Shown here one piece after another: positions 1 to 64,000 of a DNA stretch of 64,000 nt. Every line of letters begins with the position of its first letter. The first letter of the stretch is position 1. The translations under genes and the position numbers were made by a program. Location: contig NZ_CP159578.1 in the NCBI RefSeq assembly GCF_040536835.1, positions 992,001-1,056,000 of the forward strand. Direction: 5' to 3'. Origin of the DNA: Salinicola endophyticus (lineage in GTDB: Bacteria; Pseudomonadota; Gammaproteobacteria; Pseudomonadales; Halomonadaceae). The notes beneath the pieces are model-generated. The model saw only the letters and a program-made list of their open reading frames with translations, was not told where the DNA came from and made no database searches.

Positions 1-415
1 CCATGTTGCCGACGTGGGAGACGAACATCAGCCCGCCGCGGCCGCTGGAGACGGCATCGAGAAAGCGCTGACGCGCCCCCTCGGCGAATTCGACCCGGGG
101 CGGAATACCGCTCCAGGCGTCGATCTTGTCCATCAGGCTCTGCCCGAAGCTGCGGAAGTGGCGCAGGCTGAGCCAGGTGAGCCGCCGTGGCGGGGCACCG
201 TGGAGATGGCGCCAGAGCCTGACCAGATAGGTGTGCGAGGCGCGCCGGTGCAGACCGTGGGCGACATAGAAGTAGGCGATCACCAGGGTCAGCATGAACT
301 GGAACGGCAGCCGGCCGAGGTGGCGGCGAATCCACACCATGGTGCGCACGCCGGCGGCGCTGCCGGACTCGCGAATCCGTGACCAGTGGTTGGGATTGCT
401 GCTGGCGGGGGTCAT
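1..415 (-). CDS. LpxL/HtrB-like acyltransferase of aryl-polyene cluster (partial, runs off window)
   Basis: Only the first 138 residues are visible; the gene continues past the left edge. A hydrophobic stretch lies at about residues 36-54. The visible part ends in SHVGNM, which looks like the start of the HxxxxE/D active-site motif of lipid A-type acyltransferases (His about residue 134). Its ATG overlaps the stop of the upstream glycosyltransferase gene by 4 bp (ATGA), so the two are probably translationally coupled. Aryl polyene loci usually carry such an enzyme after the GT2 gene, where it is thought to help attach the polyene to a membrane lipid anchor. Family assignment is fairly safe from motif and context; the acceptor is inferred. 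The catalytic acidic residue cannot be checked because of the edge. Confidence 0.75.
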   Translation of the reverse strand, partial: MTPASSNPNHWSRIRESGSAAGVRTMVWIRRHLGRLPFQFMLTLVIAYFYVAHGLHRRASHTYLVRLWRHLHGAPPRRLTWLSLRHFRSFGQSLMDKIDAWSGIPPRVEFAEGARQRFLDAVSSGRGGLMFVSHVGNM

Positions 416-1176
416 GAAGGGGCTCCCAGGCGGCGGCGAAGCAGGACGGGCAGACGGATCAGCATGCCCATCAGCAGGCGCGCGTGCATGCCGGCGAGCA
501 GCAGATTGTCGCGCCACAGGGCAAAGTGGGAGACGCCATCCAGCGGGTAGCGGACTCGCACCGGCAGATTCTCGACCCGCCCGCCCTGCCAGTACCAGCG
601 CACCGGCAGCTCGCTGTCGAACTGCATGCGGTCGCCGCAGGGGTGGCGTGCGACCAGGCGGTTGACCGCCGCGACCGGGTAGAGCTTGACCCCGCACATG
701 GTGTCGCGCAGCGTCAGCGACAGAGTCGCCAGCCACACCAGGCCGTGGGTGAGATAGCGCGAGTAGAAACGGTGCTTGGGTACGCTTGCGTCGAAGCGTG
801 GATAGCCGATGCGCAGGATCTCGTCGGCGGCGTCGAGACCGGCGACGAAGGGTGGCAGGTCGGCGGCTTCGTGCTGGCCGTCGGCATCCACCTGCAGCGC
901 ATGGGTGAGCCCCAGCGTCTGGGCATGCGCCAGCCCGGCGCGTACCGCGGCGCCCTTGCCGCGATTGTGCGGCAGGCGCACCAGGGTGGTCGCCTCGGCA
1001 CGCGCCAGCTCGTCGAGCAGCCTGGCGCACTCGGCGTCGCTGCCGTCGTCGACCAGGATGATCGGCAGCCCCAGCGTCTGGAGACGGGCGAAGGTCTCCC
1101 CGATAGCCCCAGCGTGGTTGTAGACCGGAATCAGCACGCCGACCCGGGCCGACGTGGCGGGCGTCTCAAGCGACAT
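412..1176 (-). CDS. GT2-family glycosyltransferase of aryl-polyene cluster
   Basis: A 254-residue family 2 glycosyltransferase of the dolichyl-phosphate-mannose-synthase type. It has the N-terminal nucleotide-sugar fold (VLIPVYNHAGAIGETF at about 14-29, VDDGSD near 42-47) and the metal-binding motif VDADGQH near 96-102. There is no long membrane domain. A GGAGAG ribosome site precedes the ATG. The start overlaps the end of the synthetase/dehydratase gene by 11 bp and its stop overlaps the next acyltransferase by 4 bp, so it sits mid-operon. In APE loci this enzyme is believed to glycosylate or build the lipid anchor of the polyene. The family call is firm; the substrate is unknown. Confidence 0.85.
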   Translation of the reverse strand: MSLETPATSARVGVLIPVYNHAGAIGETFARLQTLGLPIILVDDGSDAECARLLDELARAEATTLVRLPHNRGKGAAVRAGLAHAQTLGLTHALQVDADGQHEAADLPPFVAGLDAADEILRIGYPRFDASVPKHRFYSRYLTHGLVWLATLSLTLRDTMCGVKLYPVAAVNRLVARHPCGDRMQFDSELPVRWYWQGGRVENLPVRVRYPLDGVSHFALWRDNLLLAGMHARLLMGMLIRLPVLLRRRLGAPS

Positions 1177-2896
1177 CGTGACTCTCCGTCAGCATCAGGC
1201 GGCCGCTGGCGTGCTGGCCGCGGGCGCTCTCGCAGGTGATCGTCAGGCTCTCGCGCGCCTTGATCCGCCGCCGGGCCAGCGTCAGGCGGAAGCGGTCCCC
1301 CGGCAGCAATGGCTGGGGGAAGCGCAGCCGTTCGAGCCCGGCGAAGTCGGCCTCGAGCGCGAAAAGGCGCCGCGCCAGCTGCATCGCCCAGTGGACCAGA
1401 GTGACGCCCGGCACCACTGGCTGGGCGTCGAAGTGACCATCGACATAGCGGCAGTGCTCGGGCACCTCCAGGGTCACCTCGATGCCGTCTTCCAGCGCGC
1501 GCTCACCCAGCCAGCGCGGCGCACGGCGGTCGTCGAGGTCGGCGAACAGGCGCTCACGCAGCGTGGCGGTGAGCTTGCCCTGGGCGTTGGTCGGCCAGGC
1601 CTCGACGAAGCGCCAGTAGCGCGGCAGTGCCGGCGTCTCGAAACGCTCCGCCAGCGCCCGGCGCAGGCGCTTGACGGTGGCACGGTGACTGGCGTGATCG
1701 TGGGGGAGGTGGTTTGCGTCGAGCTCGATGATCGCGCCCAGGCGCAGCTCGCGCCGGTTCAGGGTCACGGTCTGTGCCCGGCGGACGCCCTCGAGCTCGC
1801 CCAGCGCGCGGTCCATGGCGGTGAGCGAGAGGCGCTTGCCGCCGATCTTGACGATGCGATCGGCGCGCCCGAGCAGGCGAAAGCCGCCGTTCGGATCGAG
1901 GGCGATACGGTCGGCCTGGCGCTGCCAGGTCTGCGGCTCGGCCAGGTGCGGCGAGCGCAGCCACAGGCGCTGCTCGCTGTCGCTCTCGATGGCGAGCCCG
2001 GGAAAGGGGCGCCAGGTCTCGCCCTGCTGCTGCACGCGCCAGGCGATACCGCCGGTCTCGGAGCTGCCGTAGACCTCGTGCACCGGGCTATCCAGCAGCC
2101 CCAGGGCGAGGTCGCTGGCCGCACGTGAGAGCGGCGCCCCGGAGCTGTAGATGCGCCCCTGAGCGGCGCGCACTGCGGGCCAGTCGAGGGTAGCGGGTAG
2201 CCTCGAGAGCGCCGGCGGTGCGCTGACCAGCGCTGCCTGCAACTGAGCCTCGGCGCAGGCGGCGAGCCAGGCGTGCAGCGTTTCCGGGTAGGGGCAGGGG
2301 CGGGTCGCGAAGGGCACTCCCTCGGCCAGCGGGCGCAGGATCAGGAACAGCAGCCCGTAGATGTGCTGGTGGCTGACCTGACCGATCACCAGATCTTCGG
2401 TGTAGGGCCACAGGGCACGCTGGGTGGCGAGTTCGGCATCGAGCTGGACGAAGCGCTTGTCGAGTCGCTGCGGCTCGCCGGTGGAGCCCGAGGTATACAG
2501 GGTCAGCGCCACTGCCGGCAACGGCTGGTCCGACCACTCGGGGGCGCGGTCGGCGCCGGCGCGCGTACCGCCGGACAGGGTGCCCAGCGGCTGGCCCGAG
2601 TCGCGCAGCGCGGCCAGGGTGGCGGGCTGATCATCGGCGGGCAGGATCGCCTGCTCGCCGCGCTCCCAGATCGCCACCAGCGCGGCGCTGAACTCCAGCG
2701 GATCGGGGTCGAACAGCAGCCAGGCGCCGCTGCCGTCGGTGTGGCGCGCCAGCAGCGTCTGCCAGGCGCCAATACGCTGGCGCCAGGCGTCCATGCTGAC
2801 CCAGCCGGCGGCGCTATCGGCGGGCGGGCGCCAGGCCATACGCGCGTCGGCCTCGCGTTCGCGCCAGGGGCGTGCCTGGAGTTCAAGGTGACGCAT
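1166..2896 (-). CDS. Acyl-ACP synthetase (AMP-binding) fused to ApeI-type hotdog dehydratase
   Basis: A protein of about 576 residues with two parts. Residues about 1-450 form an ANL-family adenylating enzyme: LTLYTSGSTGEPQ is the phosphate-binding P-loop, VYGSSETGG the aromatic/threonine motif, and GRADRIVKIGGKR the hinge. The last about 120 residues match a FabA/FabZ-like hotdog domain of the ApeI type (VVPGVTLVHWAMQLARR, then FPQPLLPGDRF). In aryl polyene synthesis the ligase loads the aryl starter on an acyl carrier protein and the dehydratase removes water in each extension cycle. I chose the ATG at 2896 rather than an in-frame ATG at 2953, because the latter would overlap the upstream gene by 71 bp; the chosen start leaves a 14-bp overlap. 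Confidence 0.85.
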   Translation of the reverse strand: MRHLELQARPWREREADARMAWRPPADSAAGWVSMDAWRQRIGAWQTLLARHTDGSGAWLLFDPDPLEFSAALVAIWERGEQAILPADDQPATLAALRDSGQPLGTLSGGTRAGADRAPEWSDQPLPAVALTLYTSGSTGEPQRLDKRFVQLDAELATQRALWPYTEDLVIGQVSHQHIYGLLFLILRPLAEGVPFATRPCPYPETLHAWLAACAEAQLQAALVSAPPALSRLPATLDWPAVRAAQGRIYSSGAPLSRAASDLALGLLDSPVHEVYGSSETGGIAWRVQQQGETWRPFPGLAIESDSEQRLWLRSPHLAEPQTWQRQADRIALDPNGGFRLLGRADRIVKIGGKRLSLTAMDRALGELEGVRRAQTVTLNRRELRLGAIIELDANHLPHDHASHRATVKRLRRALAERFETPALPRYWRFVEAWPTNAQGKLTATLRERLFADLDDRRAPRWLGERALEDGIEVTLEVPEHCRYVDGHFDAQPVVPGVTLVHWAMQLARRLFALEADFAGLERLRFPQPLLPGDRFRLTLARRRIKARESLTITCESARGQHASGRLMLTESHDVA

Positions 2897-3464
2897 GCGA
2901 CTCCTCGGCGTGGCGCTTCTTGACCCGCTGGCGAATGGCCCACTCAGCGGCAAACATCGCCAGCATCAGCGCATAGGCGATACCGCCGTTGTACCAGGTC
3001 CACAGGGTCATGTCGGCGTAGAGTGCGGTGGCCAGGGCCAGCGATCCATTGACGGCGAAGAACACGCACCAGGCCTGGGTCACGCGGCGGGTATAGCGCA
3101 CCGCATGTGGCGGCAGGTCCGGTTGCTGGCGTCGCGCCAGGCGCTCGATCAGCGGAGGCGGATGACGCAGCCCGTGGGCGAACAGCATCAGCAGCGCCAG
3201 ATTGAGCGCGAATGGCCACAGCCGCAGGCCCAGCTCGGCGCTATCGGTGAACAGCACCAGCGCCAGCAGCGGCAGCAGGCCCAGGCCCCAGCGGCGGTGG
3301 GCGGCGGGCAGACGCCACCACGCCAGGACGGCGAGCGCCAGCAGCAGCGGCCAGGCACCGAGGCGCGGCAGCAGGGCGTGAACCACGAAGGGCCAGGCCA
3401 GACCGAGCAGTGCCGCCAGGCACCAGAACAGACGCTGCGGCCCGGCGCGGCCGCGGGAGATCAC
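2883..3464 (-). CDS. COG4648-type polytopic membrane protein of aryl-polyene cluster
   Basis: About 193 residues with some five to six hydrophobic segments, separated by short basic loops (RLARRQQPDLPPHAVRYTRR in the middle) and a charged C-terminus (RQRVKKRHAEES). It matches the small inner-membrane protein family (COG4648) found in APE/flexirubin loci; its biochemical role is unknown. I place the start at the GTG at 3464, eight bases after a GAGG motif formed by the end of the carrier-protein gene. A TTG at 3470 is in frame but lies too close to that motif. Its 3' end overlaps the synthetase gene by 14 bp. Confidence 0.75.
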   Translation of the reverse strand: MISRGRAGPQRLFWCLAALLGLAWPFVVHALLPRLGAWPLLLALAVLAWWRLPAAHRRWGLGLLPLLALVLFTDSAELGLRLWPFALNLALLMLFAHGLRHPPPLIERLARRQQPDLPPHAVRYTRRVTQAWCVFFAVNGSLALATALYADMTLWTWYNGGIAYALMLAMFAAEWAIRQRVKKRHAEESHASP

Positions 3465-3474
3465 GACCAACGCC

Positions 3475-3741
3475 TCAACTGGCGCGACGCGCTTCGACCA
3501 GCGCGGCCAGGCTCCTCAGGTTGGCGAAGTGCTGACGTGAAGACTCGGCATCCGACTCCAGGGTGATGCCGTAGCGCTTCTGCAGCGCCAGGCCGAGCTC
3601 CAGGGCATCGATCGAATCGAGCCCCAGCCCCTCGACGAACAGCGGCTCGTCGGGATCGATATCCGCGGGGGTGACGTCCTCGAGCTCCAGGGTCTCGATG
3701 ATCATCTCTTTGAGTTCGTGTTCCAGCGCTGTCGTGGTCAT
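3475..3741 (-). CDS. Acyl carrier protein
   Basis: An 88-residue acidic carrier protein. The phosphopantetheine attachment motif GLDSIDALEL places the modified serine at about residue 43, in the usual ACP helix II context, and an acidic N-terminal helix precedes it. It should carry the growing aryl polyene chain between the ketosynthase, ketoreductase and dehydratases. An AAGGAAAG ribosome site precedes the ATG. Most APE loci encode two ACPs in tandem; only one is present here, followed closely by the COG4648 gene. Confidence 0.9.
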   Translation of the reverse strand: MTTTALEHELKEMIIETLELEDVTPADIDPDEPLFVEGLGLDSIDALELGLALQKRYGITLESDAESSRQHFANLRSLAALVEARRAS

Positions 3742-3863
3742 GGTCTTGCTTTCCTTGTCACCAGTGTCCTTGCCACCATCTTCGCGGTGCCGCGCATGGC
3801 GCGTGGCCCCGCCCTGCTGCCGGTTCTACGCCGGCCTGTGCGCGTCGGGGTGACGCGCGATAT

Positions 3864-3914
3864 AGGGTGTTGTACAAAAACTGCCAGCGCTTGCCGACTT
3901 TTCGTACACACCCT
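3864..3914 (-). repeat. Short, internally deleted copy of the nested palindromic repeat
   Basis: A 51-bp inverted repeat with arms AGGGTGTTGTACAAAA (3864-3879) and TTTTCGTACACACCCT (3899-3914), complementary apart from one slipped base and one mismatch. On the minus strand its inner flanks (GAAAAGTCGGCAAGCG and GCGCTGGCAGTTTTTG) match the outer parts of the full repeats at 53280-53439 and 60015-60157, but the roughly 100-bp core is missing. It lies between the chain-length-factor gene and the ACP gene. It could act as an attenuator inside the operon; the minus-strand hairpin is not followed by a T-run. Confidence 0.65.
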
Positions 3915-3938
3915 GTGCTTACCTATCGCCGGGCGCGG

Positions 3939-4628
3939 TCAGGCGTCCGGCGCGAGTGTCCAGGTGCGCCCGGCCATGGGGCAGCTCAGCGGCCCACGCC
4001 GCTGCATCAGCCAGTCGATCACATCGAGCGGCTGCAGCGCCTCGCCAACGGTGTCGGGAGCCGCCGCTAGCGTGAGACGTCGCGCCCCCGGGGTGGGCGC
4101 AGTGCCCAGTACCAGGGCCACCGCCGCCGCTGGCGTATGCGGGGCGAAGTCGGCGAAGCGTGCCGGTACCGGCTGGTCGCCGAACACCACCAGCAGGCGC
4201 TCGGTACCGTCGCTGAGGTACCCCAGCGCCTCGGCCATCAGTGCCGCCCACTCCGCGCCGCTGGCGGCCACCGCCTGCTGGCTGCGGCGATTGCCGCTGG
4301 CGATCGAGTAGACGCCGATGATGGCGTTGTGTACCGACAGGCCGAAGCGTGCCGGTGACAGCGGCTCGCCGGCATCGATGGCGTAGAGCATCTCCAGCGT
4401 GCGCTCGCCGTCGCCGTGGCGTGAGGCGTGCAGCACATCCAGCTCGGCCGCCGGGTCGAGCGCGATCAGCATGTCGCACACGGCGCGGCCGATCAGATTG
4501 AGGCGGCGGCGCAGCATCGATGGAATTGCCGTGCCAGCGGGCTTGGCGCTGGTCTCCAGGCGCGCCTCACCGGCCGCTTCGCGGTGCGGGGTCCAGCCTC
4601 GCCACTCCTGAACGAATAGCTCCGTCAT
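3939..4628 (-). CDS. Beta-ketoacyl synthase chain-length-factor-like protein (PF13723 type)
   Basis: A 229-residue protein of the size and sequence type of the stand-alone N-terminal ketoacyl-synthase-like domain used as chain length factor in aryl polyene loci. Recognisable are RRRLNLIGRAVCDM near residue 41, HASRHGDGERT near 86, and SVHNAIIGVYSIASGNRR near 119, where a catalytic cysteine would be expected but none is seen. It is expected to pair with the true ketosynthase, presumably encoded left of the window, and set polyene length. It is the first gene of the operon visible here. The 197-bp gap before the ACP gene carries a short hairpin repeat where many APE loci have an acyltransferase and a second ACP. 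Confidence 0.8.
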   Translation of the reverse strand: MTELFVQEWRGWTPHREAAGEARLETSAKPAGTAIPSMLRRRLNLIGRAVCDMLIALDPAAELDVLHASRHGDGERTLEMLYAIDAGEPLSPARFGLSVHNAIIGVYSIASGNRRSQQAVAASGAEWAALMAEALGYLSDGTERLLVVFGDQPVPARFADFAPHTPAAAVALVLGTAPTPGARRLTLAAAPDTVGEALQPLDVIDWLMQRRGPLSCPMAGRTWTLAPDA

Positions 4629-4680
4629 GCGCGGTGTCGACAGTCCTGGTCGTGAAAACGAGCGTGAAAACGAGTGTTAC

Positions 4681-4695
4681 ATCCGTGTCACGGAT
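4681..4695. promoter_or_regulatory. Perfect 15-bp palindrome upstream of the aryl-polyene operon (possible operator)
   Basis: ATCCGTGTCACGGAT is a perfect inverted repeat around a central T. It lies 53 bp upstream of the first visible APE gene, where a repressor or activator site would be expected. No regulator gene is next to it, so the cognate protein is unknown. Confidence 0.35.
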
Positions 4696-5050
4696 CGACG
4701 CATCATAACGGAAAATGCGCCAGGCTCCGTGCAAGGTTTATGCATTTGCGCGGCGTGCGGGGATCAAGCGGGGCGTAAAGCGCCGGGCCTGAGCCCGGCG
4801 CGCCCGGGAAGGACGATTCCGCGGGCCTGGCAAGCCTACCCTCAGTCACCGCGTGCCGACTTGATCTGGGTTAACTAACGGGTGGCACCGGTCTGGTACG
4901 CCGCCAACCGAGCTGCCCTTTTCCCTCCTCGGTACGCCATACGCTGCGCCGGCCGGCTGCATAGTCAACAGACAACCTTAAATTAGCGGTGGCTGCGATC
5001 CGCCAAGCCTACGCATGCCGATGACGCTTGCCAACCCGAGCGTAAAAATG
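4696..5050. other. Intergenic stretch without recognisable gene
   Basis: I see no supported coding region here. The only structure is a GC-rich hairpin at 4780-4801 (GCGCCGGGC, loop CTGA, GCCCGGCGC) with no T-run on either side. I looked for a GacA-type upstream activating palindrome (TGTAAG...CTTACA) before the downstream RNA promoter and did not find one. Confidence 0.5.
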
Positions 5051-5080
5051 TTGTACAAGGATTTTACGTGGTGCTATCAT
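5051..5080 (+). promoter_or_regulatory. Sigma-70-type promoter of the CsrB-like RNA
   Basis: TTGTAC (5051-5056) and TATCAT (5075-5080), separated by 18 bp, make a good -35/-10 pair. Transcription would start at about 5086-5088, a few bases before the first GGA hairpin of the RNA. Confidence 0.6.
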
Positions 5081-5086
5081 TGCCTA

Positions 5087-5256
5087 GGTAAACTTAGAGG
5101 TCAGGAAGGCCTCATGCGCAGGAAGCGCCCACGCCAGGGATGGCGTGCCGCCGCAGGGAAGCGCGGCAAGGCGGCAAGTTGCGATGCCGTCGAGTGAAGG
5201 GTTCGACCCGATAGGTTCTCTTGGATGCCCGGCTTCTCGCTGGGCATTGTTTTTTT
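5087..5256 (+). ncRNA. CsrB/RsmX-Y-Z-type regulatory small RNA (CsrA/RsmA-sequestering), candidate
   Basis: About 170 nt between a sigma-70-like promoter and a strong terminator, with no plausible reading frame. Four consecutive hairpins each present a GGA in the loop: 5097-5113 (GAGGTC/AGGAA/GGCCTC), 5116-5128 (GCGC/AGGAA/GCGC), 5130-5147 (CACGCC/AGGGAT/GGCGTG) and 5150-5167 (GCCGC/AGGGAA/GCG, bulged C, GGC). Further stems lie at 5170-5191 and 5199-5209, and a single-stranded TTGGATG precedes the terminator stem. CAGGAAG and CAGGGA/TG in loops are the known binding sites for CsrA/RsmA dimers, and regularly spaced GGA loops define the CsrB/RsmZ class. The RNA would therefore titrate CsrA and affect carbon storage and motility. 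It is convergent with the ABC permease gene. The structural call is strong; family membership is from architecture only. Confidence 0.8.
5226..5256 (+). terminator. Rho-independent terminator of the small RNA
   Basis: Stem TGCCCGGC (5226-5233), loop TTCTC, stem GCTGGGCA (5239-5246), then TTGTTTTTTT. It has an 8-bp GC-rich stem with one G-T pair and a seven-T tract. Confidence 0.9.
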
Positions 5257-5326
5257 GGACATCGTTTTTTTGTGGATATCGTTTTCTACGGACAGCCGTT
5301 TTGCGCAACGCATCAGTGGCCGTGGG

Positions 5327-6823
5327 TCAGCGGCTGCACGGATCGTCGACCGGCACCTCGCGGGGGCGGAAGCGGCGGGCGGCGGCGTCGACCGCGATGT
5401 TCAGCCCGGCGGTGATCAGCAGCAGAAAGAGTGCCTGATCGAACATCAGGTATTCGAAGCTGGAGTCGATGTAGAACCCCAGCGTGGCGACGCCGAGCAT
5501 GCCCAGCAGGGCGGTCTCGCGCAGGATCACTTCGGCGCGGTAGCACAGCAGTGCCAGCAGGTTGGGGTAGAGCCGCGGCAGCAGCTCGTAGGCGTAGCGC
5601 CCCGAGGCCGGCAGCCCGGGCATGCCCGGGGTGAGGCCGTCGGCGTGGCGCGCCACCAGAAAGGCGATCAGCGCGCCGTTGTGCAGCGCCAGTGCCAGCC
5701 ACGCCGGCAGCATCGACGGCCCCAAGAGCAGCAGGAAGACGAATGCTAGCATCAGCTCCGGGGTCGAGCGCACCATCACCAGCGCCAGGCGGCCCAGCCC
5801 GCGGCTGGCGCGGTTGCCGAAATGGCGGCTGGCCAGCGGCCATAGCAGCAGCGCCAGCACCAGACTCCCCACCATCCCCATCAGCGCCAGCAGCAGGGTG
5901 TTGCCGATCGCCGGCAGCAGGTCCGGCATGTCGCGCACCCAGGCCAGCAGCCCTGTCAGGTCGCCGGTGAGCAGCGGGGCCGGCCACAGGTCGTGGCTGA
6001 CGAAGCGCCACAGCAGCGCACCATCGACGTCGGGCCAGGGCCCGAGCCAGTAGAGCCCGGCGATCAGCAGAAGCGGCAGCAGGCGGCGATGCCCCCACCA
6101 GTGCAGCGTCGCGATCAGCAGGTAGAATATCCACAGCAGGGCCCCGGCCTCGCCGAAGCGGCCCTCACGGAAGGCGCTCTCGAGATAGAACCCCAGCGTT
6201 GGCAGACCGACGAAGCCGAGCAGCACGCTGGCGCGCATGGCGCACTCGAAACGGTAGCGGGTGTAGCTCGCCAGGCGCTCCCACACCAGCGGCAGTTCGG
6301 CATAGATGAAGCGTGACAGGCGATCGACACCGGCGGGCAGCGCAGCCGAGGGCGCGCGCGGGGTCAGCTCGAGGATCTCGGCGTAGACCTTGGCGAAGAT
6401 GCCGGTGTAGGGGATCGCCAGCGCGGCCAGCGCGGTGACCGCCGAGAGGCCGAACACCTGCAGGAACAGCAGCGCCCAGAACAGCTCGTGGATCGCGCGG
6501 ACGAAGGCGCACAGGGCGCGCAGTGTGCGCGATCGCGGGAAGACCAGCGCCAGCGGGAACCCCAGCAGTGCGCCGAGGAAGGTACCCCACAGCGCCACGC
6601 TGACGGTGAGCGCGATCGCGTGGAGCGGGTTCTCCAGGGCCAGCCAGTCGGGCCAGGCCAGGCCGCGGGCCATGCGCCACAGCTCCGCCCAGGGGTCGGC
6701 GGCGGTGATCTCGAGGTCGGCCAGCGGCAGCAGCAGCAGACAGAGTGTCACCAGCGCCAGTGAGCGCCGGGCGAGGGTGAGGCCGGGGCTGTCACCGCGC
6801 AGCCAGCCGGGTGCCGCGCTCAT
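5327..6823 (-). CDS. PhnE-type ABC transporter permease, two permease modules fused in one chain
   Basis: A 498-residue integral membrane protein that repeats the PhnE-like permease twice. The first module (about 20-260) has the coupling-loop region near FAKVYAEILELTPRAPSAAL and GLPTLGFYLESAF; the second (about 290-485) has MGMVGSLVLALLLWPLASRH, then GMPGLPASGRYAYELLPRLY and GVATLGFYIDSSFEY. The paired LGFY signatures show the duplication. Ordinary PhnE proteins are about 260-280 residues and dimerise, so this chain probably forms the whole channel. Its ATG overlaps the ATPase stop by 4 bp. With the ATPase and binding protein it forms an importer of the phosphonate/phosphite/selenate superfamily; the substrate is not established. 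Confidence 0.85.
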   Translation of the reverse strand: MSAAPGWLRGDSPGLTLARRSLALVTLCLLLLPLADLEITAADPWAELWRMARGLAWPDWLALENPLHAIALTVSVALWGTFLGALLGFPLALVFPRSRTLRALCAFVRAIHELFWALLFLQVFGLSAVTALAALAIPYTGIFAKVYAEILELTPRAPSAALPAGVDRLSRFIYAELPLVWERLASYTRYRFECAMRASVLLGFVGLPTLGFYLESAFREGRFGEAGALLWIFYLLIATLHWWGHRRLLPLLLIAGLYWLGPWPDVDGALLWRFVSHDLWPAPLLTGDLTGLLAWVRDMPDLLPAIGNTLLLALMGMVGSLVLALLLWPLASRHFGNRASRGLGRLALVMVRSTPELMLAFVFLLLLGPSMLPAWLALALHNGALIAFLVARHADGLTPGMPGLPASGRYAYELLPRLYPNLLALLCYRAEVILRETALLGMLGVATLGFYIDSSFEYLMFDQALFLLLITAGLNIAVDAAARRFRPREVPVDDPCSR

Positions 6824-7512
6824 GCAGAGGTGGCGACGCTGGTCGAGGCGGCCGCGGCGTCGGGGTAGAGCGCGTCGAGATCGGCCAGGGTGAGCTCACG
6901 GCTGGCGGCATCCAGCTGAACCTGGCCGTCGCGCAGCCCGATCACCCGGTCGAAGTGACTCAGCGCCAGGCGGTGCTGATGCAGCGCGATGACGCTGGTG
7001 GCGTGCTGGCGCTGGATCCGCTGCAGCAGACGCAGGGCCTGGTGCGGATCGACGCTGGCCAGCGGCTCGTCACCCAGGAAGACGTCGCGCTGCTGATAGA
7101 GCGCGCGGGCGATCGCCACGCGCTGACGCTGCCCACCGGAGAGACGCTCCACCGGACGGCGCAGCAGGCCGTCGAGGCCGAGCTCGGCGCACAGCGCTTC
7201 GACCGCCTGCCAGGCGTCACGATTCGGCCGCAGTAGGTTGAGCAGGTTGGCCAGGGCGCCGTGGCGCTCCAGCCGGCCCATATAGACGTTGTGGTAGACC
7301 GAGAGCAGCGGCACCAGGCCGTGGCTCTGCGGGCACCAGGCGGCGTGCGGTTCGAGCCGGGCGCGGATCGCACTCAGCAGAGTCGACTTGCCGGCACCGC
7401 TCTGGCCCAACAGCGCCACCTGCTCTCCGTGTTCCAGGGTCAGCGACAGCCCCGGCAGCACGACCCGGTCGGCGTGCCCCAGGTCGTCACCGTCGAAGCG
7501 AAGGAGTGTCAC
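6820..7512 (-). CDS. PhnC-type ABC transporter ATP-binding protein
   Basis: A 230-residue ATPase with Walker A GQSGAGKST (about 36-44), Q-loop around CPQSHG, signature LSGGQRQRVAIARAL (about 124-138) and Walker B VFLGDEPLASVD with the catalytic Glu. It energises import through the adjoining fused permease. The start codon is GTG (7512-7510), placed 6 bp after the binding-protein gene. The 3' end overlaps the permease start (ATGA). The order binding protein - ATPase - permease is that of phnD-phnC-phnE-type operons. Confidence 0.88.
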   Translation of the reverse strand: MTLLRFDGDDLGHADRVVLPGLSLTLEHGEQVALLGQSGAGKSTLLSAIRARLEPHAAWCPQSHGLVPLLSVYHNVYMGRLERHGALANLLNLLRPNRDAWQAVEALCAELGLDGLLRRPVERLSGGQRQRVAIARALYQQRDVFLGDEPLASVDPHQALRLLQRIQRQHATSVIALHQHRLALSHFDRVIGLRDGQVQLDAASRELTLADLDALYPDAAAASTSVATSA

Positions 7513-7518
7513 GCGGTC

Positions 7519-8370
7519 TCAGCGCAGCAGGCCGATCGACTCACCGACCTCTTCGATCGGCGCATAGTCGGCGTTGCTGGCCGGGATGAAGCCGGAGCGC
7601 GGGAAACTCTCGAGCAGGGCGGGGTCGGTCATCTCGAGCAGCGCCTTCTGCACCTTGGCACTGAAGCCCTCGCCGTAGCGCGCGTCGACGTCGCCGCGCA
7701 GGGTCCACTGGTAGTCGGGATAGGTGGGCGACTTCCAGATCACTGCGACCTTGTCGGTGTCCACGCGGCCATCGGCCACCGCCGCCTGCCATACGGTGAA
7801 GTTGACCGCGCCGACGTCATAGGTGCCGGACTCGACCAGGGCGATGGTGCGCGAGTGGTCGCCGGAGAAGCCGACCCGCGAGAACACCTTGTCGGGAGCC
7901 GCATCGAAGCGCTGGCGGATGAAGTGCTCAGGCATCAGTCGCCCCGAGGTCGAGGTCTTGGCGCCGAAGGTGAAACTGTGGCCGCGCACCGCCTCGGGCA
8001 GCGCCGTCTCGGAAGGGGCGATGTCGGCTTGCGTGTTGGCGATGAAGTAGCTGCGGAACTCGGCGTCCTCCTGGCCCTGGGCAATGGCCTGGGAGCCGGG
8101 CACCAGACGGCGGGCCTGAACCCCGGAGAGGCCACCGAACCAGGCCAGCTGCACCTGGTCGTTGCGGAAGGCGGTCACCGCCGCGCCGTAGGAGGTCACC
8201 GGCACGTACTCGACCTCGACGCCGAGCTTGTCCGAGAGGTAATCGGCGACCTTGGAGAAGCGCTCGACCAGGCGCGACTGGTCCTCGTCCGGAATCGCGG
8301 TGAAGCGGAAAGTGTCGGCTTGCGAGACGCTGCCGACCAGCATCAGGACCAGAGCGAACAACCAGCGCAT
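7519..8370 (-). CDS. PhnD-like periplasmic binding protein (phosphonate or putative selenate ABC importer)
   Basis: A 283-residue secreted binding protein. It begins with a signal peptide (MRWLFALVLMLVGSVSQA-D), then the PhnD-type fold with ADYLSDKLGVEVEYVPVTSY (about 45-64), LAWFGGLSGVQARR (about 78-91) and the ligand-loop region FGAKTSTSGRLMPEHF. The Phe-Gly-Gly-Leu-Ser stretch and IPDEDQSRLVERF near the N-terminus remind me of the subfamily annotated as putative selenate binding proteins rather than classical PhnD, but I cannot verify that. The ATG at 8370, preceded by GAGGTCA, is chosen over an upstream in-frame ATG because it gives a clean signal peptide. Confidence 0.8.
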   Translation of the reverse strand: MRWLFALVLMLVGSVSQADTFRFTAIPDEDQSRLVERFSKVADYLSDKLGVEVEYVPVTSYGAAVTAFRNDQVQLAWFGGLSGVQARRLVPGSQAIAQGQEDAEFRSYFIANTQADIAPSETALPEAVRGHSFTFGAKTSTSGRLMPEHFIRQRFDAAPDKVFSRVGFSGDHSRTIALVESGTYDVGAVNFTVWQAAVADGRVDTDKVAVIWKSPTYPDYQWTLRGDVDARYGEGFSAKVQKALLEMTDPALLESFPRSGFIPASNADYAPIEEVGESIGLLR

Positions 8371-8488
8371 GGCGTGACCTCGAATAGGGGAGTCGAATAG
8401 GCGTGTCATCGGGCAGGCGCGCGACCGTACCTCGGCATGCATGATAACCGCTTTTGCCCCCGATCTTTAAGATACCGCACCGTGCGCC

Positions 8489-9349
8489 TCACTCCTTGGC
8501 GGGCGGAAACTTGGTCGGGCGCAGGCTCTCCTTGATCTTGCGCAGATGTGGCAGGAACGACTTGCCGCGGCGCAGCGTGACGCCGGTGGCCAGCACGTCG
8601 ATCAGCGCCATGTGGATCATGCGCGAGGCCATCGGCATGTAGACTTCGGTGTCCTCGGCCAGATCGACCGGCAGCAGGTCGGTGCACACCTCGGCCAGCG
8701 GCGAGCCCTCGCGGGTGATGCCGATCACCGTGGCGCCGCTGTCGCTGGCGAGCTGAGCCACCTCGACCAGTTCGCGGGTGCGCCCGGTATAGGAGATCAC
8801 CACGATGACGTCGCCGGTATGGGCGGCGGCGGCGATCATGCGCTGGGTCAGCACGTCGTTGTGCGCCGAGACCGGCAGATTGAAGCGGAAGAACTTGTTG
8901 TGGGCGTCGAAGGCGGCGGGGGCCGAGGCGCCGAGGGCGAAGAAGTTGATCTGACGCGCCTGCGAGAGATGATCGACCACACGCTCGATGCGCTTGGGGT
9001 CGACCGTACGCCGTGCTTCGTCGAGGGCGGCGATGGTCGCACCGATGATCTTGTCGGTGTAGGCGCCGGCGTCGTCGTCGCTCTCCACGCTGCGGCTGAC
9101 ATAGGGTGTACCGCCGGCCAGACTCTGCGCCAGCTGGATCTTGAAGTCGGGATAACCCTTGGTGTCGAAGTTGCGGCAGAATCGGTTGACGGTCGGTTCG
9201 CTCACCGTGGCAGCCTGTGCCAGAGTGGCTATGCTCATGCCAATCGCGGCATTGGGGTCGCGCAGAATCACGTCGGCGACCTTGCGTTCCGATCGGTTCA
9301 GCTCGTCGATCCGCGTTCGGATCCGGGCGATGAGATCGTGGTTGGCCAT
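8489..9349 (-). CDS. hexR: HexR-type transcriptional regulator (RpiR family)
   Basis: A 286-residue RpiR-family regulator. The N-terminal helix-turn-helix domain (about 1-77) contains [20 protein letters not shown], and the SIS sugar-phosphate-binding domain (about 110-270) contains [19 protein letters not shown]. HexR senses 2-keto-3-deoxy-6-phosphogluconate and represses zwf, edd, gap and related genes in many gammaproteobacteria. Its position divergent from zwf-pgl-eda is the classical arrangement. The ATG at 9349, with AGGAGA upstream, is chosen over an upstream ATG at 9436. Confidence 0.92.
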
Positions 9350-9584
9350 GCTAGCGGTGAGTCTCCTGGCAGCGGGGCGTGCCATCACGGTTTGACACAA
9401 ACCCTGCATCCTAGCCCGCGGCGCCGGTGGCGCCAAGCGATGCCGGCCGAGCGCGCGACCGCAAGCGGTAAGTTAGTGACCGAATCGGCCGCTGTCGCAG
9501 GCATATGATGCGCAAGTCGCGTGTCAACTCGGCCCGGAATGGCGTATTTTATTCGTAAATTAACCACACAAGCGGAGAGAGGCA
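9350..9584. promoter_or_regulatory. Divergent hexR/zwf control region
   Basis: This 235-bp gap separates hexR (minus) and zwf (plus). An AT-rich patch at about 9543-9565 (TATTTTATTCGTAAATTAAC) lies just upstream of the zwf ribosome site GGAGAGAGG and is the likeliest promoter/operator core. I could not find a perfect HexR palindrome of the TGTAAT...ATTACA kind. Confidence 0.35.
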
Positions 9585-11055
<1,471 letters not shown>

Positions 11056-11069
<14 letters not shown>

Positions 11070-11103
11070 TCATGAAGACTGCTGAGTATGAAGACTACTG
11101 ACA
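11056..11103 (+). repeat. Three tandem 16-bp units joining zwf stop and pgl start
   Basis: Units begin at 11056, 11072 and 11088, each with ATGAAGACT followed by a slightly diverged tail (ATTGATC, GCTGAGT, ACTGACA). The first encodes the end of Zwf (out of frame for its ATG), the second has a free ATG with a stop soon after, and the third provides the pgl start codon. Confidence 0.85.
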
Positions 11104-11762
11104 GCGGTCGTGACCGCCTCGGCGCGCAGCTCGCCGAGGCCGCCGCGGCGGCGCTTTCGAGCGACCTCGCCAGCCAGCCGCGGGTGCTGCTGGTGCTCTC
11201 CGGTGGCACCACGCCGACGCCGTTCCTGCGCAGCCTCGCCGCGCAGTCGCTCGACTGGTCGCGGGTCGATATCACCTTGACCGATGAGCGCTGGGTCGAC
11301 GCCGACCACCCGGACAGCAATGCGCGCCTGCTGCGCGAAACGCTGCTGACCGGGCCCGCGTCAGCGGCGATCCTGCATCCGCTGACCAGCGACCACGCCA
11401 CGCCGGAAGAGGGCGCGGCGAGCGTCGCCGCGCGTCTGGATACCCTGCCATGGCCGGCCAGCCTGGTGGTGCTGGGGATGGGCGGTGATGGCCACACCGC
11501 ATCGCTGTTCCCCGATAGTCTCGAGCTGGGGCTGGCACTGTGCAGCGACGAAGCGGTGGTAGCAGTGCGTGCGCCCAGCGCCAGCCATCCCCGCCTCACC
11601 CTGAGCGCCGCGCGGCTGCACGCCGCCCGGCGCCACGCGCTGCATATCGTCGGCGACGCCAAGCGTACGGTGCTGGCCCGGGCACTGGCGGGAGACGACG
11701 TGCGCGAACTGCCGATCCGGGCCTTTCTCAGCTGCCCGCTGGCGATCTACTGGGCGCCCTGA
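11088..11762 (+). CDS. pgl: 6-phosphogluconolactonase
   Basis: A 224-residue enzyme of the NagB/Pgl fold that hydrolyses 6-phosphogluconolactone to 6-phosphogluconate, the step after Zwf. Visible motifs are LSGGTTPTPFL (about 37-47), TLTDERWV (about 64-71) and the signature GMGGDGHTASLFP (about 130-142). The start ATG lies in the third unit of a 16-bp tandem repeat 19 bp after the zwf stop. There is no obvious Shine-Dalgarno apart from GAAGAC in the preceding unit, so translation may be coupled to zwf. Confidence 0.95.
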   Translation: MKTTDSGRDRLGAQLAEAAAAALSSDLASQPRVLLVLSGGTTPTPFLRSLAAQSLDWSRVDITLTDERWVDADHPDSNARLLRETLLTGPASAAILHPLTSDHATPEEGAASVAARLDTLPWPASLVVLGMGGDGHTASLFPDSLELGLALCSDEAVVAVRAPSASHPRLTLSAARLHAARRHALHIVGDAKRTVLARALAGDDVRELPIRAFLSCPLAIYWAP

Positions 11763-11834
11763 GCGGGGCGCCGATGCTCGGGGCTCACCGACTACCGGGC
11801 ACCCGTCACCGATCATTCAACGAGGAACCTTGTC

Positions 11835-12500
11835 ATGTCATCCGCCCCCCGTCTCCTGCCACAGGCGCAGACCGATCGTCTCGACGCCATCTGTCGCGCC
11901 ACCTCGATCATTCCGGTGCTGGTGATCGAGCGTCTCGACCACGCCGTGCCGCTGGCGCAGGCGCTGGTCGACGGCGGCCTCGACGTGCTTGAGATCACCC
12001 TGCGCACCGACTGCGCGGTGGAGGCCATGCAGCGCATCCGTGAAGCCCTGCCGGAAGTCACCCTGGGTGCCGGCACCGTGCTCGGTGTCGAGCAGTACCG
12101 CATCTGCGAGGAGCTCGGGGTCGACTTCGTGGTTACCCCAGGCACCACGCCGGCGCTGTTCGAGCACGGCATCGCCAGCGAGGTACCGCTGCTGCCCGGG
12201 GTGGCCACGGTCTCCGAGGTGGTCACCGGCTGGGAGCGCGGCTATCGCCGCTTCAAGTTCTTCCCTGCCGAGGCCAATGGCGGCGCCAAGGCGCTCAAGT
12301 CGTTCGGCGGGCCGCTGCCCGAGGCGCTGTTCTGCCCCACCGGCGGGGTGACCGTGGACAACGCCGCCGACTATCTGGCGCTGCCCAACGTGATGTGTGT
12401 GGGCGGTTCGTGGATGGCGCCCAAGGCGCTGATCGACCAGCAGAATTGGGAAGAGATCACGCGCCTGACCCGCGAGGCGACGCAGCGCTATCCGCGCTAG
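11835..12500 (+). CDS. eda: KDPG aldolase (2-keto-3-deoxy-6-phosphogluconate aldolase)
   Basis: A 221-residue class I aldolase that cleaves KDPG to pyruvate and glyceraldehyde-3-phosphate. The catalytic Glu lies in LEITLRT (about residues 51-57) and the Schiff-base lysine in RRFKFFPAE (Lys about 139), with the phosphate-binding region CPTGGV near 160 and GGSWMAP near 190. It lies 72 bp after pgl in the same direction, with a possible AACGAGGAACC ribosome site. Together with Edd (20882-22729) it completes the Entner-Doudoroff pathway. Confidence 0.96.
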   Translation: MSSAPRLLPQAQTDRLDAICRATSIIPVLVIERLDHAVPLAQALVDGGLDVLEITLRTDCAVEAMQRIREALPEVTLGAGTVLGVEQYRICEELGVDFVVTPGTTPALFEHGIASEVPLLPGVATVSEVVTGWERGYRRFKFFPAEANGGAKALKSFGGPLPEALFCPTGGVTVDNAADYLALPNVMCVGGSWMAPKALIDQQNWEEITRLTREATQRYPR

Positions 12501-12593
12501 ACCGGCTTGCGGGCAAGTCTTCGAGGCCATCTGCCGTCACATCGGACTCGCCTCGAGAATCGATGAGCGAACGTCGAGAGAGGAGGTGTTGCC

Positions 12594-13364
12594 ATGAGTG
12601 CTACGTCTGAGACGCCCCGCGTGGCGGTGGTCACCGGCAGCTCCAGCGGTATCGGGCGGGCGGTGGTGGAGACCCTGGCCGCACGCGGCCAGCGCGTGCT
12701 GGCAGTGGATTTCAATCCCGACGGTCGGGCAGTCGCCGAGGCGGCCGGTGCGCGCTTTTTCGAGGCGGACCTGACTGATGGCGCCCAGTGCCGCGGCGCC
12801 ATCGACGCTGCGGTCGAGGCATTCGGCGGGGTCGATATTCTGGTCAACAACGCCGGTATCCAGCACGTTGCCGATATCGCCCACTTCCCCGAAGAGAAGT
12901 GGCGCCAGATCATCGATCTGATGCTCACCGCCCCCTTTCTGCTCACCCAGGCGGCGTGGCCCCACATGCAGCGCGGCGGCTGGGGGCGGATCGTCAACGT
13001 CGCCTCGATCCACGCCAAGGTGGCCTCGCCGGGCAAGGCGGCCTACGTCAGCGCCAAGCACGGCCTGATCGGTTTGACCCGCACCGCGGCGCTGGAAGGC
13101 GGCGAGCACGGTATCACCGCCAATGCCATCTGCCCGGCCTATGTGCGCACGCCGCTGGTGGAGAAGCAGATCGCTGACCAGGCGCGTCTGAACGCCATGG
13201 ACGAGGCCGAGGTGGTGGAGAAAATCATGCTCGCCGGGGCGGCGGTCAAGCGCCTGATCGAGCCCGCCGAAGTCGCCGAGCTGGTGGCCTATCTGGTCTC
13301 CGACGGCGCGGCGGCAGTGACCGGAGCCGACTGGGGGATCGATCTAGGGTGGACGGCCCGCTAG
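12594..13364 (+). CDS. bdhA: 3-hydroxybutyrate dehydrogenase (SDR family)
   Basis: A 256-residue short-chain dehydrogenase that interconverts (R)-3-hydroxybutyrate and acetoacetate with NAD+. The cofactor motif is TGSSSGIGRA (about 14-23), NNAGIQHVADI lies near 86, and the catalytic Ser and YVSAK sit at about 140-157. The segment from NVASIHAKVASPGKAAYVSA and the tail AVTGADWGIDLGWTAR resemble 3-hydroxybutyrate dehydrogenases rather than FabG. GAGGAGGTG precedes the ATG. The TAG stop lies inside the first arm (CTAG) of a palindromic repeat. The thiolase and CoA-transferase genes facing it would carry acetoacetate on to acetyl-CoA. Confidence 0.9.
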   Translation: MSATSETPRVAVVTGSSSGIGRAVVETLAARGQRVLAVDFNPDGRAVAEAAGARFFEADLTDGAQCRGAIDAAVEAFGGVDILVNNAGIQHVADIAHFPEEKWRQIIDLMLTAPFLLTQAAWPHMQRGGWGRIVNVASIHAKVASPGKAAYVSAKHGLIGLTRTAALEGGEHGITANAICPAYVRTPLVEKQIADQARLNAMDEAEVVEKIMLAGAAVKRLIEPAEVAELVAYLVSDGAAAVTGADWGIDLGWTAR

Positions 13365-13505
13365 GTACTGCCTGATAAGGACTGCGCTCGCCCATGCGGC
13401 GTTAAAAATCGGCTCAAAGTGCTCATTTACATCCCGTAAACTCCGCGTTTTCGCCGATTTTTGCCTTGACTGGTCTTCGCTCGTCGACTTTTCAGACAGT
13501 ACCTA
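13361..13505 (-). repeat. Nested palindromic repeat, copy A (145 bp)
   Basis: Terminal arms CTAGGTACTGCCTGA (13361-13375) and TCAGACAGTACCTAG (13491-13505) are complementary at 14 of 15 positions. Reading the minus strand, the inside matches the copies at 53280 and 60015: GACGAGCGAAG, GGCAAAAATCGGCGAAAAC, GTTTAC...GTAAATGAGCA, GCCGATTTTTAACGCCG and GAGCGCAG in that order. AAAATCGGC and GCCGATTTT form an inner stem, and GTTTAC/GTAAAT a still more internal one. It fills the gap between convergent bdhA and thiolase genes and includes the bdhA stop codon. Confidence 0.85.
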
Positions 13506-13540
13506 GGCGCGAGAGCCTCGCGGGCCGCCATGGGCCGGGA

Positions 13541-14734
13541 TCAGCCGCGTTCGATCGCCGTGGCGACACCTTGGCCGCCGCCGATGCACAGCGTGGCCAG
13601 CCCGCGCGCGACGTCGCGGCGTTGCATTTCGTGGAGCAGGGTGACCAAGACGCGCGCGCCCGAAGCGCCGATCGGGTGGCCCAGCGCAATGGCGCCTCCA
13701 TTGACGTTGACCTTGTCGGCCGACCAGCCGAGCTCTTTGGCCACCGCTAAGGTCTGCGCGGCGAAGGCTTCGTTGGCCTCGATTAGGTCGAGCTGCGCGA
13801 GCGTCCAGCCTGCACGTTCCAGACAGCGCCGGGTCGCCGGCACCGGGCCGATACCCATGGTGGCAGGGTCGACCGCGGCGTTGGCACAGGCTCGGATGGT
13901 CGCCAGCACCGGCAGGCCCAGCTCGCGGGCGCGCGCCGCGCTCATGATCAGCAGCGCGCTGGCGCCGTCGTTGATCGCCGAGGCGTTGCCGGCGGTGACC
14001 GTTCCCTCCTTGCGAAAGGCCGGCTTGAGCCGGGCCAGCGACTCGGCGCTGACGCCCTCACGCGGCTGCTCGTCACGCTCGACGACGATGGCGTCGCCGC
14101 GCCGCTGGGGCACCTCTACCGGGGTGATCTCGGCGTCGAAACGTCCGGCGTCGCGGGCGGCCACCGCACGGCGCTGGGACTCGGCGGCGTAGGCGTCCTG
14201 GGCCTGGCGCGATATCGCGTACTGCTCGGCCAGGTTCTCCGCGGTGATGCCCATGTGGTAGTCGTTGAAAACGTCCCACAGGCCGTCCTGGATCATGCTG
14301 TCGATCAGTTCGGCGTGGCCCATGCGCAGGCCGGTGCGCGCCTTGGGCAGCACGTAGGGCGCCAGGCTCATGTTCTCCATGCCGCCGGCGACGACGACCT
14401 CGGCATCGCCGCAGCGGATCGCCTGGGCCGCCAGGTGCACCGTCTTGAGCCCGGAGCCGCATACCTTGTCGATGGTCATCGCCGGCACGCTGTCGGGCAG
14501 ACCGGCTTCGATCGCCGCCTGACGCGCGGTGTTCTGGCCCAGGCCGGCGCGTAGCACGTGGCCCATGATCACTTCGTCGACGCTGGCCGGGTCGATGCCG
14601 TCGAGCACCCGGCGGATGACCGTGGCGCCCAGGGTCACGGCGGGGACGCTGGAAAGCGCTCCCTGGAAGGTGCCGATGGGGGTCCGCGTGGCGGCGACGA
14701 TGACCGCATCGCGGTCGTGGCTGGTATCAGGCAT
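13541..14734 (-). CDS. atoB: Acetyl-CoA C-acetyltransferase (thiolase)
   Basis: A 397-residue thiolase. The acylated cysteine is C92 in [11 protein letters not shown], the catalytic His lies in [16 protein letters not shown] (about 350-365), and the second catalytic Cys in CIGGGQG near 383. It splits acetoacetyl-CoA to two acetyl-CoA or runs in reverse toward PHB. It is the last gene of scoA-scoB-atoB and overlaps scoB by 8 bp, with GGGAGACAC as ribosome site. The operon context points to ketone-body/3-hydroxybutyrate degradation rather than polymer synthesis. Confidence 0.94.
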
Positions 14735-15374
14735 GCTGTGTCTCCCGCTGGTCGATCAGCTCGCAGCCGGTGGCCTCGCGAATCTCTTCGAAGGTCACCT
14801 CGGGGGCCAGCTCGACCAGCGCCAGGCCCTGGCCGGTGACGTCCATCACGCCGAGATCGGTAATGATACGATCGACCACCCCGACGCCGGTCAGCGGCAG
14901 GCTGCACTCATCGAGAATCTTGTGCTCGCCCTTGGCGGTGTGGGTCATCAGCACCACCACGCGCTGGACCCCGGCGACCAGATCCATGGCGCCGCCCATG
15001 CCCTTGACCATCTTGCCCGGGATCATCCAGTTGGCCAGGTCCCCCTTGGCCGAGACCTGCATCGCGCCGAGAATCGCCAGATTGATCTTGCCGCCACGGA
15101 TCATGGCGAAGGACTCGGCGTTGTCGAAGTAGCTCGAGCCGGGCAGGGCAGTGACGGTCTGCTTGCCGGCGTTGATCAGGTCCGGGTCGACGGTCTCCGC
15201 GGTGGGGAAGGGGCCGATGCCGAGCAGGCCGTTCTCCGACTGCAGCCACACCTCCATGCCCTCGGGGATATAGTTGGCCACCAGTGTCGGCTGGCCGATC
15301 CCCAGATTGACGTAGAAGCCGTCGCGCAGTTCGCCGGCGGCGCGTTGCGCCATCTCTTCCTTGTTCCAGGCCAT
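14727..15374 (-). CDS. scoB: 3-oxoacid (acetoacetate) CoA-transferase subunit B
   Basis: A 215-residue class I CoA-transferase beta subunit. [12 protein letters not shown] (about 46-57) contains the Glu that forms the CoA thioester. It works with the alpha subunit encoded just upstream, moving CoA from succinyl-CoA or acyl-CoA to acetoacetate. A strong GGAGGG motif within the end of scoA precedes the ATG; the genes are separated by one base. Alternative names are atoA or pcaJ-like; I prefer scoB because the partner genes are bdhA and a thiolase. Confidence 0.93.
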
Positions 15375-15375
15375 C

Positions 15376-16113
15376 TCAGTTGCCCTCCCTCAGGGTGCGT
15401 TTCTCGATGCGTTTCTCCGGGTTCGGGTTGTGCACCAGGCGGTGGACGAAGATGCCCGGCAGGTGGATGTCGTCGGGGTCGAGGGCGCCGGTTTCGACGA
15501 TCTCCTCGACCTCGGCGACGCACACCCGGCCAGCCATGGCCGCGAGCGGGTTGAAGTTACGCGCGGTCTTGTTGAAGCGCAGGTTGCCGGCGCGGTCGGC
15601 GACCTGCGCCTTGATCAGCGCCACGTCCACTGGCAGGCCGCGCTCCATCACGTAATGCTCGCCGTCGAACTCACGCACCTCCTTGCCTTCGGCGATCTTG
15701 GTGCCATAGCCGGTGCGGGTGTAGAAGGCGGCGATCCCGGCCCCGCCGGCGCGCAGGCGCTCGGCCAGGGTGCCCTGGGGGCAGAACTCGAGTTCCAGTT
15801 CGCCGGAGAGGTACTGGCGCTCGAACTCCTTGTTCTCACCCACGTAGGAGGAGAGCATCTTCTTGATCTGGCGGGATTCGAGCAGCAGTCCCAGGCCGAA
15901 GCCGTCGACGCCGGCGTTGTTGCTGGCCACGGTCAGCTCGCGCTTGCCGCTGTCGCGCAGGGCCTGGATCAGCGCTTCGGGAATACCGCACAGGCCGAAG
16001 CCGCCGACGGCCAGGGTCATGCCATCCTCGATCAAGCCATCGAGCGCGGCCTGCGCGCTGGGATAGCACTTGCCGCGCGGGCGGCTCTCTTGCGTTGCGG
16101 CGGTTTGGGTCAT
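15376..16113 (-). CDS. scoA: 3-oxoacid (acetoacetate) CoA-transferase subunit A
   Basis: A 245-residue alpha subunit with the family signature [16 protein letters not shown] (about 37-52), which holds the CoA-binding glycine-rich loop. It is the first gene of scoA-scoB-atoB, transcribed away from a LysR-type gene that shares its 140-bp upstream region. Function follows from the paired subunit: activation of acetoacetate to acetoacetyl-CoA. Confidence 0.93.
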
Positions 16114-16217
16114 GGTGGGCCTCGGTGTGAGCGTTGATGTTGTCTTGTGCGAGTCATGACGCGCGCTATGCCTATGACTATGACCGCTCCTCGCGCTGTT
16201 ATTAAATTTATTTTCGC

Positions 16218-16248
16218 CGATAATTATCGAGGTTTTCTCATTAATGAG
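16218..16248. promoter_or_regulatory. Two perfect 12-bp palindromes between scoA and the LysR gene
   Basis: CGATAATTATCG (16218-16229) and CTCATTAATGAG (16237-16248) are each perfectly self-complementary and lie 19 bp apart start to start, within an AT-rich patch of an otherwise GC-rich region. LysR proteins typically bind a recognition site and an activation site in such divergent gaps. The second palindrome covers the regulator's own GAGG ribosome site, which would suit autorepression. Confidence 0.45.
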
Positions 16249-16256
16249 GCGTTTTG

Positions 16257-17153
16257 ATGACCGTCAAACAGCTCCGTGCCTTTCTCGCGGTGGCCCAGAC
16301 CCTGAGCTTCGCCCAGGCGTGTGAGCGGCTGCATGTGACCCAGTCGGCGCTCAGTCTGGCGGTGAAATCGCTGGAGTCGCAGCTCGGCGGGGCGCTGTTC
16401 TCGCGCACCACGCGCCAGGTGCGGCTGACGCCGGAGGGGGAGACGCTGCTGCCGCTGGCGCGGCGGCTGCTGGCGGAGTGGGACGACGTCGAGGACGCCA
16501 TGCGCCGGCGTTTCCACCTGCAGCAGGGGCATCTGGCGATCGCCGCCATGCCGTCGTTCGCCTCCAACCGCCTGCCACCGCTGATCGCCGCGTTCCGCCA
16601 GCGCCATCCGCGGATCGGCGTGACCATCCATGACGTGATCAACGAGCAGGTGGTGGAGATGGTGCTGACCCAGCGGGTCGAGTTCGGGATCGCCTTCGCG
16701 CCGCCAGCGCAGCAGGCGTTGGCCTTCACGCCGCTCTACCTCGATCGCTTCGTCGCCGCGGTGCCGCCGGATTCGGCGCTGGCGGCAGCAGGCGAGGTTA
16801 CCTGGGCGTCACTGCTCGAGTATCCGTTCATCACCCTGCAGCGGCCGTCACAGGTGCGCGTGGTGCTGGAACGCCAGCTGGCGCAGCACGGACTGAGCCT
16901 GCCGGTAGCGTTCGAGAGCCACCAGTTGGCGACGGTGGGCCAGCTGGTGGGCAAGGGGCTGGGCGTGAGCGCGGTGCCGGCGCTGTGTCGCGATCAGATG
17001 GAGGCGCTGGGGGTGCGCTGTCTGGCGCTCTCCGCGCCGATCGTCGAGCGGCCGGTCGGCGTCGTCACCCGCGCCGACCAGCAGCTCTCTTCCACCGCGA
17101 GCGCCTTTCACGCCCTGGTGGTGGGCTCAGGTGGGGAGGTCGTCGAGGTCTGA
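16257..17153 (+). CDS. LysR-family transcriptional regulator, divergent from scoAB-atoB
   Basis: A 298-residue LysR regulator. The N-terminal helix-turn-helix (about 1-60) contains [20 protein letters not shown]; the co-inducer domain follows at about 90-295. The ATG at 16257 is chosen because GAGG lies 7 bases before it; an in-frame TTG at 16254 is less likely. Divergence from the CoA-transferase operon suggests it controls that operon in response to acetoacetate, 3-hydroxybutyrate or a related acid (inferred). Its last 27 bp overlap the 3' end of the convergent kinase gene. Confidence 0.88.
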
Positions 17154-18113
17154 GCTGCCCGGCAGCGCGGCGAAAGCGCCGGCGCGCATGGCAGTGAAGG
17201 CGCCGCAGCGGGCGGCGAAGATGAGTGCCTCTTCCAGTTGGGCCTCATCGGCGAGCCAGTCGCTGAGCGTTTCGCAGGTGACCTCGGCGCGCGACAGCGA
17301 AGCCAGCAGGCCACCGATGAAGGCATCCCCCGCGGCGGTGGTGTCGACCGCCTTGACCTGTGGCGGCGACACCTGCAGCCGGCGCTCGGCGAGATATGCT
17401 TCCACCGGGCCGGGGCCGTCGGTGATCACGATCAGGCGCGTACCGCGGGCCAGCCGGGCGCTGATCCACTCCTCCGCGCTGCGTTCGCCGCGCAGTTGGT
17501 CGAGCTCCTCCCGCGACAGCTTGATCAGGTGGGCGCGTTCGAGCAGCTGTTCGACCAGCGCCACATCGACCCGGCCCTGGGGCCACAGCAGTGGACGCAG
17601 GTTGGCATCGACGCTGATCACGCAGCCGCCACGGCGAGCGATGCTGGCCAGATCCAGCGTGGTGCGGGCGATCTCGGTGTCGGTGAGGCTGTTGCTGCAC
17701 AGGTGCACCAGTGCCGGCTCGGCGAAAATCCCCGAGGGCAGGTGTTCGCGACGGTAGAGCAGATCCGCCGCCGGCGGGCGATAGAAGTCGAACTGGCGCT
17801 CGCCCTCGCGATCGCGGGAGACGAAGGCGAGGGCGGTGCGCGCGGCGCGGGTGCGCACCACGTGCTGGGTGTCGACACCGTGGGCGTCGAGCGCCTCGAC
17901 GATGAAGTCGCCGAAGCGGTCATCGCCGATCATGCCCAGGAACACGCTGGGCAGGCCCTGACGAGCGCAGGCCACGGCCGCGTTGGCGGGGGCACCGCCG
18001 GCGTAGGGGGTAAAGGTCTCGGGCCCGGTGTCGTCGCCCAGGCGGCTGGAGAGCATATCGACGAGGGCTTCGCCGAAGGCGATGATGGGGGTCATGGTGT
18101 TGGGGATCTCCAT
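17127..18113 (-). CDS. PfkB-family carbohydrate kinase, probable fructokinase
   Basis: A 328-residue ribokinase-family sugar kinase. PIIAFGEALVDML (about 9-21) and AGGAPANAAVACARQG (about 38-53) bind substrate, and DTTAAGDAFIGGLLA (about 259-273) is the PfkB signature with the catalytic Asp. The pattern resembles bacterial fructokinases; the sugar is not proven. It follows the aldo-keto reductase gene after 40 bp and is probably the last gene of the edd-glk operon. An ATG at 18095 is a possible alternative start. The 3' end overlaps the convergent LysR gene. Confidence 0.87.
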   Translation of the reverse strand: MEIPNTMTPIIAFGEALVDMLSSRLGDDTGPETFTPYAGGAPANAAVACARQGLPSVFLGMIGDDRFGDFIVEALDAHGVDTQHVVRTRAARTALAFVSRDREGERQFDFYRPPAADLLYRREHLPSGIFAEPALVHLCSNSLTDTEIARTTLDLASIARRGGCVISVDANLRPLLWPQGRVDVALVEQLLERAHLIKLSREELDQLRGERSAEEWISARLARGTRLIVITDGPGPVEAYLAERRLQVSPPQVKAVDTTAAGDAFIGGLLASLSRAEVTCETLSDWLADEAQLEEALIFAARCGAFTAMRAGAFAALPGSSDLDDLPT

Positions 18114-18152
18114 GGCATGAGGTCCGGGGTGGCCACGCAGCGTCGGCGGTGC

Positions 18153-19028
18153 TCAGGGCACCCGGTAGCTGCGTGCTTCCTCGAGCAGCGCGAACCAGGT
18201 CGGGCGGTCGAGTTCGAGACTACCGTTCGCCAGCAGGCTTTCGATACGCTTTTCGTTCAAGGTGCCGATGACCGGGATCGGCCGCCCCGGCAGGCGCCGC
18301 AGCCAGGCCAGTGCGAGCCCCGCGGTGGTCGAGTCGAGACGCTCGGCGAGTTGGGAGAGCGCGCTGCCGAGCACGTCCTCGAAAACCGAGCCGCCGCCCA
18401 GCGGCGACCATGCCATCGGGGCGAGGCCGTCGGCGACGATGGCGTCATAGAAGCCGTCGAACAGCGCATCCGGGTGGGCCAGCGACAGCTTCAGCTGATG
18501 CGCCCCCAACTGGTGGTGCATCGCCGCCTGCAGGCGGCGCCACTGCTCGGGGAGGAAGTTGGAGACCCCCACCGTACCCACCTTGCCGGCATCGATGGCG
18601 GCATCCAGGGCGCGGCCGGTGGCCTCGGCGTCCATCAGCGGATCGGGCCGATGCAGCAGATAGTGGTCGAGCCGCTCGACCCCCAGTCGCGCTAGGGAGC
18701 CGTCGATGCTGGCGCTGAGATGGTCCGCGGAGGTGTCGTAGTGCTTGACCCCGAACGGCGAGCGGTCGCGCCCGGGCGGCACGATGCCGCCCTTGGTCAC
18801 GATGCGGATCTGCGCCCTGAGCGCCGGCCGGCGGCGCAGGGCGTCGCCGAAGCGCTGCTCGCACTGCTGGTCGGCATAGATATCGGCATGGTCGAACCAG
18901 GTGAGCCCCTGATCGACACGCCTTTGCAGCCAGTCGCCGAGGGTGTCGGGATCGGCGAACTCGGGCCGCTCGTGGAGGCGCATCATGCCCAGGATGAAGG
19001 GGACGTCGAACACCGGCGTCTCAGTCAT
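18153..19028 (-). CDS. Aldo/keto reductase (YdhF-like)
   Basis: A 291-residue NADPH-dependent oxidoreductase with the full AKR tetrad: Asp and Tyr in FDHADIYADQ (about 45-54), Lys in IVTKGG (about 79) and His in YLLHRPD (about 124). GVSNFLPEQW near 156 fits the family. The spacing and wording are closest to the YdhF group, whose substrates are poorly known. The ATG overlaps the mutarotase stop by 8 bp, placing it in the edd-glk operon; a role in sugar aldehyde reduction is only a guess. Confidence 0.85.
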   Translation of the reverse strand: MTETPVFDVPFILGMMRLHERPEFADPDTLGDWLQRRVDQGLTWFDHADIYADQQCEQRFGDALRRRPALRAQIRIVTKGGIVPPGRDRSPFGVKHYDTSADHLSASIDGSLARLGVERLDHYLLHRPDPLMDAEATGRALDAAIDAGKVGTVGVSNFLPEQWRRLQAAMHHQLGAHQLKLSLAHPDALFDGFYDAIVADGLAPMAWSPLGGGSVFEDVLGSALSQLAERLDSTTAGLALAWLRRLPGRPIPVIGTLNEKRIESLLANGSLELDRPTWFALLEEARSYRVP

Positions 19029-19929
19029 GATCGGGGGCCTTGACGATGGTGGTGGCCAGCAGATGCTGCCCGTCGGGCACCAGCCAGACCGGATCGACCC
19101 GGGTGCAGGCGGCCTCGACGCAGAGGAAACGCTGGCCGACCGCCGCGGGGGTGTCTCCCGGCAGGCCCTCGCCCGGATGCCAGACCACGGTGGAGTCGCT
19201 GCCCTGTTTGGTGATCAGCAGGCGCCGCTGGCCGTCATCGAGCACCACCGGGCGGTTGGACTGGTAGATCCGATCCAGCGCCCCGCGTACGCCCAGCTCG
19301 CCCTGCTGCTGCTTCTCGGCGAAGCGCTCGAGCTTGTCCAGATAGCGTGCCCCGGCCAGCCCCTCGACGCGGCAGCGATGGGTATCGGCGACCGCGAAGT
19401 AGGTGTGCAGCGCCCCGGTCAGCTTGACCGGCGTGGTGCCGGTGTGGCGGGTGAACAGCTCGACGCTGAGCCTTTGCGCATTGGCGTGGACCACCGCGTT
19501 GGGGGTCAGCTCGTCGTGCAGGCGCTCCTGTGGCGAGAGATGGATCTCGACCCCGTTGCCCGAGAGATCCTCGTCGACCGCGTCCAGGCGCCACTCGGCG
19601 GTGCGTGCCGGGCCATGCATGGGGCCCTGGCCGTCGGGCGATTCGTCGGCGAACCACGGCCAGCACAGCGGAATACCGCCGCGGATCGCCCCCGGCATCG
19701 CCTGCGGGGTGGGCGTCACCCAGAGCCAGCCATCCTCGGGGCCGGGCGCCGGGCGGCGGCCTGCGGCTTCGCGGTCGAAAGGCAAGAAGTGCAGGACCTG
19801 CGCGCCCTGCAGCGAGAGCGCGAGCTGGCCCCAGTCGGCATTGATCAGCAGCACGCGGCGGCCCTCCCAGGTCGCCTCGCGCTGGCCGTCGGTCGCCGCG
19901 ATCAGATCGGCGAGCGTATCGGGAATCAT
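19021..19929 (-). CDS. D-hexose-6-phosphate mutarotase (aldose 1-epimerase family)
   Basis: A 302-residue YeaD-type epimerase that interconverts alpha and beta glucose-6-phosphate, feeding Zwf with its preferred anomer. Visible are PLCWPWFADESPDGQGPMHG (about 89-108, with a conserved His), ALHTYFAVADTHRC near 166, and the C-terminal VCVEAACTRVDPVWL. The true start is the ATG at 19929, which overlaps the glk stop (ATGA); the reading frame stays open upstream inside glk, but that part is not coding for this protein. Confidence 0.88.
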   Translation of the reverse strand: MIPDTLADLIAATDGQREATWEGRRVLLINADWGQLALSLQGAQVLHFLPFDREAAGRRPAPGPEDGWLWVTPTPQAMPGAIRGGIPLCWPWFADESPDGQGPMHGPARTAEWRLDAVDEDLSGNGVEIHLSPQERLHDELTPNAVVHANAQRLSVELFTRHTGTTPVKLTGALHTYFAVADTHRCRVEGLAGARYLDKLERFAEKQQQGELGVRGALDRIYQSNRPVVLDDGQRRLLITKQGSDSTVVWHPGEGLPGDTPAAVGQRFLCVEAACTRVDPVWLVPDGQHLLATTIVKAPDHD

Positions 19930-20881
19930 GTCACTTCCTCGTTGTGCAGAGCTTCCGCCGCGCCCAGCAGGCCGGTCCACGGCGCCGTCACCACCCAGGT
20001 GGGGATGCCGGCAGTGTAAGCGCTCAAGCGGCCCTTGTCGGCAAAGGCGCGGCGGAAATCGCTGCGCGGCAGCCACTCGATCAGGCGCGGGGTGATGCCG
20101 CCGCAGAGATAGACCCCGCCCAGCGCGCCCAGCGTGAGCGCGGCGTCGCCGCACACGCTGCCCAGAATCTTGAGAAAGCGCATCAGCGTCTCGCGCGCGA
20201 CCCGGTCACCGGCGCGTGCTGCGCCGGTGACCTCGGCGGGGGAGTTGTAGGCAGGGGTGGCGCCCAGTAGCGCGGCGTGGGCGAGATAGAGATCGAGCAG
20301 CCCCTGACCGCACAGCAGGCGCTCGATCGAAACCCGGCCATAGCGGGCGCGAAAGAAGTCGAGTATCTGGCGCTCGCGCTCGTCGGTGGGAGCGAAGGTG
20401 GCGTGGCCGCCCTCGGTGGTCAACGGGATCCAGTGGCGCTGGCTCGGCACCAGGCCGGCCATGCCCAGGCCGGTCCCGGGGCCGATCACCAGCCGCGGGC
20501 GGCGCGGCTCGGCCTCGCCGTCACCCACCGGGGTGAGGTCCTTGGCATCGATATGCGGAATGCCCAGGGCCTGGGCGGTGAAGTCGTTGATGACCTTGAA
20601 GGTGCCCAGCCCCAGCGTCTCGGCGACCGCTTTCTTGGAGAACGCCCAGTCGTTGTTGGTCATCTTGACCCAATCCTCGTGCACCGGGCAGGCGAAGGCC
20701 AGGCAGGCCTCGCGCGGGGCCTCGGCGCCGACCTTCTCGAGGTAGGCCCGAATCGCTTCGACCAGCCCCGCGTAGTGATTGCAGGGCAGGGTCTCGATCG
20801 CCTGCAGCTCGACGCTGCCGGGTGCGACCAGGGCGAAGCGGGCGTTGGTGCCGCCGATATCGCCGACCAAGGCGAGTGTGG

Positions 20882-20885
<4 letters not shown>
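19926..20885 (-). CDS. glk: Glucokinase
   Basis: A 319-residue bacterial glucokinase, close to the usual 320. The phosphate loop is [14 protein letters not shown] (about 6-19), the sugar-binding catalytic Asp lies in [11 protein letters not shown] (about 98-108), and the second glycine-rich loop is [12 protein letters not shown] (about 136-147). [14 protein letters not shown] carries conserved Glu and His. It phosphorylates glucose for the Entner-Doudoroff route and is coupled to edd by a 4-bp ATGA overlap and to the mutarotase by another. Confidence 0.94.
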
Positions 20886-22729
<1,844 letters not shown>

Positions 22730-22760
22730 CAGGGTCTGCCTCATCGAGCTATCGTGGTTG

Positions 22761-22778
22761 TTTGGTAAACTTACCAAA
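22761..22778. promoter_or_regulatory. Perfect inverted repeat in the edd/gapA divergent region (probable operator)
   Basis: TTTGGTAAACTTACCAAA is a perfect 8-bp inverted repeat around AC. It lies 32 bp upstream of the chosen edd start and about 210 bp upstream of gapA. HexR or a GntR/LacI-type sugar regulator are the natural candidates; the spacing does not match the classical HexR site, so the binder is uncertain. Confidence 0.55.
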
Positions 22779-22988
22779 AAAAATGCCCGGTGGCCGTGAA
22801 TGCGGCGTTGGTATTAGTCTTTCGGGGTAATATTTTTTCATGGCGCGATGTTCTAGACTGTCAGCAGTCACGGACTATCGTCAGTTCAGGCTTCGAGGCA
22901 GCCCCGGGTCGCCGCTGTGCCCCGGCCTCGTGACCCATCGATCGCCCCGTCCCGCTCGGGGTTTCGCCATCTGAGAGGAGAGAGCACC

Positions 22989-23990
22989 ATGACTTTGCGT
23001 GTCGCCATCAACGGATTCGGCCGTATCGGTCGCAACGTACTCCGCGCGCTCTACGAGAACGGCTACCGCGATCGCATCCAGGTTGTCGCCATCAACGACC
23101 TGGGCGACCCGGCGCTCAACGCCCATCTGCTGCGTCACGACAGCGTGCATGGCCGCTTCGGCTTCGAGGTGGATCACGACAGCGATACGCTGAGCGTAGA
23201 CGGTGACAGCATTCGCATCCTCTCCGAGCGCGATCCGGGTCAACTGCCGTGGCAGTCGCTCGACGTCGACCTGGTGATGGAGTGCACCGGGCTGTTCACC
23301 AAGCGCGCTGCGGCGGCCAAGCACATCGAAGCCGGCGCCGCCCGCGTGCTGATCTCGGCACCCAGCCCCGATGCCGACGCCACCATCGTGTTCGGTGTCA
23401 ACGAGCAGGTGCTCAAGGCCGAGCATCGCGTCGTCTCCAATGCCTCCTGTACCACCAACTGCCTGGCACCGGTGGCCCAGGCGCTGCAGGACGCGGTGGG
23501 CATCGAGAATGGTCTGATGACCACGGTGCACGCCTACACCAACGATCAGAATCTTTCCGACGTTTACCACTCCGACCCGTACCGTGCGCGCAGCGCCACC
23601 CAGTCGATGATCCCGACCAAGACCGGTGCCGCTGCCGCCGTGGGCCTGGTGCTGCCGGAGCTCAATGGCAAGCTGGATGGCCTGGCGGTGCGCGTGCCGG
23701 TGATCAACGTCTCACTGGTCGACCTGACCTTCACGGCGGGCCGTGACACCAGCAAGGAGGAGATCAACCAGATCGTCGAGAAGGCCGCCGCCGCTTCGCC
23801 GGTGCTGGCAGTCAACGCCCAGCCGCTGGTCTCGATCGACTTCAACCACGACCCCAACTCTTCGACCTTCGACGCCAACCACACCCGCGTCAACGGTCGT
23901 CTGGTCAAGGTCATGGCCTGGTACGACAACGAGTGGGGCTTCTCCAACCGCATGCTGGATACCGCGCTGGCGATGCAGGCGACCGCCTGA
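22989..23990 (+). CDS. gapA: Type I glyceraldehyde-3-phosphate dehydrogenase
   Basis: A 333-residue GAPDH that oxidises the triose phosphate released by KDPG aldolase. The NAD-binding motif is [15 protein letters not shown] (about 6-20), and the catalytic Cys is C154 in [12 protein letters not shown], with the His partner in [23 protein letters not shown] precedes the ATG at 22989; an in-frame ATG at 22917 gives a non-conserved leader. It is divergent from edd and ends at a strong terminator. Confidence 0.96.
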
Positions 23991-24074
23991 CCCATCGCTG
24001 CCGAACGGCGTCGGCGAACCACGCCACGACGTTTCGGTAGTCCCCCGAGTCGGTAGTCCCTCAAGGCAGTTCCC

Positions 24075-24103
24075 AATGGCGCTCTCAGGAGCGCCATTTT
24101 TTT
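24075..24103 (+). terminator. Rho-independent terminator of gapA
   Basis: AATGGCGCTC (24075-24084), loop TCAG, GAGCGCCATT (24089-24098), then five further T. The 10-bp stem is perfect. Confidence 0.93.
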
Positions 24104-24506
24104 GGCCTGGTGGTCGGCGGGCCGACATTCTGGTTGTCAGCGGACCGACATCATGGCCGATGGCGCTCATCATTTGCCTGCCGCCGCCGATAGGCCTTTC
24201 ATGGCATACGTCCTGGTGTGACGAGTGGTGACGAGTCGTGAAGCGGCGAGGCTGGCAGTGGACGCCGGGGCTGGTACCATGACTGCGATCCGCGGGAAGC
24301 CTCCTATCTATCGCGCGTCGAGAGGTCGGTAGTCAGGGCAATATCGATTCAAGTTCTGTTAGCAGCTGCCGATAAAGTCAGGAAAATTGAATTATACTTA
24401 GATGTGTGCCTGAGACTTGGCCTGACGCGACTCTCTCCTCTAAGGTAAGACGGCTCTAATCTTCTAATTCATTATCATTCAACGCCGCGCCGAGGTTGGC
24501 AGTGCC
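24104..24506. other. Intergenic region with AT-rich promoter-like patch
   Basis: No supported gene. Around 24388-24405 there is an AT-rich patch with TATACT as a possible -10 for the downstream small gene, and another at 24454-24480. A minus-strand reading frame at 24456-24689 is considered a shadow. Composition between is ordinary. Confidence 0.4.
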
Positions 24507-24815
24507 ATGCAACAGACGATCCTCAACGCTCATCGCCTGATCGGCGAGACGCTTCGCGAACCCGGTCGAGAACGGCTCGGGCGCATCGTGGGGGTAGACC
24601 AAGCGCGCCGCGTGCCGGTGGTCTTCGTGCTGTGGCAGGGCCAGCAGGGCATCCAGCGCATCGAGCTGAGCGTCGATGATCTGCGTCAACTGGCCGCCTC
24701 CTGCGAGCGGCGTTATGCCGCAGCCAATCTCGCCACCGATGCGTCAGGATCGACGACGGGCGACACCTCTCGGGATACCGAAATCGCACCGCGGCGACGT
24801 GCCGGCCTGCGCTGA
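24507..24815 (+). CDS. Small hypothetical protein (102 residues)
   Basis: I do not recognise this protein. Residues about 20-65 look like a folded alpha/beta unit (VPVVFVLWQGQQGIQRIEL, then SVDDLRQLA), followed by a low-complexity Ser/Thr/Asp/Arg tail. Codon third positions are GC-rich as in neighbouring genes, and GAGG lies upstream of the ATG. It is 55 bp before the PAS/GGDEF-like gene and may be co-transcribed with it. Confidence 0.55.
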   Translation: MQQTILNAHRLIGETLREPGRERLGRIVGVDQARRVPVVFVLWQGQQGIQRIELSVDDLRQLAASCERRYAAANLATDASGSTTGDTSRDTEIAPRRRAGLR

Positions 24816-24870
24816 CAACCCGTCTTTACCCACTGCGCCGCCAGTCGCTGCGGCAACATGAGATTGGAGC

Positions 24871-26151
24871 ATGAATCGATCCGATGCCCTGGTCGGCGCG
24901 AGCAAGCCGAGCGACGAGGCGCAGCAGTGGCTGAGCGCCATACCGGCTGCCGTCTACGTGACCGACCCCGGCTGGTGGCTGGGGGAAGTCCGCTTCGTTG
25001 CCGAGGCGGTCGCCGACCTGGGTGGGCATCCCGCTGCCGACTACCTCGACCATCCGCAGCGCTGGCTGAGCGCGATCGCCGAAGCCAGCCGGCTGCAGGC
25101 GCTCCAGCGGCTGCAGGCGGCGCTCGACGCCGGCGAGACGCGGGTGACCCTGATCTATACGCTGAGCCACGTCGACGGCACCTCGTGTCGCATCGCCGAT
25201 ACCCTCAGCATTCAGCGCGATGCCGAGGGGCAGGCCGTGGCGCTGGTCGGTGTGCTCGAGCGGGTGACCGAGGCGAGCGCCGGCGATGGTGCCTCGCGCG
25301 CGCTGCTCGCGCACAACCCCGATGTGCTGCTGGCGCTGGATGCCGATCTCGTCTGCCGCGCCGCTGCTGGGGCAGTGGGGCAGGTTCTGGGCGTCAGCGC
25401 CGATGCGCTCGCCGGGCGCTCGCTGTTCGAATTGATGGCGCCCGAGGATGCGCCGCGGGTACAGCGCGCGCTCGACGAGCAGGCGGTGACTGCGGGAGCG
25501 GCGCTGCTCGAGCTGCGTCTGCGTCACCGTGACGGCAGCTACCGTTGGTGCGAGATCCACTTCGCCGCCGACTGCGACGCCATTACCAGCGTCTCCCCCG
25601 GCTGGGTCGCGGTGGCCCGAGACATCACCGAGCGCCGCCGCCAGGCGCTGCAATGGGATGCCTATGATGCCACCGACGAACTCACCTCGGCCCTCAATGA
25701 GCGCGCCTTTCTGGGGCTCTTGCGTCAGGCGGTGGCGATGGGTGACGTCCACGGGCGGCTGTCGCTGATCGTGTTCGAGGTCGACGGCTTCGCCGATATC
25801 GTCACCCGCTGGGGGCGCGAAGGTGGCGATCTGGTCCTCGCCTGCATCGGCGAGATGTGTCGCGCCACCCTGCGCGAGCGGTTCAGCTTCGGTCGCCTCG
25901 ACGCGCGCGGTTTCGCGCTGCTGCTGAGCGGCAAGTCGCTGCAGGAGACCTCGGCCATCGCCGAGCGGCTGCGGGCGCGTTTCGGCACCACACGGGTCGA
26001 GTTCCATGGCCACTGGTTGGCGTTCTCGGTTAGTCTGGGCGTGGCCGAGCGTCGTCAGGGCGAGCCGCCCGAGACCTTCCTGGCGCGTGCCCACAGCGGG
26101 CTCGAGTCGGCGATGACTCATGGCGGCAATCGTGTCCAGCAGGCACTCTGA
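24871..26151 (+). CDS. PAS-PAS protein with degenerate GGDEF domain
   Basis: A 426-residue cytoplasmic protein. Two PAS-like domains occupy about 15-135 and 145-255; the second ends with the PAC-like VAVARDITERRRQAL. A GGDEF-type domain spans about 265-425, recognisable by IVFEVDGFADIVTRWGREGG and by the C-terminal SVSLGVAER. At the active-site turn, where diguanylate cyclases have GG[DE]EF, the sequence is D344-A-R-G-F (RLDARGFALLL). The metal and GTP contacts are therefore altered and the enzyme is probably inactive as a cyclase. It may bind GTP or act as a sensor/adaptor. No EAL domain is present. Confidence 0.85.
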   Translation: MNRSDALVGASKPSDEAQQWLSAIPAAVYVTDPGWWLGEVRFVAEAVADLGGHPAADYLDHPQRWLSAIAEASRLQALQRLQAALDAGETRVTLIYTLSHVDGTSCRIADTLSIQRDAEGQAVALVGVLERVTEASAGDGASRALLAHNPDVLLALDADLVCRAAAGAVGQVLGVSADALAGRSLFELMAPEDAPRVQRALDEQAVTAGAALLELRLRHRDGSYRWCEIHFAADCDAITSVSPGWVAVARDITERRRQALQWDAYDATDELTSALNERAFLGLLRQAVAMGDVHGRLSLIVFEVDGFADIVTRWGREGGDLVLACIGEMCRATLRERFSFGRLDARGFALLLSGKSLQETSAIAERLRARFGTTRVEFHGHWLAFSVSLGVAERRQGEPPETFLARAHSGLESAMTHGGNRVQQAL

Positions 26152-26371
26152 TCACCACCCCGATCATGGGTAGTGGCCGATCGTCAGTGCCGGAGAGCCG
26201 CTTGACCGGCAGGCGTGAGCCGCCGGGGGAGAAGTCGCGATCGGGACCGTCAGCACTCGGAATACGAGAGCAAAGCGGGGCAAGCGAGAAATCGGAGCAC
26301 GAGGAAAACGGGAGCGGCGCGTCATGACCACACCCTGGCGTCGCCGGCCCGCAGTCAACGCAAGGAGAACG

Positions 26372-27178
26372 ATGATGGGACGACTGCTGCTGGCCATGTT
26401 CGTCAGCCTGATGAGCCTGCCGCTGTGGGCCGATGAGGTCGTGGGTCCCCATGTGCAGGGCGAGACCTTCGAATACACCACCGGGGGTCAGACCTACAAG
26501 GGCTACCTGGCCTACAACGCCAGTGACGACCAGCCGCGACCCGGGGTACTGCTAGTGCACGAGTGGTGGGGGCTGAACGACTACATCAAGCAGCGCGCCG
26601 ATCAGCTCGCGGCACTGGGCTTCGTCGCCCTGGCGGTCGACATGTACGGCGATGGCAAGGTTGCGCAGCATCCCGACGACGCCAAGGCGTTTTCCAGTCA
26701 GGTGATGCAGGACTGGCCGGCGGCGCGGGCACGGCTCGACGCGGCGCTGGCAGCGCTGCGTCAGCACCCGGCGGTGGATGGCGAGCACATCGCCGCCATG
26801 GGCTACTGCTTCGGCGGCGGCGTGGTGATGAACATGGCGCTGGCAGGCATGCCGATCGACGCCGCGATCAGTTTCCACGGCAGCCCCACTCAGGCGGTGA
26901 GTCAGCCGCAGCCGTTCGACGGCCTGGTACGGATCTACAACGGCCAGGACGATCCGCTGGTGGACAAGCAGGCGCTGGCCGACATGGCGGCGACCCTGGA
27001 GAAGGACGGTGCCAAGGTGCGTGTGGTGGAGTATCCGGGGGCGACCCACGCCTTTACCAATCCCGGCGCCGACGCCCTGGCCAAGGAGTTCGACCTGCCG
27101 CTGGGCTACAACGCGGCGGCGGACGCGGCCTCCTGGCAAGCGGCGCTGCTGACCCTGGACAAGACGCTAAACCAATAG
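26372..27178 (+). CDS. Dienelactone hydrolase family protein, secreted
   Basis: A 268-residue alpha/beta hydrolase with a signal peptide (RLLLAMFVSLMSLPLWA-DE). The DLH nucleophile is the Cys in AAMGYCFGGGVVMN (about 142-155), the Asp lies in YNGQDDPLVD, and the His in YPGATHAFTNPGA (about 224-236). PGVLLVHEWWGLNDYIK near 54-70 is a family hallmark. Presumably it hydrolyses esters or lactones in the periplasm; the substrate is unknown. AAGGAGAACG places the start at 26372 (or 26375), not at an upstream ATG at 26324. Confidence 0.85.
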   Translation: MMGRLLLAMFVSLMSLPLWADEVVGPHVQGETFEYTTGGQTYKGYLAYNASDDQPRPGVLLVHEWWGLNDYIKQRADQLAALGFVALAVDMYGDGKVAQHPDDAKAFSSQVMQDWPAARARLDAALAALRQHPAVDGEHIAAMGYCFGGGVVMNMALAGMPIDAAISFHGSPTQAVSQPQPFDGLVRIYNGQDDPLVDKQALADMAATLEKDGAKVRVVEYPGATHAFTNPGADALAKEFDLPLGYNAAADAASWQAALLTLDKTLNQ

Positions 27179-27184
27179 CCCCGG

Positions 27185-27211
27185 GCGCCCGCGGTCAGTG
27201 ACCGCGGGCGC
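27185..27211. terminator. Hairpin between convergent genes (possible bidirectional terminator)
   Basis: GCGCCCGCGGTCA (27185-27197), G, TGACCGCGGGCGC (27199-27211). The 13-bp arms are perfectly complementary and sit 6 bp after one gene and 24 bp before the end of the other. There is no clear T-run, so efficiency is uncertain. Confidence 0.6.
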
Positions 27212-27234
27212 TGCCCACCAGGTGCAGGCTCAGC

Positions 27235-28407
27235 TCAGGTGCGATGATTGAGCGCCAGCACGCGCTGGGCCAGGGCGATCATCTCCGGGTCGCCGGTGTG
27301 CTTGTCGGGCACGTCCGAGAGCTTGACCACTGGCAGCCAGTGCTGCCCCTCCGGGCGCGCCTCGACCATCTTGATCACCATGTTCATCGGCGTGGCGCCG
27401 ACGTCGTTGGTGAAGTTGGTGCCGATGCCGAAGGCCATGCCGATCCGATCCTTGCAGAAGGCATGGATCCGCTCGACCCGCTCCGGGGTCAAGGCGTCGG
27501 AGAAGATGATGGTCTTGCTGCGCGGGTCGATGCCCAGGCGTTCGTAGTGGGCGATGGTCTGGGAGGCGAAGTCGATCGGGTCGGCACTGTCGTGGCGTAC
27601 GCCGTCGAAGAGCTTGGCGAACTTCTTGTCGAAACTCTCGAAGAACGCCTTCGAGGTGAACGTATCGGTCAAGGCGATCCCCAGATCGCCGCGATAGACG
27701 TCGACCCAGTGCTCCAGCGCCAGGCTGTTGGCCATCTTGAAGCCGAAACGCGCGCCATGGAACATGAACCACTCGTGGGCGTGGGTACCGATCGGCTTGA
27801 CCCCATGGCGCATGGCCAGCATCACGTTGCTGGTCCCGCTGAAGGCGCTGCCGCCGTGGTGACGCAGGGCGCCTACCACACGATCCTGAACGTCGAAGGA
27901 GAAGCGTCGCCGGGTGCCGAACTCGGCGATCTTGAGCCCCAGGCGCTGGTACTGCTCGATCTTGCTCCGGGTGCGTGTCTCGACCGTGGCATCGTCGTCA
28001 CGTGGCACCTGGCGCAGGCGATACCAGAGCTCGCTTATCAGCGCCATCAGCGGCACTTCCCACAGAATGGTGCGATACCACAGCCCCTCCATGGTCACCG
28101 ACAGCTCACTGCCGTGCTGGACGATGGTGACCTCGGCGGGGTTGTAGCGGAAGCCGGCGAGGAAATCGAGATAGGTGGGGTCGAGATAGGGACAGGTCTG
28201 CTCGAGATATCGCTTTTCGTCCTCGCTGAGGGTGAGGTCGGCCATGGCGTCGACCGCACTGCGCAGAGCCTCGCCGAAGCCCTCGGGAAAGGCGTGCTCG
28301 CCGCGGTTGATGAAGGCATAGCGCGCCTGCGCATAGGGGAAGCGCTTGATCACGGCGTTCTGCATCGTGATCTTGTAGAAGTCGTTGTCCAGAAGCGAAG
28401 TTAGCAT
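27235..28407 (-). CDS. pncB: Nicotinate phosphoribosyltransferase
   Basis: A 390-residue enzyme of NAD salvage that makes nicotinate mononucleotide from nicotinate and PRPP. The N-terminus LLDNDFYKITMQNAVIKRFP is typical; GTSNVMLAMRHGVKPIGTHA (about 187-206) holds the region of the phosphorylated His; FDGVRHDSADPI and IIFSDALTPER line the phosphoribosyl site. The ATG at 28407 matches the family length of about 400; the frame is open further upstream but without homology. It runs convergent to the hydrolase gene. Confidence 0.95.
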   Translation of the reverse strand: MLTSLLDNDFYKITMQNAVIKRFPYAQARYAFINRGEHAFPEGFGEALRSAVDAMADLTLSEDEKRYLEQTCPYLDPTYLDFLAGFRYNPAEVTIVQHGSELSVTMEGLWYRTILWEVPLMALISELWYRLRQVPRDDDATVETRTRSKIEQYQRLGLKIAEFGTRRRFSFDVQDRVVGALRHHGGSAFSGTSNVMLAMRHGVKPIGTHAHEWFMFHGARFGFKMANSLALEHWVDVYRGDLGIALTDTFTSKAFFESFDKKFAKLFDGVRHDSADPIDFASQTIAHYERLGIDPRSKTIIFSDALTPERVERIHAFCKDRIGMAFGIGTNFTNDVGATPMNMVIKMVEARPEGQHWLPVVKLSDVPDKHTGDPEMIALAQRVLALNHRT

Positions 28408-28469
28408 GAAGTCTCGTCTACGGCGTGGTCGAGTCGCTGAGCCGGTGCTCTCCGGGTCGCTCGCGGCGA

Positions 28470-28763
28470 TTACATGAAGGCCATGATACCGAACATTGTC
28501 GCGACGAAGCCGCCGAACAGCAAAATCCCGGCCAGCGACAGCAGGATCAGCAGATAGCCCAGGATCAGCCCTGCCAGTGCCCAGCTGTCGCCGGATTCCT
28601 GGCGCGCCCGGATCTGGTGGCGGGCGAGATGACCGCAGACCACCCCGCCCAGCGCCGCCGGCGGTACCAGGGTGCCGAGCACGCTGAGCGCGAAGGCGAC
28701 CAGCGCCATCACGTTGGTAGGGCCGGGCGGTGACGGCGGCGGAGTGGGGTGCAGGTCGTTCAT
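28470..28763 (-). CDS. DUF4190-type small membrane protein
   Basis: About 97 residues with a proline-rich N-terminus (PTPPPSPPGPTN) and two membrane segments around a short loop (GHLARHQIRARQESGD). The arrangement NVMALVAFALSVLG, then AALGGVVCGHLARHQIR, is characteristic of DUF4190 proteins, whose function is unknown. Start codons at 28763, 28772 and 28778 are all in frame, and none has a strong ribosome site. Confidence 0.7.
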   Translation of the reverse strand: MNDLHPTPPPSPPGPTNVMALVAFALSVLGTLVPPAALGGVVCGHLARHQIRARQESGDSWALAGLILGYLLILLSLAGILLFGGFVATMFGIMAFM

Positions 28764-28927
28764 GGTATCCATCGTCATGGCGTCGTTGGCGATGCCCCAG
28801 AGTATCGCACGCTTGCCGCATGCTCTCGACGTTTTCGGTGCCGCGCCCTGCGGGCTATCGACTAGGCTGTCAGCGCGGCGCGACGGTGCGAGTGGCACGG
28901 GCGGCAAATATCGAAGAGGGAGTCGAC

Positions 28928-30136
28928 ATGGCACAGCAGGGAGAGCGTCAGGAAACGCCGCAGGACGCGCTGCGGGTGACGCGGCTCGACAGCCTGGCGG
29001 CGCTGGAGGCGGCCAGCTGGAACGCGGTGGTGGGTACGGGCTACCCGTTCCTGCGGCACGAGTTTCTCGTCGCGCTCGAGGCGTGCGGCTGCGCCTGCAC
29101 CGAGACCGGCTGGACGCCGGACCATCTGCTGGTCTATCGCGGCGCGCGGCTGGTGGCGGTGCTGCCGCGCTACGCCAAGTGGCACTCGCGCGGCGAGTAC
29201 GTGTTCGACTGGGCCTGGGCGGATGCCTGGGAGCGCGCCGGCGGCGACTACTACCCCAAGTCGCTGTCGGCGATCCCGTTCACGCCGGCGAGCGGGCCGC
29301 GCCTGGGCGTGGTCGCCGACGAGTCGCATGCGGCGGTGATCGCGGCGCTGGGCCCGGTGCTGCGGGCAAGCGACATGCAGAGCTGGCATCTGCTGTTCGC
29401 CGGTGACGCCGAAGTGGCGGCGTGGCAGGCGGGCTTCGGGGCGCCGCTGCTCGAACGCTGCGCGGTACAGTTCACCTGGTGCGATGCCGGCTATGGTGAC
29501 TTCGAGGGCTTCCTCGCGGGGATGAGCTCACGCAAGCGCAAGGAGATCCGGCGCGAGCGCCGGCGGCTGGCGGAGCAGGGCTTCGTGTTCGAGCGCCTCA
29601 GCGGCGCGGCGATCGACGAGGCCGCGCTGGACCAGTTCTACCGCTGCTACTGCATGACCTATCTGGAACGCGGCCAGCACCCCTATCTCAATCGCGACTT
29701 CTTTACCCGACTGCGTGACACCCTGGGCGATGCGATGATGCTGGTCAGGGCGAGCATCGATGGCCGTGCTGTGGCCGCGGCGCTCTGCTTCGAGGGCGAT
29801 GACACCCTATACGGACGCTACTGGGGCAGCGAAGTGGAGGTGGATTTTCTGCACTTCGAGACCTGCTACTACCAGGGCATCGAGCACTGCCTGGCGCGCG
29901 GGCTTTCGCGCTTCGACCCGGGCACTCAGGGCGAGCACAAGCTCACCCGCGGCTTCGCCCCGGCGCTGAGCCGGTCGCTGCACTATCTGGCACATGAAGG
30001 CTTCCGCGAAGCGGTGGCGCAGTTCTGCCGCGAGGAGCGCGCCTATGTCGAGGCGTATCTAGAGCAGTGCCGCGGGCGGCTTCCCTTTCGCCAGACACCG
30101 GCAGGCGATGATGCCGCGGCGAATCACGAGGATTGA
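28928..30136 (+). CDS. FemAB/GNAT-like acyltransferase family protein (COG3146, DUF482)
   Basis: A 402-residue protein of the COG3146 group, predicted to be related to GNAT/FemAB transferases. Recognisable family stretches are YPFLRHEFLVALEACGC, the basic SSRKRKEIRRERRRL (about 200-214), GRYWGSEVEVDFLHFETCYY, and FDPGTQGEHKLTRGFAP near the C-terminus. The biochemical reaction is not known. GAGGGAG precedes the ATG at 28928. It runs in the same direction as the antiporter gene, 33 bp upstream of it. Confidence 0.82.
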   Translation: MAQQGERQETPQDALRVTRLDSLAALEAASWNAVVGTGYPFLRHEFLVALEACGCACTETGWTPDHLLVYRGARLVAVLPRYAKWHSRGEYVFDWAWADAWERAGGDYYPKSLSAIPFTPASGPRLGVVADESHAAVIAALGPVLRASDMQSWHLLFAGDAEVAAWQAGFGAPLLERCAVQFTWCDAGYGDFEGFLAGMSSRKRKEIRRERRRLAEQGFVFERLSGAAIDEAALDQFYRCYCMTYLERGQHPYLNRDFFTRLRDTLGDAMMLVRASIDGRAVAAALCFEGDDTLYGRYWGSEVEVDFLHFETCYYQGIEHCLARGLSRFDPGTQGEHKLTRGFAPALSRSLHYLAHEGFREAVAQFCREERAYVEAYLEQCRGRLPFRQTPAGDDAAANHED

Positions 30137-30169
30137 CGGCGCCCACGCCGTGACGAGGACCGACAAGCA

Positions 30170-32014
30170 ATGGATTTTCTCACTGAAGCCGCCGTGCTGC
30201 TGGGCGCCGCGATCATCGCGGTACCGCTGTTCCAGCGCCTGGGGCTGGGCTCGATCCTGGGCTATCTGTGCATCGGGCTGATCGCCGGCCCCTCGGTGAG
30301 CGGCTTCATCTCCGAGCCCGAGACGGTGCTGCACTTCTCCGAATTCGGCGTGGTGATGCTGCTGTTCATCATCGGTCTCGAGCTGGAGCCCAGACGCTTG
30401 TGGTCGATGCGCAAGCGCCTGTTCGGACTGGGGGCGATGCAGCTTGCCGGGTGTGCTGCGCTGCTGACACCCATCGGCCTGCTGCTGGGCCTGGCGCCGA
30501 GTATCGCGATCTTTCTCGGCCTGACGCTGGCACTCTCGTCGACCGCCTTCGCGCTGCAGGTGCTCAACGAGCGGCGCCAGCTGGCCACGCCACACGGCCA
30601 GAGTGCCTTCGCCATGCTGCTGTTCCAGGATCTGGCAGTGATTCCGCTGCTGGCGCTGCTGCCGTTTCTTGCCGGGCGCGTGGATGCCGCCCCGGACGAT
30701 ATCTGGATCATGGCGCGCAGCGTCGCCATCGTGGTCGCCGCGATCGTGTTCGGGCGGCTGGTGTTTCCGCGGGTGCTGGCGCTGATCGCACGTAGCGACA
30801 TCCATGAGATATTCACTGCCGCCGCGCTGTTTCTGGTCCTCGGTATGGCGCTGGCGATGGAGTGGGCGGGACTATCGATGGCGCTGGGCGCCTTTCTAGG
30901 CGGGGTGATGCTGGCGGACACCCCCTATCGCCACGAGCTCGAGGCCAACATCGAGCCGTTCAAGGGGCTGCTGCTGGGGCTGTTCTTCATCGCCGTGGGG
31001 ATGTCGGTAAATCTTGCCCTGGTACTCGACAACGTGCTGCTGGTGATCGGCCTGGCGCTGGCGATGACCCTGGTCAAGATGCTGGTGCTGGCGGCGATCG
31101 GACTGCTGGCGAAGCTGCCGCGCACGGAGATTCCACGGCTGGCGACGGTGATCGCCCAGGGCGGTGAGTTCGACTTCGTGCTGCTCACCGCCGCCGTCGC
31201 CGCCGGGGTGATCGACCAGCGCATCGCCAGCCTGTGCATCGCCGCGGTCACGCTGAGCATGGCGGCGACGCCGTTTCTCTATCAGCTGGGCGAGACGCTG
31301 GGCAACCGGCTCAAGGAGACGCGCCCCTTCGACACCGACTTCGGCGACGAGACCCCGCCGGTGGTGATCGCCGGTCTCGGCCGCTTCGGCCAGATGGTGG
31401 GGCGCACACTCAAGATGCAGGGCATCGCCTTTACCGCGCTGGACCCCAACATCACCCAGGTCGAGTTCATCCGCCGCTTCGGCTCGCGCATCTTCTACGC
31501 CGACGCCACGCGATTGGACCTGCTGCGCGCGGCGGGCATCGACAAGGCGCAGCTGCTGGTGATCGCGGTGGACGACGAGCATGCCGCGCTGACCATCGCG
31601 CGTCTGGCCAAGACGCACTTCCCCCATCTCAAGGTTCACGCCCGCGCGCGCAATCGTCATCACGCCTGGAAGCTGATGGAGCTGGGCGTGGATGGCGTGG
31701 TGCGCGAAACCTTCGCCTCAAGCATGGAGATGAGCGTCGAGGTGCTCAAGGGCATGGGCTACCCGAGCTCCAATGCGATCAATGCGGTGCGTACTTTCCG
31801 CGAGTTCGACAACCAGCTGCTCAAGGATACCTATACCCATCGCAACGACACCGAGCAGCTGATGGCCACCGAGAAGGCCGCCATGGAGGAGTTCAAGTCG
31901 CTGTTTCAGCAGGAGCTCGACCGCGGCCGCGGCAAGGCCGGCGATGAAGAACAAGTCGCCAACGACAGTGAGGAAGACACCGATGACGCAGACACTCGCG
32001 CAACGTCTCGCTGA
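30170..32014 (+). CDS. KefB/KefC-type monovalent cation:proton antiporter (CPA2) with TrkA-N domain
   Basis: A 614-residue protein with about twelve membrane segments (residues 5-380), including FGVVMLLFIIGLELEP and FAMLLFQDLAVIPLLALLP typical of CPA2 exchangers. It then has a cytoplasmic Rossmann TrkA-N/KTN domain (GLGRFGQMVGRTL, about 402-414) and a charged tail ending EEDTDDADTR. Length and domain order match glutathione-gated K+ efflux systems KefB/KefC (601-620 residues), which protect cells from electrophiles; Na+ transport is also possible in a halophile. No KefF/G ancillary gene is adjacent. The 3' end overlaps the next gene by 32 bp. Confidence 0.9.
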   Translation: MDFLTEAAVLLGAAIIAVPLFQRLGLGSILGYLCIGLIAGPSVSGFISEPETVLHFSEFGVVMLLFIIGLELEPRRLWSMRKRLFGLGAMQLAGCAALLTPIGLLLGLAPSIAIFLGLTLALSSTAFALQVLNERRQLATPHGQSAFAMLLFQDLAVIPLLALLPFLAGRVDAAPDDIWIMARSVAIVVAAIVFGRLVFPRVLALIARSDIHEIFTAAALFLVLGMALAMEWAGLSMALGAFLGGVMLADTPYRHELEANIEPFKGLLLGLFFIAVGMSVNLALVLDNVLLVIGLALAMTLVKMLVLAAIGLLAKLPRTEIPRLATVIAQGGEFDFVLLTAAVAAGVIDQRIASLCIAAVTLSMAATPFLYQLGETLGNRLKETRPFDTDFGDETPPVVIAGLGRFGQMVGRTLKMQGIAFTALDPNITQVEFIRRFGSRIFYADATRLDLLRAAGIDKAQLLVIAVDDEHAALTIARLAKTHFPHLKVHARARNRHHAWKLMELGVDGVVRETFASSMEMSVEVLKGMGYPSSNAINAVRTFREFDNQLLKDTYTHRNDTEQLMATEKAAMEEFKSLFQQELDRGRGKAGDEEQVANDSEEDTDDADTRATSR

Positions 32015-32825
32015 ACTCGATGACGCCTTCCGGGGCGACCTGACGCCGCTTTCCGGCGGCGACAGCGGTGCCGGCGTGTGGCGTCTGGCGGCCGCCACGC
32101 CGCTGATCGTCAAGTGCGACCGGCCCGAGCGGCTCGCCGGCGAAGCCGACGGGCTCGCCGCCCTGGCTGCGGCGGCCGAGGCTCTGGTGGTCCCGCGGGT
32201 GGTGGCGCTGGCCGGGGATCTGCTGGTGATGGAAGCGCTCGACGTCAGCGGGCCGCGCGATGGCGCGCGGCTCGGCGAGGGGCTGAGGCTGCTGCATGCC
32301 GCCACCCGCGACCCGGATGCCGATCACGGCTGGGCGCGCGACAACGCCTGCGGGCTCACGCCGCAGCCCAACGCCACGCTGGCCGATGGCCGCGCTTTCC
32401 AGCGCGAGCGCCGGCTGCTGCCGCTGGTGCGCGCCTGCCGCGACCGGGACCTGCTCGATGCCGCGCTGGCAACCCGGGTCGAACGGATCGCCACGACGCT
32501 GGAGAGCTGGCTCGTGGATCGGCCGCCGTCGCTGGTGCACGGCGATCTGTGGTCGGGCAATGTGCTGTTCACGCCGCGCGGGCCGGCGATCATCGATCCG
32601 GCGGTGTATCGTCACTATCCCGAGGTCGACGTGGCCATGCTGAGCCTGTTCGGCGATCCGGGGGCGGCCTTCCACGAGGCCTATTGGGACGGCCGGCGCC
32701 CGGCCGACTGGCCACGCCGCGAAGCGCTGTTCCAGCTCTATCCGCTGCTCAATCACCTCTACCTGTTCGGCGCCGGCTATCGCGATGGCGTGGCGAGGGC
32801 CGCCGCGCGTGTGCTGGCGGGCTGA
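31983..32825 (+). CDS. Fructosamine kinase family protein
   Basis: A 280-residue small-molecule kinase of the fructosamine-3-kinase/aminoglycoside-phosphotransferase fold. LTPLSGGDSGAGVWRL (about 19-34) is the N-lobe start, PSLVHGDLWSGNVLF (about 182-196) the catalytic loop with Asp, and GPAIIDPAVYRHYPEVDVAM the metal-binding DPA region. Bacterial members phosphorylate ketoamines or sugars such as ribulosamines; the substrate here is unknown. I use the ATG at 31983, preceded by GAGGAAG, inside the end of the antiporter gene. Confidence 0.85.
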   Translation: MTQTLAQRLAELDDAFRGDLTPLSGGDSGAGVWRLAAATPLIVKCDRPERLAGEADGLAALAAAAEALVVPRVVALAGDLLVMEALDVSGPRDGARLGEGLRLLHAATRDPDADHGWARDNACGLTPQPNATLADGRAFQRERRLLPLVRACRDRDLLDAALATRVERIATTLESWLVDRPPSLVHGDLWSGNVLFTPRGPAIIDPAVYRHYPEVDVAMLSLFGDPGAAFHEAYWDGRRPADWPRREALFQLYPLLNHLYLFGAGYRDGVARAAARVLAG

Positions 32826-32868
32826 ACCGGGAGCGCGAGACGATCCGCTCGGGGCGCGCATCGGCCCA

Positions 32869-32891
32869 GGTTCGGCTACAGTAGCCAAACC
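32869..32891. terminator. Hairpin between convergent kinase and TetR genes
   Basis: GGTTCGGCTA (32869-32878), CAG loop, TAGCCAAACC (32882-32891), paired except for one C-A mismatch. No T-run follows; it is a candidate weak bidirectional terminator. Confidence 0.4.
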
Positions 32892-32911
32892 TATCCGACG
32901 GCATGGTGCGC

Positions 32912-33538
32912 TCAGCCCTCGCTTGGCAGGCGCGCGATACGTGCGAAGAGGGTCTCGATCATGCGTGGGCCGACCTCGGCCAGTTCGTATTGGGTCGGGT
33001 CGCGTAGCCAGTCGTGCATCAGGCCGCCGAACATCGACATCAGCATGCGGCAGGCGATCTGCGGGTCGATGCCCTCGCCCAGGGCGCCGTCGCGCTGGGC
33101 CTGTTCGAGGCGCTCGACCATGGTGTCGTAGCACTCCTTGGCCAGATGGCTCTGCAATCCCAGCATGTCGATATCGCCGGAGGATTCACAGCGATGAAAG
33201 AGAATGGTGTGCACCCGCTGGGAGCGCGGACGCTGCAGCCGCTCCAGCGCGTGCAGGCACGCCAGGCGGAGGATCGTGAGCGGTGCGTGTGGGCGTTCGG
33301 GATCCTCGACCTCGTCGAGTAACTGGCGCAGTGGCATCTTGACCCGGTCGAGCATGGCCTGGAACAGGTCTGACTTGTTCTTGAAGTGCCAGTAGACGGC
33401 GCCACGGGTCATGCCGGCCTGGCGCGCGATCTGCTCGAGTGAGGCGCGCGAGACGCCGCGTTCCAGAAAGACGATCTCGGCGGCGTCGAGCAGCGCCTCG
33501 CGGGTGGCTTCGGCCTCGGCCTTGGTGCGTTTCGGCAT
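32912..33538 (-). CDS. acrR: TetR-family repressor of the adjacent RND pump (AcrR/TtgR-like)
   Basis: A 208-residue TetR regulator. The DNA-binding domain (about 10-56) contains FLERGVSRASLEQIARQAG and MTRGAVYWHFKNKSDLFQAM, the hallmark of the AcrR/TtgR/NalC branch. The C-terminal domain binds effectors. It is divergent from an acrAB-type operon with an inverted repeat between, so it very likely represses the pump and is relieved by its substrates. The ATG at 33538 fits the family; an upstream in-frame ATG at 33658 lies within the operator region and is rejected. Confidence 0.92.
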   Translation of the reverse strand: MPKRTKAEAEATREALLDAAEIVFLERGVSRASLEQIARQAGMTRGAVYWHFKNKSDLFQAMLDRVKMPLRQLLDEVEDPERPHAPLTILRLACLHALERLQRPRSQRVHTILFHRCESSGDIDMLGLQSHLAKECYDTMVERLEQAQRDGALGEGIDPQIACRMLMSMFGGLMHDWLRDPTQYELAEVGPRMIETLFARIARLPSEG

Positions 33539-33648
33539 GGTGGTGTCGTCATGAGCGTTGATAGAGGCGGCGTGTGGCTCGATCTTTCTCGGTGCTTGCG
33601 GGCTGGCGTCGAGTCCTTGGCGCGAGAATACCCCATTCGTTGGCAAGT

Positions 33649-33674
33649 TTACATTCATGTATGTATGCCTGTAA
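33649..33674. promoter_or_regulatory. Probable AcrR-type operator
   Basis: A 26-bp imperfect palindrome begins TTACATTCAT and ends TATGCCTGTAA. Inside it CATTCATGTATGTATG repeats the CAT/ATG phrases seen in AcrR/TtgR operators. It lies 111 bp from the repressor start and 44 bp from the acrA start, in an AT-richer patch. Confidence 0.65.
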
Positions 33675-33717
33675 GCTCGCTACATTCCCTTAGGCACTCT
33701 TTCCAGGACGGAGACTC

Positions 33718-35016
33718 ATGCGCCCTACACTCATGAATCGCCCCATCGGTATCGGTGGCGCGATACTGCTCTCGCTCGTACTGTCCGCCTGCGGCGGTGA
33801 CGAGTCATCCAGTGCCGGTGACCAACAGAAGGGGCAGCAGAAGCCGCCGACCCAGGCCCAGGTGCTGGAGGTCAAGGCGCGCGATATCGGGCTGTCCAAG
33901 ACCTACCCGGGCATGATTCGCAGCGACCAGGAGGTCACCGTGATGGGACGTGTCGAGGGGATTCTCGAGGCACGTCACTACCGCGAGGGGAGTCTGGTGG
34001 AGAAGGGCGACAAGCTCTTCACCATCGAACCCGCCCCCTACAAGGCGACCGTCGAACAGCGCCAGGCCGACGTCCAGAGTGCCCAGGCCGAGCTCTACCG
34101 GGCGCAGCGCGATGCCGAGCGCTACACGCGTCTCTACAAGCAGAACTCGGTCAGCCAGCAGCAGCGGGATCAGTCCCAGGCCGATCTGCGCACGGCCCAG
34201 GCATCGCTGGCCCAGGCAAAGGCGGCGCTGGACAGCGCCCAGATCGACTTGAGCTATACCCAGGTCAACGCCCCGGTCAGCGGCATGATCAGCTTGAGCG
34301 AGGTCAACGTGGGCAACCTGGTGCAGCCGCCCCAGCAGCTGGCGACGATCACGCCGCTCAACCCCATCGAGGTACGCTTCTCGCTGCCCGCGGATGACGC
34401 CTTTGCCCTGCGCCGCCAGCGCCAGCGCGGCGCCAAGGAGGCCGACGCCGCGGTGCTCACCGCGCCGTCCACCGGCTCGGCCACGCGCGAGCCGCTCAAG
34501 CTCGCCGGCGAGCTCGACTTCCTCGGTTCGCGTGTCGACGAGAGCACCAGCACGGTTCAGGCCGAAGCCACCTTCCGCAATCAGGATGGCCTGTTCCTGC
34601 CCGGTCAGTTCGTGCGTGTCACCCTGCCCAACGTCAAGCGCTACGGCGTCTTCGCGGTGCCCGCGGTGGCGGTGACTGAGGGACTCAAGGGGCCGCAGGT
34701 GTATGTCCTCGACGCCGAAGGCAAGGTCGAGGCGCGCTTCGTCTCGCTGGGGGAGGTCGCCGGCGACTGGCAGATCATCACCCAGGGTCTCGACAGCGGC
34801 GACCGCGTGGTGGTCTCGGGCATCGGCAGCGTCTCGCCCGGTGACAAGATCGACCCGCAGCCGTTCTCCGGCAGCGCGGAGCAGCCCCAGGACAAGGCCG
34901 GCGAGAATCCCTCGCAGAAGGCCGATGCCAAGGGTGGTGAGGGCGCCGAAGGGGCCCAGGCCGGTAAAGGCACCCAAGGGGCCCAGACCGATGGCGGCCA
35001 GAACGGAGCCAACTGA
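33718..35016 (+). CDS. acrA: RND efflux periplasmic adaptor lipoprotein (AcrA/MexA-like)
   Basis: A 432-residue membrane fusion protein. The lipobox LSAC places the acylated Cys at about residue 25. The lipoyl halves include VEGILEARHYREGSLVEKGD and AQIDLSYTQVNAPVSGMIS, flanking an alpha-helical hairpin (about 100-165) rich in Gln and Ala; the beta-barrel and membrane-proximal domains follow. The last about 50 residues are an unusual Gly/Gln/Lys/Ala-rich tail (EQPQDKAGENPSQK onward) absent from typical AcrA. GGACGGAGA precedes the ATG. Its TGA overlaps the acrB ATG by one base. No outer-membrane channel gene follows. Confidence 0.93.
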   Translation: MRPTLMNRPIGIGGAILLSLVLSACGGDESSSAGDQQKGQQKPPTQAQVLEVKARDIGLSKTYPGMIRSDQEVTVMGRVEGILEARHYREGSLVEKGDKLFTIEPAPYKATVEQRQADVQSAQAELYRAQRDAERYTRLYKQNSVSQQQRDQSQADLRTAQASLAQAKAALDSAQIDLSYTQVNAPVSGMISLSEVNVGNLVQPPQQLATITPLNPIEVRFSLPADDAFALRRQRQRGAKEADAAVLTAPSTGSATREPLKLAGELDFLGSRVDESTSTVQAEATFRNQDGLFLPGQFVRVTLPNVKRYGVFAVPAVAVTEGLKGPQVYVLDAEGKVEARFVSLGEVAGDWQIITQGLDSGDRVVVSGIGSVSPGDKIDPQPFSGSAEQPQDKAGENPSQKADAKGGEGAEGAQAGKGTQGAQTDGGQNGAN

Positions 35017-38000
35017 TGAATTTCTCCAGCGTATTCATCAGGCGCCCGATCTTCGCCACGGTCATCTCGGTCATCATCATCCTGATTGGCCTGATGGCGA
35101 TGCGGACCCTGCCGATCGAGCAGTACCCGCAGGTGGTGCCGCCGACGATCAGCGTCTCGGCGACCTATCCCGGGGCCAGTGCGCAGACGGTCTCCGACAC
35201 CGTGGCGTCGACCCTGGCGCAGGAGATCAACGGCACCGAGAACATGATCTATCTGACCTCGTCGAGCTCCGACAGCGGTCAGATGTCGATGAGCGTCTAC
35301 TTCAAGATCGGGACCAACCCGCAGACGGCGCAGATCAACGTCAACAACCGGGTGCAGCAGGCGCTCTCCAAGCTGCCCAGCGAGGTCCAGTCGCAGGGGG
35401 TGACGGTGGAGCAGCGCGCGTCCAGCGTGCTGATGTTCGTTGCCGTCACCTCGGCCAGCGATGCCTATGACTCGCTCTACCTGACCAATTACGCCAACAT
35501 CAACATCACCGATGCGCTCAAGCAGCTGCCGGGGGTGGGGCAGGCCGAGGTACTCGGCAGTCAGGAATTCGCCATGCGTATCTGGCTCGACCCTGACAAG
35601 CTGGCGCAGTACGACCTGACGCCGGCCGAGGTGTCGTCGGCGATCCGCGCGCAGAACGCGGTGGTGGCCGCGGGCAAGATCGGCGCCGAGCCGCAGAGCG
35701 ATCCCTCGCCCTACACCTACACCATCACCACGGAAGGGCGCTTCAGCAGCGTCGATCAGTTCCGCAACATTCTGCTGCGCACCAATCCCGACGGCTCCTC
35801 GTTGCGCTTGAGCGATGTCGCTCGGGTCGAGCTGGGCAAGAACACCTACGGCATCCAGGGCTACGTCAACAACAAGCCGATCGCCCCCATTGCCATCTAC
35901 CTTCAGCCCGGGGCCAATGCCCTCGACGTGGCGCGTGAGGTCAAGAGCGAGATGGCGACGCTCAAGCAACGCTTCCCGCCGGGGCTGGACTACGAGATCC
36001 CCTACGACACCACGCTGTTCATCGACGCCTCGGTGAACTCGGTCGAGCACACCTTCATCGAGGCGCTGCTGCTGGTGGCGGTGATCGTGTTCGTGTTCCT
36101 GCAGAGCTGGCGCTCGACGCTGGTGGCGATGTCGGTGGTGCCGATCTCGGTGGTGGGTACCTTCGCCGGGATGTATCTGCTCGACTTCTCGATCAACCTG
36201 CTGTCGCTGTTCGGGATGATCCTGGCGATCGGGATCGTGGTCGACGACGCCATCGTGGTGATCGAGAACGTTGAACGCATCATGCAGGAGGACGAGGAGG
36301 CCACGCCCTTCAGCGCCGCGCTGGAGGCGATGAAAGAGGTCTCCGGCGCGGTCATCGCGACCTCGTTCATCATGACCGCGGTATTCGTGCCGGTGGGCTT
36401 CATGGGTGGTCTGACCGGGCAGATGTATCAGCAGTTCGCGATCACCATCGCCATTTCGGTGGCGATTTCGGCGCTGGTGGCGCTGTCGTTCACGCCGGCG
36501 ATCAGCGCGATCTTCCTGCAGAACCATCAGCGCATCCGCGAATCCAAGGTCGTGCGTGCGATCAAGAAGCCGTTCGAGTGGTTCAACAAGGGCTTCGAGA
36601 AGGTCACCGACCTGTTCATGGCGATCACCAACTTCCTCATTCATCAGCTGTGGCTGGTGGTGGTGGGGCTGGTCGGGGTCGGCGTGCTGTCGTGGACGAT
36701 CTACTCCCAGCTGCCCAGCGGCCTGCTGCCGACCGAGGACCAGGGCGTGGCGCTGGCCTCGGTGACGCTGCCGGCGGGCGCCTCGGTATCGCGCACCGAT
36801 GCCTATATCCAGGAGCTGAGCACGCGACTGCGTGACGAGGTGCCGGGGATCAACTACGTGGTCGGCATCCCTGGGTTCGACATCCTGTCGAGCTCGGCCA
36901 ACACCGCCAAGGGGACGGTCTTCGTCACCATGAAGCCGTGGTCCGAACGCAGCGTGACTGCGGACCAACTGATCGGCAAGATCATGCAGATCGGGGCCCA
37001 GATCCAGGGCGGCCAGACGATGGCCTTCAACATGCCGCCGATCCAGGGGCTTTCGCCCACCGGCGGTTTCACCGGCTACCTGCAGTCCTACGGCGGCGAC
37101 TCGCCGCAGCAACTGGCGGCGGCGGCCGGCAAGATCATGCAGGCGGCCAATCAGCGCCCCGAGATCGGCCAGGCGTTCTCGACCCTGGATGTCAACGTGC
37201 CGGTCTATCGCGCCACTGTGGATACCGACAAGGTGCGCAGTCTGGGTGTGGACATTTCCGATCTCAACACGACCCTGGCGAGCACCTTCGGTAGCGCCTT
37301 CGTCAACTACTTCACCCGGTCCAGCCGTAACTTCCAGGTCTATCTGCAGTCGGAGGACGACTTCCGTCGCAACCCGGAAGACATCAGCAAGGTCTACGTG
37401 CGTGGCGGCGACGGCCAGCGCATCCCGCTCTCCGAGCTGGTCACGCTGACCCGCGAGAATGCACCCACGGTACTCCAGCGCTACAACGTCTATCCGGCAG
37501 CCCAGTTCGCCGGCGGGCCGGCGCCGGGCTACAGCTCGGGCCAGGCGGTCCAGGCGATGCAGGAAGTGGTGGCACAGACGCTGGGCTCCGACTACGCCAT
37601 GGGCTGGTCCGGGGAGGCCTATCAGCAGGCCAACGTGGGCACCGCGGCGACCCTGGCGCTCTCCTTCGGCGTGGTCATGATGTTCTTGATCCTGGCCGCC
37701 CAGTACGAGAGCTGGACGCTACCGCTGGCGGTGGTCTCGGCGGTGCCGTTCGCCTTCATCGGCGCCATCCTGGCGGTACATCTCGCGGGTCTGAGCACCA
37801 GCGTCTACCTGCAGGTGGGGCTACTGGTGGTGGTGGGGCTGGCGGCCAAGAACGCCATCCTGATCGTCGAGTTCGCCGAGCAGCAGCGCAAGCACGCGGG
37901 GCTCTCGGTGATCGAGGCGGCCAAGGTGGCGGCACGCCAGCGTTTCCGGCCCATCGTGATGACCTCGCTGGCGTTCATCGGCGGCACCCTGCCGCTGGCA

Positions 38001-38195
38001 CTCGCCTCCGGAGCCAGCGCGGCGAGCCGGCAACAGATCGGTACGCCGGTGGTCGGCGGCATGATCTCGATCACCCTGCTGGCGACGGTGTTCGTGCCGG
38101 CGGCCTATGTGCTGATCATGCGCGTGACGCTGTGGCTCAGTACCAAGCTCAAGCGCCAGCATGAGGGCTCCGATGCCGACGGGCAGCGCTCTTGA
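35016..38195 (+). CDS. acrB: RND multidrug efflux transporter, HAE1 family (AcrB/MexB-like)
   Basis: A 1059-residue inner-membrane proton-driven pump with twelve membrane segments and two large periplasmic loops. Proton-relay residues are in place: D410-D411 in GIVVDDAIVVIENVER and K945 in GLAAKNAILIVEFAE. The N-terminus (FIRRPIFATVISVIIIL) and the TYPGASAQTVSDTVA stretch are typical of the HAE1 group. It acts with the adaptor encoded just upstream and an outer-membrane TolC-type channel from elsewhere to export drugs, bile-like compounds or solvents. The gene ends about 100 bp before a strong terminator. Confidence 0.96.
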   Translation: MNFSSVFIRRPIFATVISVIIILIGLMAMRTLPIEQYPQVVPPTISVSATYPGASAQTVSDTVASTLAQEINGTENMIYLTSSSSDSGQMSMSVYFKIGTNPQTAQINVNNRVQQALSKLPSEVQSQGVTVEQRASSVLMFVAVTSASDAYDSLYLTNYANINITDALKQLPGVGQAEVLGSQEFAMRIWLDPDKLAQYDLTPAEVSSAIRAQNAVVAAGKIGAEPQSDPSPYTYTITTEGRFSSVDQFRNILLRTNPDGSSLRLSDVARVELGKNTYGIQGYVNNKPIAPIAIYLQPGANALDVAREVKSEMATLKQRFPPGLDYEIPYDTTLFIDASVNSVEHTFIEALLLVAVIVFVFLQSWRSTLVAMSVVPISVVGTFAGMYLLDFSINLLSLFGMILAIGIVVDDAIVVIENVERIMQEDEEATPFSAALEAMKEVSGAVIATSFIMTAVFVPVGFMGGLTGQMYQQFAITIAISVAISALVALSFTPAISAIFLQNHQRIRESKVVRAIKKPFEWFNKGFEKVTDLFMAITNFLIHQLWLVVVGLVGVGVLSWTIYSQLPSGLLPTEDQGVALASVTLPAGASVSRTDAYIQELSTRLRDEVPGINYVVGIPGFDILSSSANTAKGTVFVTMKPWSERSVTADQLIGKIMQIGAQIQGGQTMAFNMPPIQGLSPTGGFTGYLQSYGGDSPQQLAAAAGKIMQAANQRPEIGQAFSTLDVNVPVYRATVDTDKVRSLGVDISDLNTTLASTFGSAFVNYFTRSSRNFQVYLQSEDDFRRNPEDISKVYVRGGDGQRIPLSELVTLTRENAPTVLQRYNVYPAAQFAGGPAPGYSSGQAVQAMQEVVAQTLGSDYAMGWSGEAYQQANVGTAATLALSFGVVMMFLILAAQYESWTLPLAVVSAVPFAFIGAILAVHLAGLSTSVYLQVGLLVVVGLAAKNAILIVEFAEQQRKHAGLSVIEAAKVAARQRFRPIVMTSLAFIGGTLPLALASGASAASRQQIGTPVVGGMISITLLATVFVPAAYVLIMRVTLWLSTKLKRQHEGSDADGQRS

Positions 38196-38299
38196 GGCAG
38201 GGCGCATGAGACTGCGCCGACGCGTTCACTGACGCGCGCGGCGCAGGCGATGACGCATTCGCGATCACGCCCAACGCCAAATCGACTACCTTTAAATAG

Positions 38300-38329
38300 A
38301 GGCAACCTCACAGGGAGGTTGCCTTTTTT
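38300..38329 (+). terminator. Rho-independent terminator of the acrAB operon
   Basis: AGGCAACCTC (38300-38309), ACAGG loop, GAGGTTGCCT (38315-38324), then TTTTT. The 10-bp stem is perfect. Confidence 0.93.
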
Positions 38330-38583
38330 CTTGCGCGCGCCACAGGCGCCGATAACGCTGGCGAAAAGACGTTTTGACGCTCATCCGGTGCTGCCGTATA
38401 CCTAGTAGGGCCGGGTCGCGTTGGCATCGTCGAGGTGTCACGTCAATGCGCTATTGGTCTGGCTCGCACCTCGCGTTGGACGGATTAACACCGGTTATCG
38501 CGACTGCCGTGTGCGAGCGCGCAGGATCAGGGTGCGGCCCAGATCGTCAATGCAGGCTGACGCAGGTTTTCGGGAGGCTTTAC

Positions 38584-40182
38584 ATGGTAAAGGCCGCGGT
38601 TCAGGGAAGAAGAGCCCAACACGATGACCCGAGCGAACGGCCGCTCTCCCGTGACTCCGTGCCGCGTGGGCCAAGCATGCAGACATCCTTGCCGCGACTG
38701 CGGCCGGTCGCCCCCGGGCGCGACCGGCGTGTCCTGTTCGTCACCACCGAGATAGCCGATTTCATCAAGGCAGGTGGGCTTGGCGATGTCTCCGCGGCGC
38801 TGCCGCGTGCGCTGAAGCCTGGGTACGATGTACGCGTGCTGATGCCCGGCTACCGCCAGATTCTGACCGCCGGCAAGCCTATCGTACGGGTGGCACAGCT
38901 GCCTGCCAGTCACGCCTTGCCGGCCTGCGAAATTGGGCGCTTGGTGTGCGATGACGGGCTGATCGTCTATCTGGTGCTGTGCCCGTCGCTCTACGATCGG
39001 GACGGCAATGCCTACGGTGACGACTTCGGCGTCGGCTGGGCCGATAACGACATCCGTTTCGCGCGTCTGGCCCTGGCCGCCGCGGCGATCGTCAACGATC
39101 CGGCGCTGCTCGAGTGGCAGGTGGATCTTTTGCATCTCAACGACTGGGCCACCGGCCTCACCGCCGGCTATGTGCGCTGGCTGGGGCGGCGTTACGTGCC
39201 TTCGGTCTACACCATCCACAATCTCGCCTATCAGGGCGTGTTCGGGGCCGATCGCCTGGAGCCGCTGGGCATTCCGCCCAGCGCCTTCCACATCGATGGC
39301 GTCGAGTATTACGGTCAGCTCTCGTTCATGAAAACGGGGCTCTCCTACGCCTCCCACGTCACCACCGTCAGCAACAACTACGCCCGCGAGATCACCACGC
39401 CCGAGTTCGGCTGCGGGCTGGATGGCCTGCTCGCCAAGCGCGCGCTGGAGGGGCGGCTCAGCGGCCTGCTCAACGGTATCGACGACCGCTGGGATCCGCG
39501 CCACGATACCCATCTGTCGCCCAACTTCGGCATCAACGACTGGCACGGCAAGCGTGCCAACACCCAACGCGTGCGGCGCATGTTCGGGCTCGACCCGAGC
39601 GGCGGGCCGCTGTTCGCGGTGGTCTCCCGGCTGGTGGCCCAGAAGGGGCTCGACCTCACCTGCGAGATCGCCGACACCCTGGTCGGTGCCGGCGGACAGT
39701 TAGTCGTGATCGGGCGCGGTGAATATGCCATCGAGCAGTCCTTGGTGGCCCTGGCGGCGCGCTATCCCGGCCAGATCGGGGTCAATATCGGTTTCGACGA
39801 GGGCGAGGCGCGCCAGATCTACGCCGGCAGTGACTTCCTGCTGATGCCGTCACGCTTCGAACCCTGTGGCTTGAGCCAGCTCTACGCCCAGCGCTTCGGT
39901 TCGCTGCCGATCGCCCATCGTACCGGTGGCCTTGCCGACACCATTCAGGACGGCATCAATGGGCTGCTGTTCGACGAGATGACCCTGGAGGCGTATCGCG
40001 CCACGCTGCGCCGCGCCTTCGATCTGTTCCATGCCACCGACCTGTTCTACGCCATGCGCCGTGCCGCCATGGCCGGGCGTCTGCACTGGCGCCAGGCGGT
40101 GGTGCCTTATCGTCGGCTCTACGCCGAGCTGCTGGCGGAGACCACGCCCGCCACCGGTAGCTACCACGGCAGCGTCCGATGA
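38584..40182 (+). CDS. glgA: Glycogen synthase (ADP-glucose type, GT5)
   Basis: A 532-residue glycosyltransferase that extends alpha-1,4-glucan from a nucleotide sugar. The ADP-glucose-binding motif appears as IKAGGLGDVSAALPRAL (about 60-76), with LHLNDWATGLTAGYV and VYTIHNLAYQGVFG in the N-domain. VVSRLVAQKGLDL and MPSRFEPCGLSQLYAQRFGS (C-domain, catalytic Glu) are also typical. The ATG at 38584 has a strong GGGAGG site seven bases away; an ATG at 38677 would remove a 31-residue non-conserved leader and is a fair alternative. No ADP-glucose pyrophosphorylase gene is in the window. Its stop overlaps the next ATG (ATGA). Confidence 0.93.
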   Translation: MVKAAVQGRRAQHDDPSERPLSRDSVPRGPSMQTSLPRLRPVAPGRDRRVLFVTTEIADFIKAGGLGDVSAALPRALKPGYDVRVLMPGYRQILTAGKPIVRVAQLPASHALPACEIGRLVCDDGLIVYLVLCPSLYDRDGNAYGDDFGVGWADNDIRFARLALAAAAIVNDPALLEWQVDLLHLNDWATGLTAGYVRWLGRRYVPSVYTIHNLAYQGVFGADRLEPLGIPPSAFHIDGVEYYGQLSFMKTGLSYASHVTTVSNNYAREITTPEFGCGLDGLLAKRALEGRLSGLLNGIDDRWDPRHDTHLSPNFGINDWHGKRANTQRVRRMFGLDPSGGPLFAVVSRLVAQKGLDLTCEIADTLVGAGGQLVVIGRGEYAIEQSLVALAARYPGQIGVNIGFDEGEARQIYAGSDFLLMPSRFEPCGLSQLYAQRFGSLPIAHRTGGLADTIQDGINGLLFDEMTLEAYRATLRRAFDLFHATDLFYAMRRAAMAGRLHWRQAVVPYRRLYAELLAETTPATGSYHGSVR

Positions 40183-41468
40183 GTGGCGTCGACAGCGGTG
40201 CAACGTCCGCCGCCGCGGCCTACGATTTCGGTGCTCTGCGTTGGTGGCTGATGGCGTCGATGGCGCCGCCGCCTGGCGTGCCCGACGACAGCGACTGGCG
40301 CTGGGACGACGGCGACTGGATGCGGGTGCGCGGCGCGCGCCACCAGGGAGATCTGCCGCTCGCCTTCTACTGTCTCGATGCCGCCGAGTGGTATGCCTCG
40401 CGCTTCTCGCCACCGCTGCGCTGGGACGCCCTGATCCAGGAGCTGGTGCCCTACGTGGCGGATCTCGGCTTTACCCATGTCGCCTTCGATGCGGCGCTGC
40501 TGGCCGAAGGCGACGCTACGATCCGCGGTGTGGTCGAAACCTGTCATATCGCGGGTGTCGGGGTGGTGGTGAGTCAGCCGACAGGCACGGCCCAGAGCCT
40601 CGAGCGCTGCCGTCGGCTGCACGTCGACGGCGTGTACACGCCGGCCGACGAGGCCCAGGCCGGCTGCTGCCGGCTGTTCGTCGATGACGGCCGGGCCGAT
40701 GTGATCCTCGCTTTTCGGCCCGCCTGGCAGGCAGCAATGAGCGACTATCTGGCGCGTCCGCCGCTGTCGCGCTGTCGGCATCACGCCCAGTGGATCGCGG
40801 CCCTGACGCCGGCGCCCAAGGGGCGTGGTCTGCTGGCACAGCTACCGGCGCCGACGGTGCCCCTGGGCGCGTGGCGCCAGCGCGTGCATGGTGACGCCTG
40901 GCAGCGTTTCGCCACCCTGCGGGCGGCACTCGGCATGATGTGGGCGCTGCCCGGCGAGAAGTGGCTGGGGATGGGCGTCGAGCTGGGCCAGGTGCTGGCC
41001 GAGCGCTTCCCCGAGGCGATCCACTGGCCGCTGCTGTTCGAGAGCCGGCACGCCGGCATGCTGCGGCTGGTGGCCGACCTCAACCGGCTCTACGTCAACG
41101 AGCCGGCGTTGCAGATCCGCGACGACGGCGACAACGGTTTCGAGTGGCTGGTGCCCGACGATGGCCACAACAGCGTAGTGGTGTTTGCGCGGCATGCCGA
41201 CAGCGGCCATGCGACGCTGATCTGTGTCAGTAATTTCCAGGCCTGCGTGCATCAGACCTATCGCTTCGGTGTCCCTGAGGGCGGCCGCTGGCGCGAGATA
41301 TTCAACAGCGACAGCGTCTTCTACGCCGGTAGCAACGTGGGCAACGGACGCAGTCTCAAGGCTGGTCCCGAACCCAGCCATGGCCAGGCGCAGTCGCTGA
41401 CGCTGACGGTGCCGCCAATGGCTACGCTCTTTCTACGCCATGAAGTCTGGCATGGAGACACCCCATGA
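40179..41468 (+). CDS. GlgB-like protein lacking the catalytic core residues (probable pseudoenzyme)
   Basis: A 429-residue protein similar to the C-terminal part of branching enzyme. Its segment with ALGMMWALPGEKWLGMGVEL, SRHAGMLRLVADLNRLYVNEPAL and FNSDSVFYAGSNVGNG aligns with GlgB (50993-53215): [57 protein letters not shown]. The GlgB regions with nucleophile Asp (DGLRVDAV), acid/base Glu (IAEEST) and [11 protein letters not shown] have no counterpart; the last is replaced by LGAWRQRVHGDAW. The N-terminal CBM48 domain is also missing. Part of the barrel start survives (LIQELVPYVADLGFTHVAF). Being coupled on both sides (ATGA to glgA and treZ) and intact, it looks selected. A glucan-binding or regulatory role is inferred. 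Confidence 0.75.
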   Translation: MSGVDSGATSAAAAYDFGALRWWLMASMAPPPGVPDDSDWRWDDGDWMRVRGARHQGDLPLAFYCLDAAEWYASRFSPPLRWDALIQELVPYVADLGFTHVAFDAALLAEGDATIRGVVETCHIAGVGVVVSQPTGTAQSLERCRRLHVDGVYTPADEAQAGCCRLFVDDGRADVILAFRPAWQAAMSDYLARPPLSRCRHHAQWIAALTPAPKGRGLLAQLPAPTVPLGAWRQRVHGDAWQRFATLRAALGMMWALPGEKWLGMGVELGQVLAERFPEAIHWPLLFESRHAGMLRLVADLNRLYVNEPALQIRDDGDNGFEWLVPDDGHNSVVVFARHADSGHATLICVSNFQACVHQTYRFGVPEGGRWREIFNSDSVFYAGSNVGNGRSLKAGPEPSHGQAQSLTLTVPPMATLFLRHEVWHGDTP

Positions 41469-43291
41469 GTGCGCCATCAGCCTCGTCTTCGCCAGACGCC
41501 CGTGGCGAAGCCTTCATACCGCGCTACGGCGCCCACTGCGATCCCGCGGGTGGCGTCTCCTTCCGGCTCTGGGCGCCGAGTGCCGTGCGAGTGATGCTGG
41601 AGTGCGAGGGGCGAGCGCCGGTGGCGATGGATACAGCCGAGGCGGGGGAGTTCGTCGCCCGGCTCGACTGCCCGGTGGGCAGTGCCTACCGCTACCGGGT
41701 CTTCGTCGGCGACGACGACACCGGGCTCGCGGTGCCTGACCCCGCGTCGCGGGCGTTGCGCGATGGGGTCGACGGCTGGTCGCTGGTGGTCGACCCCGGC
41801 GCCTATGCCTGGCAGCAGCCGGACTGGCGCGGCCGCCCCTGGGAAGCGTGCGTGATCTACGAGGTTCACCTCGGTGCCATCGGCGGCATGGCCGGGCTCG
41901 AGCGGCGGCTGCCGGCGCTGGTCAAGCTCGGGGTCACGGCGATCGAGCTGATGCCGCTGGCCGAATGCCCGGGCAGCCGCAACTGGGGCTACGACGGCGT
42001 GCAGCCCTACGCCGTAGCCTCCTACTACGGTACCCCGCAGGCGTTCCAGGCGCTGGTGGACACCATCCACGCCCATGGTCTGATGGTGTTCGTCGACGTG
42101 GTCTACAACCACTTCGGGCCCGACGGCAACTTTCTGCCCCACTATGCCGAGGCGTTCTTCCGGAACGACGTGACCACGCCTTGGGGGGCGGCGATCGATT
42201 TCCGGCGCCCTCAGGTGCGCCGCTTCTTCATCGACAATGCGCTGATGTGGCTGCTCGACTATCGCGTCGACGGCCTGCGCTTCGATGCGGTACACGCCAT
42301 CGGCGACCGCGACTTCCTGCTCGAGATGGCCGCGACCCTGCGGGCGCGGGCCGGCGGCGGGCGCCACGTGCATCTGATGCTGGAGAACGAGCACAACCAG
42401 GCGAGTCTGCTCGGCGGTGACGCCTACAGCGCCCAGTGGGCCGACGACTGGCACAACGTCATGCACGTACTGCTGACCGGCGAGTCGCAGGGCTACTACG
42501 CCGATTTCGTCGGCGACGCCACGGCCAAGCTCGCCACCGCGATGGGCGAGGGGTTCGTCTTCCAGGGGCAGGCCACGCGCAAGGGCGAAGCGCGCGGTGA
42601 ACCCAGCGCTGGGCTGGCACCGACAGCCTTCATCGATTTTCTGCAGAATCATGACCAGATCGGCAATCGCGCCCTCGGCGAGCGCCTGAGCCAGCTGGCC
42701 GATGCCGACGCGCTCGCCGCCGCCACGCTGTTGTTGCTGCTGTCGCCCAAGATTCCGCTGCTGTTCATGGGCGAAGAGTGGGGATCACGGCGGCCTTTTC
42801 TGTTCTTCACCGACCATCGCGATGCGCTGGCCGATGCGGTGCGCGAAGGGCGGCGGCGTGAGTTCGCCGAGTTCGCTGCCTTCCAGGATCCGGCCCAGCG
42901 CGAGCGCATTCCCGACCCCAACGCCCAGAGCACTTTCGCCGCTGCCTGTCTCGACACGGCCGAGGCCGAGCGCCCCGAGCATCGCGCCCAGCGCGAGCGC
43001 TTCACAGCTTGGCTGGGCCTGCGCCACGCTTGGGTGGTGCCGCGCCTGGCCGGTGCCCGGGCGCAGCGCAGTGAGATGATCGGTGACGCCGCGGTGGATG
43101 CCTGCTGGTGGCTGGGAGACGGTAGTACCCTGCGTATTGCCATCAACCTGGGGCAGGCCGCGGTGGGTCTCGCCGCGTCGGCGCCACTGCTGGTCGCCTC
43201 GCACGCCGACGTGGCCGCGGCGCTGAGCGTGGGGCAACTGCCGCCGCGGCGCTGCGTAGTGTGGTTGGATGCCCGGGAGACCACGGCATGA
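41465..43291 (+). CDS. treZ: Malto-oligosyltrehalose trehalohydrolase
   Basis: A 608-residue GH13 enzyme that releases trehalose from maltooligosyl-trehalose. An N-terminal beta domain (about 20-105) precedes the barrel. Catalytic landmarks are VYNHFGPDGNFL, the nucleophile in RVDGLRFDAVHAI (about 266-278), the acid/base Glu in MLENEHNQ, and FLQNHDQIGNRALGERL, which is specific to TreZ. It takes the product of TreY, encoded two genes downstream. Both ends overlap neighbours by 4 bp (ATGA), indicating tight translational coupling. Confidence 0.95.
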   Translation: MSAPSASSSPDARGEAFIPRYGAHCDPAGGVSFRLWAPSAVRVMLECEGRAPVAMDTAEAGEFVARLDCPVGSAYRYRVFVGDDDTGLAVPDPASRALRDGVDGWSLVVDPGAYAWQQPDWRGRPWEACVIYEVHLGAIGGMAGLERRLPALVKLGVTAIELMPLAECPGSRNWGYDGVQPYAVASYYGTPQAFQALVDTIHAHGLMVFVDVVYNHFGPDGNFLPHYAEAFFRNDVTTPWGAAIDFRRPQVRRFFIDNALMWLLDYRVDGLRFDAVHAIGDRDFLLEMAATLRARAGGGRHVHLMLENEHNQASLLGGDAYSAQWADDWHNVMHVLLTGESQGYYADFVGDATAKLATAMGEGFVFQGQATRKGEARGEPSAGLAPTAFIDFLQNHDQIGNRALGERLSQLADADALAAATLLLLLSPKIPLLFMGEEWGSRRPFLFFTDHRDALADAVREGRRREFAEFAAFQDPAQRERIPDPNAQSTFAAACLDTAEAERPEHRAQRERFTAWLGLRHAWVVPRLAGARAQRSEMIGDAAVDACWWLGDGSTLRIAINLGQAAVGLAASAPLLVASHADVAAALSVGQLPPRRCVVWLDARETTA

Positions 43292-45390
43292 GCGCGCGCG
43301 ATACCGACGACGCTGCACTACGGACACTGGCCGAGGCAGTCGGGCTGATCCTCAAGTGGGAGGCCAGCGACGGCAGCCACTGTACGCTCGACGCCGCGCG
43401 TCAGCGTGAGATGCTGGCGCGGCTGGGGTGGCCGGCGGCAGATGCCTCCGAGGTGAGCGATAGCCTCGCCCGCTGGCGCGAGCAGAGCGCGCCCTACCGC
43501 TGGCCCGTGCTGCCGTCACTGCTGATCGCCGATGCCGATGTGGCTTTCCCGGTACCGCTCGTTCAGGCGGCAGGGATCGGCTTCACCCTGCGCCTGGAGA
43601 GCGGCGAGACGCTCGGCGGCGAGCTCGATGCGGCGGGCTGCCTGCCGCCGATCGACGCCTGCGGCTATCACCGCCTGACCCTGGTCGACAGCCGCGGCGA
43701 GCGGCTCACGCGGACTCTGGCGGTGGCGCCCGCGCGCTGCTTCACGCCCGCCGACGTGCGCGCCGAGGGGGCTGCGGCACGGCTCTGGGGCGTGGCGGTG
43801 CAGCTCTACTCGCTCCGGCGCGAAAACGATACCGGGATCGGCGACCTGCAGGCGCTCGACGAGCTGTGCGCCGGGCTTGCCGAACAGGGCGCGGATGCGG
43901 TGGCCGTCAGCCCGATCCATGCGCTGTTCGCTGCCGACCCCCAGCGTTACAGCCCCTACGCCCCCTCCAGCCGGCTGTTCTACAACGTCTGGCATGCGGC
44001 CCCCGAGTGCATTTTCGATGCCGCCACCGTGGCCTGGGCGGCAGCCCCCGATCGCGCGGCCCAGGACCGGTGCTCGCAGGCGGCGCTGATCGACTGGCCG
44101 GCCAGCGTCGCGCTCAAGCAGGCCCAGCTCGAGCGCCTCTACCATCACGTGATGCAAGCGGAGGAGGCTCAGCACTGGCAGGCGCAGTTCGAAGCCTTCT
44201 GTCAGCAAGGCGGGGAGGCGCTGGAACGCCACTGTCGCTTCGAGGTGCTCCAGGCCGAAGCCCAGGAGCGCGATTGGCGACACTGGCCGTCGGCGTGGCG
44301 CGATCCGCGTAGCGCCGAGGTGGATGCCTTCGCCGATAGCCATGTCGAGGCGGTGCGTTTTGCTGCCTTTCTGCAGTGGCTGATGGCAGCCGGGCTCGAG
44401 CGCGTGCAGCAGCGGGCGTGCGAGGCCGGCATGGCGATCGGTCTGATCGCCGATCTGGCGGTGGGGGTCGACCCCTGCGGTAGCCAGGCGTGGAGCTTTC
44501 CCGGTGAGCTGTTGACCGAGTTCAGCGTCGGTGCGCCGCCGGATGCGTTCAATGCCCGCGGCCAGGACTGGGGCGTGGCGGCCTTCTCGCCGAGTGGGCT
44601 GGTGCACTCCGGCTATCAAGGCTTCATCGCCATGCTGCGGGCCGGTTTTGCCCATGCCGGCGGCCTGCGTATCGATCATATCCTGGGGCTCTCGCGGCTG
44701 TGGCTGATCCCCCGGGGCGAACCTGCCGATCACGGCGCCTATCTGCGCTTTCCTCTCGACGACCTGCTGCGTCTGGTTGCCCTCGAATCCTGGCGCCACC
44801 GGGCGATCGTGATCGGCGAGGATCTGGGCACGGTGGAGGCGGGGTTGCGCGACAAGCTCGCCAGCCGCGGGGTATTGGGTATCGGCGTGCTCTGGTTCGA
44901 ACGCGACGGCGACGATTTCCTGGCCGCCTCGGCGTGGCGTCAGGGCGTGCTGGCCACCACCACCACCCATGACCTGCCGACGGTGGCCGGATGGTGGCAG
45001 GGACGCGATCTCGACTGGCGCCAACGACTGGGGCTGTTCGGCGAGGGTGAGACCCGGGCCGCCCTCGATGCCGAGCGCCAGCGTGATCGGGCGCGGCTGG
45101 CTGCGGTCTGCGGCATTGCCGAGACGGCTGCGCCGGCCGCGGTGGTGGATGCCGCGCTCGGCCATATCGCCGCCACCCCGACCCCGCTGACACTGCTGCC
45201 GCTGGAGGACCTGCTGGCACTGACCGAGCAGCCCAATCTGCCCGGAACCCTCGATGAGCACCCCAACTGGCGCCGCCGGTTACCGCTGCCGGTGGCGCAA
45301 CTGGTGACGCAGGAAGCGTTGCGCCGCCGTCTGGCGCAGATCCAAGACCTGCGCGGTCACGCCGGGTCCCGACAAGGAGTGTCATCATGA
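43288..45390 (+). CDS. malQ: 4-alpha-glucanotransferase (amylomaltase)
   Basis: A 700-residue GH77 enzyme that moves maltooligosaccharide segments between chains. Family stretches are GVAVQLYSLRRENDTGIGDL (about 174-193), SPIHALFAADPQRYSPYAPS, GLRIDHILGLSRLW (nucleophile Asp), VIGEDLGTVE (acid/base Glu) and THDLPTVAGWWQG. The N-terminal extension of about 165 residues is typical of proteobacterial MalQ. The ATG at 43288, overlapping treZ by 4 bp, is preferred to an in-frame ATG at 43261 inside treZ. It may rebuild longer chains for TreY from the short products of TreZ and GlgX. Confidence 0.94.
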   Translation: MSARDTDDAALRTLAEAVGLILKWEASDGSHCTLDAARQREMLARLGWPAADASEVSDSLARWREQSAPYRWPVLPSLLIADADVAFPVPLVQAAGIGFTLRLESGETLGGELDAAGCLPPIDACGYHRLTLVDSRGERLTRTLAVAPARCFTPADVRAEGAAARLWGVAVQLYSLRRENDTGIGDLQALDELCAGLAEQGADAVAVSPIHALFAADPQRYSPYAPSSRLFYNVWHAAPECIFDAATVAWAAAPDRAAQDRCSQAALIDWPASVALKQAQLERLYHHVMQAEEAQHWQAQFEAFCQQGGEALERHCRFEVLQAEAQERDWRHWPSAWRDPRSAEVDAFADSHVEAVRFAAFLQWLMAAGLERVQQRACEAGMAIGLIADLAVGVDPCGSQAWSFPGELLTEFSVGAPPDAFNARGQDWGVAAFSPSGLVHSGYQGFIAMLRAGFAHAGGLRIDHILGLSRLWLIPRGEPADHGAYLRFPLDDLLRLVALESWRHRAIVIGEDLGTVEAGLRDKLASRGVLGIGVLWFERDGDDFLAASAWRQGVLATTTTHDLPTVAGWWQGRDLDWRQRLGLFGEGETRAALDAERQRDRARLAAVCGIAETAAPAAVVDAALGHIAATPTPLTLLPLEDLLALTEQPNLPGTLDEHPNWRRRLPLPVAQLVTQEALRRRLAQIQDLRGHAGSRQGVSS

Positions 45391-48038
45391 GACCGATCCG
45401 GGCTACGGTGCGGCTACAGCTGCACGCCGGGTTCGACTTCGCCGCCGCGTGCGCTCAGGTCGACTACTACGCCGCGCTCGGCGTCAGCCACTACTACCTG
45501 TCGCCGATTCTCACCTCGCGCCCCGGCTCGCCCCACGGCTACGATGGCGTCGACCCGACCCGCATCGATCCCGAGCTGGGCGGTGAGGCGGGGTTGGCGG
45601 CACTGGTGGAGGCGCTGCACGCCCGCGGCATGGGCATCGTCGCCGACATCGTGCCCAACCATCTGGCGATCGGCGCGGACAACCCCTGGTGGCAGGACAT
45701 GCTCGCCCGCGGCCGCGCCAGCGAGTTCGCCGACTGCTTCGACGTCGACTGGGGCCGCGCCGATCTCGACGGCAAGCTGCTGCTGCCGTTGCTCGGCGAA
45801 CGCTATGTGGACGTGCTCGCCGCGGGCGAGCTGACGCTGGACTGGTCGGAGACGGCGCAGCGTTTCGAGGTGCGCTATCACGAGCACCGCTTCCCCATCG
45901 ACCCGGCTCACAGCGCGGCGCTGTTCGCCCTGGGCGGGGCCGAGGCATCCTCTCCCGAAGACGCCGAACCCGATCCGATACAGGCGGCGCTGGCGGCGTT
46001 CGACAGTCGCCACGAGAGCGGCCGCGCGCGGCTGCATGCGCTGCTCGAGCGCCAGGCCTATCGACTGGCCTACTGGCGCAGCGCCAACGATGCGCTCAAC
46101 TGGCGGCGCTTTTTCGATATCACCGAGCTGGCTGGGGTGCGCGTCGAGGATTCACGCGTCTTCGCGCTGTGTCACGACACCGTGCTGGGGCTGGTGGCGC
46201 GGGGCTGGATCGACGGCCTGCGTGTCGATCATATCGATGGCCTGGTCGATCCACGCGGTTATGCGCGGCGTCTGCGCGAACGCCTGGATGCGATCGCCGC
46301 CGAGCGCGGTGAGACGCGCATCCCGCTCTACGTGGAGAAGATTCTCGCCGGGCACGAAGCGCTGCACAGCGACTGGGGTGTCGACGGCACCACCGGCTAC
46401 GAGTTTCTCGACGTGGTTTCCGGCGTTCAGCACGACCCCGCGGGTGAGGCGCCGTTCGCTGCGCTGTGGCGCGAGGTGAGTGGGCGCAGCGGCGACTTCG
46501 CCGCCGAGGTCGCCGTCGCCCGCCGCGAAATGCTGGCCGGCCCGCTATGCGCGGAATTCGAGCGCTGTGTCGCCGCCCTCGGCGCCCTGGCGCGCCACCT
46601 GCCGGCGACGCGCGAGCTGAGCGAACCGGCGCTGCGCCGCGTGTTCGGCGCGCTGGCGATCGGCTATCCGGTCTATCGCAGCTACGCCGATCGCCATGGC
46701 CGCCCACAGGCCGACGCCGCCGACTTCGACCACGCTCTCGAGAGCGCCCGCACCCGGCTCAGTGCGGCCGACGCCGCCTGGCTGGCGACCCTCGACGATT
46801 GGCTCGGCGGCGTCGCCCCGGAGACACGCGAGGCGCCCGAGCAGGCGCTGCGTCTGCGCGCCATCGCCACCTTCCAGCAGCTCACCTCGCCGCTGGCGGC
46901 CAAGGCGGTGGAAGATACTGCCGGCTATCGCAGCGCGGTGCTCCTGTCGCGCAACGACGTCGGCTGCGAGGGGGCTCACTTCGCCTATCCGGTCTCGCAT
47001 CTACATGCGGCCAACCGCGCGCGCCTGGCGCGCTTCCCGCACAGCCTGCTGGCCACCGCGACCCATGACCACAAGCGCGGTGAGGACGTGCGCGCGCGCC
47101 TGGCTGCGCTGAGCGAGTGTCAGGACCTGATACCACAGCTGCATGAACTCGCCGCTGACCCGCGCCTGGGCGCGGCGGGGGTCAGCGGCGGTGACCGTCT
47201 GATGCTGTTGCAGATCGTGCTGGCGGCCTGGCCCCTGGGGCTCGCGGCCGAAGACCGCGACGGCCTGGCGGCGTTTGCCGAGCGGGTGATGGCGTGGCAG
47301 CAGAAGGCGCTGCGCGAGGCCAAGCTGCACAGCCACTGGCTGGCCCCCGACGTGGCCTACGAGGAAGCCGCGGCGGCAGCGGTGCAGCGCGCCCTGGATG
47401 GCGGCGAGCTGACCCGCGAACTGGCGGCGCTGGCGGCGGCGCTCGACCTGCCCGGGGCGATCAATGGTCTGGCCCAGTGTACGCTCAAGCTGTGCGCCCC
47501 GGGGGTGCCGGATCTCTATCAGGGCACCGAGTTCTGGGACCAGTCGCTGGTCGACCCGGACAACCGGCGCCCGGTGGATATGTCCGCGCGGCGCGCGGCG
47601 CTCGGCGTCGACGTCACGCCGTCGGCGGCCTGGGCGCAGTGGCACGACGGCGCGGTCAAGCAGGCGCTGATCCGACGCTTGCTGGCACTGCGCGCCGAGT
47701 GGCCGGCGCTGTTTCTCGACGGTGACTACGTGCCTCTCGGGGTCACCGGCCAGCGCGCCGAGCATGTCATCGCGCTGGCCCGGCGCAGCGCTGACATTAC
47801 GCTGGTCGTGGTGGTGCCGCGCCTGCCGCGGGCGCTGCTGGTCGCGTCCGCTGGGGCGTCTCTGGCGTGGGGAGATACTCGCGTCGAACTCGCTGCGCTG
47901 GGGCTCGAGGGGGGCGGAACTGGGTGTCTGGCCGCGACCTCCGCGCCCGCCGATGGTCTGGCGCTTTCGACCCATCTGGCGGATTTTCCCTGCGGCGCCT
48001 GGCTGTGGCACGCCACGTCGACAGTCGCGACGCCTTGA
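45387..48038 (+). CDS. treY: Malto-oligosyltrehalose synthase
   Basis: An 883-residue GH13 enzyme that turns the reducing-end alpha-1,4 bond of maltodextrins into the alpha-1,1 bond of trehalose. The N-terminus IRATVRLQLHAGFDF, with ALGVSHYYLSPILTSRPGS, is diagnostic of TreY. Catalytic stretches are GIVADIVPNHLAIG, IDGLRVDHIDGLVDP (nucleophile Asp) and YVEKILAGHE (acid/base Glu), with TATHDHKRGEDVRARL near residue 555. Its ATG overlaps the malQ stop (ATGA). With TreZ it forms the glycogen-to-trehalose pathway, a probable osmolyte source in a halophile. Confidence 0.95.
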   Translation: MRPIRATVRLQLHAGFDFAAACAQVDYYAALGVSHYYLSPILTSRPGSPHGYDGVDPTRIDPELGGEAGLAALVEALHARGMGIVADIVPNHLAIGADNPWWQDMLARGRASEFADCFDVDWGRADLDGKLLLPLLGERYVDVLAAGELTLDWSETAQRFEVRYHEHRFPIDPAHSAALFALGGAEASSPEDAEPDPIQAALAAFDSRHESGRARLHALLERQAYRLAYWRSANDALNWRRFFDITELAGVRVEDSRVFALCHDTVLGLVARGWIDGLRVDHIDGLVDPRGYARRLRERLDAIAAERGETRIPLYVEKILAGHEALHSDWGVDGTTGYEFLDVVSGVQHDPAGEAPFAALWREVSGRSGDFAAEVAVARREMLAGPLCAEFERCVAALGALARHLPATRELSEPALRRVFGALAIGYPVYRSYADRHGRPQADAADFDHALESARTRLSAADAAWLATLDDWLGGVAPETREAPEQALRLRAIATFQQLTSPLAAKAVEDTAGYRSAVLLSRNDVGCEGAHFAYPVSHLHAANRARLARFPHSLLATATHDHKRGEDVRARLAALSECQDLIPQLHELAADPRLGAAGVSGGDRLMLLQIVLAAWPLGLAAEDRDGLAAFAERVMAWQQKALREAKLHSHWLAPDVAYEEAAAAAVQRALDGGELTRELAALAAALDLPGAINGLAQCTLKLCAPGVPDLYQGTEFWDQSLVDPDNRRPVDMSARRAALGVDVTPSAAWAQWHDGAVKQALIRRLLALRAEWPALFLDGDYVPLGVTGQRAEHVIALARRSADITLVVVVPRLPRALLVASAGASLAWGDTRVELAALGLEGGGTGCLAATSAPADGLALSTHLADFPCGAWLWHATSTVATP

Positions 48039-48078
48039 GGGCGGCCTCACGCCTCAGAGCCGCTACGCTTGAAGGGCG

Positions 48079-48095
48079 GGTCGGCCACCGACCCA
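48079..48095 (+). other. Hairpin in the treY-DUF2934 gap
   Basis: GGGTCGG, CCA loop, CCGACCC: a perfect 7-bp stem without a T-run. It may mark an RNA processing or attenuation point inside the operon. Confidence 0.35.
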
Positions 48096-48154
48096 TGTTC
48101 ACCGCGAGGCAGGGATCGCCTCATCTTCGTCAATTCGCATAGGGAGAGATCGTC

Positions 48155-48607
48155 ATGAGCAATCGCGAGCAGAGAGTCAGAATGCTGGCCTACCGGATCT
48201 GGGAGTCGGAAGGGCGACCGGAGGGGCAGGAGGCGCGCCACTGGGCCATGGCCGAGCGCATCGTCGAGGCCGAGAACGCGCGCGAAGAAGAGCAGGAGTG
48301 GGAGCCAGCGCACGAGGAGTCGCCCATCTACGAGGGCGAGGAGCTGCCGCTCGAAGCGGACGAGCAGGGTATCGACGAGCAGCGTCTGCCGCTGGATGAC
48401 CCCGAGACCGAAGCGCTGAAAGAGGCGGACACCGGCGTCGAGGTGCATCCGGACCAGCCGCCAGCGAAGCCCGCGCCGCGCAAGCCTAGCGCCAAGAAGC
48501 CCGCAGCCAAGAAGCCCGCGGCCAAGCCGGCATCCGACGCCGGTGCGGCGGCCAAGCCCAAGACGCCGCGCGCGCGCAAGCCGCGTAAGCCCGACGACGG
48601 CGCCTGA
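48155..48607 (+). CDS. DUF2934 protein with basic Lys/Ala/Pro tail
   Basis: 150 residues. The N-terminal about 35 residues (RVRMLAYRIWESEGRPEGQE, then HWAMAERIVEAE) match DUF2934, a short motif of unknown function often next to glycogen and trehalose genes. The middle (about 45-105) is strongly acidic; the C-terminal 45 residues are repeats of AKKPA/AAKP followed by PRARKPRKPDD, resembling histone-H1-like tails. GGGAGAG precedes the ATG. It lies between treY and glgX on the same strand. Function is unknown; binding to nucleic acid or to an acidic partner is only suggested by charge. Confidence 0.75.
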   Translation: MSNREQRVRMLAYRIWESEGRPEGQEARHWAMAERIVEAENAREEEQEWEPAHEESPIYEGEELPLEADEQGIDEQRLPLDDPETEALKEADTGVEVHPDQPPAKPAPRKPSAKKPAAKKPAAKPASDAGAAAKPKTPRARKPRKPDDGA

Positions 48608-48724
48608 GGCTGACGACACGCAAGCTGAGATCGGGACACACCCGATCGTCACGACGCGGGCCGTCGAACCGAAGCGCGCAGGCAGTATCCAGACAATGCC
48701 CAAGGTTCTCCCGGAGAGTCATGC

Positions 48725-50947
<2,223 letters not shown>

Positions 50948-50992
50948 TACCCGGCGACGCTCGCAGCCGCCACGCATCGACGAGGAGTGGGT

Positions 50993-53215
50993 ATGACCCG
51001 CCGTGAACCAAGCTCGGCCCGGGCAGCGCACCCCGCGGGCCTCGCGGCCGCCGATCTGGAAGCGCTGGCGCGCGGCACGCTCGCCAACCCGTTCGCGCTG
51101 CTGGGCCCACACGCGCGTGACGATGGCCAGGTCGAAGTACGCGCTTACTTGCCCGGCGCCGAATCGGTGACCCTGGTCTGTCGCGATAGTGAACGCTCAC
51201 TGGGGCGGTGTCGGGCAGGGCCCATCGAGGGGCTGTTCGTGGGTGAACTGGCGGCACCGAGCGCCTACCGCCTGCGCATTCGCTGGCCCGACGGCGAGCA
51301 GCTCTGCGCCGACCCCTACGCCTTCCCGCTGCTGCTCGGCGATATCGATCTGCATCTGCTCGGCGAGGGCACGCATCGGCGTCTGGGCGAGTGCCTGGGA
51401 GCCCAGGTGATGACCTGCGACGGCGTCGCCGGGGTGCGTTTCGCGGTGTGGGCGCCCAACGCCCAGCGCGTGGCGGTGGTGGGGGATTTCAACGGCTGGG
51501 ACACCCGTCGCCACGGCATGCGCTGTCGCTATCCGGCGGGGGTGTGGGAGATCTTCATTCCCGCGCTCGGGGCCGGCGAGCGTTACAAGTTCGCGCTGAT
51601 CGACGTCAACGGCGAGTCACTGCTCAAGGCCGACCCGGTGGCGCTATCCACCGAGGCGCCGCCGCTGACCGCCTCGGTGGTGGCGGACGCCACGCCCTTT
51701 GCCTGGGATGACGACGCCTGGCTCGCCCGCCGCGGCGAACATCAGGCGGCCGACGCCCCGATCTCGATCTACGAGCTGCATGTGAGCTCGTGGCGCAAGC
51801 ACGGCGGTGAAGAGGGGGAGATCTATCGTTGGCCCGATCTGATCGACACCCTGATCCCCTACGTGGTCGAGATGGGCTTCACCCATATCGAGCTGATGCC
51901 GATCATGGAGTATCCGTTCGGCGGCTCCTGGGGCTATCAGCCGCTGTCGCTGTTCGCCCCCAGCGGGCGCTTCGGCACGCCGGCCGAGTTCGCCGCCTTC
52001 ATCGATGCCTGTCACCGTGCCGGCGTCGGCGTGCTGCTCGACTGGGTGCCCGGCCACTTCCCCTCCGACCCCCACGGGCTGGCGCGCTTCGATGGCACTG
52101 CGCTGTACGAGTATGCCCACCCGTTCGAGGGCTATCACCAGGACTGGAACACCTATATCTACAACCTGGGCCGGCGCGAAGTGCACGGCTTCATGCTCGC
52201 CTCGGCCCTGCACTGGCTGCGGCATTTCCATATCGATGGGCTGCGAGTGGACGCGGTCGCTTCGATGCTCTATCGCAACTATTCGCGGCGCGAGGGCGAG
52301 TGGATTCCCAACCACCGTGGTGGGGCGGAGAATCTGGAGGCGATGGGTTTCCTGCAGCACCTCAATCAGGTGGTCGCCGAGGAGGTGCCCGGTGCCGTCG
52401 TGATCGCCGAGGAGTCGACCGCCTGGCCCGGGGTCACCGCGCCGGTGGCAGAGGCGGGGTTGGGCTTCAGCTACAAGTGGAACATGGGGTGGATGCACGA
52501 CAGCCTGAGCTACATGAGCCACGATCCTCTCTATCGCCGCTTCCATCACGACCAGCTCACCTTCGGTCTGGTCTACGCCTTCAACGAGCGCTTCGTACTG
52601 CCGATCTCGCATGACGAGGTGGTGCACGGCAAGGGCTCGCTGATCGACAAGATGCCCGGTGACGAGTGGCAGCGCTTTGCCAACCTGCGCGCCTATCTCG
52701 GCTTCATGTGGCTGCATCCGGGCAAGAAGCTGCTGTTCATGGGCTGCGAGTTCGCCCAGGGGCGGGAGTGGAGCCACGACCGCGAGCTGGACTGGTGGCT
52801 GTTGCAGTACCCCAGTCATGCCGGCATTCAGCGTCTGGTGCGCGATCTCAACACCTTCTATCGCGAGCGCCCGGCGCTCCACGCCCGCGATACCGAGGCG
52901 AGGGGGTTCCGATGGGTGATCGGCGACGACAACGTCAACAGCGTGTTCGCCTGGTGGCGTCTGGATGGCGCAGGCCAGCGGGTGCTGGCGGTGGCCAACA
53001 TGACCCCACGGACGCTGACCGGCTATCGCATCGGGGTGCCCACCGCAGGGCACTGGACCGAGCGCTTCAACTCCGATGCCGAGCACTACGGCGGCAGTAA
53101 CATCGGTAACGCCGGTGGCCTCGAGAGCGAAGCGACCGCCTGCCACGGCGAGGCGCAGTCGCTGGTGCTGACGCTGCCGCCGCTGGCGGTGATCGCACTG
53201 CTGCCGCCGGCGTGA
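50993..53215 (+). CDS. glgB: 1,4-alpha-glucan branching enzyme
   Basis: A 740-residue GH13_9 enzyme that introduces alpha-1,6 branches into glycogen. It has two N-terminal carbohydrate-binding modules (about 25-110 and 130-220, the second with [19 protein letters not shown]), then the barrel with nucleophile D420 ([12 protein letters not shown]), acid/base E473 ([12 protein letters not shown]) and [24 protein letters not shown] with a five-base gap marks the ATG at 50993; a GTG at 50987 is in frame but lies in the ribosome site. It is the last gene of the glycogen/trehalose operon. Confidence 0.96.
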
Positions 53216-53222
53216 GGTTCGT

Positions 53223-53243
53223 CCGGGCCGAGCCCCGGCCCGG
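53223..53243 (+). terminator. GC-rich hairpin after glgB
   Basis: CCGGGCCG (53223-53230), AGCCC loop, CGGCCCGG (53236-53243), 7 bp after the glgB stop. There is no T-run, so it could be a weak terminator or an mRNA 3'-end stabiliser ahead of the palindromic repeat. Confidence 0.45.
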
Positions 53244-53279
53244 GTGAGCGCTACCGCGCTCCGCGGTCCGTCATAGATC

Positions 53280-53439
53280 CTAGGTTGTGTACGAAAAGTC
53301 AGCGAGCGAAGGCCAGACCGGGGCGCGTAGCTAAGGCAAAAATCGGCGAAAACGCAAAGTTTACTGGGTGTAAATGAGCATTTTGAGCCGATTTTTAACG
53401 CCGTATTGCCGAGCGCAGGTAGTTTTCGTAAGAACCTAG
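53280..53439 (+). repeat. Nested palindromic repeat, copy B (160 bp)
   Basis: Outer arms begin CTAGGTTGTGTACGAAAAG at 53280 and end TTTTCGTAAGAACCTAG at 53439, complementary with small gaps. Inside: AGCGAGCGAAGG, GGCAAAAATCGGCGAAAAC, GTTTACTGGGTGTAAAT, GAGCATTTTGAGCCGATTT, AACGCCGTATTG, GAGCGCAGG, the same order as copies A (reversed) and C. A 15-20-bp segment near 53316-53333 is unique to this copy. The final CCTAG contains the TAG stop codon of the convergent trehalase gene. Confidence 0.88.
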
Positions 53440-54998
53440 CCGACGACCATGCCGTCACGCTGTGCCAGCAGCGCCCGGGTGACACCGTTGGTCCAGCCGA
53501 AGCCATCCTGCAGCGGATACTCGCCGCCGCGGGCGAACTCGGCCCCGGGGTAGAGCACGTACTTCTCCACCAGCTTGTGCTCGCGCCGATAGAGATCGTA
53601 GACCAGCGACAGCCAGCGCTCGGTCAGGTCCTCCGCCACGTCGTGGAAACCGTAGTGGCGAAAGCCTTCGATCGCCATCCATTGCAGCGGCGCCCAGCCG
53701 TTGGGGTGGTCCCACTGCTGGCCGCTGTCGTTGATCTCGGTGGTGACCAGCCCGCCGGGTGCGAGCAGGCGCTGCGTCACCACGTTGACCACGCGTTCGG
53801 CCTGGCCGGGTGAGGCGAGCTGCAGGTAGAGCGGCACCACACAGGCCGCGGTGAGATGGATGCTGCGGCAGCCGCGCTGCCAGTCGTAGTCGTAGTAGGC
53901 GCCGCGCTCCTCGCACCACAGATAGCGGTCGATCGCCATGCGCCGGCGTTCGGCACGCTCGCGATAGTGCCCGGCCTCGGACTCTTCGCCGACATCGGCG
54001 CACAGCTGCCCGAGCAGATACTCGAGGTGGTAGAGCAGCGAGTTGAGCTCGACCGGAATGAAGGCGGTGGTGCGGATGGTGTGCAGCTCACGGGTATCGT
54101 CGAGCCAGCGGCCGCTGAAGTCCCAGCCGCTTTCGGCGCCGGCGCGCAGATCGCGGTAGACCTGCTCTGCCGGCCGCGACGAAGCCTGGGCCAGCTCGTA
54201 GTCCTCGCGATAGGACTCCTCGCGCGGGGTGGCGCGGTCGTCCCAGTGGCGGTTGAGCCAGCACTCGTCGTCGAGGCGCACGCAGCGGCGATGGATCTCG
54301 CCGGGCTTGAGCTGGGCCTCGCCATGCATCCAGAAGGCATACTCGCGCTTGAGCTGCGGCAGATAGTCGACCGCACGGCGCTGGCCGCGCTGTTCGAGCA
54401 GTGCCACCATCATCGAGAAGATCGGCGGCTGCGAGCGGCTCAGATAATAGCTGCGATTGCCGTTGGGCATGTGGCCGTAGCGTGCGATCAGATCGGCGCA
54501 GTTGTCGGCCACCGCGCACAGCAGGTGATCCTCGCCGCTGGCGGCGAGCCCCAGCATGGTGAAGTAGGAGTCCCAGTAGTAGAACTCGCGAAAGCGCCCG
54601 CCGGGCACCACATAGTCGTGGGAGAGCGAGAGCAGCGACGACCACAGCGGATGCTCGCGGGAGTTGCGCGTGAGTGCGGGCCACAGGCGGTCGATATGAG
54701 TCACCATGTCGTCGCTGGTGTCCGCCTCGTAGCCGCTGCAGGCGATCGGGTCCTCCTCGAAGTGGGCGTCGACGAAGGCGCGCAGATCGAAATCGGGATG
54801 GTCGCGCTCGTCCACGTAGGCCTGCATGATCTGCTGCGGCGGCTGGCGCGGCACGCTGTCGGCGAAGGTCTTCGAGTCCTCGAACAGGTGCGCCAGAGCT
54901 ACCGCTTCGAACAGCTCGCCGAAGCGATCATGCGGGGTGACGGCGGCGTCGTGGTAGGTGTCCCTGTCGGTGGTGGCCTGGAGGCTTGTCGGCATCAT
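53436..54998 (-). CDS. treF: Cytoplasmic trehalase
   Basis: A 520-residue GH37 trehalase without signal peptide, so the TreF rather than the periplasmic TreA form. Signature 1, PGGRFREFYYWDSYFT, lies at about 132-147 and signature 2, QQWDHPNGWAP, at about 429-439; catalytic Asp lies in ESGWDFSGRW and Glu in GGGEYPLQDGFGWTNG-like C-terminal residues (here ARGGEYPLQDGFGWTNGV). It hydrolyses trehalose to glucose and opposes TreY/TreZ. AGAGGAC precedes the ATG at 54998 (54995 is also possible). The TAG stop is part of the terminal arm of a palindromic repeat. Confidence 0.94.
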   Translation of the reverse strand: MMPTSLQATTDRDTYHDAAVTPHDRFGELFEAVALAHLFEDSKTFADSVPRQPPQQIMQAYVDERDHPDFDLRAFVDAHFEEDPIACSGYEADTSDDMVTHIDRLWPALTRNSREHPLWSSLLSLSHDYVVPGGRFREFYYWDSYFTMLGLAASGEDHLLCAVADNCADLIARYGHMPNGNRSYYLSRSQPPIFSMMVALLEQRGQRRAVDYLPQLKREYAFWMHGEAQLKPGEIHRRCVRLDDECWLNRHWDDRATPREESYREDYELAQASSRPAEQVYRDLRAGAESGWDFSGRWLDDTRELHTIRTTAFIPVELNSLLYHLEYLLGQLCADVGEESEAGHYRERAERRRMAIDRYLWCEERGAYYDYDWQRGCRSIHLTAACVVPLYLQLASPGQAERVVNVVTQRLLAPGGLVTTEINDSGQQWDHPNGWAPLQWMAIEGFRHYGFHDVAEDLTERWLSLVYDLYRREHKLVEKYVLYPGAEFARGGEYPLQDGFGWTNGVTRALLAQRDGMVVG

Positions 54999-55033
54999 CG
55001 GTCCTCTGCGGCACGCTCAGCGGTAAAGTGGAT

Positions 55034-55798
55034 CTACTCTTCATACTGCCAAAGTAGGCCCCCGTCTACCGGCAAGGACGTTCCGGTCATGTAATCGGCA
55101 TCCTCGGAGGCGAGAAACGCCACCACGCCGGCGACATCTTCCGAGCGCCCAAGGCGGTTGAGCGGGATATTGCCGAGTAGATGCCCGAGCTTCTCGGGAT
55201 CCTCGTCGAGGGCGCTGTTCATGGGCGTCTTGATCGCCCCGGGGGCGACGCTATTGACGGTGATTCCCAGCGGCGCCAGCTCGATCGCCAGGTTGCGCGT
55301 GAGCATGCGCAGCCCGCCCTTGGCCAGGCAGTAGCTGGTGAAGCCGGGGAAGGGCAGATCCTCGTGCACCGAGCTCAGATTGATCACCCGCCCACCGCGG
55401 CCGACGCCGCGCAGATAGCGCACGAATGCCTGAGTGGTGAAGAATACCCCCTTGAGATTGGTATCGAGTACCTTGTCGTAATCCGCTTCGGTCACCTCCC
55501 AGAAGGGCGCCTCGATCTCCAGCCCGGCGTTGTTGACCAGAATGTCGAGCCGGCCCAGAGCCGCCACGCTGTCGTCGATCAGCCGGCGGTTGGTCTCCAC
55601 CTGGGAGATATCGCCGGTGACGATCGCGGCGCGGCGGCCGTGGCGACGCACGCGCTCGGCGGTCTCCTCGGCGCGCTCGGAGGGGCGGCTGCCGCTGACC
55701 ACGATGTCGGCGCCCTCCTGGGCCAGGCGTTCGGCGATGGCGCGGCCGATGCCCTGGGTGCTGCCGGTGACCAGTGCTACCTTGCCTGCGAGACGCAT
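55034..55798 (-). CDS. SDR-family oxidoreductase, glucose 1-dehydrogenase-like
   Basis: A 254-residue classical short-chain dehydrogenase: TGSTQGIGRAIAERL (about 11-25), NNAGLEIEAPFWEV near 91, catalytic Ser in INLSSVHEDLPFPGF and YCLAK (about 157-161), and the C-terminal TGTSLPVDGGL. SSVHE and PGFTSYCLAKGG resemble glucose 1-dehydrogenases, which would fit glucose released by the trehalase, but the substrate cannot be decided from sequence. AGGAG precedes the ATG. It is 35 bp upstream of treF in the same direction, so the two may form an operon. Confidence 0.87.
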   Translation of the reverse strand: MRLAGKVALVTGSTQGIGRAIAERLAQEGADIVVSGSRPSERAEETAERVRRHGRRAAIVTGDISQVETNRRLIDDSVAALGRLDILVNNAGLEIEAPFWEVTEADYDKVLDTNLKGVFFTTQAFVRYLRGVGRGGRVINLSSVHEDLPFPGFTSYCLAKGGLRMLTRNLAIELAPLGITVNSVAPGAIKTPMNSALDEDPEKLGHLLGNIPLNRLGRSEDVAGVVAFLASEDADYMTGTSLPVDGGLLWQYEE

Positions 55799-56027
55799 GT
55801 GCTGCTCCTGCTATGGGGACCGGATACGGCCCGGAACGTGGGGAAAGGCGTAAGGCCTGGGGAAAGTCGTAAGACTTGGAGTTGAAGATAGAGCATCTGC
55901 GCCGATGACGCGGCGACGCCTTGCGCCGGGATGGCGTCGATGTCGCGCCATGCCGGGCCAGCGGCGTTGTTCGCACGCCTCGCGGGTAGCATGATGGGGT
56001 CCGCAAGAGACGATGACAGGAGTCGCT

Positions 56028-58265
56028 GTGAGAGCATGGATACGAGGGGGCCTGGGCGTGCTGCTGGCGCTGCTGGTCGCGCTGAGCCAGCCGGTCATGG
56101 CGCAATCCCTGGCCTCGCTGGTCGGGGCGCAAGAGAAGCACGCCGCGACCTCGCAGGCGCCCAGCGCCCAGGAGCTGGAGAGTTCGCTGGACCAGATCAT
56201 CGCCACGCTGGAGAACAGCGAGCAGCGCCAGGCCCTGCTGGCGAGCCTCAAGCAGCTGCGCCAGGCGACCGCCGCCGAAGCCCAGGACGAGCCTGCCGCC
56301 GGCGGCCTGCTGGGGGCGCTGGCGCAGTCGTTCTCGGTGCTCGAGCGTGACGGTCTGAACAACCCGATCAACTACTGGGGCTATCGGGTCGAACAGGCCG
56401 GCAACGATCTGGAGCGGCTCTGGGGTGATGGTGCGCGCGTGCCCATGGCGCTGCTCGATCTGCTCTGGGTCACTGCGCTGTGGGTCGGGGTGACGCTGGG
56501 GGTGGCGGCGCTGTGGCGCGCGCTGGTCAAACGGCTGGGGCTGCTCTGGGCGCTGCCACAGGAGCCCACCACCTGGATGCTGGTGCGTCATCTGGCGCGG
56601 CGGGTGGTGCCGCTGGCGCTGGGATTTGGGGTGGCGCTGGTGGCGGTGCACCAGGCGACCTCGAATACCATCGGCGTCACCCTGGCCATGGTGACGGCTT
56701 ATATCACCCTGTGCGGGGCGGTGTTTGCCGCGGTGTGCGAGATCGTCTTCTCACTGTTCGGCAGCGGGCATCGGCATACCGCGCTGCGCATCTTGCGCCA
56801 GCGCGGCGCGCCCTGGCTGTTTACCCTCGGCGCCCTGGTGGCGCTGGGCGATGCCTCCAACTCGGCTGCGGTGGTGGAGCCGCTGGGGCGTGGGCTGATG
56901 GCGTTCGTGTCACTGCTGACCAACGTCTGTGCGGCGCTTGTGCTGGCCGCCTTTGTGATGGTCTTTCGGCGGCCTTTCCGTCACCTGATGTGCAACCGAC
57001 CCTATACGCAGCGCCAGGAGCGCCGCGCGACGACCGAGCTGCTGCGTCTGTTCAGTCGCATCTGGCACATTCCGATTCTGGTCATGGTGGCGGTATCGCT
57101 GATTGCCATGGTGACCTCGGCCGAGGATTCGCGTAGCGCCTTCTTCCGGGCCTTGGTGACTGCGGGGGTTATGATCGCCACTCTGGTGGTTTCCGGGCTG
57201 ATCCACCGCCAGCGTGAGAAGACCCAGGAAAAGCGGGTCTCCGAATATACCGCGCGGCTGATCCGCTTCGGCTTCACCCTGGCTCACCTGCTGGCGTGGT
57301 TGATTTTCCTCGAGCTGGCGATGCGGGTCTGGGGCACCTCGCTGTGGGCGGTGGGCGGTAGTGCCGGCATCGGCCAGCAGATCGCCCGCAGTCTGCTGGG
57401 GCTGGGGCTGACCTTCCTGATCGCCTGGCTGGTGTGGATCCTGGCCGATACCGCGGTCCAGCACGCTCTGCGCAAGAGCAGCCGGCGCCACGGCCGACGC
57501 GCCAATGCCAGTGCCCGGGCGCAGACGATCACACCGTTGCTGCGCAATACCATCTTCGTCACCATCGCGGTGGTCGCCGTGATCATCGCCCTGGCCAATC
57601 TCGGCGTGAACGTCACCCCGCTGCTGGCGGGGGCCGGGGTGATCGGTCTGGCAGTGGGTTTCGGCGCCCAGACGCTGGTGCAGGATCTGATCACCGGGCT
57701 GTTCATCCTGATCGAGGATTCGCTGGCGATCGACGATTTCGTCAACCTCGGCAGCCACATGGGCACGGTCGAGGCGCTGAGCATTCGTACGGTGAAGCTG
57801 CGTGACCTGGACGGGATCGTGCACATCATTCCATTCAGCCAGATCCAGGGCATTCAGAACTACTCGCGCGAGTTCGGCATTGCGCTGCTGCGTATCCGCA
57901 TCGGCCATCAGATGAAGATCGACGACGCGATCGAGACCATGCGCAGTATTGCCGACGAGCTGCGCAACGACCCGATGATGCGCCACCACATCTGGTCGCC
58001 GTTGGAGGTACAGGGAATCGAGAGCTTCGATGCCGGCGCCGCCATTCTGCGCATCCGCATGCGCACCGCACCGGTCATGCAGTGGGATGTGGCGCGGGCG
58101 TTCAATCTGCGTCTCAAGCAGCGCTTCGATGAGCAGGGACTCGACCTGGGCATGCCGCGCATGAGCGTGGTGATGGAGGAGAGCCGTGCGGCGCAGGGGG
58201 ATACGCCGTCCGACGCATCGCAGCGCGAGGCGATCACCAATCCTGGCGTGCCCGATCCGCAGTAA
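56028..58265 (+). CDS. MscS-family mechanosensitive channel (YbiO-like)
   Basis: About 745 residues. It starts with a signal peptide (IRGGLGVLLALLVALSQPVMA), then a periplasmic Gln/Ala/Ser-rich region, about ten membrane segments, and the MscS core near 515-700 with the pore helix GAGVIGLAVGFGAQTLVQDL and the beta-domain entrance ITGLFILIEDSLAIDDFV. Size and layout resemble E. coli YbiO (741). It releases solutes on hypo-osmotic shock, apt for a halophile. The GTG at 56028 is chosen because AGGAG lies five bases before it; an ATG at 56013 comes before that ribosome site. Confidence 0.88.
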   Translation: MRAWIRGGLGVLLALLVALSQPVMAQSLASLVGAQEKHAATSQAPSAQELESSLDQIIATLENSEQRQALLASLKQLRQATAAEAQDEPAAGGLLGALAQSFSVLERDGLNNPINYWGYRVEQAGNDLERLWGDGARVPMALLDLLWVTALWVGVTLGVAALWRALVKRLGLLWALPQEPTTWMLVRHLARRVVPLALGFGVALVAVHQATSNTIGVTLAMVTAYITLCGAVFAAVCEIVFSLFGSGHRHTALRILRQRGAPWLFTLGALVALGDASNSAAVVEPLGRGLMAFVSLLTNVCAALVLAAFVMVFRRPFRHLMCNRPYTQRQERRATTELLRLFSRIWHIPILVMVAVSLIAMVTSAEDSRSAFFRALVTAGVMIATLVVSGLIHRQREKTQEKRVSEYTARLIRFGFTLAHLLAWLIFLELAMRVWGTSLWAVGGSAGIGQQIARSLLGLGLTFLIAWLVWILADTAVQHALRKSSRRHGRRANASARAQTITPLLRNTIFVTIAVVAVIIALANLGVNVTPLLAGAGVIGLAVGFGAQTLVQDLITGLFILIEDSLAIDDFVNLGSHMGTVEALSIRTVKLRDLDGIVHIIPFSQIQGIQNYSREFGIALLRIRIGHQMKIDDAIETMRSIADELRNDPMMRHHIWSPLEVQGIESFDAGAAILRIRMRTAPVMQWDVARAFNLRLKQRFDEQGLDLGMPRMSVVMEESRAAQGDTPSDASQREAITNPGVPDPQ

Positions 58266-58553
58266 GGTGTGTCCAGTGCTAAGAACGCCTTTTACAACCG
58301 CTAGATGATGTGGGCTTATCCGGCGGCAGGGCGTCGCGAGGGCGCTGAGCAGGGTGCGGCAACGGAGTGATCCGCGGGATTTGGCCAAAGTCGTGTTGCG
58401 AAAGCAGTCGTGAAAGGTAAATAATCGCTGCCAACTTGCTACTCTGCGTCAGGATTCAAGTTTTTGTGTATCCGGACGATAACGCAGGGTAACGATCGCC
58501 ACCGCCGCGCGCGCGGTGGCCACCAGGCAACGAACCGACAGGCAGGGCACACC

Positions 58554-58712
58554 ATGACTCTTCTCAGCATCTTCGCGATCGCCTTCGGTTTCGGCGCCTT
58601 TGGGCTCTTCGTGGCGCTGCGCCTGTGCCGCAGCGACAAGAACACGCCGGTGGCGCGCGAGCGCGTCGGTGCCAATGACGATATGCCGAACGCCGCGCGT
58701 CAGCGCGCCTGA
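58554..58712 (+). CDS. Small single-span membrane protein (52 residues)
   Basis: Not recognised. Residues 3-24 form one hydrophobic span (LLSIFAIAFGFGAFGLFVAL), followed by a polar tail (CRSDKNTPVARERVGANDD). GGCAGGGC precedes the ATG. Isolated between the MscS gene and the LysR gene. It is short, so the coding status rests on the membrane span, ribosome site and GC-rich third positions. Confidence 0.5.
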   Translation: MTLLSIFAIAFGFGAFGLFVALRLCRSDKNTPVARERVGANDDMPNAARQRA

Positions 58713-58800
58713 GGCACGCACTGTCCTCGATGGCGTTACTGCGCTTACGGCATCGCCTCGCTCGGATTGTTTGCAGACGGTAGTTGTTTGCATACGCTAG

Positions 58801-58821
58801 GCCGCGCCGTCATGGCGCGGC
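58801..58821 (+). terminator. Hairpin downstream of the small membrane protein gene
   Basis: GCCGCGCC, GTCAT loop, GGCGCGGC, followed by only TT. A perfect 8-bp stem; weak terminator candidate in either direction. Confidence 0.45.
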
Positions 58822-58989
58822 TTGCACGATCCGGCGAGGCACTTAGCGTTCGCGCCTCCCCGCTCGACTTTCCTTTCTAACTCACTTTCTTTCTATCCTA
58901 CTTTCTCTCCGTCTCACTCATACGGCGTCATCGTCTCACTCGCGCTGTCTCGGCTCGCGCTACGGCCTGCGTATGGCGTAGTGGCGTCG

Positions 58990-59922
58990 TCATTCATGCG
59001 AGCGAGCAGGGCCGGCATCGGCCAGCACCCAGTCGCGAAAGGCGCGCATCGGTTCGGTCAGGTGGCGGTGGGTCGGCGTCAGCAGCGCCAGCCGCCCGCG
59101 GCTGGGCAGGCTATCGGGCAGCGCCTGGACCAGATGGCCCTGATCGAGCTCGGCTGCGAGCAGACGCATCCAGCCGAGGGTGACCCCCTGACCCGCGAGG
59201 GTGGCGTTCATCAATAGCTGGAAGCTGTTGGCGCGCAGGGTGTGCAGCGGCGGCTGCCAGGCGAAGCCGAGCGCGCGATACCAGTGCTCCCAGGTCAGCC
59301 AGTCACGGTAGTGATCCTCCACCACCATCAGGGTATGGCGGGCTAGCAGGTCGGCGGGGTCGGCGATCCCGCCGTGGCGAGCCAGATAGGCCGGGCTGCA
59401 CACCGCGGCGACATGCTCTTCGGCAAAGATCGGGCTGGCCTCGAGTCCGGGCGGGTCGACCTCGTGGGGGATGTGGTAGTAGATGCCGAGATCGAACTCG
59501 GCCAGATCGAGCCGATAGGGGTCCTCGACGGTGAGTATGCGAATCTCGATCTCGGGGTGCGCCTGCTGGAAATCGGGCAACTGCCGCGCGAGCCAGATCG
59601 AGGCGATGGTCGGGCTCGAGGCCAGCGTCAACTGGCGGTCGTCGCCGCGCCGGCGCAGGCGTGCGGTCTCGTCGCGCAGTTCGCGCAGCAGCCGCTGCAC
59701 CACGCGGAAGTAGTGATCCCCGGCCGGCGTCAGGCGCAGGCCGTCGTGCTGACGCTCGAACAGCGGTCGGCCGAGATCTGCCTCCAGGCGCTTGATCTGG
59801 CGGCTGACCGCGCTCTGGGTCAGGCTGAGCTCGCTGCCGGCCTGGGTGAAGCTCGAATGGCGCGCGGCCGCCTCGAAGGCGCGCAGGCAGGCCAGCGGGG
59901 GAAGCACGTCGCGAGTGGGCAT
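58990..59922 (-). CDS. LysR-family transcriptional regulator (GcvA-like)
   Basis: A 310-residue LysR regulator of the GcvA type: LPPLACLRAFEAAARHSSFT and SELSLTQSAVSRQIKRLEAD form the helix-turn-helix domain (about 7-65), and a periplasmic-binding-like effector domain follows. An ATG at 59922 matches the family start; the frame stays open to 60012 but the extra residues are not conserved. Directly upstream lie a palindromic repeat and the hydrolase/BCCT operon on the same strand, which it may regulate (inferred). Confidence 0.88.
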   Translation of the reverse strand: MPTRDVLPPLACLRAFEAAARHSSFTQAGSELSLTQSAVSRQIKRLEADLGRPLFERQHDGLRLTPAGDHYFRVVQRLLRELRDETARLRRRGDDRQLTLASSPTIASIWLARQLPDFQQAHPEIEIRILTVEDPYRLDLAEFDLGIYYHIPHEVDPPGLEASPIFAEEHVAAVCSPAYLARHGGIADPADLLARHTLMVVEDHYRDWLTWEHWYRALGFAWQPPLHTLRANSFQLLMNATLAGQGVTLGWMRLLAAELDQGHLVQALPDSLPSRGRLALLTPTHRHLTEPMRAFRDWVLADAGPARSHE

Positions 59923-60014
59923 GGGGCGTCCGGAACCGAGGTCTCTCGGCTCCGGAGCATAGCACGAGTCATCCACGTTACCGCCGGCGTATGAGGCTCT
60001 GGGCCAGGACACTC

Positions 60015-60157
60015 AGAGGGTGTTTACAAATTCGGCGAGCGAAGGCAAGGCAAGGCAAAATCGGTCGAAAAAGCGGAGTTTACACGGGGTAAATGAGCAT
60101 TTTGAGGCCGATTTTAACGCCGTATTGTCGAGCGCAGGCATTTTGTGAACACCCTCT
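60015..60157 (+). repeat. Nested palindromic repeat, copy C (143 bp)
   Basis: Arms AGAGGGTGTTTACAAA (60015-60030) and TTTGTGAACACCCTCT (60142-60157) are complementary at 15 of 16 positions. The interior follows the same order as copies A and B: GGCGAGCGAAGGCAAGG, GGCAAAATCGG, GGAGTTTAC...GTAAATGAGCATTTTGAG, CCGATTTTAACGCCGTATTG, TCGAGCGCAGG. AAGGC is locally repeated (AAGGCAAGGCAAGGC). The right arm ends on the last base of the hydrolase stop codon. Confidence 0.88.
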
Positions 60158-62229
60158 CAGATGGCGCGACGCGGGATCTCGCGCGTCCAGCGCTTCTCGC
60201 TGATCAGTGTCTCGCCCTCGTGGGCGATCTGCTCGGCGCTCAGGTAGAAGGTGGTCTCGTCGCAGTGCAGGTGATAGCGGCTGTTCACCGCCACCGAGAA
60301 CTGGCCCGCGCCCTCCTCACGACTGGCGCGATAGATCCACTCGATATCGGCGCGGGTGCGGGTGGCGTCGCTGGGGTGGCTCGAATAGACCTCTTTCGCG
60401 CGCTGCTCGACGCGCAGGCCGTGATCCTCGAAGCGGATATCGCCCATGTCGTCCTCCACCGTCACTGTCACTTCGCCGCTGCCGACATCCTCACTGAGGG
60501 TGCGCCGGGGATGGCCCGGGCGCAGGGTCTCGATCCGGCACGGCGGCGCGCTCTCCGGTGGCTCGAACGGCATCGGCACGTAGGGCGCCTGGCAGATCGG
60601 CAGTGACAGCGTCGGCGTGCCGGCCTCGAGGGTGAGATCGGCGCGCCGCCGCGGCGACCACACCAGGGGGAAGCTGGCGCTGGAGAGCGCCAGGCGCAGA
60701 CGATGCCCCGGGGGCAGCCGGTAACCGATCAGATCCAGTGCCAGGTCGATCTCCATGCGCTCGCCGGGTACCGGCGGGGTGAGCGTGGCGGGGTCGTCGC
60801 GCAGGGCGAGGTTGAGGGTGGCGTAGCTGATCAGCGCGCTCTCGCCGCTGGGGGCCACGTCGCACAGGCGCACATGCAGCTGGCCACAATCTTCGGCGCT
60901 GCTCAGGCTGGCACGCAGTCGCGGCTGGCCGAGCAGATCGAGCCCTTCGGCGTAGGGCGCGGAGTCGAAGGTCAGCGCCAGTCCGTCGTCGCGGCGCTGA
61001 TCCGGCGGGAAGTCGGCGCCGAACCACAGCGGAATGTATTCACCCTGCAGCGCGCCGGCGGTCAGCGGCGAGGCGATCGCGCGCGCCGCGCTCAGACGCC
61101 CTGTCGGTGCCAGGCCGGCATCACCCAGCACGAGCGGCTGCCACGCGATCTCCTCGGCCGGGGCGGGCCAGGCGCTGGTCTGCACCCACTGGCCCGGACG
61201 CTCGAGATACTTGGGCGCCGGCGGCAAGCCATCCTGTAGATAGAAGGTGCAGGGCGGCTCGTCCATGATCCCGGTGTCGATATCCTTGAGCCAGTAGTCC
61301 CACCAGCGCAGCGCCTCCTGCAGGAAGCCGATGGCCGGGTCGGGGATCGCGAAGTGGGGGTACTTGTGCATCCAGGGCCCGAGCAGCGCCTTTTTCGGGC
61401 AGGAGAGGTGCTCCATCATCCGCGGGATGGTGTTGACGTAGGAGTCCGCCCAGCCGCTGATCATGTAGACCGCGGCCTCGATATCGGCATAGTTCTCGCA
61501 GATCGAGCCGTGTTGCCAGTAGGCGTCGCGCTGCTGGTGGCGCAGCCAGGTCTCGGCCAGCAGCGGCATGTTGTCGAGGCGGTGCTTCCACAGCTCGCGC
61601 CAGCGCTCGCCGACCAGCGCAGGATCGGGCACGGCAGCCGAGAAACTCAGCATGGTCGCCGCCCAGCCCAGGTTCTCCAGCAGCATGTTGCCGCCCTTGT
61701 AGTGGATATCGTCGGCGTAGCGGTCGTCGGTGGAGCACAGGGTGATGATCGCCTTGAGCGGCTCGGGTCTGAGCGCGGCCAGTTGCAGGCTGTTGAAGCC
61801 CCCCCAGGAGATACCCATCATGCCCAGCTTGCCGCTGCACCAAGGCTGTGCGGCGATCCAGTCGATCACTTCCAGCGCATCGGCCTGCTCCTGGGGCGCG
61901 TACTCGTCCTCCATCAAACCGTCGGACTCTCCGTTGCCGCGCATGTCGACGCGCACACAGGCGTAGCCGTGGCCGGCGAGCCAGGGGTGGGTGAGCTCGT
62001 CGCGCACCGCGGTACCGTCGCGCTTGCGGTAGGGCAGGTACTCGAGAATCGCCGGCACCGGGGTCGCTTCGGCGTCTTCGCCCGGTGTGCCGATGGCTCC
62101 TTCAACCGGTGTGCCGATGGCTCCTTCGGGTAACCAGATCCTGGCTGCCAGTCGGGTACCGTCGGCGAGCGTGATCCACTGATTCTCGATCTCGCGAACG
62201 CGGTGGGGAAAATCCTGCTTGATCTTCAT
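60157..62229 (-). CDS. CocE/NonD-family (S15-like) hydrolase
   Basis: A 690-residue alpha/beta hydrolase with the CocE layout. The nucleophile Ser lies in MMGISWGGFNSLQLAAL (about 142-158) in the N-terminal hydrolase domain (about 1-330), after RVDMRGNGESDG. A jelly-roll PepX C-terminal domain lies at about 340-650. Members cleave esters or acyl-amino-acid bonds. No signal peptide is seen. A 24-bp tandem duplication gives EGAIGTPV-EGAIGTPG at about 35-50. The ATG at 62229 overlaps the BCCT stop (ATGA), so substrate import and hydrolysis are probably linked. The last base of the TGA stop belongs to repeat copy C. Confidence 0.87.
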   Translation of the reverse strand: MKIKQDFPHRVREIENQWITLADGTRLAARIWLPEGAIGTPVEGAIGTPGEDAEATPVPAILEYLPYRKRDGTAVRDELTHPWLAGHGYACVRVDMRGNGESDGLMEDEYAPQEQADALEVIDWIAAQPWCSGKLGMMGISWGGFNSLQLAALRPEPLKAIITLCSTDDRYADDIHYKGGNMLLENLGWAATMLSFSAAVPDPALVGERWRELWKHRLDNMPLLAETWLRHQQRDAYWQHGSICENYADIEAAVYMISGWADSYVNTIPRMMEHLSCPKKALLGPWMHKYPHFAIPDPAIGFLQEALRWWDYWLKDIDTGIMDEPPCTFYLQDGLPPAPKYLERPGQWVQTSAWPAPAEEIAWQPLVLGDAGLAPTGRLSAARAIASPLTAGALQGEYIPLWFGADFPPDQRRDDGLALTFDSAPYAEGLDLLGQPRLRASLSSAEDCGQLHVRLCDVAPSGESALISYATLNLALRDDPATLTPPVPGERMEIDLALDLIGYRLPPGHRLRLALSSASFPLVWSPRRRADLTLEAGTPTLSLPICQAPYVPMPFEPPESAPPCRIETLRPGHPRRTLSEDVGSGEVTVTVEDDMGDIRFEDHGLRVEQRAKEVYSSHPSDATRTRADIEWIYRASREEGAGQFSVAVNSRYHLHCDETTFYLSAEQIAHEGETLISEKRWTREIPRRAI
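62082..62129 (-). repeat. In-frame tandem duplication (2 x 24 bp) in the hydrolase gene
   Basis: Two adjacent 24-bp units beginning CCGGTGTGCCGATGGCTCC are identical at 22 of 24 positions. They encode the doubled EGAIGTP peptide in a surface loop before the hydrolase core. Confidence 0.85.
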
Positions 62230-63815
62230 GCCTGGTCCTTGGCTGTGCGGGAAGGAGTCGAAGGTGTCGCCACAGCGCCGAGCCGTTCGGGGTGCTTGAG
62301 CCACACCCACAGTGAGCCGGAGGCGAGCAGCACGATCAGCATCGACGGCAGGCCGCCGAGATTGGAGAGCATCTTGATGCCGTCGATACCGACGAAACTG
62401 ACCATCACCCAGGAGACGGTGCCGACGATCACGCCCCAGATCACCTTCATGGCGACCCCGGCGTTGAGATCGGAGTCGGCGGTCAGACCGCGGGTGCAGA
62501 GATTGCCGATGGCGTCGGTCTGCGAGTCGGCGGCAGTTACGTAGGAGATATAGGCGATGAACAGCAGCAGCGGCACCCACACCTGGGACAGTGGCAGGTG
62601 GCGGAAGAGCTCGTAGAGCACGTTTTCCACCCCGCGCTGATCGAGCACGGCGTAGAGGTCGACGCCGCCTTCTCCGGCGCCCAGGTGTGATTGCCCAAGG
62701 TGTGATTGAAAGTAGAGCGCAGTGCCGGAAAAGATCAGGATCCAGACGCAGGCGAACAGCGCCGGGTAGAGCAGATTCACGCGCAGGAACTGGCGCACCG
62801 TGTAACCACGCGAAATCTTGCCCAGGAACAGCGCCGCCACTGGCGCCCAGGCGAACCATACTGCCCAGTAGAAGATCGACCACCACTGCGGCCACTGATC
62901 GTTGCCCGCGGCGCCGGTGAACAGGCTCTTGGTGAAGAAGTTGTCGAGGTAGACGCCGAACGACTCCACCCCCAGGGCCAGACAGAAAACGGTGGGGCCG
63001 ACCACGAACACGAAGGCGCCGAGCAGCAGCAGCAGCACCGCATTCAGCGACGACAGCCGGGCGATACCCTTCTGCAGGCCACTGGCGGCGGAGAGCACGA
63101 AGGTGACCACGATGACGGCGATGATCACGCCCAGGCGCAGCGGACTGGTCTCGCCGCCCAGGTACTGGCCCACGCCGCCGGCCAGGGTCAGCGCGCCGGT
63201 ACCCAGCGACGACGCCATGCCGGCGACCAGGGCGTAGAGCGAGATCGCGTCGATCAACCCGGCGCAGCGCTTCACTCGTGACCCGAACAGCGGCTCCAGC
63301 ATGCTCGAGATCGAGAAGCGCAGGCGCAGGTTGTAGAAGGCCAGGGCGAAGATCAGCGCCGGCACGGCGTAGATCGCGTAAGGCGTGAACGACCAGTGCA
63401 GGAACAGGGTCGACATGGCGAACAGCATGGCGTCACCTGAGCCGGCCTCGATGCCGGAGGACGCCGGTGGCCCCATGTAGTGATAGAGCGGTTCGGCGGT
63501 GGTCCAGAACAGGACCCCCACTGCTAGGGTTGTGCACAGGGTGATCGAGAACCAGCGCAGCGGCGAGAGCAGCGGGGTGGCCTCGGCGCCGCCGATGCGC
63601 ACGCGGCCGAGGGGCGAGACGTAGACGATCAGCGCCATGATCAGCAGATAGAGGCTGCCGAGACTGAACAGCCAAGAGAAGTTGTCGAGTACCGCGGCGT
63701 TGAGTGCGCTGGCGGTGGCCAGGAAGGCGTCGAGATCGACATAGCTGGCGATCACGGCGCCCAGCAGGATCAGAAAGGTCGGCCAGAACACCAGCGGCCG
63801 CAGCGAGGTTTGCAT
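62226..63815 (-). CDS. BCCT-family transporter
   Basis: A 529-residue secondary transporter with twelve membrane segments. The BCCT signature region reads WWSIFYWAVWFAWAPVAA followed by LFLGKISRGYTVRQF (about 300-335). The aromatic box stretch carries conserved Trp residues, and LFWTTAEPLYHYMGPP near 100 is also typical. Such carriers import betaine, choline, carnitine or related quaternary ammonium compounds, often Na+-coupled. GGAG six bases before the ATG at 63815 decides the start over the ATG at 63821. A 15-bp tandem repeat (62681-62710) doubles QSHLG. Coupled by ATGA to the hydrolase gene. Confidence 0.92.
   Translation of the reverse strand: MQTSLRPLVFWPTFLILLGAVIASYVDLDAFLATASALNAAVLDNFSWLFSLGSLYLLIMALIVYVSPLGRVRIGGAEATPLLSPLRWFSITLCTTLAVGVLFWTTAEPLYHYMGPPASSGIEAGSGDAMLFAMSTLFLHWSFTPYAIYAVPALIFALAFYNLRLRFSISSMLEPLFGSRVKRCAGLIDAISLYALVAGMASSLGTGALTLAGGVGQYLGGETSPLRLGVIIAVIVVTFVLSAASGLQKGIARLSSLNAVLLLLLGAFVFVVGPTVFCLALGVESFGVYLDNFFTKSLFTGAAGNDQWPQWWSIFYWAVWFAWAPVAALFLGKISRGYTVRQFLRVNLLYPALFACVWILIFSGTALYFQSHLGQSHLGAGEGGVDLYAVLDQRGVENVLYELFRHLPLSQVWVPLLLFIAYISYVTAADSQTDAIGNLCTRGLTADSDLNAGVAMKVIWGVIVGTVSWVMVSFVGIDGIKMLSNLGGLPSMLIVLLASGSLWVWLKHPERLGAVATPSTPSRTAKDQA
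62681..62710 (-). repeat. In-frame tandem duplication (2 x 15 bp) in the BCCT gene
   Basis: CCAGGTGTGATTGCC followed by CAAGGTGTGATTGAA, 12 of 15 positions identical, encoding QSHLG twice in a loop between membrane segments. Confidence 0.75.
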
Positions 63816-64000
63816 ACCCATCTCCGGTTATCGTTATCGTGTGGCGGCAGGCGCGCAGCATGCGCTGTCGTCATGTGGATATACCCTAACTGCTTCTGCC
63901 GGGCGCCCTTCAAGCGCTGTCTAGGCATGGGGGTATGCGCCCGACGCATGCCGGGCGAGCAGGCAGGCAGCGGCGCGACGATCCCGGTAGGATGGGCCGC

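Follow-up and report, generated by a model that had tools for sequence, protein, structure and literature searches.

The closest described counterparts of the RNA reported here are the CsrA/RsmA-sequestering RNAs of Pseudomonas (RsmX, RsmY and RsmZ) and of Escherichia coli (CsrB and CsrC). The Pseudomonas RNAs are short and free-standing (Rfam models of 121 and 133 positions), each with several successive hairpins that carry A(N)GGA in the loop and with an intrinsic terminator. CsrB and CsrC carry many sites, and the loop repeat of E. coli CsrB is CAGGANG. Activation by GacA/UvrY is usual for the class and is taken here as not defining it; the box recognised by UvrY/GacA is given as TGTAAGN6CTTACA (PMC4682653). 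Some bacteria have many sponge RNAs per genome, as in Azotobacter vinelandii with RsmZ1-7 and RsmY1-2 (PMC7366521, Table 1). In Halomonas anticariensis, GacS/GacA controls quorum sensing, exopolysaccharide and biofilm, and the same table of this 2020 review enters the sponge RNAs as “Unknown”. Titles and abstract openings from a literature search hold no pointer to CsrB-like RNAs of Halomonadaceae.

The locus described here lies in a genome of Salinicola (family Halomonadaceae, NCBI taxonomy), within a 64,000-nt stretch of DNA that was analysed as a whole (the window). Its product is very probably a small RNA with the same function as CsrB, RsmY and RsmZ, namely the sequestration of CsrA. The RNA is CsrB/RsmY/Z-like by anatomy and lies outside the Rfam families by score; the functional kind is known, and what is new is a Halomonas-family branch missed by Rfam. 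Like RsmX, RsmY and RsmZ, the predicted RNA (5084-5256, + strand; about 170 nt, with predicted ends) would be a short free-standing unit with a loop row and an intrinsic terminator, but it falls under the Rfam cut-offs, and the known GacA box is not found upstream of it. With CsrB and CsrC it shares CAGGANG repeats in its loops, yet it has four sites, no Rfam match at the cut-off and no UvrY box TGTAAGN6CTTACA (PMC4682653).

The surrounding gap of 698 nt (4629-5326) is bounded by two genes on the strand opposite to the RNA: one for a β-ketoacyl synthase N-terminal-domain protein (3939-4628; Pfam PF13723) and one for a PhnE-like ABC permease (5327-6823; TIGR01097, 204.5 bits, below the cut-off of 216.7). 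An ABC ATPase gene (6820-7512) adjoins the permease gene, and a substrate-binding protein of putative selenate type is encoded at 7519-8442 (TIGR04553, 392.3 bits, cut-off 250). The first-pass annotation had assigned the RNA its own promoter and a strong terminator, and both were recovered at the level of sequence. A predicted sigma-70 type promoter with an extended -10 (TGCTATCAT; 5052-5080, + strand) reads TGTACA-17-TATCAT with TG before the second hexamer, and its TGnTAnnnT and GTTGTAC motifs are kept in all six orthologs described below. The intrinsic terminator (5224-5256, + strand) has its stem at 5224-5248, followed by GTTTTTTT. Between 4500 and 5800 this promoter-like site is the only one (shuffles 0.2 ± 0.4), and terminator-like sites number two (shuffles 1.1 ± 1.1).

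Five hairpins, all on the + strand, lie between promoter and terminator: hairpin 1 (5097-5113, loop AGGAA), hairpin 2 (5116-5128, loop AGGAA), hairpin 3 (5130-5147, loop AGGGAT), hairpin 4 (5150-5167, loop with AGGGA) and hairpin 5 (5170-5191), which is without GGA in this genome. The GGA cores at 5104 (AGGAA), 5121 (AGGAA), 5138 (AGGGAT) and 5157 (AGGGAA) all fall in hairpin loops, with mean unpaired probabilities of 0.99, 1.00, 1.00 and 1.00 in ensemble folding, which bears out the earlier description of four hairpins displaying AGGAA or AGGGA(A/T). By contrast, the additional GGA core at the terminator is unpaired at only 0.06. A long-range closing helix is also predicted for the RNA from four sequences, and the segment 5051-5256 as a whole folds at -85.6 kcal/mol (z -2.45; equalled by 4 of 200 shuffles).

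Such a loop cluster is rare by chance. A mechanical scan for A(N)GGA in a loop of 4-9 nt closed by at least four pairs found 128 sites on both strands of the window (69 on + and 59 on -), and four sites within 110 nt occur in a single cluster, which is this RNA. Clusters of three are found elsewhere in the window only at 28919 (+) and 62141 (-). Among 5000 dinucleotide shuffles of 5084-5223, one gave four sites and nine gave three.

Orthologs were collected in several ways. A DNA similarity search matched 10 of 146 genomes at E 0.01, of which four were real: this genome itself (G000) and G015, G013 and G004, the three orthologs being 93, 91 and 84% identical. Reading by eye led to the rejection of the DNA-search matches L012, L013, L015 and L017, and L002, the best weak match in this genome, was likewise read and rejected. 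A covariance model, R1, was built from the four orthologs (it spans 5084-5251 here), and a search of 142 genomes with it added G016 at 51.2 bits and G006 at 48.0 bits; at E 0.05 it gave 18 matches, 6 accepted and 12 rejected, 10 of the latter having been read. Two of the rejected, L042 and L047, match by the terminator part alone. A third, L041 (G057), was set aside despite 37 bits (E 3.9e-9), since it has no A(N)GGA and is mainly a terminator match; R1 scores alone are therefore insufficient proof of kinship. L050 (G110), which may be a genuine case, scores 16.3 bits and has six A(N)GGA. In the window itself, the second-best R1 match (63731; 15.5 bits, E 8e-4) and another at 55094 (12.8 bits, E 6e-3) overlap ORFs and lack a loop row, which places R1 E-values of about 1e-3 within the noise. 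A pattern scan of named genomes returned seven loci, of which five are real (S. tamaricis F01, S. rhizosphaerae KCTC 32998, S. avicenniae S1-1-2, S. endophyticus CPA92 and “Gammaproteobacteria bacterium MFB021”) and two are taken as chance (Planctomycetota and Nisaea).

The gene neighborhood is shared as well. In all six orthologs the ketoacyl-synthase gene adjoins the RNA and the permease gene lies on its other side, a position that in G015 and G016 was seen only through longer loci with the same RNA (L056 and L054). The permease gene of G015 is further away, with a 42-residue partial copy in between. In S. tamaricis the permease homologue (L053 / L010) aligns in two pieces one base apart, reflecting either a frameshift or a sequencing error.

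Stem conservation was assessed on a MAFFT alignment of the six RNAs, made independently of structure; the six sequences are related, and the structure was derived from four of them. Within these limits, 93.6% of 219 stem cells are paired, as against 29-49% for slid versions of the structure, and 10 of 37 pairs have changed on both sides (4.2 ± 1.4 in shuffles; 0 of 500 as high). Paired cells and pairs changed on both sides amount to 97.1% and two in hairpin 1, 95.7% and none in hairpin 2, 97.1% and three in hairpin 3, 86.7% and two in hairpin 4, and 83.3% and two in hairpin 5; the terminator stem is paired throughout, with one such change. Hairpins 4 and 5 align poorly in G016 and G006, where hairpin 4 is weak. 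With both omitted, pairing reaches 98.0%, and 6 of 25 pairs are double changes, a number that none of 500 shuffles attained (2.1 ± 1.1). The count of “further pair types” is then at chance level (327 of 500).

The loops vary within narrow bounds. In five orthologs the sequence of loop 3 is AGGGA, AAGGA or ACGGA; in G016 it is AGGA with a one-base shift. The preferred CsrA target is given as ANGGA, and the variation at its free N is therefore allowed by the motif (PMC7366521). In hairpin 5 a GGA loop is absent from G000, G015 and G004, G013 has a poorly exposed GGA (0.30), and the place of the hairpin in G016 and G006 is taken by an exposed AGGA hairpin. In single-sequence folds, site 2 of G016 is unpaired at only 0.34 and site 4 of G006 at only 0.35.

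These data bear on what else the locus could be. An ordinary base-pairing small RNA of the Hfq type, in which the GGA loops would be incidental, is very unlikely: its U-rich terminator tail and promoter-terminator unit of about 170 nt would fit any small RNA, but the GGA loops are kept while the stems change on both sides, and the window has no second stretch of 110 nt with four of them.

That the locus belongs to a leader or a gene end, or codes for a protein, rather than giving a free RNA is extremely improbable. The first-pass annotation had denied coding potential. The RNA is crossed by + strand ORFs of 60, 97 and 64 aa and by - strand ORFs of 74 and 70 aa, the length of the 60-aa frame being kept in three close orthologs. 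Its start and length are the same in G000, G015 and G013, and in G004 it has 56 aa from a TTG. Against a coding role, this frame is not kept in G016 and G006, and its differences are spread evenly over codon positions (4, 7, 5 and 5, 6, 5; 10 and 9 residue changes), so that it shows no sign of coding constraint. As regards a leader or gene end, both neighboring genes are on the opposite strand and the RNA has promoter-like and terminator-like sites of its own.

A CsrB-like RNA remains the preferred reading, and its distribution is patchy. All 18 Salinicola genomes have the ketoacyl-synthase gene, and a search with R1 beside it located the RNA in 6 of them and in none of the other 12. A loop scan of the 1500 nt upstream gives clusters of 4, 4, 4, 4, 4 and 3 in the six genomes and at most two in the twelve, in agreement with R1; only some members of the genus therefore have the RNA. 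The first-pass annotation had named a lack of conserved loops in orthologous gaps as refuting its claim; 6 of 18 keep the loops with compensatory stem changes, and in the other 12 the RNA was not found at this place. The twelve vacant places, together with G012, which retains only the upstream element described below, and with the absence of GGA from hairpin 5 here as against its presence in G016 and G006, could point to a decaying CsrB-like gene with little or no expression in this genome. Such decay is highly unlikely, because promoter, loops and terminator are kept in G000, G015, G013 and G004 and the stems are kept through compensatory changes.

That similarity searches could miss the RNA had been anticipated, and this proved correct. 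No Rfam family, CsrB included, matches anywhere in the 64-kb window at gathering cut-offs. At the locus the RsmY model (RF00195) scores 19.6 bits against a cut-off of 57; the locus is the fourth-ranked place of this model in the genome, and weak RsmY matches also occur in 13 of 14 control genomes. The RsmZ model (RF00166, cut-off 44 bits) finds nothing at E 0.1 in this genome; across 29 genomes it gives weak matches in 22 at E 0.1 and in none over the cut-off, with weak matches also in 6 of 14 control genomes. On reading, the RsmY-model matches L018, L019, L022 and L025 of this genome look like gene ends with terminators, and the RsmZ-model matches L029, L031, L034, L068 and L076-L079 of sister genomes resemble gene ends by eye. 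Rfam 15 at its cut-offs yields only three tRNA matches at 20 loci, two of them to the same gene; Rfam-based annotation, which recognises none of the 20 apart from neighboring tRNAs, would therefore leave these genomes without csrB.

A candidate target protein is present. The genome has one csrA (C1:3402756-3402911). Its 65-aa product retains L4, R7 and R44, residues with roles in CsrA, and nine solved sequences match it, aligned over 44-58 residues. A GacA-like regulator gene is found too (NF007018, 253.6 bits, below the cut-off of 280, a model that also matches in 12 of 14 control genomes). It is followed on the same strand by a gene that, from its sequence, is presumably uvrC, and gacA then uvrC is the usual gene order. 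With four A(N)GGA sites in hairpin loops, covariation, a single csrA and this gene pair, the CsrB/RsmX-Y-Z-type reading of the first-pass annotation finds support.

The known regulatory box is another matter. Upstream of the RNA the best GacA box reaches 6-8 of 12 positions in all six orthologs, where 24-100 of 100 shuffles do as well, and an Fnr-like box is not above chance. What is conserved instead is a bipartite element, CAAGCCTA-N15-CTTGCCAA (5004-5034, + strand), whose two 8-mers and 15-nt spacing are identical in the six orthologs; its spacer is very different in G016 and G006 though the spacing is kept. One block follows the other at 23 bp, and the pair fits either a direct repeat CWWGCCWA or CAAG/CTTG arms. 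The window has a single copy of the element, which would be a putative factor site. Of 18 orthologous upstream regions, 7 contain it: the six with the RNA and G012 without it (L143), in which it is followed by sequence resembling, by eye, the end of the permease gene. The element in G012 may be a relic or serve another use.

A second block, GGGAAGGACGATTCC ... CAAGCCTA ... ACTTGATCTGGGTTAAC, lies upstream of the ketoacyl-synthase gene (about 4780-4895). It was recognised in 11 of 18 genomes by its own CAAGCCTA and combines an Fnr-like palindrome with the same 8-mer as the upstream element of the RNA; it is perhaps another small RNA or a leader.

Further CsrB-like RNAs exist in the genus. On reading, the weak RsmZ matches in sister genomes included CsrB-like RNAs, from which two models were made: R2 (six sequences) and R3 (three sequences). 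L032 (G009), L070 (G014), L074 and L075 also look CsrB-like by eye and have no model of their own; the first two resemble a fourth kind (“type 4”). With R2, every one of the 18 Salinicola genomes has a match, 45 places in total at E 0.01; sequences of 30 of these places were retrieved and inspected. R3 matches one place each in 17 of 18. In this genome R3 matches C1:1540416-1540542 (39.5 bits) and R2 matches C1:1541313-1541463 (71.1 bits). These type-3 and type-2 RNAs (L122, at G000:C1:1540416-1540640, and L092, both outside the window) are 0.8 kb apart near a tRNA gene, with a small ORF seemingly between them. By eye both have A(N)GGA rows and terminator-like hairpins at their ends, and as predicted from these features the genome has at least two more CsrB-like RNAs. 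They share loop motif, terminator and genome with the RNA at 5084-5256 and differ in their upstream motifs. R2 scores only 19.6 bits on the latter and R1 15.4 bits on the type-2 RNA here, both near noise, and common descent of these two is therefore unsupported. Two type-2 RNAs of G008 (C23:8859-9014 and 9374-9530; L080 and L098) lie 0.5 kb apart on one strand, a pair that resembles a local duplication.

Beyond Salinicola, R2 reaches other members of the family. At E 0.001 it matches 34 of 142 relatives (18 Salinicola, 15 others of the family and one of the order), which is 16 of the 124 relatives outside the genus; R3, run with stricter filters, matches 15 of the 142 at E 0.001 and nothing outside Salinicola. 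The best R2 loci of 12 of the 16 genomes were read and hold 6-11 A(N)GGA, counts that are not independent because R2 was trained on such motifs. Matches per genome number seven in G054, six in G035, five in G075, four in G030 and two in G076, and 19 further places in these five genomes have 4-10 A(N)GGA; folded one sequence at a time, they leave 1-6 of these motifs open. Several genomes thus appear to be multi-sponge as in Azotobacter vinelandii, a likeness in number between different bacteria. The GacA boxes, unlike the motif counts, are independent of the training of R2. Four of the 12 best loci have GacA boxes of 10-11 of 12 positions (0-2 of 100 shuffles) and eight have 7-9; among the 19 further loci seven have 10-12, one perfect (counts without shuffles). 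Many of these loci in other genera (L127-L138 and L157-L175) show a TTAACC-N2-GGTTA-like motif upstream of the RNA.

The Salinicola RNAs behave differently with respect to these boxes. Only 2 of 30 type-2 loci reach 9 of 12 positions of the GacA box (3 of 100 shuffles each) and none of 17 type-3 loci exceeds 8; the box is missing at the Salinicola sponge RNAs, which are therefore either GacA-free or served by GacA through another site. Type-2 loci (L080-L109) carry a palindrome of the TTGATNNNNATCAA kind, which we take to be an Fnr/Anr box, scoring 9 or 10 of 10 in its degenerate form at 25 of 30 and centred 17-19 nt before the model start, with seven perfect in the strict form (controls were single-base shuffles); at type-3 loci and at the RNA of the window it is not above chance. 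This suggests that type-2 sponge RNAs may be under oxygen control.

A working scheme can be proposed. The transcript of about 170 nt would fold into a row of short hairpins, four of which would display the motif recognised by CsrA, A(N)GGA, in their loops. Since a CsrA dimer binds a pair of loops, one RNA could hold about two dimers, and accumulation of the RNA would sequester CsrA and free CsrA-repressed mRNAs. The switch might be a factor acting at CAAGCCTA-N15-CTTGCCAA, or GacA acting at a site unlike the known box. The RNA would be one of at least three such RNAs in the genome. More tentatively, and with clear reservations, Halomonadaceae might regulate CsrA through an enlarged repertoire of CsrB-like RNAs, numbering at least three here and as many as seven in other genomes, that respond to different inputs: in several genera through GacA boxes, in Salinicola through the Fnr/Anr-like box of type 2, and at the present locus through CAAGCCTA-N15-CTTGCCAA. 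The idea of different inputs is weakened because the GacA box is missing at all three Salinicola RNA types, where GacA may read another site. If it were true, CsrA titration would add up several signals in place of a single Gac line. The loci offer an example from nature of how sponge RNAs multiply and exchange their promoters, and they are candidates for the gap in Halomonas anticariensis, making the missing link testable in the family.

One association suggested by the first-pass annotation did not hold up, namely the link to glycogen metabolism: glycogen and trehalose genes are indeed in the window, but they lie at least 33 kb away and are therefore no evidence. Among them, the ORF at 40179-41468 (+ strand) matches glycogen branching enzyme in its C-terminal part alone (model positions 465-744 out of 745) and sits between a starch-synthase-like gene and TreZ.
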